A stretch of 32,500 nucleotides of DNA, from contig NZ_CADDZT010000057.1 of assembly GCF_902812655.1 (NCBI RefSeq), forward strand, positions 1 through 32,500, in the 5' to 3' direction. The translations under genes and the position numbers were made by a program. Source of the stretch: Candidatus Frankia meridionalis. Its GTDB lineage: Bacteria > Actinomycetota > Actinomycetes > Frankiales > Frankiaceae. Under the pieces are notes generated by a model. That model was not told the DNA's origin. It made no database searches and worked only from the letters and a program-made list of their open reading frames with translations. Shown here in pieces: positions 1 through 32,500 of the stretch (position 1 is the first letter of the stretch; each line of letters begins with the position of its first letter).

Positions 1-918
1 TACATGGACCATCAAAGAAAGTCCTACAAATTAAGACTCGGGCCTGTTTCGATGAAACCTCGATGAAAGCCCACAGAAGGGCCAAAGCACAACAAGCCTA
101 CCCATCATCAAAGCAAGCCCAAGCCCATGCAAGACAAGACTCATTGTCATGGAAGCCCTTTCCTTACTCCTCCATATAGTCTATGAGAACGTTTTTCTGA
201 CCAACTCTCATGGCTTTAGGAGGGGGCCCATAAGCTAGCTCTCGCCTTCTTCAGGATTTGCTCCTAAATTCCAGCTATGATCGACCTTTCGAATGAATGA
301 AGTTAGAAGCTAAGGGCTTTGTTCGAGTGCTTTGCCAATCATTCTTCTATGTACGATAGTCATAAGGCAGGGAAAAGAAAGGCAGCTAGGAAGACAAGCT
401 AATCCGAAAGGGCCAGCCCGAGCCAAGGACTAACAAGAAAGAAGAGAGACCGAGATGTGATTGCATACCTACCCGGTGCCTGAGTACATGTGCAAGCACA
501 GCAAAGCCGTTTTGTGAGCAACTCCATAAGATAAGTGGATTCAAGTTGTGTGCCATTTTTGCTTTTTCTTTCTTTTTCTAAATGTACTCAAATCGTGTAT
601 AGCATTTTGTTCAGAATAAAGCTTTCTGTCTGCCAAGCTGCAACTGCCCCAATGACCTCTGTAGTATTGAATGGGAACTTTTTTTTAAATGTTATATGTA
701 AAAGATGAGCATAGATGCAAATTTTATTGAAAACTAGGGTAGTGAGTGAAGGGGCCCCGAAAAAGGAAAAACGAAAGCCTAGGCTCATTTGATCATAAAT
801 AGAGTCTTTCTTTTGTTTGGGTTGTATATAATAAGGGAAGTGACTGATATCAGACTTGTCTGTGTTGTTTATTCCATTGTTCATGACTTCTGTTTCCAAT
901 TGTATCAGAAGGGTGATA
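1..918. other. Spacer, probably nuclear-derived flank of the invertase fragment
   Basis: No mitochondrial gene or RNA gene is recognisable here. The only sizeable reading frame (588-899, minus, 103 codons) has no recognisable domain. The adjoining invertase fragment begins in mid-gene, so some of this stretch may be an upstream intron of the same nuclear gene. I could not identify the preceding exon, which should encode a motif like NYDQVF. The left limit of the nuclear insertion is unknown. Confidence 0.4.
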
Positions 919-1660
919 GACTTTTTTCCTAGCGGCTTAGCCTATCTAATGAAAAAATCTGCAGAACCTTATGTAAAGAATTTTATGTTAAAAACTCTCC
1001 ACCCCCGGAGAAAGGGATTGAGAACTTGACTCTTGGAGAAGGAGTAATGCCCGCAAGTTTGAAGGTTCTGGTTCTCTATGACTCTCATCGTCAAAAGGAC
1101 ATATTGGTTGCCGATTTTGGTGCCAGTGCAATAAGAAGAGTTGCGCCTGTCGATTCAGGGTTCTGGTGGATTATACTGCTGAGGTCTTACACCAAGTGCA
1201 CGCGTGATTATGCTCTGGCAGAACTCCCTTAGGTCCAGAAAGAGATGAAGTTGATAGTAAACCTCTGCCTCTCAGATGGCTTTCTTTTCCAACACTTCTA
1301 TGTGGAGATGGATGTAATATGATTGATAGTTTAAGTTTACTATTTGAAGTTTTCCAAAGCCTCAATAGGGGTTGGTTCCAGCCTTGTTTCGTAGTCCATT
1401 TTTTTATTTGAATAATTATAACACTGAATTATAATTTATAGATTTCACTTTACTTGTACCTGGAACAGAGAATACGGGTATCCAATTGAAATCCAGGCAC
1501 TTTTTTCTATTTTGCGCTTAGGTGTGCTCGGCAGATGCTAAAACAAGAGCATGATGGCAAAGAGTTGATCGAGCGAATTTATAAGCGAATCACAGTTCTC
1601 AGCTATCACATTCAGAAAGACGACTGGCGCAATTTCACTCAATTAAATAAACTATACCGT
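919..1660 (+). pseudogene. Alkaline/neutral invertase fragment (GH100), nuclear-derived, broken
   Basis: The intact plant enzyme hydrolyses sucrose to glucose and fructose and is nuclear-encoded. This piece covers roughly the middle of the protein. Visible segments are [11 protein letters not shown] (from 919), [13 protein letters not shown], then [25 protein letters not shown] and [20 protein letters not shown] (from about 1029). After these come LCGDGCNMID (ending near 1332), EYGYPIEIQALF (about 1470-1505), and ARQMLKQEHDGKELIERIYK followed by LSYHIQK and FTQLNKLYR. The [16 protein letters not shown] signature is diagnostic of the family. It cannot be functional: there is a frameshift near 1005-1015, a GAG-to-TAG-like stop at 1230-1232, a small deletion near 1283 and a 2-nt insertion near 1506. 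About 135 nt of non-matching sequence separates MID from YGYPIE, where an intron is plausible. The match stops at LYR (1660), just before the expected YKTEEYS, again a plausible exon end. Retained introns would indicate DNA-mediated transfer from the nucleus. Confidence 0.93.
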
Positions 1661-2817
1661 TAAAAAACGGAAAATCACCAATAAAATTTCTTTCTTTCTC
1701 TCCCCGCTGTAGTAGAGGCAGTTCCGTAAGAGTGGTAGAGCCTCTAACGTTGGTGACCACATATTGACTCTCTGAGGTTTGATATCTCAGCCATATATTC
1801 TGCTATTACCCTATATATACAAAGCCGCCTCGGTCTTCAACTCTCTCCAGGACAACAGAGTCTTTGTTTAGGATGGCAGCGATTCTACCATTTGAGACAA
1901 ATTGGCCATTGGGGAAAATGCTTTTGGCAAATCGTGTACCCCGGCAGAGAATTCAATTATGATGGAGCTCGCTCCGTGAGAAGAGACTAATCTGTGAAAT
2001 GACGTGGAAGTTCTATTTTCTTTTCTTTGTGGTCTACGCCCTACCTTTCTTAAGGTAAGAAATAAGAAACAACATTTGAATCTTGGTTTTTACTTTTTGA
2101 AATGTAGTGAGTCTCGTAGGATAAAGAAGGTGTGTACCTATGTCCCGAAATCCGGATGTGGGACCATCCGCGAGCCTTTTCCTTGAGTTAGCGTTGAGGG
2201 CCCAGGTTGTCTGCCCCATTGGCCTATGGCTAAGGTGCATTTTATTTTTGTTGAGTTGTTGTAGAAGGGGGTTTTGGGTCTATCACCATTTCGGTATGGT
2301 CTTAGGCGGGTTCACCGCTTTTTGCTAAGCTGAGTCTAACTGCTGACCTCCCGTCTCAAGTCCCTCTTTTTCTTGCAGGAGCGATGTAAACTATTAGGCT
2401 AGCCTTCTAATGGGCTAAGTTACCTTTCTTTGTCTTTATTTAGTTTCCCTGCTCTCTTGCATCCAGTACTGGCTTTCTCTTTCAGGTAGTGAAGTGTATA
2501 CCATTATTGATGGTGCACGAGCGATCGTCATCTTATTCTAGCTTTCTTTCCTTTTTTGGAAGCATTCCCGATCCTTTCCTTCCCCTCTTTCCAGTGGTCG
2601 AAGCCGGCTAAGGGCCATTTCCTTTGCCAGCCTTCCAGTCTTAAGTAGTCCAATCCCTTTTTTTCGTATAGTGAAGAACTGGTTTTCCGTTAGTCCCTTA
2701 TTCTGATACTGAGAAGGGGAACTTCTTCCTTTAGGAGTTGGAATCTCTGAAAGCGGGGGAATTTACGGGTCTTTTTCCATACCCCTAGCGGCAAAGGTAA
2801 TTTAATAGAAGATTGCC

Positions 2818-2837
2818 CCTGATATGACTAAGCGCTA
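2818..2837. repeat. 20-bp dispersed direct repeat, copy 1
   Basis: CCTGATATGACTAAGCGCTA recurs exactly at 27330-27349 in the same orientation. Flanks diverge at once, so this is a short dispersed repeat of the kind that litters angiosperm mitochondrial spacers. Confidence 0.85.
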
Positions 2838-3136
2838 TTTTACATCAAAGATGAAGGAAGATTCAAATATTCACTTTAGGAAAGCAATGGACCTTTAGCC
2901 GACAGATGGAACCCTCGCAAAAACCGAAAGGAGGAGTGATTCACTTCGGGGTAGGAGCCCGTTACACGAGGATTAATACGACTAGACGAATGTGTCATAT
3001 ACGGAGGAACTTAGTCAAAGACTTCCCGATCCTTAACTTAAGAAGGAGATAACTCAACCAACAAGGCAATTCCGCCCTCAAGTGTCCCGCCTTTTAAAAG
3101 AAAGAAGGAAGACCCTACTAAAACACTAAGATCCGG

Positions 3137-3155
3137 CAAAGAGATGTACCGATTC
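3137..3155. repeat. 19-bp dispersed direct repeat, copy 1
   Basis: CAAAGAGATGTACCGATTC recurs exactly at 21966-21984. About 100 nt downstream GGGGCGGGGCT (3257-3267) also recurs downstream of the second copy (22021-22031). The two spacers therefore look like diverged, indel-ridden duplicates rather than a chance match. Confidence 0.8.
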
Positions 3156-4040
3156 GACTACTTCCAAGGCTGACAACACTAAAAAAAAAGATAGATAGAT
3201 AAAAATACAAAGACAGAAAGACAGGATGAAAGGTTTGAGAGGAATTCTACCCTTGTGGGGGCGGGGCTGGCTAAGAAACTAAGACGGAAGAAAATGCTTA
3301 CGTAAGGGAAAGCTGCGAAAGATTCCAACACTTATTAGACGGAATGAACAGATAGGACGACTACGGGACTTAACTTAAGAAAAGCCCTAGGGGAATTAGA
3401 AAAGGCTGAACCTAGAAAGAAAGCACAATGGTAAACGATCTGAAAGAAGATAGGCCCGATCTACTTACCAAATGAAGGATAAACGACAGACGAAAGGGAA
3501 AAGGCTTACAATCCTAACAAAGATAAGACAGAATCAAATAAAAGACTGACTAAGAGAAGTTGGAATGAGAGTACGGGATGATAGATAGAAAGGAATTCCG
3601 CCCGGGACTCTTACACTGTACCAAAAGAAGGGCAACGGCTATGGGTATAGACCCGAAAGACTCTCGCTTTGGACCACTTCTCCCACTAGACGGGACATCC
3701 TTGAAGCCAAAAAGGCTTTGAAAACACTTTTGAGATTGAAATCTCAGTTTAGGAAGGTACCTTAGCCTTCATGCCCTCGATCAAACTATCAACTGACCGA
3801 CTGGATGGACTAACAGAAAAAGAGTAGCCTACGCTGGCTGGACCGCTGGACATACCTACATACGGACTGCAGACAGACAGATACGAATTCAGCCCTCCGG
3901 CTATTACACATGACCTGAGGAAGGAAGAAAGGAAACTCAGTCCTTAAAGGCTGAGCGGCTGATAGGATTGGTGAACTGGATGAGACCATTCACTCACGGA
4001 AGACTTGCTAGATATCGCTCCTTCCAAGTGAGCCTCTTTC

Positions 4041-4076
4041 ATAGGAATTCCCCCCATCAGATCAGGGGGTTCCTAT
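4041..4076. other. Hairpin-forming inverted repeat
   Basis: ATAGGAA at 4041-4047 pairs with TTCCTAT at 4070-4076, and a C run at 4050-4055 pairs with GGGGG at 4065-4069, around a loop containing ATCAGATCA. There is a 2-3 nt bulge between the two stem parts. No adjacent gene is recognised, so its role is unknown. Confidence 0.6.
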
Positions 4077-5187
4077 AGGGGCCAGGTACACTCTACCTGA
4101 AAATGAGACAGAAATGAATGCAAGACTTCGAAAGCTTGCAAGGCTTGAAGCTCAGAAATGGATAATTTGAGATCCGTTGAATTCAGACCATAAAGCGTGA
4201 AAGTCTTTTTCCTCCCACTTGAATAGAAGAATGAAGGGAGGAAGTCAATTGCCCCTTCTCCGACTAACCGATAGGGAAATCCTTACACAAGCCCAAAAGC
4301 ATGAACTCGATCTTCAGCCCTTACCACGATTCTCTCAAAGGAAGGAGATTAATCTGACTAAGTAAGGGGCCGCGGAGGGACTTAGTGTGAGTCACTTCAC
4401 TCGGGAAAGAACAAAGAAAAGGCAATCAATTGTTTAAGCTGTCAATAATGTATTTAAATAAGTCATTTTACTGCGGAAAAGCGGTCCGCTCGAGGTTATC
4501 TTCTTCCTGGTCTGGGACCATCCCATAGTGTCTTTGCCCAAGATCGATCCCTCACAGAAGACTTTAAGGAAGGAATGGACCACTCGCAAGACTCAAAAGA
4601 TAGTAACGAAAGCCAGGAAGCACATTAGGACTTTACGGAAAAAGAGACATTAGATAGAGGAAAAGGCACTTGCCTCTTAGCCGATTGAACAGAATCCACT
4701 ACTTCGACTGCTCGACGGGCTGCTGGAAGGGCCGATACGATTATCCTCCAAATGGGCCTACACCTCAAGAAAAAGCAATGCGAAAAGCAAGAAAACGGCT
4801 GGATTTACAGGCTAGCTCGTGCAATCAACGAAAAAAGCCTTCGCCTTAGTAAGCTAGCTTTGTAAGCTAAGAAAGCCAGGTTCTCCGGGCACTACGGTAG
4901 GACCTGGATCGATCATGACGAGAATTTACTTCTCCGTAATGTAATAGAAGAGTCACAGTCAAGTTCCCCGGGCTTTCTCCCTTCTCGACCAGACGAAGGA
5001 GATATGAATTCCATTCAGGCGGGTAAGGGCTTGGCTTGACCCTGTGTTCTCTCCTGGTCGGGTCGGAGGCGAAGACTGGCAAAGTTCATCATTCAGTGGT
5101 GGGGTGTTCATAGAAAAGAAGGCGTCGCCAAACGAGTGGAAGATCTGGATAGAGTCTCGCTCATATATATAGCTAGAGGAAGAGTAG
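4077..5187. other. Spacer upstream of the tRNA cluster
   Basis: No gene is recognised. The last few hundred bases contain a minus-strand frame at 4867-5082 without family resemblance. This stretch probably includes the upstream transcription or processing region for trnS, but no consensus promoter was found. Confidence 0.5.
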
Positions 5188-5207
5188 GCGCGCTAGCGCT
5201 AGCGCGC
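5188..5207. other. Perfect 20-bp GC-rich palindrome upstream of trnS
   Basis: GCGCGCTAGC followed by GCTAGCGCGC is perfectly self-complementary. The flanking GTA and TAC can extend the pairing across one bulged G (5187). It lies 76 nt before trnS on the same strand. As RNA it could fold only with a few central bases unpaired. In plant mitochondria such structures often act at transcript ends or in RNA stability. Confidence 0.75.
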
Positions 5208-5283
5208 TACGGCTTACGCAGTTGATCGGATCAGATAGCCGTTCGGGCAACCAACCAACACATAAAATTCCGATCAACAACTT

Positions 5284-5371
5284 GGAGGTATGGCTGAGTG
5301 GCTTAAGGCATTGGTTTGCTAAATCGACATACAAGAAGATTGTATCATGGGTTCTAATCCCATTTCCTCCG
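5284..5371 (+). tRNA. trnS-GCU: tRNA-Ser (GCU)
   Basis: This tRNA decodes AGY serine codons in mitochondrial translation. The 7-bp acceptor pairs GGAGGTA (5284-5290) with TTCCTCC (5364-5370), with one U-U mismatch at the sixth pair. The discriminator is G5371. The anticodon GCT lies at 5318-5320 in loop TTGCTAA. The long variable arm typical of class II serine tRNAs is present (ATACAA paired with TTGTAT). The T arm is ATGGG-TTCTAAT-CCCAT. CCA is not encoded and would be added after transcription. It is first of three tRNA genes in one orientation, a set commonly grouped in angiosperm mitogenomes. Confidence 0.97.
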
Positions 5372-5745
5372 GCACGGAAGTGGAACGGGCGGGCGAAATT
5401 ACGTGAGAGAAAGAACCTCTTGGTGGAGTCCCCCCGAGGACGGAATAGCACGACTTAGTGACTAGGAGCGGAGGGAGAGCCCGTTGTGCCTTGTTTTTGT
5501 TTGACCGGCCTATCTTCTTTCTATAAGCAAGCTCCCTCCGGTTGTCCAGTCCCTGGGCTGGGCGGCTCTCGGTTCTTGAGCATGTTGGGAGATTAGGCGG
5601 CAGTTGAAAGAGCTGCTCGAAAGCTTGACGAAGAAGCAAGCGAAAAAAGCCCTTTACTAAAATAAAATAGTTAGGGCTTTTCCCTTACTAGTCAAGTGGT
5701 AAGGTAGGGCGCTATTCGATGAAGAAAACATACTTTAGGAAAGTG
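5372..5745. other. trnS-trnF intergenic spacer
   Basis: No gene is recognised. Open frames that overlap the tRNAs here, on both strands, are by-products of tRNA sequence. This is probably a co-transcribed spacer removed by tRNA end processing. Confidence 0.6.
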
Positions 5746-5819
5746 GTTCAGGTAGCTCAGCTGGTTAGAGCAAAGGACTGAAAATCCTTGTGTCAGTGGT
5801 TCGAATCCACTTCTAAGCG
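5746..5819 (+). tRNA. trnF-GAA: tRNA-Phe (GAA)
   Basis: This tRNA decodes UUY phenylalanine codons. The acceptor is GTTCAGG (5746-5752) against TCTAAGC (5812-5818), discriminator G5819. The D arm starts AGCTCAGCTGG. The anticodon GAA (5780-5782) sits in loop CTGAAAA closed by AAGGA/TCCTT. The T arm is AGTGG-TTCGAAT-CCACT. The fourth acceptor pair is C5749 against A5815, a mismatch. The same C4-A69 mismatch is known from bean and potato mitochondrial tRNA-Phe, where C-to-U editing restores the pair. The same editing is expected here by inference. Confidence 0.97.
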
Positions 5820-6064
5820 GGAAAAGGGTCCAAAGGACACGTAGCCTGCCGGGTTTGGAAATGAAAGAGGAAGGAAGAAAAAACAAAATGTGAGCGCTCC
5901 CGCACTATACGGCTTTTTGGCGTCGCCCTATCTTGCTGGAGGTATCTTTTCTAAAAAAAGCGGTGGATTACTCGGATTGGTTCTCGCGTCCCTGTGCCCA
6001 AAAGGATGGGCGAGTTTGGTTTGAGTCTTCATCGATCGGGTGGATATGCTCCGGGGGGGTGAGA

Positions 6065-6139
6065 CGAGGTGTAGCGCAGTCTGGTCAGCGCATCTGTTTT
6101 GGGTACAGAGGGCCATAGGTTCGAATCCTGTCACCTTGA
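6065..6139 (+). tRNA. trnP-UGG: tRNA-Pro (UGG)
   Basis: This tRNA decodes CCN proline codons. The acceptor CGAGGTG (6065-6071) pairs with CACCTTG (6132-6138), including one G-U, and the discriminator is A6139. The D arm is GCGC...GCGC-type. The anticodon TGG is at 6100-6102 in loop TTTGGGT, closed by TCTGT/ACAGA. The T arm is ATAGG-TTCGAAT-CCTGT. It is the last of the trnS-trnF-trnP group, 245 nt after trnF on the same strand, and is the native mitochondrial type. Confidence 0.97.
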
Positions 6140-7841
6140 TGTGGTATTCTCAGGGGCCTGTGTCCTAATTATTTGTATTCCGCTGAGAGTCTGCTCTTCC
6201 TGTCTATAGGGATGCAGCTTACCTTCCTTCCTGTGTTGGTAGTTTAGTAAGGACTTCTTTCAGGTTAGTTTAGATAAAGACAGATAAGAATAGCTGAGGT
6301 AGGAGTTCTTTTTGTTCCTGTTGCTAGGGTAAGAGCTAAGGATAGATAGAGGAATTCGGTTAAGGATGGTATCTTAACTTCGCTTACTGCGCTGTTAGTT
6401 CTTTAAGGTAGTCTCCCTTCTAGTTTTCCCTTGCTATTATGAGTTTGCTTTCTTTCTGTTGAGCTAGGACCCTAACTTCAGATAGGACTTCCTCCTCCCA
6501 AGCGGCTTACAACTAATCTCCTTCCGGTTGAAAGAAAGGACTAGCATAGCTGGATGGGATGGGCAATAAGCACCAAAAGAAAATGAGTTACGTCAGGATT
6601 GGATTAAGAAAGAACCGGTAGTAAGGTAAGCTGGGAAACTGCCGTTAATGGCTTTCGTTGCTCGTACTGGGAATGCTGTCTTTAGTCGGTTACCTGCCTG
6701 CCACTGCTTTTTTGTGCGACGGCGGGAGGGCTCGGTCATTCGGTCAGCTACTATCTATCTATAAAGGAAGCGGTGCACTTAAATCTAAATAGGGTGGTAT
6801 GGGCGAGAAAGATAAAGAGAAGATCTAGACAAAAGACCTACTCGATGGAATTAGCCAATGTGTGCTCCTAAAGTTCGAAAACGTCCCGGCAAGACAGAAT
6901 TCATCCCAGAAGGTAAATTACCCTTTCTCTTGTGCCTGCATTCGCTATTCCTATTCCGCGAATTTATGCCTAGCCCCAAAAAGGTGCTTCAGCTACGCTT
7001 TGGAATTGAGCTACCCAAGCAGACCAGCCCTTCCCGAGAAGAGCCAAAAGCGAAGGAGTTTCAGTAAGTAAGAATAAGATTAATGATTTGTGAAACATAC
7101 TATTGACAACATTAATCCGCCTAGCAAGAAAGAAGACTCTAGTCTCATCTCTTAATTACTTGATCAAGACGGTGCAATCGATTGAAGACCGGGCACTTAA
7201 TGTCTAGATTGAGATCGAGATTAAGCTCCAAGTCATGTAGGTTCACGAGAAGGACGTTTGTTTTCTACCATAAACAGAGGAGTTCGGTTGCATTTACTAG
7301 GAGAAATCTTTCTCTCAATCGCAGGCAGTTGGACAAGGAAAGGCAAGAGCGAGCAGCCACACATGAACCGCGATAAACGATGTCATGATAGGCTTTCCAT
7401 AACCATCTTTCCCGACGTTGGTAATAAAATCCTTCTTTCAGTCTCACGGGCAAACACTCGATCAAGTACGCGTGCCACACCATTGACACTTGATTATAGC
7501 GAAACCTTGTGAATGGGTTTTCGTACACCACGTTGAGAAAGACCAACTTCCCTCTAGTCTGATGGTTTCTCTTGCGCATTAATGAATGGATCGAGGAATT
7601 GCGTATGAAAGGTTTATGGTCTATCTTATACTATCTAGTACGATCGATCAATTCAGTACAGTATCTTCGTCGGTCTCGGTCTCGGTCGTTGTAGTTGATA
7701 TTGATTCTGATTAATTCGTTGTTATGATGTTCCAGTTTCGTTTCTGTTTGTACATCTTTATCCCATGCTTTCCGTTGGTCAACAACCAACCACAGCTCTC
7801 TTTAGTTCTTCACTCTCGGCGGGTGTTCCGACTAAAATTAG
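6140..7841. other. Spacer between trnP and the atp9 region
   Basis: No recognisable gene. Two overlapping plus frames near 6858-7071 and frames on both strands near 7182-7579 (longest 104 codons, minus, 7265-7579) have no family resemblance. The even mix of overlapping frames argues against coding. A short GGTCTC-type tandem (three units) lies near 7672-7690. Confidence 0.5.
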
Positions 7842-7877
7842 TTATTATTCTTTACTCAGAAGAGTAAGGAATAATAA
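7842..7877. other. Strong hairpin: 16-bp stem, 4-nt loop
   Basis: TTATTATTCTTTACTC (7842-7857) and GAGTAAGGAATAATAA (7862-7877) are complementary throughout except for one T opposite G, a wobble pair in RNA. The loop is AGAA. It ends 24 nt before the ATG of the 108-codon ORF and 571 nt before atp9. It could mark the 3' end of an upstream transcript, a 5' processing site, or a leader structure for the ORF. The sequence alone does not choose. Confidence 0.85.
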
Positions 7878-7901
7878 AAGAAATATGTAGTAAATACTCG
7901 A

Positions 7902-8228
7902 ATGGAACAATTACGCAGAGTCTTTGGAGAATTAATAACGTACCTTCAGCATTCACCGAATGCATCCCCCCTTGTAAAAGAGCATACCTCCCATATCTTG
8001 AATCGTGCAATCGAAGAACAACTAAGTTCTTTGTTTCGAAGTGCGCAGTTTCCACTCCCTCCTGCTACCAATATGGAGCTGGTGGTCAATTCTTTGACGG
8101 CGAATTCGACATCACTCCCCGATCTTTATGAAACCGCCGACAGCCTTCTCGTTCAGGGGGCAGCGAGCCCTCATTTTGCGAGTGCCTGTACGATTGTTGC
8201 ACAATTATGGTCCGGGGGCGGGTTCTGA
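7902..8228 (+). CDS. Hypothetical protein, 108 aa, upstream of atp9
   Basis: I do not recognise this protein. It starts MEQLRRVFGELITYLQHSP and ends TIVAQLWSGGGF. It has no clear membrane segment or targeting signal and no repeat, and looks like a small soluble protein with helical stretches near residues 1-17 and 25-45. Its base composition looks gene-like compared with the surrounding spacer. The ATG at 7902 is the first in frame and follows the 16-bp hairpin by 24 nt. The TGA is 220 nt before atp9, so the two could share a transcript. Unusual ORFs beside ATP synthase genes are often lineage-specific and sometimes linked to cytoplasmic male sterility, but nothing here demonstrates that. It could also be a non-functional open frame. 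Confidence 0.45.
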   Translation: MEQLRRVFGELITYLQHSPNASPLVKEHTSHILNRAIEEQLSSLFRSAQFPLPPATNMELVVNSLTANSTSLPDLYETADSLLVQGAASPHFASACTIVAQLWSGGGF

Positions 8229-8263
8229 GCAGGATGGGGACGACCTGTGGAGGTAATTTTTAT

Positions 8264-8395
8264 TTAGAGTTTTCCATTCTGATTAGCCAAAGCTTCGGGA
8301 TTGGGATTTCTTGTAGCTGCTTCATAATTGCGTTGCATTCCAAGTGAGATGCCCAAGATAAAAGGAACGAGGGGAAGAATCAACGAGGAATCCAT
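8264..8395 (-). CDS. Small antisense ORF, 43 aa, in the ORF108-atp9 spacer
   Basis: On the minus strand an ATG at 8395 opens a 43-codon frame ending at TAA (8264-8266). It has a hydrophobic stretch near residues 4-18 (SLILPLVPFILGISLG) followed by a polar part containing YEAATRNPNPEALANQ. The RNP motif after a hydrophobic helix recalls the polar loop of ATP synthase subunit c, but there is no second helix and no proton-binding carboxylate. The resemblance may be chance. It is listed because the whole spacer between the two plus-strand genes is open on this strand. Confidence 0.25.
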   Translation of the reverse strand: MDSSLILPLVPFILGISLGMQRNYEAATRNPNPEALANQNGKL

Positions 8396-8448
8396 AACTT
8401 AAAATCGTGAATTGAATAAAAAAGCGTGACGAGAATTCTCAACCCGAG

Positions 8449-8673
8449 ATGTTAGAAGGTGCAAAATCAATAGGTGCCGGAGCTGCTACAATTGCTTCAG
8501 CGGGAGCTGCTGTCGGTATTGGAAACGTGTTTAGTTCTTTGATCCATTCCGTGGCGCGAAATCCATCATTGGCTAAACAATCATTTGGTTATGCCATTTT
8601 GGGCTTTGCTCTAACCGAAGCTATTGCATTGTTTGCCCCAATGATGGCCTTTTTGATCTCATCCGTATTCTGA
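8449..8673 (+). CDS. atp9: ATP synthase F0 subunit 9 (subunit c)
   Basis: Subunit c forms the rotor ring of mitochondrial ATP synthase in the inner membrane and carries protons. The 74-aa product has two hydrophobic helices (about residues 8-30 and 46-72) joined by the polar loop ARNPSLAKQ (36-44). The proton-binding carboxylate is Glu57 in ALTEAIALF. Length and sequence match plant ATP9. Six codons differ from the usual protein exactly as expected of unedited C-to-U sites: S7, S17, S45 and S71 (TCA to Leu), P64 (CCA to Leu) and S72 (TCC to Phe). The editable bases are C8468, C8498, C8582, C8639, C8660 and C8663. The stop TGA is encoded directly, unlike many plants in which editing of CGA creates it. 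Confidence 0.99.
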
Positions 8674-8707
8674 TCAAAGAAAGAAGGTTGAAGTTTCATA
8701 AAGCAAG

Positions 8708-8730
8708 CACTTCTTTCACATAAGAAAGTG
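8708..8730 (+). terminator. Candidate atp9 3' end hairpin
   Basis: CACTTCTT (8708-8715) pairs with AAGAAAGTG (8722-8730) with one bulged A, around loop TCACAT. It begins 34 nt after the atp9 stop codon. Stem-loops just downstream of plant mitochondrial genes commonly protect the mature mRNA 3' end, and this is the nearest candidate for atp9. The stem is short, so the call is tentative. Confidence 0.4.
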
Positions 8731-9959
8731 GAGGCGGGCTTGGGTACGATCTAACTAAAATGATTCCACATGAAAGAGGACCGGACAATTTCCTTCTTGA
8801 GTAATGGGAAGCGGGCTAGTCCCCGAAAATGCTCGTTCCTTTGTCGTTGGGGCCTAAAATCTTCCTTGCTGAGACTTGACTTGTAGGATTGTAAGATTGC
8901 ACTGGAAAAGACCTTTAGAGAAAGAGATGAACCCGCCGCAGCCAATGACTCCGAGGAATCACAAAGAGTGCATAAAGCTAACCCATCTAACGAGTAAGGA
9001 GCTAACCATATTAGAATCATAATTCTATATAAAGATAAAGCCGACCAAAAGATAGATCGAGAAAAGCTTCTTCAAGGCCTTTTTATGATCTTCTACGGGG
9101 CGTTTACTGTACGTACCTCAAAAGGGTAGAACTACAAGAAGCAAGAGTGAACTCTCTATCCTATCTTAGGAGTAGTAGCTCAAGGAATAGCTTTCCCTAA
9201 AGAAGAAAGACCACCTATCTACTCAAGAGGTAGTGGAGGCCTTCTAGCAATTCCAGAAAATGAGTTTGCTTATTGATCCAAGTAAGGTAAGCATTAAAAT
9301 CTTCTATCGACTGGGTTACTTGCTGACAATCTTACTAAAAAGAAAAGTGTGCACATTGATTTCCGGAACTCCATGTTTCCGTTTTTCCTCTTCTATCTGT
9401 TTTCCGTTTTTTTCTTTTAGGTTGTGTATGGACTGCATCAAAAAATTTCCCTCCTGTTGGAGAGGATTGATTCGGCTTCAACAACAAGATCGACAAAACA
9501 AAAAGAGAAGAATAGGAAAAAACATGACATAAAAGTTTCTAACTTTCTTAACTACGATGAAAGGTCTTCGATATACCATGAATAGGCTCTTAGGTCAAAA
9601 CCCCAATAGCCATGTCAGTCACCCGCATACCAATGTCTTTAAGCCTTCCACTTGATGAGAAACTTAAGGCATGAGCACCCCCTCCTTTTTGCATAGCTTG
9701 CACTCTCTTTATTCGCCAATGAACATCCACCTTTCGTCTGTAACGTTAATTTTTTTCTTTAATGGATCCTAGAACTTGAGTGAAAGCCAATGCGTTTTCC
9801 GAAAGGGGTCTTGAAAAAAAGGCCCACCCGTTGGCAAGAGATATAGAAGTTGCGCATGAAGTAGTCTCTATCTTCCGGTCGGAGACAAGGGATGGATGTC
9901 GCTAGGCTAGGTCAACTCTATCATAGGTTTCATTATCCCTATAACGATCACTAAATAAA
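8731..9959. other. Spacer downstream of atp9
   Basis: No recognised gene. A plus frame at 9260-9532 (90 codons) encodes a basic, Phe/Ser/Cys-rich product of no known family. A minus frame at 8751-9020 is likewise unrecognised. The rest is ordinary spacer. Confidence 0.5.
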
Positions 9960-11060
9960 GATATGTGCTACTACTATCCCGATGCAGCGAAGCTAGGTGG
10001 TGCTATTATGGCGGGGGAAGGGTCTACTTCTGCTCCATCGGAATGCTTTTTGTGGCAGGTCTTTCTATTACCGATATGGACCTCACTAACGGGTCTCGTT
10101 CTGTATCTAGATATAGATCTATCTCACTAAGGTCAGTATATGAATCTGCTGCGTCTTTTATCTCAGGTGTTGGATCACCTACTAACTACTGCGCTGCGAC
10201 AAGGACTGGAACTGCCTCCGCGTTTGGACCTGGAACCACACGAAGGGGGGTATAGGTCTCGATCACGTGGTTGGGGTGCATTGGGGTGGGGTATCGATCT
10301 GGAGCTACTGCATATGCGACTGGGTCGCCCAGGTATAGAAGCTATGTATGGTGTGTATGGATCACTGGCTAAGGCTGGCTTAGACGGCTTAATAGATGGC
10401 TTAATCCGCATAATCTACTGAATCCACTTAAGCTTAGTTCACTAAGTCAACAGCCTATACCCCTGTTCCTTTCCCCGCCCGGGTATGGATCTTTAACCTT
10501 TTAAAACAATTATGGCTTTAAATAAGCTCTGTACGGTGAGTAAGCCAGATAATAATAGGATAATGACAGAGATCTGTAAATGCAAAAGTATACTGCTGGA
10601 TCTTGGTATGGGTCTACTAGTCATAGGAAGATATGCTGTTAGCTCTACCGGAGATAGGTATGGAAGCCACTATGAGTATATATCTAGGTATGCTTCTAGA
10701 TAAGGAACAGAACCTCACGCCATAAACGCAATCCCTATCATGAGCGCGAGCATAATCAAGAGGATCTACAGGGTCTATTGTACAGGGAAAGCCATCACTT
10801 GTCTCTAGCTCTTGATATGGAAGGTATGCTACTACCACTTCTACCGCTTCTGGATCAACAACTGACTCAACCCTATCTACTTGTTCAGTACCAGTCCTTT
10901 CTTTATTGTAAAAAAAAAGGCTATGCCGGTACTTATGCTACCACAGGTGCTTTGCCTCCTCCACTACAGGAGGTACCCCGGATAAGCTACTGAAGCCGCT
11001 ACTCGTGCTTTCATTATGGATTAACTAGCACGAGTGCTAAAGAATCCGCCGCTAGCTCTA
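9960..11060. other. Region of unusual composition, origin unknown
   Basis: Compared with both sides, this patch largely lacks GAAAG-type spacer words. It is rich in short words such as GGTATGG, CTACTA, TCTAGATA and GCTACT, with many small internal similarities. Translations are rich in Ser, Thr, Ala, Gly and Tyr in one frame (e.g. TRTGTASAFGPGTTRRGV near 10197-10255). In another frame they are Leu-rich (93 codons, 10140-10421). No domain is recognised and stops interrupt all frames. It may be an inserted or simple-sequence-derived segment. Confidence 0.4.
11001..11035. repeat. 9-bp inverted repeat
   Basis: ACTCGTGCT (11001-11009) and AGCACGAGT (11027-11035) are exact inverted copies around a 17-nt loop. 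They lie at the right edge of the unusual-composition patch. No function can be assigned. Confidence 0.5.
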
Positions 11061-12179
11061 CTAATGATGCTATAGGTTAAAGATTTAGTACGATATGCCC
11101 CCTATCTAGTCTAGTAAGGTAAGGGCTTTGAAGTTATAAAACGCGTTCCAAACCTGAGCAGAGTCTCCTCTAAGAAAGATGGGATCAAGTAAGGACGCAA
11201 CTACAACTTATTCACAAAAGCCAGGATGATTTCCAGCTCCATTCCCTCCTTCACTTCAGCTTCAGGTCGACAAAGGAAGATTTCATTGCTTGATCATTCA
11301 GATCATGTTACCCAGCAGTTTATCTTGTCGAAGAACCTAGAACCCCTGGATTCTTATTTGTTAGTTGAAGCAGCCATTTCAGAAGCATCCATAGTTTAAG
11401 CAACGGATAATCCCATAGTTTCATAGTTTCAGATCCTTCAGTTGCAACAAAACCAGGTACAGAACCGTGCCTGCACTCATTGACTTGGGTATTAGCTGGA
11501 CGGCTGACCGGGCTAGAATTGATCGAGAGAGGGAAAGTAGCGGCTTATCTATAGTAGGAGAGTTTGGTTGCCGTGTGTAATTCCGAGACAGTTGGGCTAT
11601 CACGAAAGCAAGTTGGAAGAGCTGCAGTTTACTCAGTTGATCGAGAGCAAGACCCAGCCGCAGAAGCACCCGCGGCATGGCGTGGTAGGAAACCTGAGGA
11701 AGAGGCTAAGGCGGCTAAAGCAAGGGCAAAAGCAGCATCGAAGGAAGAAGCAAATCACATTTTTCGATGCCAATGCCGAGCATCACCTCGAACTACGATC
11801 ATCATGTCGTTGATGCAATCGATGCGATTCACCCACCCATCCTGCCGATTCGACCTAAATCATTATGTCTCATATTGCCTGCCCATCCATCCCTATGCCC
11901 ACCCCCCTTTTCCCAGCATGCTACACGTCGCTCGCTCATAGACAGAAATCCCGAGAAACTCAAGCAACGAGATCAACAAGCTCGGATGCAGGTGGTTGAG
12001 GATCAATGGCTTAAGCAGGAACTGTATCTACTGCATTTCATTCTGAATGGTCTACTGCACAAAGAAGAAAAGGTTTTGTTTTGAAGGGCTGGCTCTCGAC
12101 CACGAAATGCAGGCTTTTCAGTGCAGCTTCCTTAGGCCGAGGATGATGCCGCTACCCCTCACTTACTCCAACCAAGAAT
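11061..12179. other. Spacer with unrecognised, lysine- and glutamine-rich frames
   Basis: Plus frames at 11564-11941, 11568-11813 and 11767-12084 overlap one another. Parts are Lys/Arg/Ala/Glu-rich (e.g. KPEEEAKAAKARAKAASKEE) or Gln-rich (KLKQRDQQARMQVVEDQ). This resembles degraded coding sequence in the same direction as the coiled-coil frame that follows. No family was recognised, and frame switching indicates decay if it was ever coding. Confidence 0.35.
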
Positions 12180-12371
12180 CTGAAGGAAAAGCAAGAAAAG
12201 GTTAAAAATCTAGAGAAAAAGCACAATACGCAATTCCTGCTTTAAATAAGCTGTAAGGACCAACAAAAAAGGCTGGAACAGCAACTACGGAAGCCGAAGC
12301 TGGAACTGGACAATCTACAAAGGCCTACCGAGCTGGAAGAACCACGGGCTAAAGTCGATAAAATAGCTTAG
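12180..12371 (+). pseudogene. Degenerate coiled-coil reading frame
   Basis: One frame reads LKEKQEKVKNLEKKHNTQF, then a TAA at 12243-12245, then CKDQQKRLEQQLRKPKLEL and DNLQRPTELEEPRAKVDKIA before TAG at 12369-12371. Leucines and charged residues fall in heptad-like spacing, which is unlikely in random spacer. It is not a standard mitochondrial gene. A nuclear gene or retroelement fragment is the likeliest source (inference). The internal stop means it cannot make the whole product. Confidence 0.4.
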
Positions 12372-13488
12372 GCCTTTGGAGTCTCTTTCCTTACAGCCGG
12401 GGACTCCCAGAAAAATAGAGAGTGAAACCCCCAACAACAGAAAGAAAAATCGCAGGAGACAAGGCTGTAGTCACAGCAGAGGGTGGCAAAGTCGTCTCTC
12501 AAAAAGTAGAAACACGAGCTGCCAAGAGGACGAAGGAAGGATGGAATGTAGTCCCCTCGGATGAGAGACCGACGAAGAAAGCATTGCCACCAAAGATGGC
12601 TGAAGTGAGTGTGAAGCAGACCTCGGCGAATGTTCAAAAGACCCTGAGTTCGACGACTTCGCCCTCGAGAAAAGGCCAGACAGGGCAAGTCTAATTTCAA
12701 GGGAAGTTCGTCGCTCCACTTCTGACTTCGTATGGGGGAAGAACGGTATATTCTATTCTTTCTTTCGGCTCTATCTCCCCTTCTGTGAAACCAACTATGG
12801 AAGTTACTTGACTAATCCCGCAAGAAACAATCTAGGTGATCTGACTTGAATGTGGAAGGTAGACTCTCTTTAATTACAGATGTTATATGGTTCTCGCCTG
12901 AGTCTATGCTGCAACCTGGACGGATGTAATTCACCCCTCTGGCGCAATCCCGGTGCCGGTGCGGCTAGATCGACTGGTTACGGTGGCCTAAGTCAATAGA
13001 GCCTTTGCGACCGTGAATGGGCGGCAACAAATCTTCCGCGCGTTATCTAAAATTCGGGCGGGCGTGGTAACCCGATGGAAGGGCATTTTCTAGGAGTTCG
13101 AGAAGGGGCTCTGACAGTTATCTCGAAGTAATACGAATCCGTCAACTTGAAACATGGGGCACTAGCCGCCAGAAACGGCTTGTCCGTAGATGCTAAGAAC
13201 GCATTTAGAAATCCACTGAAGGCAACTTAGAAGGTTACTCGGGGAGTCCTGGTTGTCACCCTTCTCTATTCAATTCAACCGTAAGGTATAGTTTTGATGA
13301 TTGATCCCGGCAGCTTATTGGCATCCGCAGATGAACAAGATTGGTTGACTTCCGAGTAATCGACCCACCTACAGAAATTGATCCATCAACGGCTTTTTTC
13401 TACAGTAGCAGGAACTCCGTCTCCAACTCTTCGATATGCGCTAGCTAAGCAATCCCTTTACAACATCTGATAATTGATCTCTTGCTAC
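12372..13488. other. Spacer, no recognised gene
   Basis: A plus frame at 12422-12694 (90 codons) is Lys/Thr/Ser-rich (begins MKPPTTERKIAGDKAVVT) and may continue the decayed coding segment upstream. Near 12990-13090 a short plus frame reads AFATVNGRQQIFRALSKIRA, protein-like but unassigned. Nothing else is recognised. Confidence 0.4.
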
Positions 13489-13510
13489 CAGATCCGCCCT
13501 TACGGATCTG
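13489..13510. other. Perfect 8-bp hairpin
   Basis: CAGATCCG (13489-13496) and CGGATCTG (13503-13510) pair perfectly around loop CCCTTA. The stem is GC-containing and compact, like transcript-end structures in plant mitochondria. No gene is recognised on either side. Confidence 0.65.
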
Positions 13511-16260
13511 TTGAAGGGAGGATTGAAAATCAGACAAGGCATATTTCATATATGGTGGTAGGGAGGGGTCCGCGGAAGGAGGGGATGGCCTCTCATCAGC
13601 GGTAGGAAGATCCAAGTTAGGAGTTTGCACAGGGGAGAATCGGTCTTGAAGCTTAGTTGAAGGTTACGGAAAAGAGAAAGGAAGTCTTTGGCTAGGGCCT
13701 TGCACCCGGTGGATAGGAAACGAAGAGCCAACCGGCGGTGTGGGAAAGACCTTATTCATTGATCAGAGGGAGTTGATCAGGATAAATCGCTCTCCATTCA
13801 CTCCGCTGGGTAGTGGAGAGCGCGCTGGGGGAACAGTTAGTTACCGAACACTACCTTCTTTGGAATGAACAAAGACCATACGCCTAGATTAGCGACTTCT
13901 GGTTTAGGGAGATGACCCTTCTCCGCATAGGTAAATTGGCCTAGATCCAGATACACCCATCCATCTCTTTGTCCTGCCACCCCACTCCCCGCCCCAGCTT
14001 CTTTTTTCGCATGCCACACCCGGCACTTTGAAAGCAAGGAAGAAACGAGCTTTTCACTCGCGAAAGAAGTCACCACTCGGGCAAGAGCACGGCAGGCTTC
14101 CTGGTAAGATGAAGGGTCTTCCCCAGAAGAAGAGATTAGTCCTGGACCCCCCGGCCTTCATTCGCGTTGCGAATGGTAGCGACCCTGCCCTTCAAAGAAC
14201 CACCGGTAATATTTTTTCGGATAGATAATTGTGACCGACATTCCCATGGTTTATGAGGCTTCGCCGATTCAGACCAAGCCTACGTCGATTGAGGAGGCGC
14301 CAAGGAATTCTCTCCCTCATATGGCGATGAGAGATTTTGTTTCCGAATCTCTCGTTAAACGAGTCCAGCACGGAACCTCCGTCCCGAGTCCTTCCTCCTG
14401 GAAAACCCCTCAGTATGGTGACTTCCGTTAGTAGAGCACAAGCTCCGAAGTCAGATCCTGAATCCATTCATTTTTATTTAATGTCTCGTACAATCTATGG
14501 TGGTACACTCCTTCCTTATTTTCAACTAAAAGTCAAGTAAGGAAGATAAAGAAGAATCAATCCTAACCATAAGATAACCGGATCTTTCTCAGAGTAACTG
14601 AATGCAAGTCTTTACCTTTGGCTTGAAATATCACTTTACCTACCCTCTCAAGTCTCGCCTCTGTCGCCTTCTACCAAGAAGGAAACTATTCACTACTCAT
14701 ATGGCTCTCGTAGAACAACTACTGAGACGAGTAGACTATCAGGTGAACAAGAACTGGGGGAGACATCCTACTCTTGGGATAAATCCTACACACCTTAGAC
14801 AGGGTAGGAAGAGTAATCTTAAAACTTCAAGCTCTCAAAACAAAAGGTATATATCCTTCTTAGCCTTATACACTGCCAGGATAATTTACTTACCTCCAGA
14901 CTTTGATTCCCCCTTGACCCTTAATAATGGAGGACTTATTTACACAAAAGCTAAACTAAACAAGGAATTCAATTAGAGCAACTGTAATTGGATTGGTTGG
15001 ATCGACATCATCGAAAGCAACCCCAACTATATGGTTGACAATTCTCAAGAGAACAGGATGTGCTCAGCTTATGATTGCAACTTCCACTCCTTCTCAATAC
15101 CCGCTTCTGCGGGGGAAGAAGCACTCGACTGTAAGGAGAGGAGCGAAAAGCCAGATGCGGATGAAATTCTAACTGCTGCGCTTACGCCTTTTGATTAGAC
15201 AACTCCTAGTGCCAAGCTAACTAACTAGGATTCGTTGAACTTTCGCTCGAGCTTGAGTCTGTCTTCACTTGATCGGGTACTCGTCTATCGCGCTTAGAAT
15301 AGAGGATAGGATACATCCCTTTGGCGTCTGGGTTTCGGTGGCAGGAGGAATCCCCATAGTAGCCGCTGCAATAGCCCTGTCTTCTCTGTCCGGCGAATAT
15401 AGATAGCTTCTTCCCTTAGCTAGGTACGGCTCTTTCGAGCAATCAATCTACTTATCGCTTCCAAATAAGTCACTTCCTGCTAAAAGTGGAGCTCCTTTTG
15501 GGGTGGACTACACGAGTCTTATGAAAGAGAGCTGAGGACTATATAATAGCAAAGGCTTTCTGGTCGATAAGTCAACAGATCTTCCCCTAGGGAAGACAGA
15601 ATAAGTTCCGATTCTTTCTACTACCATCACTTCCTGACTCACTTGCTCAAACGATAGTTTCAGTTCCGGAACTAGTGCCTGCTCATGGAATCGTTTTGCC
15701 GCTTGAAAGCTTGTCGTCTCAATCTTTCTTAAGTTAAGAAGCCAGAGCAAGTGCATGTGAAAGTTCGCCTAATACTCAAATTAGGTTCTCTTTCCACTTT
15801 GACTTCGACTATTGCTACTTCCTCGACTCGACCCCGAGATCTCTAATTCTTAACAGACAGAGACTGCCTCCACTTCCCTTAATTAGCTTGTTGAGGAGCG
15901 GGCTTGACTATATGTGGATGCCCCTAGTTGTTGAATTCCTTTAGTAGGAATTACTAGCTCCGACCTTAAGGAATAGGTCCGAAGATGCGACTAGAACTGA
16001 AAGAAGAGGAACGCCACTTGACCGACATTTTAATAGAGGGACAGCCAGCGGTGAGGCCATTGGACCAATAAACAATAGGCGCAAGTAGCTTGAAATCTAA
16101 AAGAGTTAAATCAGGGGCTAATCTACCTTTTCAGCCCGAGTTAAGACAAAGGAATGGTCTCACTCAGGGGGAATGGGCCTTCATTAAACAAAGAAGCTGA
16201 GCGATTGACATCGAATAAGAGTCCATCCACGGCATGAGAGGAGTGATCAAATTAGATTAT
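13511..16260. other. Spacer with unrecognised short ORFs
   Basis: The frames considered are 13837-14076 (minus, 79 codons), 14192-14467 (minus, 91) and 14602-14976 (plus, 124). The last begins MQVFTFGLKYHFTYPLKS and is basic, with no domain or membrane segment that I recognise. A further frame is 15508-15756 (minus, 82). None has support beyond being open. Small hairpins include CCCGC-TTCT-GCGGG at 15100-15113 and CTAGT/ACTAG with AATTCC/GGAATT at 15924-15957. Confidence 0.4.
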
Positions 16261-16320
16261 ATTAGGGGTCCCCGGACCTATCCTTTCTTTTTTATCAAAA
16301 AAGTCTGTGGACCCACTAAT
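16261..16320. other. 60-nt compound hairpin
   Basis: ATTAGGGGTCC (16261-16271) pairs with GGACCC-A-CTAAT (16309-16320), giving 11 bp with one bulged A (16315). Inside it, CTTTTTT (16287-16293) pairs with AAAAAAG (16297-16303) around loop ATC. A 15-nt by 5-nt internal loop separates the stems. The nested symmetry suggests a structured RNA or the remnant of a small inverted-repeat element. No gene flanks it. Confidence 0.6.
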
Positions 16321-19300
16321 GATACTCGGGAGAGAACCGACCTACTGGTCTTGATCCCATTCTATACGCACGCAATTTTTTTAGTAACAAGGTAACAAGA
16401 AGCGGGCTAAAGCCACAAAAGGGGGACAAGATTCATCGATTAGGTGGCAGCAAGGTTTGTGACTCTTTGATCTATCGGTTGACTCTGTCTTTTTAACATC
16501 CTTGATCTTGATTTGTTTCCAGGAGCAGAGATGGAATGAAATAAGCAATCAAGTCCGTCTGGACTCCGATCGAGAAAGCCCTATACTCGACCTACTTCCA
16601 TCTTAAAGCATTGAAAGAAAGGCAGGCAGCTTTGCCGAGTTTCAGAGGTGACGGAGGTAAAAAAAGGAGTTCAATCGCTCTCACATAAATACGGAGTCAA
16701 TTACTTTGAAGGGCCATTATTGAGTCAAGCAACCGAAACCGAGCAAAGAAGTCACATCAGAGCTAATTATAACTAACTCATCCGCTTATATTATACCAAG
16801 CAAGACCCTTTTGCAGTTTACTCGCCAGTGTCATCACTCACTGGACGAGCCTTTCTATTTGTACCAGTTGAGTACGTCTGCCCAAGACCCAGACAAAAAG
16901 CTTTGTACCTTACCACGGAAACTCCGCTATCAATGTCGTCTGGCCCAGTTGCCCCAACTGGACTTAACCATTTGACTTCTGACAATAAGAGGAAGAGAAG
17001 CCCTCTTGAGTAAGGGCTCTTGAGTTAGAGTTCGAACTCACCTTCTTTCTTCTATTTCATAGCCTCTTCCGTATTCTCAATCGGAATAGCCAGGCCTTCA
17101 ATCTTTTTCTTTTATTAGGAACCGAATCCGAAAGAGACGCAGCAGCAAGAGGTCCTGAATCAAATAGAGCAAGCAAGTCCGTATTCTGTTCGGCTTACGG
17201 CTTCATTCCCAGAGTAAGGAGAAAGAAGACAGCGCCGGGGAATAGCTCCGAGAGGGACTTCTCTGAGTAAAGAGATAAGTAAGGGTAAGAGTCATTCCAA
17301 TTGAGTAGGTGAACCAAGAGTCTCTTTCGAGCGAGATCCTTTACCACGCCTAACTAAATGAAAGAAAGTAAGAGAGAGAGTGGCCGCCTATGACCGGCTG
17401 ATATGAAGCCCAAAAATTCTTTACTTGGACTCCGTGCACCTCTTATTATATAACAAAGAAGAAAGCCAATCCAGATATGAGTTTAGAGCATAGGAAGTCG
17501 TGCATTCCGAAACAAGCGACAAACTTAATAAATAGGGGTGAAAAAATAGCTTTTAACACGCGTTTAGCAAGCTTTTAACACAGGATCACAAACACAAAAG
17601 CCATTTGCTTCTCGTTAAGAGAAAAAAGTTCCTAATGACAACTGATATGTTGAAGCAGGGTGGTGGGCGGGACAGGAAGGAGCCTCTGAACAACCTGATG
17701 AACCGCGTTAAATGTGCTTTTCTGGCGTCTTTGAGTTTATGTTATGAGCTGATCCTAGTTCATAGTAAGTAGAAGGTGTTACGGGTCGGCCTCGGGAATT
17801 CGAGGAGCTACTGACTTTCTTTCTCGTTAAGATTGGACTGCTCTTGGGGGAACAGCTTAGACAGCTCCATCTTCAACTCCTAGCATGAAAGTTAAAGTCT
17901 CAATCCCAGTTCCATATTAAGAAAGTAGACGGACAGAACTCCCCGACCTTGTTAGGACCCCTTCGGATTGGACAGCTCCTCTTCTAGTCGAGTAAGGTGC
18001 GTACCTTCCCTCTGAAGCTCTTATGGGGGGACATCCTTTCTAATACGCCTTTCCCGGACAAGGATTAGCTTCTGATTTTCTTGCCCTTGCCTCTTCTTCT
18101 TCTTGGTCTCGCTTCTTCTCTTTCTTCTCCAAGCCAACCATCTGATCAAGCCGGAGTTGAACCAGCCTTTGGAGTTGGGGTTGAACCTGCTTAGCCAGCC
18201 GAAGAGCTATAAGAAGCTTTGGACGGAGTGGGACCTGCTTCTTAGGGCAGCGAGTGCTTACGCCTCAGAGGCCAAAGGACACAGACCGACAAGCTAGATC
18301 ATCAGGGGAGGTAAGAACCACTTTATACTCTTGTTACCGGGGAAAGCTCCAACTTTAGGCTTTAGGCGGAGACAAGAGTTCAGATCCTATGGTATGGTAT
18401 TCCAGCCACTAAGGTCTCGCTCTGACTTGCTCACGAAGAAGAATTCTCGATCGAGAGCTAGTACGAGGGTAGAGGGACAAACTATCGGGCTTATGCTGGC
18501 AGGCTATCTGACTTAGATAAGGAAGAGAAACGTAGGCAAAAGTGAAGGGTTGGGCCTGATGTTACAACTAAATCTCACACCTTCCTTCTTGAAACAAGTT
18601 CCGATAGAGCTTTCCCAGGACTGAAAGCTGCCTAAACTGGATCAAAGATAGCCACGTGCCCAGAAGTAGCTGCAAGAACAGGAACGCCAGCGCCTATGGT
18701 TGAGTGAACAGGGCTTGTTCTCGAAGAAAGAAATTGTAAGGCATTTACCTACCTTAGATAGATGCCAGGATAAGGATTCGCAGGGGATATTGAATGAAAA
18801 GAGGAAGCAGGACAGACAAGTAAGGCACGAAGAGGCTCCAATAAGGTTTAGGCTTGAGGTTTACGGTAGCCTTAATCTAAGAGCAGTAGGAGGTTGAATC
18901 AGAAGAGGACAAGGTTTACGTAGCCTATCCTATATAAGTATCCCAAGTTGTCGGAATAGACAAAAGGAGCTGCAGGCCAACTCGTAATAGAATCCGATGC
19001 TTTGAGAGAAGGGTGTGAGGGAGAAGACGATCTTAGAATCGAGCATCCGAAGAAGCCAAGCTCATGCCATCAAAGGGAGGACTCTTGTTAAACCTTCCTT
19101 ACTTATCGATATTCTTTACCTAACCTAAGGACTCTTTTGAGGAAAAATCGGTTGGGAAAGAAAGGCTTGCTTCAGGCATTGGATAAAGGGATGTCCGCGC
19201 CCGGATAAGCCCTTTACTCTTTTATGCCGTCGCTGGTCTTTATTTCTGGAGGCAAGGGCAAGCAATTCATGCCTTAAAAGCATGCATAGTAAATTAGATG

Positions 19301-20611
19301 GCATCTAATAAGCTGTGAGGGAAGGTATGAATAAAGTAAAGCACTTTTAGCTGTGACCAATAAAGGTAGGAGGAGATTGAACGCTTTCTCGATCAGCCAA
19401 GCCAAGAAGTGAAATGAAAATGCCACATTGCTTAACACACTGACTTCGATTGTCTTTAGCTCAGGGGAAGTTGAATATAGCTCTACGGAGGTCTTTTCAC
19501 TACTCACTACTCTGCTGCTATTGAATGCAGGCCAAGCCAATGGGATAGGAAGATTCTTTCGGGCTATAGTCGGATTGATGGACAATTTCCTGTTTAAAGG
19601 AAGAATTTTACAAAAGAAGAGGAATCGAAAGAAGGGCTTAGTGCTCCGATTGGGCCTTAGGACTGCTAAGTAAATGAAATGCCTTACTAAGACAGTTCAA
19701 ACAGTGTAACGGCTTCTGCGTCGTGATGAACTGCTTTATATAGCAATATACACTCCCCCCACTTGCACACGTGGGAGGTACCCCTTTTAGGAAAGGCCCT
19801 TTGATGGCAGGCATTCTGCGTCCGTCAGCAGTGAGAAGCTGGTATGCAAAATTGTAAAAGACCCATCTTAAAGGCCAGTAGCACCCACCTCCAAACCGCC
19901 CTGGTATGTGTTGGGGTAACCAAGGTCTTTCAGATTTGGCCCTTTAGGGTCATTAGGCTTGCGACTAACAGGGTCTTTAGGCTTAGCAGCTTCCAGCTTA
20001 GCAGGAGCAGGGTCAGGGAATCCTGGGATTAGTTGCCTTAAGCCTTTTTCTCTCACCTTACTTATTTATCTACTGGGATGAATAACCTCTAGCACCTGGG
20101 TTAGCTGCCTCCAGAACCTGGGACTTAAAAAGAAAACTATACCCTCCACCCGCTTGGCCTTGATGAAGATATCTTCACCGAGGATAGCAGAATGCCAAAC
20201 AATGGCATTTACCCCTCGCCCCCCAAGTCAAAGTTTGGCTCAAAATCTATTGCTTGTGCTACCCTTCGTTTGATACACCCTCATAACGGCTTCCTCTCTC
20301 AGAAATTGTATATTTGAAGTCCTTAAATATCTTTCTTGAAAAGGCCCTTTATGCTTTATGCACTCTGGAATTTCGTTGGCAATCATTACTATGGTATGGG
20401 GACGTTTCTGTTCTTAGTCATTATTCTGGAGTACTTCGAGTCGAGTCTACACTCTTGCCCATCCAAGATTTTGAGTAATGGCATAGGGCGTTCCCACTTC
20501 AATTGATGGTGCGCTGTCTGGCTCGTGGAATTAATCAAATAGCCATAGGTCATAATAGTTGTGCGCTCCCGTGAAGTCCTTTTTTCTCGACAGTCAATCG
20601 CCCTCGATCAA
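16321..20611. other. Long spacer without recognised genes
   Basis: Short frames at 16828-17013, 18103-18297, 18331-18516, 18700-18897, 19428-19673 (all plus) and 19868-20056 (minus, proline-rich, including PGFPDPAPAKLEAAKPKDP) show no known family. No tRNA, rRNA or intron core was recognised. This is typical fast-changing plant mitochondrial spacer. Confidence 0.5.
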
Positions 20612-20636
20612 ACTAGAAATTTCATAAGAGAAGAAA
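20612..20636 (+). promoter_or_regulatory. Eudicot mitochondrial nonanucleotide promoter match
   Basis: CATAAGAGA at 20623-20631, preceded by A/T-rich AGAAATTT and followed by AGAAAG, matches the eudicot consensus CRTAAGAGA with its core CRTA and upstream A/T-rich box. Transcription would run rightward from about 20630. No known gene lies immediately downstream. The first sizeable plus frame is 20973-21200 (75 codons, unrecognised). The product could be a non-coding RNA, or this could be a relocated copy of another gene's promoter. Confidence 0.6.
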
Positions 20637-20713
20637 GAATTGACAAGAGCCTCTTCAGTTAGTCAGAAAGCTAGATCAAGAAAGCTGCGCCCAATAGAGC
20701 AACGCCTTGAGTA

Positions 20714-20738
20714 GACCGATAAGGTCTCGCGAAGCCGG
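20714..20738. repeat. Diverged repeat block element 1, copy A
   Basis: AAGGTCTCGCGAAGCCGG at 20721-20738 recurs exactly at 30015-30032. Including the preceding bases, 23 of 25 positions agree. It lies about 90 nt after the promoter-like site. Confidence 0.8.
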
Positions 20739-20904
20739 TCACCGTACGCCTACGATCCTATCTGACTATTGAGGAGAGCTCTTTGATCTTCTTTCTTTTG
20801 TTCAATTGTGCGTGCTTTGCTTAACACATGCAATCGAAAGAATGTTCGATCATCAAACTAAGACTCACTGAAAGCTGCCGTTCACGTCAGGGTCCGAAGG
20901 AGAT

Positions 20905-20920
20905 GTAGTTGCGTGTACTT
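20905..20920. repeat. Diverged repeat block element 2, copy A
   Basis: GTAGTTGCGTGTACTT recurs exactly at 29784-29799. Both copies are preceded by a CTGAAAG...GTTCAC-like stretch and followed by a GAGATT word, so the similarity is broader than the exact match. Confidence 0.75.
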
Positions 20921-22209
20921 TTTTGGATCGAGATTGGGCAGCTTCATCGAGACTTCACATACGTAGATTGCCATGTTTGTATCCGAACGAAAACACCTTA
21001 CTGATGTTCTTGTTTCCATACTTCAATCTTTAACTAGAGGAAGGGAATGGCCTGATAGAAGGAATGGAATGCTTAACGGCTTTGAAAGAGAGGACAGAAG
21101 AAAGGCCGGGTTCCCTTTTCCTAGGAGGGGCTGCTCTTACACCCGCTCAGAAAGAAACCACTTGCAAGAGCAAAGAAAGCAGGGCACCTTAGAACAATAA
21201 GCGCTAAGAGAAGGTAGGTAGGAAAACGAATTCCTAAATAAAGGAAAAGGTACCTTAGACGATAGCTAACAGACGTACTACATGGATTAGGATGGCTGAA
21301 AGGATGATAGGCCAAGCAAGAGGTTTGACATCGCTCCTCACACATCAAGAACCGGAGAAACTTCAATAAAAAAACAAAGAAAAATGAGGACTTCCGACGA
21401 GCCGGGTCAGGAGTTAGACATTTCAATAAAGGCATGCGCCAACCAACAAGCCTGGAATGATAACGGACTGACTCGAGGAAGAAGGCATTTTCCCCTTAGG
21501 CCAAGAAAGAGAAATCCGGACTTGCTCCGGGGTTTCAGTTAGAATAGAAAGTATAAAGACAAAGCAAATGCCGAAAGAAAGAGGCCCGGAAGGAACAAGG
21601 AACTTCACTCGCTGAGAAAAGAGAAATCTGTCTGTGCTCCGTTAAAGCAGGTACAAGAAAGAAAGCAAAAAGCATTCTCCTTATAGGAAGAAGCTACCCA
21701 GAATCTGAAGAGAATTAAAAATTAGGAACGAATCCAAGACTTGGACCTGAAGGAGATGAAAGACCGGTACAATCAATTAAGAAGAGGGAGAATAGGATTC
21801 CAGCTGGAGTTAGGAAAGCACCCACCTACTATAGAAGACTGGCTGCTAGCCTACATCAAACAACTAAGAAACTAACTACATGGACTGCTAAGGTACGGGA
21901 TCTTAGATGGAGAGAGTACGGAATGGACTAAGGGCTGGACTGGTTACGGAATAGGGGATTACCGACAAAGAGATGTACCGATTCCAATGCGTACGAGATA
22001 GAAAGAGAAGTTACCCTCAAGGGGCGGGGCTCTTACACCAACAAGGAAATGGGACCTTACTAAGACGATAGGCGAGGACCTTGAATCAATCAAGCAATGA
22101 CTTTCTTCGAGAAAGAAGATAAAAAGGCCAAATAATAGATTAAAAGTATGCCTGAGATTGACAAAAGACCGACCCTTGATCCTAACCCTCGGAGCGAAGG
22201 CGAAGGAAG
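20921..22209. other. Spacer downstream of the promoter-like site
   Basis: The plus frame 20973-21200 (75 codons, begins MFVSERKHLTDVLVSILQSL) is unrecognised. It is the first sizeable frame after the candidate promoter. Minus frames at 21121-21435, 21423-21608 and 21959-22252 have no family resemblance. The short word CTCTTACACC occurs twice (21134-21143 and 22030-22039). Confidence 0.45.
21966..21984. repeat. 19-bp dispersed direct repeat, copy 2
   Basis: This is an exact copy of 3137-3155. GGGGCGGGGCT follows at 22021-22031, as it does after the first copy but at a shorter distance, consistent with an old duplication with indels. Confidence 0.8.
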
Positions 22210-22560
22210 TTAGTGATTCAATGCTTTTTGAGTGAAAGAAGGCAAGTGCCATCCATTTAGCTCTTGATGGCGTAACCGCTCTTTATTGAATCGCATTTTC
22301 AAAGCATCAGTCCAATGGAGGCAGGGGAAGAGGGATTCGGCTATAATATAATAAAGGAAATCCCAGGCAAAAGGAATCACTACTCTGTTCTCACTTAGTA
22401 TATCTGGTGCAAGGTAGTAGTTTTCCCTTAGGTTTCTATCTATCAATTCCGAGTATAAGAGAGTCCAGTCCCTCTTACAACTAGAGCAAGAGAGTACTTC
22501 CAGTAACCAACCATAGGGTTGGGGGAGGTCTATCGGATTAAACAAACAATAACTGGACAC
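22210..22560 (-). CDS. Hypothetical ORF, 116 aa, unrecognised
   Basis: The minus-strand frame begins MSSYCLFNPIDLPQPYGWLL and ends SFTQKALNH. It contains ESLFPCLHWTDALKMRFNKE near its C-terminal third. It has mixed composition, no clear membrane segment and no family that I recognise. It is among the longer frames in the window, but frames of this size arise by chance in spacer of this length. It is listed as a possible lineage-specific mitochondrial ORF only. Confidence 0.2.
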   Translation of the reverse strand: MSSYCLFNPIDLPQPYGWLLEVLSCSSCKRDWTLLYSELIDRNLRENYYLAPDILSENRVVIPFAWDFLYYIIAESLFPCLHWTDALKMRFNKERLRHQELNGWHLPSFTQKALNH

Positions 22561-24524
22561 TTGGATTGTTGTAAGTAAAGTATGAAATATAGCTTTTACT
22601 ATAGAAAGAAGAGGCTAGTTCCTGGCTTTGTCTTTCTAGAAGTCTTTTTAGAGCAAGAGCAGCTCTTCCCTTCCCCTTCTATACGTCCTCCTGTATTCTA
22701 TCGTCAATCGAGAGTTTTTTTCCATTCTTTCGGTAGAGAAAAAGCCCTTCTTGCTTGGAAGATAAATAGGACTTGGGAGTGAAAGAAAAAGATGAACAGA
22801 GAAAGAATATAGAAGGAAGGATCCCTCTTATCCAGGGTATTCTGAGAGATCTTGGTCTCTAGTCTTGAGAATCTCTCGACGGTCTCGAAGGTGTAGCTAG
22901 AAGTTCGTCTAAGCAACTATAGAAGAGTTTGAGAATCAATCAATATCTGCCCGAAGAGCGGACTCCGAGAATCGATGTCTCTGCGAATGTCTGGTGGAAT
23001 GCCTTGGGATTTGATCCTTTAAAAGGAAGGTTTTTTTTACCAAAGCCTTATCGTCTGGCTGCCTGAATCTGTGCCCCTATGTGGATGAGGATCCAAGAGT
23101 TCGTGAAGTGTTGAAGAGCGGCGAGGGCATATGTCTGACCCTATCATATATTGTAAATAGGCCCTTGGATCTCTCTCTGAATAGCCTGAATGTCCGACTG
23201 TGTGTGCTGGGCATCCTGCTAAGTGTGTTTGCGTGTTCGTCTTTCCTCGAATGTAATGTAACAATTGAAAAGAATCAATCCCACCGCCTTTCTAAATGTC
23301 TGAATGCAGATAGTGCAACTACTGAAAGATCCCCAAGGCAAGGTGAAAGTCCTAAAGTTTCCGGGGTAAGTGGTGTAAAGTTCTCAAACCTATATCTCTT
23401 AGGGGCTAACTAGCAGAACAGCATGGAACCAGAAAGCTATGGCAGTTAGGCAGCTTCACTATAGAATGTTCGGATGTTCCCGAAGGGCAAAGAAGGAGCG
23501 AGACTCTTAAAGAATATCTCGAAGGTGTAGCGCTTGTAGCCCTAGGCGTCTCACCTATATCAATAATATGGGAATGGCCTAAGTCCCTCCATAGGCCCTA
23601 ATGTCCGGAATGCATCTCCTGAAGGAAGGAACGCCCAGTCCTAAAAAGAAAGAAAAGGGAGTGGAGCAGGCAAAGGAGTGGCATGCTGAAAGGCAAATCC
23701 CGAGCTGTTAAAAGAGTGATTGTCTTTGCATCGTAACCCCCCCAGTCGCCCCTTGTGGAGCTTTCCTCGAAAAGGTAGCTCTAAATAAGCCCACGAAATT
23801 TCTTTTTAGCCCGGAAGACAGAATCCATGAATAAGCGCATTAATCGGACAAAGGAGGAAGATCGAAGCTTTCTTTCATAACCCCACGGAGCGGTTAAGCC
23901 TTGGGAAAGCAGATGTCAGAAAATTCATTTTATGGCACCTTTTATCCCCCTCTCGACTGACCTTGGCGGCCTCGAGATGGATTTAAAAAGATTTCTTGCA
24001 TCCACTCATCCACTTATTGGTATTGTATTTCCTCTTCTCCTTAACCCATTGACATTGACTGGATTCCCTTTTTGCAATCAGAATAAGGAGCTTCAGCTTC
24101 AATCGAGAACGTAGATCGGAGGCAATCCAATCCCCCCGCCCTGCCATACTTCCTTCCCGTCTGTCTTCCTTTCCTACTTCCTACTTGAGTTGGAATGCGA
24201 ACCAGGCTTTCGTTGATCGAGAAGGAATCCAACCACCATAATGCCCCACCCACCACCGAAACGTTCCGATATGTCCTCGTTTTGGTTCTTTTCTGATAGA
24301 GCGAAAGCCGATCTCGTTGATTTCCCTGACTGTATGTAATATGGCTGGCTTTGTAGCCCCCCCCAAACCCACTCTTTGTTTTGTTCCCGTCCAGCTTATC
24401 GAGCTTGAGGAACTGTTTTCGTTCATCGAGGAGGCTATGCAACGGTATCCCTTCCTTAAATCCTTAAAGAGGAATTGGAATTCCATGTTCAACTAAGTCA
24501 TTGATTGCTGGAGCCGAAGCCGTT
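22561..24524. other. Spacer without recognised genes
   Basis: A plus frame at 23081-23413 (110 codons) has one hydrophobic stretch (RLCVLGILLSVFACSSFLEC). The 23932-24114 frame and the minus frames at 24041-24442 (133 codons) and 24181-24492 overlap in different phases. None resembles a known family. The word TCTCGAAGGTGTAGC occurs twice (about 22882 and 23518). Confidence 0.4.
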
Positions 24525-24899
24525 AACGAGTCGAGCCTTTGTTTTGTCTTTAGGGTGGGCAACCCCTTTGAATAAAAACCTAAACGATGCTCCAGATTTT
24601 TTCCCTCACAGGTGGCCATGAGTTTTTGAGACGATCGAGATTGGGAATCATAATTAGAATTGGATTTGGATCGCAGAGTTAATCGACTTGATCCGAGAAT
24701 GTTGGTTGGGTAGTTTCCGGTGACCTAATATCTAGTTGAGATTACACTACGATGTGAATCCCACGGGCCCGGCTGAAGGCCTTGATTTTGTTCTCATCTG
24801 ATGCTTTTGTTCGTCCTCTTGTCTTGGTTGGGACTTTACCCTGTAACGAGACGACCTTTTCCCATTGGGAAATCCCCTTGAATAAAACCCTAAATGATG
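24525..24899. repeat. Diverged direct repeat pair, about 310 nt apart
   Basis: AACCCCTTTGAATAAAAACC followed by TAAACGATG (24561-24589) resembles ATCCCCTTGAATAAAACCC followed by TAAATGATG (24872-24899). The similarity also extends to the left, where both have AACGAG (24523 and 24845). On the minus strand both read SFR(F/V)LFKG, so they may be two copies of a decayed coding or leader segment. Confidence 0.5.
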
Positions 24900-27098
24900 A
24901 TTGAGCTTTAGAGTGAACCCTTGAATCAGAATTCCCTAGTAGAAATGAGAAAGATGGTTTCCAAGATGGAGACTGGACTGGTCTCCTCTCCAAGGTTTGA
25001 GATCGCTAAATAGCTAAGTGGGCTAGTCCATGAGAAGTAGGCGATGATCCCTCAAATGGTTCTTCTTTCCCCTTCCCAGGATCGCTAAGTTCGATTCCGA
25101 GTTGGATTCCTATTTCAGGTTTAGGCGCTTCTTTCTTTACCCGAAGAGAAGAGTGTAACTGGCTTGGCAAGGGCTCCTGAGATGGGAGTGAGAGGAGCGT
25201 AAAGAGAGCCCATCAACGTGAATGTAAGACTGCCTTCCTGGGCGAATACCTTCCTTTCGATCTACTTCCTAAACTAAAGGAGGATCTAGCTGTGGATGAT
25301 GTCCCAGCTGGAGAGTCAACCTTTTCATATGAATGCCTGCCATTCAAACTATGTTGCATTTTCTTAAGGTATGTGACCTTGGGAATTAGGTTCGGGAGTT
25401 GCTAATGGTCTTTAAGCTGGCTTAGCTCCAGGTGTCAGTAATAGAAAAAGATTGGGAAAAACCATGGAGGTTGACAAACCAGTGCTTTTGGGGAAGCCTC
25501 TCATCGAGAAGAAAAAAAAAGAGGACAATAGCTTTCTAAACCTCTGGGCTATTTTTCTATAAAGATCCTAATTTTGAAAGGGAAATTTCCGCACTCATTT
25601 CAGATCATAGAGGTTGGGCTTCAGTCGAACAACCTTCTCCCTCCCTTCCACCGATGAAACTACTCTTGCAAAGTAAAAAGGTAAAGATTCAGTCTTTGTA
25701 ACTAATCAAAGCATTGAAATGAAACCTTGAGCTTACAGGTATATATAGTTTTTTTAATAAAAAATACCCCCCTATAGAGGAGATTTTTCGGGGTGGGCTA
25801 AGCTAATCAGCAGGCTTATCCGCACATGATAGCGGCATTCTGACCTAAAGGTAAAGAGCGTTCCCTGCGGGGCCTTAAACACTCAGCTTGCAGGAAAACC
25901 GTGTCCTAGGCATATTGAATCTAGTCGCATAAAGGCAGAAAGAGCGAATGCCATGTTTAGATAGATAGGTAAACTTGTAGGGAGTCTTACCCAGTTTAAA
26001 CTTGAATGCCTGCAGTCAGGCAGCCTGGATGAACCTTGTAAGAGCCGTTGATGGAAGTAGCTATTAAAGGAAGAAAGAGCTGCTAAGCGCGCTGTAAGAG
26101 AGAGACGTTTGACGACCTTTCCTATACCTATTGGCCTTTTTCGAGTTATCTTTCGCTCCTTCACCAAGAATTATATTATATGAGAAAGTTGACCGCTAAA
26201 GAGCTTCTTTCGCTTTTCTTGTACCTGACTCGGGTTTATAAACGTTCTTTAGCGTAATCTTTTTCCTCAACCAGGACTGTTCCACAACTCTTTCAAAACT
26301 AGGTGTAGGTAGCAAAGCTTTCGGCAAGGGAGTGGACTGAACCTTTTTTCGTACAGGAGGGCGAACCCTTCAATTGAGGCCTTAAAGTTTTCCGCTGGAA
26401 ATCATGATGAGGACTCAATTCTTGATCAAGCTTACTACTTATCCAGTCCGAAAGTTGCTGATTGACAAAGTTTTGTCTTTGAGCATGGGGCAGAAACTTC
26501 ATCCAGACCTTATTCTACTGTGAACGCTCTCCTCGCTTGGGTCCTTCCATCTAGGGAAATTGTCATAAACTGCTAAATTAGGTTGAAGACGAGTGTCAAG
26601 CTAGCATGCATTACTCGCAAGAGAATTGACTTTCGTTTTTCTTTGCAATTTCCAGAAGGTCTTCCACTGCAACTATCCCTAGCCCGTGCTATCTCCATCA
26701 CAGAAGAAAGGATAAAGCTTCTTTCGTGGTGAAGGCCCTAGTCTGACTCTGACTATTCATTTTATATATTAGAAAATACCCTGCTGGGATCTTTGCTGCG
26801 ATTGAATATTCACCCAGACGGCATTTAGATTGATGACTCTCTTTTTCTCTTCATCAAGAAAGTGATTGAGCTGCTGCCATTGAGACCTATTTATTATACG
26901 TGTAATAGTAAGCCTCTATCTCTAGGATCCTTTTTACTGCAATCAAAGTTTGAAAGATAAGTGGCCCCAAGCCATCCGTCCAAGAACTACTTCCTTCGTC
27001 AGCCTCACCCTCACGGGCTAACCACGTGGCCCCACCCCTTTCGCGTCCCTACCCAATTTTGATTCTTCAAGCTTCATTCTCTATGCAATGTGTGACAT
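24900..27098. other. Spacer without recognised genes
   Basis: Minus frames at 25883-26167 (94 codons) and 26299-26502 (67 codons) are unrecognised. An A/T-rich patch lies near 25740-25770. No RNA gene was found before the tRNA-like element at 27.1 kb. Confidence 0.45.
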
Positions 27099-27164
27099 AT
27101 CTCGGTCTGGAGTCGAACCAGCGCTATGAATGCTCCACGCCATTCATTCACAGAGCTACGAGAT
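27099..27164 (-). ncRNA. tRNA-like element (t-element candidate)
   Basis: Read on the minus strand, ATCTCG (27164-27159) pairs with CGAGAT (27104-27099) as an acceptor-like stem of 6 bp. CTGG-TTCGACT-CCAG (27121-27107) is a good T arm with the GTTCGANNC signature. A D-like stem GCTC/GAGC is also present. The middle is too short for a D arm plus a normal anticodon arm; an alternative TGAATG/CATTCA hairpin forms there instead. Plant mitochondria use such truncated tRNA-like t-elements as RNase P and RNase Z signals that define mRNA ends. No recognised gene adjoins it, so it may be an orphan, or a decayed tRNA gene. Confidence 0.45.
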
Positions 27165-27329
27165 CGATGCGTTAAGCATAGTGTCTCTGTCTCCAAATCC
27201 GTATCAACCACTGCTACTCTCGCTAGGATTTCTATTCTTAATTCGTCGAGCTGCGATATTGAGAATTTGAGTCTTGCGGCAAAGCGGATGAACTACCTAA
27301 CTAAGGGAAGGGGGAAGAAGGGTCAAACA

Positions 27330-27349
27330 CCTGATATGACTAAGCGCTA
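27330..27349. repeat. 20-bp dispersed direct repeat, copy 2
   Basis: This is an exact copy of 2818-2837 in the same orientation, 24.5 kb away. Between repeats this short, recombination would be rare. Confidence 0.85.
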
Positions 27350-27512
27350 GGGGAGACTCTTATACCTGCACCCTCCGCTGCTTACCAAATTCTTAGGGAA
27401 TGGTTACGGAATCGAAGACTTCTTTAGTGCACCTGTCGTTAATCGGAAATGGAAGATCGATCGGACCGATCCTCAGTTGGTTCGTTTTGGTCTGATGTGA
27501 AAGATTTACGAC

Positions 27513-27773
27513 ATGGTTGCGGTAAAGGGTATAAATTTCCGAGTACCTATCTTGGACGTTGGTACCGGCCTCCCTTTAGGAGGTTATGTATTGGGTGGTA
27601 TCAGTGGTACAGATTTCTTGGTGTCTGCTCTAGGTTTGACACAACCTAAAGCAGGACGTGGTATCGTGCTTCCTAGTGTTTTGATACACTTTGGAGAAGA
27701 TCCCACGGTTACGACCATCAGCTTAGTTACCCTAGCACACACAATAAGGGGGCTCAGAAAACAAAACTTCTAA
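27513..27773 (+). CDS. Hypothetical ORF, 86 aa, glycine-rich, protein-like
   Basis: The product begins MVAVKGINFRVPILDVGTGL, continues LGGYVLGGISGTDFLVSALG and ends VTLAHTIRGLRKQNF. Its hydrophobic-glycine pattern looks more like true protein than most frames here. The same phase is open upstream (NRKWKIDRTDPQLVRFGLM) except for one TGA at 27498-27500, which hints at a longer protein broken by a stop. No family is recognised. A relic of a foreign or plasmid-borne gene is possible (inference). Confidence 0.3.
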   Translation: MVAVKGINFRVPILDVGTGLPLGGYVLGGISGTDFLVSALGLTQPKAGRGIVLPSVLIHFGEDPTVTTISLVTLAHTIRGLRKQNF

Positions 27774-29783
27774 ATAAACTTAGCCATATCCTTCATTTCA
27801 GTACTTTTGCTCCCTTCAACACATCCCTCTACTCAACTTGGTAACCTTCTCCGATCCGTTCTTAGCTCAGTCTTTGAACAGGAAATTAATCAGAGAAAGA
27901 AAGGCCTAGCCGATGCTTTCAATCTTCGTGTTCTCTTGTCCCCGCAAGAAGGAGATGAAAATCACTGGAATGAGGACCCAGCTCTATACTGACACTCTGC
28001 AGGCGCTAGCCAGGGAAATTTCCACTCTAAGGGGAGCCTTTGAGGAGACCCCTCCGAATGAGAGAAGGATTCTAGAAAGCTATCGCCCTTTCTCTTTTTT
28101 TAGAATGAGAAGTTGCACTTGGATAGGCCAGAAGGGAGTATGCCACCATCCGCCAAGGAAGGAAAGATTCGCTTATAACAGATACTTCACCCGAGACCAA
28201 TGAAAGGAGAACTTGACACAGTGCTATAAGGAACAAAGCAAACAAGCAAAGCAAGAGAGCCCTTTCCCGTTCCGGCAAGGTAAGGGATAGGGTTTTCATA
28301 CTCATTTTTTTAAAAACTATAATTCATAAGGGAGCTTGAGTGTTAAGTTCTGTGCATAAAACTAATTTGTCCTAAGGGTTTAGGTCAGGCTTTGTTTTGA
28401 GAGAAGGAAACTGTCTTAATGCCGCAAGAATAGGTTTTGCAAGTGAAAGAGCTGTGAGGGAGGGTTATGCATAATATAGAGTAATCCTCTAAAGGCCAAT
28501 GTTACTAAGCAAAAACAAGAGATAGGTGAAGTCTAATACCTTTGGGATTCTGTTCCTATTCGTCCAAAGAGGGCATTCACAGCCTATTAGATAGCATTTT
28601 TCCTATTCGGGGATATCTTTTTACTGCGGATTCGTTCACAGCGCTTATTCCCCTAAGAGCGGACTAAATGTCCTTTCCTTTCGTGGATATTGGATCAGAT
28701 CCTGTGGCATTTGGCATTCAAAAGGAGGAATTGCACAACTAGAATAAGAAGGTGGACATGAATGCCCCGAATAGGCTCTTTTAGAAGAAAATTGGTCCTT
28801 CTTCCCCCTTCCCCGTGATGGGATAGGCTCTGAGATGGACATGGACAGAAAAGGTTGCACCTTAGAGAAAGTAGCTAGTCCTGTCCTCGTTAGGGTTAGG
28901 GAAGGACCTGATTGCCCTTTTTTGCCTTGCCTTGATTACTGGATTACCTTCTTTACTTTCTTTTATTTCCTTTCGGGGATTACCTGATTACGCTACCGCC
29001 TCTTATGAAAAAGGAATTTCTAGACCTGAATACCATGACATAGTTTCTCTAAGAGGAGTAGGAGGAAGAATCTATAGTTAGTTGATACCACTCACAGGGC
29101 GTAGCCAAATCCTAATTGATATTGAATTCCCTAAACAGTCGTAAGTCCGACAATTGGTCTTTAGCCTTTCGGAATAGAAAAGGCAGCTAGGTAAGGGAAT
29201 AAAGAGACTAGGCTCTTAGCCTTTAGGAATCCATGCCAGGGCGCCTCTCTTAAAGCAGAAAAACAAGATCTCCAGTGCCTCAGCTAGTGAATAGCAGACT
29301 AGGTATGAGTTCCGTTCCTATGGAGTTAAATCAGGCATTCGTTGGAAAATGAATCTCGTCCATCCATCCCATTCTATGGCTTCTTATCTTATTCTATTTC
29401 ATTTGCTTCTGTCTTGAACCTTCCACCCAGAGTTTCTTCTTCTTCAATTGCAAAGGGAAGAGGAGATTCTAGCACAACAGATTCAGGGCATGTCCCACTA
29501 TTGGCTTTCAGGTAAGTGACGGGCTATTATCCCACGGATCGGTAATCGGCATCTAATAATCCCGGGAAAATGAGAAAGATTAGTCAGATCAGGGGGAAGC
29601 TGGTGCTATAGCCGTTGTTCAAGAATGGCTTTTGTTCAATCAGACGCTCTTGCTTAAAAAGCTCTCGTAACCGGTGCTTCCTATTGATGCGACGGTAACT
29701 CGATATAGAATATCTTTAGAGAAGAAAGAAAGTTGCCTAGGGCAGATGAAAGGAATGCTGAAAGGCTATCCGAGTTCACAGGC
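27774..29783. other. Spacer without recognised genes
   Basis: Plus frames at 27807-27992 and 27913-28203 and minus frames at 28072-28305 and 28645-28860 are unrecognised. Near 29707-29733 an ATATCTTTAGAGAAGAAAG stretch resembles the region around the 20.6 kb promoter but lacks the CATAAGAGA core. Confidence 0.45.
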
Positions 29784-29799
29784 GTAGTTGCGTGTACTT
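29784..29799. repeat. Diverged repeat block element 2, copy B
   Basis: This is an exact 16-nt copy of 20905-20920, in the same orientation. Here it comes before element 1, reversing the order seen in copy A. Confidence 0.75.
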
Positions 29800-30007
29800 A
29801 ATTTCATTGAGATTTTGGGGGTGTTCCGTGTACCGCACCGCAGCTTGTGTAGCCTATGCGAAGCAAGCCTACATAGGGTAGAAGATCTCATATGAAAGAA
29901 TTCGCTTTGAGTTCGTTCTTTTTCATGTCTTGGTTCACAGTTTATCTGAATCAGACTAAGAGATTGGCATCAACAAAGCAAGGCCCCATTGAGCTTAGCT
30001 TAGAGCA

Positions 30008-30032
30008 GATCGAAAAGGTCTCGCGAAGCCGG
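30008..30032. repeat. Diverged repeat block element 1, copy B
   Basis: The 18 nt at 30015-30032 are identical to 20721-20738. This copy lies about 215 nt downstream of element 2, whereas in copy A it precedes element 2 by about 165 nt. Confidence 0.8.
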
Positions 30033-32500
30033 GAACCCCTTGCCGAAGATCCTTCTCTTTCTCTGTGAAGATAGACTGCTGTTTATTGCTTTGCGTGTCA
30101 AGTGCGAGATTGGCATCGAGGAATTGGTCTGATCGCACCGTAGATAAAGTTGTAACCGAAGTAGACCAAGATGAGTTGAAAGAATGGCTCCTGCGGAATC
30201 ATCTGAGAGTTCAAGAGATGAGGGGATCCGGGTTAACTTCTTGAAGAGGGAATAGCAGGCGCCAAGGAAATGCTTGCTTTAGGAGTGAGTACCAGGCGAA
30301 AGTCTGATTAGGATTCTGCTGGAACTGTCTTCTCTTAATCTAAAAGGAGTTCACCGAGAGCAAGAATCATTCCCGCTCTGTAGCGGGAGTAGATAGATTC
30401 CAGGGGCGCGGCGCAAGAATTTGAACTAATCCCTTCTTGTTTCCAGACCGGAGAATCTAAATTCATTATATAAAGATTCTATGCCATTCTCAGTCAAGGA
30501 GCCTAGCGAAGAGAAGATCTTTCTTATGACTCTTTTGAGATAGCCAGATAGCAGAGGTTCAATCATTACTTTTGCTGTAAGAGATGCGAATCCTTTCTGT
30601 TGATAAGGTCAAGCCTTTTTCAAGTCTTTTTTAGGTTCCAAAGTCAAATTTCAGTATGTAACCACACTTATTCCAGAACCTCCGTGCTTTGCACTAAGTG
30701 AGTAATCTTCCCCGTCATTGATTTAGCAAATGAGCTTCTAACAAAGTCTAAGGCACAAGCAGCCGGGGAAAAGCATAACCACCTGTGCGATTTAGCCCGA
30801 GGATACCCTTTCGAGCGTAAAGAAGTCGCATTTTCTCTAGAGAGAGCAAGGCGGGAATCGAAGCAATGCACATGTTGAGCGAAAAGAGAGATTTACAAAT
30901 AAGTAAGTAGCAGCATAACTAGCGAAAGAAGACTCTCTTTTAGAATTGAAATAGTCTGAGGACCTATGAAGAGGTAGCCCTGTAAACAAGAGGTCTGCTC
31001 TGAGCCAAGGGGCTAGGATTAGGAAGCATCCACAAGAGCGATGCGATTAAATAGCCCATTATCCACTAGGCCACTATAATCCATCTATTGGGGAAGACCC
31101 CATTATTCAATTAACTTGAGTTATCAACCTGGGCACGGTTGAAGCACAACCAAGGGGTACTACCATCAACGCTAAGTCACAAGGCTGGATTAACTAAAAG
31201 AGGTATGAGGGGAATACTGAAGAAAGCAGGAAAAGGAGCCTTCTCCTCCCGCATTGGATGTAGTGTATTTTTTCCTGATAAAGGTGCCCGCATTCCTGCT
31301 TTGGAAGAATAGCGGTCAAAGTAAAGGGAAAGGGGCGCTTCAAACCAAAGCTACATAGCTGGATTGACTGAATCCGTCTAGTTTTTCATGCTCAAGGGGA
31401 TTTAGGGATTTATACCACTCGACCGAGCCATCAAACTGCGAAGGTGAAGGAGAAGTCCAAAGGCAACTTCTAACTGTAGCCAATCAGGAAGAAAACGGAG
31501 GCTCTAGACCAAATGGAAATAAGACCCATGAGTGGTAGGACAATGCATGCACAGGAGATGATTCGATTCAATCAAGAGCAACCAAGCTATGAAAGAAACT
31601 TGCCCCGCGCGAAAGGGATCTTTATTAGCTTTAGGCAAGTGAGGACATCTATCGCTCAAATCGTAGACGCACAAGTGAAAAAAAAGCCTTCCCTATTTCA
31701 TCCTCAGAGCTAAGGTCAAGAAATTTCCCATTAGGAAGGGAGTCGGAAGCCAAGTTCGGATCTATACTTTTGACGAGAAAACCCGTCTTTAAAGTCGTAG
31801 AGCATTTCTCACTCGATAAAGCGGTGCAGTAGTGAATTCATTGCTTAAAGCTGCTAGTTGAAAGAGGGCTTCCTAAGTTTGATGAAGTGAGCGGCAAAGA
31901 ATCCCGATCTCCCTGAAAAGAGGGTGAAGTAGCGGCTCCCTCCTCTTACTCTTACTGGGGTGGAGTGCACCATAAAGTCAAAGAGATTCCTTCCCGAACC
32001 ACTCGTGTAGTCTTTTTCCTGCCTCCCAGTTAGGCCCTATCTCGCCTTTCCAAGTCTCATTTGGCTGCGTCGAATCGATAGCCCGGTACATAGAGAAAGA
32101 TTTCCCGGAGTATTAGTTAAAAGGCCCAAAGCAAGCTGTTTAGATATAAGGATGTCAGAGCTAAGATCATCTAATATCAGGGTGTGTTTCCCCAGTAACA
32201 GTATATAAGTCTGAGTTTAAGTCCTCCTAGTGGCCATTGCTCATAGTATGATTAGTTGATAGCCCCAGGATAAGTCATTGAAGTGTCCACCCATTAGAAT
32301 AAGATAATGAAGTTACTGTCTCGGTATTCGTTCTTGAATCAGTGACTGAGAGTAAGGGCTAGTGATCAATAAAATCAGACTAGTGGGGCATCTTCCTTTT
32401 CGTAGTAATCTCTTTAGCTTTAGAAAGCTCTTTCAAGTTCGCCTTTTCTGGCAACTTCAATCAATCTCGTATAAAAGATAGGTGAATCCGCTTTTCCTTC
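30033..32500. other. Terminal spacer, no recognised genes
   Basis: Frames at 30668-30871 (minus) and 31513-31713 (plus, begins MEIRPMSGRTMHAQEMIRFN) have no known family. The remainder is purine-rich mitochondrial spacer running to the window edge. Confidence 0.5.
30371..30388. other. Perfect 7-bp GC-rich hairpin
   Basis: TCCCGCT (30371-30377) and AGCGGGA (30382-30388) pair perfectly around loop CTGT. It is isolated in spacer with no assigned function. Confidence 0.55.

Follow-up and report, generated by a model that had tools for sequence, protein, structure and literature searches.

The question raised by this locus is how a piece of a plant nuclear gene came to lie in mitochondrial DNA deposited within a bacterial genome, and whether its divergence can tell when it arrived there. 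The window (the whole analyzed stretch of 32,500 nucleotides) covers the initial 32.5 kb of contig C57 (117,166 bp), base 1 being the contig end, in a prokaryotic assembly of 5.3 Mb with 101 contigs and 68% GC. The bacterial contigs have 63 to 73% GC and are ~95% coding; contigs C57 and C59 have ~45% GC, and no stop-to-stop frame of 150 codons was found within the 32.5-kb window. Mitochondrial genes present are cox2, a portion of nad2, and an atp4-like ORF in C57, and nad6 and rps4 in C59; the names atp4 and rps4 come from reading the sequence, where rps4 had nothing beyond an S4-domain match and atp4 had no domain match. A tRNA cluster, trnS(GCU), trnF(GAA), and trnP(UGG), at 5283..6139 on the plus strand marks the contig as plant mtDNA. 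Both contigs are plant mitochondrial DNA, and the mitochondrial setting proposed in the initial annotation was borne out by cox2, the nad2 part, the mitochondrial tRNAs, and the GC content of 45%. Contig C58, almost entirely masked, was left out of the interpretation, and C60, considered as plant rDNA, was rejected since it is a bacterial rRNA operon.

The host plant was approached through the nodulation genes of the symbiont. NodC was found above the cut-off and NodA was absent in the bacterial part of the assembly, with NodA present in a congener genome. Candidatus Frankia meridionalis Cppng1 originates from nodules of Coriaria arborea, was likewise deposited as 101 contigs, and has nodC and no nodA (PMC9392346, PMC6735867). 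On these matches, C. arborea is very probably the host. The Cppng1 metagenome-assembled genome (MAG) holds ~170 kb of host mtDNA, namely, C57 together with C59 (53,494 bp), and its contamination estimate is only 0.48%. Elsewhere in this DNA, cox2 (C57 81121-81951, L023:8621-9451, minus strand) forms one uninterrupted 277-codon frame and appears to be intronless; the melon paper does not have cox2 among its listed intron-bearing genes (PMC3175227). An AT-rich 200-codon frame (C57 97126-97725, L024:4626-5225, minus strand) gave a weak Ribosomal_L27_C match below the cut-off and no clear family, and a 167-codon frame in C59 (14029-14529, L012) has by eye the look of a gypsy-type retrotransposon protease region, with no Pfam match.

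A plant-type GH100 alkaline/neutral invertase fragment, frameshifted and interrupted by stops, lies at 913-1670 of the window. That GH100 segments occur here in order, broken by a stop and frameshifts, had been noticed before and was confirmed by translation, Pfam, and tblastn. The family PF12899 matched twice (E 1.9e-27 and 1.3e-14), with scores of 96.5 and 54.2 bits, the gathering cut-off being 23.6. Arabidopsis CINV1 searched against the window by tblastn gave a combined E of 7e-46 (HSPs of 117, 64.7, and 30.0 bits), the best score among forty shuffled 32.5-kb windows being 28.9 bits. In a frameshift-aware alignment to the CINV1 structure 6ttj, residues ~125-334 were matched in order and collinearly. 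Reading of 850-1760 in three frames placed the segments in all of them: one ending in KNFMLKTL in frame 1 (913-999), one ending in NLCLSDGF in frame 3 (1008-1283), FPTLLCGDGCNMID in frame 2 (1283-1328, letters from about 1286), YGYPIEIQALF in frame 3 (1472-1505), and FALRCARQMLKQEHDGKELIERIYKR...LSYHIQKDDWRNFTQLNKLYR, followed by a stop and KTE, in frame 2 (1502-1670). They make up a degenerate exon at 909..1328 on the plus strand, supported by the stronger Pfam match, tblastn, and the alignment and corresponding to CINV1 residues ~125-264 (VRDF...MID), and a degenerate 3' exon piece at 1469..1670 on the same strand, which carries the second Pfam match and corresponds to residues ~269-334 (YGYPIEIQALFF...LYR, stop, KTE).

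The reading frame breaks at ~1003-1008, ~1284, and ~1506, and in-frame stops occur at 1230 (TAG) and 1661 (TAA), with another TAA at 1682 in the weakly aligned tail. The match does not end abruptly at LYR, as the initial annotation had it; it runs past the TAA at 1661, which replaces the Y/F between LYR and KTE, and similarity continues to ~1670. It also starts, at 913, slightly earlier than was previously stated. A gapped NKF remnant at ~1681-1690 possibly continues the match, which is doubtful. Beyond the 3' exon piece, ~200 remaining codons of the invertase gene are missing. The catalytic residues of GH100, which we take to be D188 and E414 of InvA, are the Asp in MID and a C-terminal Glu; the Asp of MID is kept in the fragment, the region of the C-terminal catalytic Glu is missing, and no intact frame holds both. 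Judged from its sequence, the fragment is a non-functional gene truncated on both sides.

Its closest solved relative is Arabidopsis CINV1 (PDB 6ttj) with E 1.6e-61, compared with ~7e-41 for cyanobacterial InvA. In a joint alignment, identity to CINV1 was 63% (195 positions) versus 42 to 47% to five prokaryotic GH100 enzymes (Anabaena InvA, Alr0819, two Cyanomargarita paralogues, and one Acidithiobacillus enzyme), and 20 residues of the fragment were common to CINV1 and present in no prokaryotic sequence of that alignment. The earlier identification as a nuclear plant-type alkaline/neutral invertase is upheld by these values. The motifs are beta-like, and the fragment, close to the beta member CINV1 as the plant sequence of the comparison, may belong to the beta (cytosolic) clade. 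CIN genes are nuclear (PMC10661998), and the gene matched is thus one that mitochondrial gene sets lack. That the fragment could be a bacterial GH100 gene, of Frankia or another bacterium, is suggested by the deposition of the contig within a bacterial genome; this origin was rejected and has practically no probability left, given that the nearest relative is CINV1 rather than the bacterial enzymes, that the GC content, coding density, and genes of the contig are those of a plant, and that no other GH100 match was found in five congeneric genomes. A degenerate YPIEIQALF pattern had two matches only in 84,980 prokaryote genomes, L107, a genuine cyanobacterial GH100, and L108 from Bacteroidetes, rejected as GH100 with no such open frame at the site; the pattern had no match in viral contigs.

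The two exon pieces are separated at MID/RRMG, before YGYPIE, by a T-rich gap of ~140 nt (1329-1468/1470), so the gap of about 135 nt between MID and YGYPIE reported initially is real. At 31%, its GC content puts it in the bottom 1.1% of the contig's 140-nt windows. A GT donor in phase 1 occurs at 1329 and another at 1335, with AG acceptors at 1468 and 1470, which outlines a putative retained spliceosomal intron of GT-AG type and phase 1 at 1329..1468 on the plus strand (alternative AG at 1470). In vascular plants, beta-clade invertase genes contain three introns, with phases 0-0-1 (PMC10661998; also PMC6995568), and the third one (Ic) of beta CIN genes is in phase 1 (PMC10661998). The phase of the gap agrees with this third intron, although a phase would agree by chance in one case out of three and the dinucleotides GT and AG occur frequently, which makes this support for an intron and not proof. 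The papers searched state phases only in their text, and the precise exon limits in beta CIN genes were sought there and not found. Judged by the published phases, the gap is probably a true intron. Upstream, a T-rich region with 35% GC at 541..908 on the plus strand (left limit arbitrary) is the probable 3' part of another spliceosomal intron of the invertase gene; it ends at 908 with the acceptor-like sequence TGTTTCCAATTGTATCAG, a strong 3' splice site, and the first homologous codon (913) follows five bases past this end.

The phase-1 GT-AG gap, its low GC content, and the second acceptor at 908 together make an origin at the DNA level likely. The proposal of the initial annotation that the gap is an intron and the piece came as DNA thus stands as the likelier reading, on the match of the phase-1 GT-AG ends to the published 0-0-1 pattern. 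Transfer through RNA, with an mRNA-derived piece into which the ~140-nt gap was inserted later and no intron involved, is improbable. GT and AG close to the gap ends may arise by chance; against this, the gap combines GT-AG ends with the phase 1 published for intron Ic, its sequence is T-rich and unusually low in GC, and a second splice-acceptor-like sequence lies nearly at the start of protein similarity.

A second Coriaria mitochondrial DNA was available for comparison in the congener MAG G004 (5.0 Mb, ~190 contigs), which matches CiT1_Ci_nod from C. intermedia nodules. It contains ~198 kb of Coriaria mtDNA in contigs C139 (127,267 bp) and C140 (71,029 bp), sampled as loci L116-L122 and L131-L134; this DNA is rearranged relative to C57/C59 and ~99.5% identical by substitutions. 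Blocks totaling 87 kb align between G004 and C57/C59 with 0.48% substitutions. From a synteny breakpoint at 2905, the window is collinear with this second mtDNA at 98.6% identity, and no counterpart of 1-2904 was found anywhere in the G004 assembly. An empty insertion site was sought in the C. intermedia assembly and not found. The absence of 1-2904 argues only weakly for a recent insertion because such absence is common: ~38% of the known non-N C57+C59 sequence, mostly from C59, has no counterpart in G004, and the share in C57 alone is 26%. The left flank (1..540) resembles mitochondrial intergenic DNA in its 5-mer composition (84th percentile), the right flank (1691..2904), which has no C. 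intermedia counterpart, is also mitochondria-like (78th percentile), and the fragment at 909-1690 is in the 7th percentile. The window is thus mitochondrial by homology from 2905 and by composition only at 1-540 and 1691-2904, the left side being the contig end.

The case for integration in mtDNA comes from this single contig and its composition, and the chief rival explanation is a chimeric contig end, in which the assembler joined nuclear DNA (1-2904) to mtDNA at about 2904/2905 and no transfer took place. Less than 1 kb separates the fragment from the contig end, and collinearity begins exactly where the part absent from C. intermedia stops. We consider an artifact of this kind unlikely, since both flanks are mitochondria-like in 5-mers and differ in this from the fragment, missing counterparts are frequent in these contigs, comparable breakpoints occur all along C57, and single-copy nuclear DNA should be too thinly covered in a Frankia-enriched library. 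Plant mitochondria take up foreign DNA, and the fragment might have been acquired horizontally, with a different plant as the source instead of the nucleus of Coriaria itself. This route is very improbable; it has no positive evidence in its favor, and the resident nucleus is the simplest donor.

The time of insertion was addressed through the mitochondrial substitution rate. Renner et al. 2020, cited in PMC9392346, dated the split of northern and southern Coriaria to ~57 million years before present, and 0.0048 substitutions per site over 2 × ~57 million years correspond to ~4.2e-11 per site per year. Among the invariant GH100 columns, defined as identical in plant, cyanobacterial, and Acidithiobacillus sequences (six references), 8 of 61 were changed in the fragment, from which a decay of ~0.06 (0.026 to 0.12) changes per nonsynonymous site was inferred. 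At the mitochondrial rate, the observed damage would need 0.6 to 2.9 billion years, and the expectation over 57 to 82 million years is 2 to 3 substitutions in 780 nt; the rate estimate covers alignable mitochondrial blocks only, and the gap is still more than tenfold. Mitochondrial decay is far too slow, and nearly all of the damage therefore predates the transfer, the gene having almost certainly been a pseudogene or a diverging paralogue already in the nucleus. The idea that the divergence could date the transfer thus fails, with a rate of ~4e-11 implying ages of 0.6 to 2.9 billion years. Of the eight changes, the majority are conservative (D/E, L/M, F/L, E/D, A/S, D/N, and I/L), a hint that the gene was under partial constraint before it died. 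Copia-type remnants are present on the minus strand at C57 39339-39794 (L002:6839-7294) and 65243-65746 (L022:12743-13246), with domain matches to SH3_retrovirus (E 5.8e-27) and RVT_2 (E 6.7e-7, below the cut-off). They are older than the split because they lie in blocks common to both Coriaria mitochondrial assemblies, and their open frames within these shared blocks support slow mitochondrial decay.

The history we favor, with good confidence, is the insertion of nuclear DNA carrying an already decayed piece of a beta-clade invertase into Coriaria mtDNA, which was then co-assembled with the Frankia MAG. The donor piece would have been nuclear DNA from a dead beta-CIN copy, holding parts of two exons and one or more introns. 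It may have entered intergenic mtDNA of the host, very probably C. arborea, by end joining and would since have been in stasis, inert in the mitochondrion; the host mitochondrial contig was co-assembled with the nodule symbiont Cppng1 and deposited within the bacterial MAG. We infer decay before transfer, the order of events, the donor, and the species identity. A more specific version, that an old intron-bearing nuclear pseudogene was kept almost unchanged in the slow mitochondrial genome (~4e-11 per site per year), is speculative but conceivable; if true, the mitochondrion acts as a fossil record for an invertase paralogue that the nucleus has since altered or lost.

The insertion of nuclear DNA into the mitochondrion is a further example of an ordinary event, nuclear fragments in plant mitochondria being well known. 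It provides a clear case in which a clock based on counting mutations in a mitochondrial insert would be badly misleading, and dead nuclear copies can be preserved by slowly evolving mitochondria. Two Frankia cluster-2 reference MAGs contain ~170 to 200 kb of host mtDNA, which could mislead studies of symbiont gene content, and the host mtDNA in both provides partial mitochondrial sequence for Coriaria; a limited literature search found no paper on a Coriaria mitochondrial genome.

Among known systems, the fragment is like CINV1 (PDB 6ttj) in its collinear residues ~125-334 and beta-like motifs, and unlike it in being truncated on both sides, 63% identical, and disrupted by stops and frameshifts. 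Its gap is in phase 1, as is the third intron in the beta genes of tracheophytes (PMC10661998). The melon mitochondrial genome is ~46% nuclear-like (PMC3175227), and as in melon, which belongs to the same order, Cucurbitales, remnants of a nuclear gene and of retrotransposons lie in mitochondrial intergenic DNA; in contrast to the nuclear-like DNA of melon, this is a piece of a named gene that apparently includes an intron. The binning of host-plant mtDNA with the genome of a nodule symbiont resembles other organelle contamination of MAGs, and differs from the usual case in that two MAGs of one genus carry mtDNA, which enabled the comparison of two Coriaria mitogenomes.
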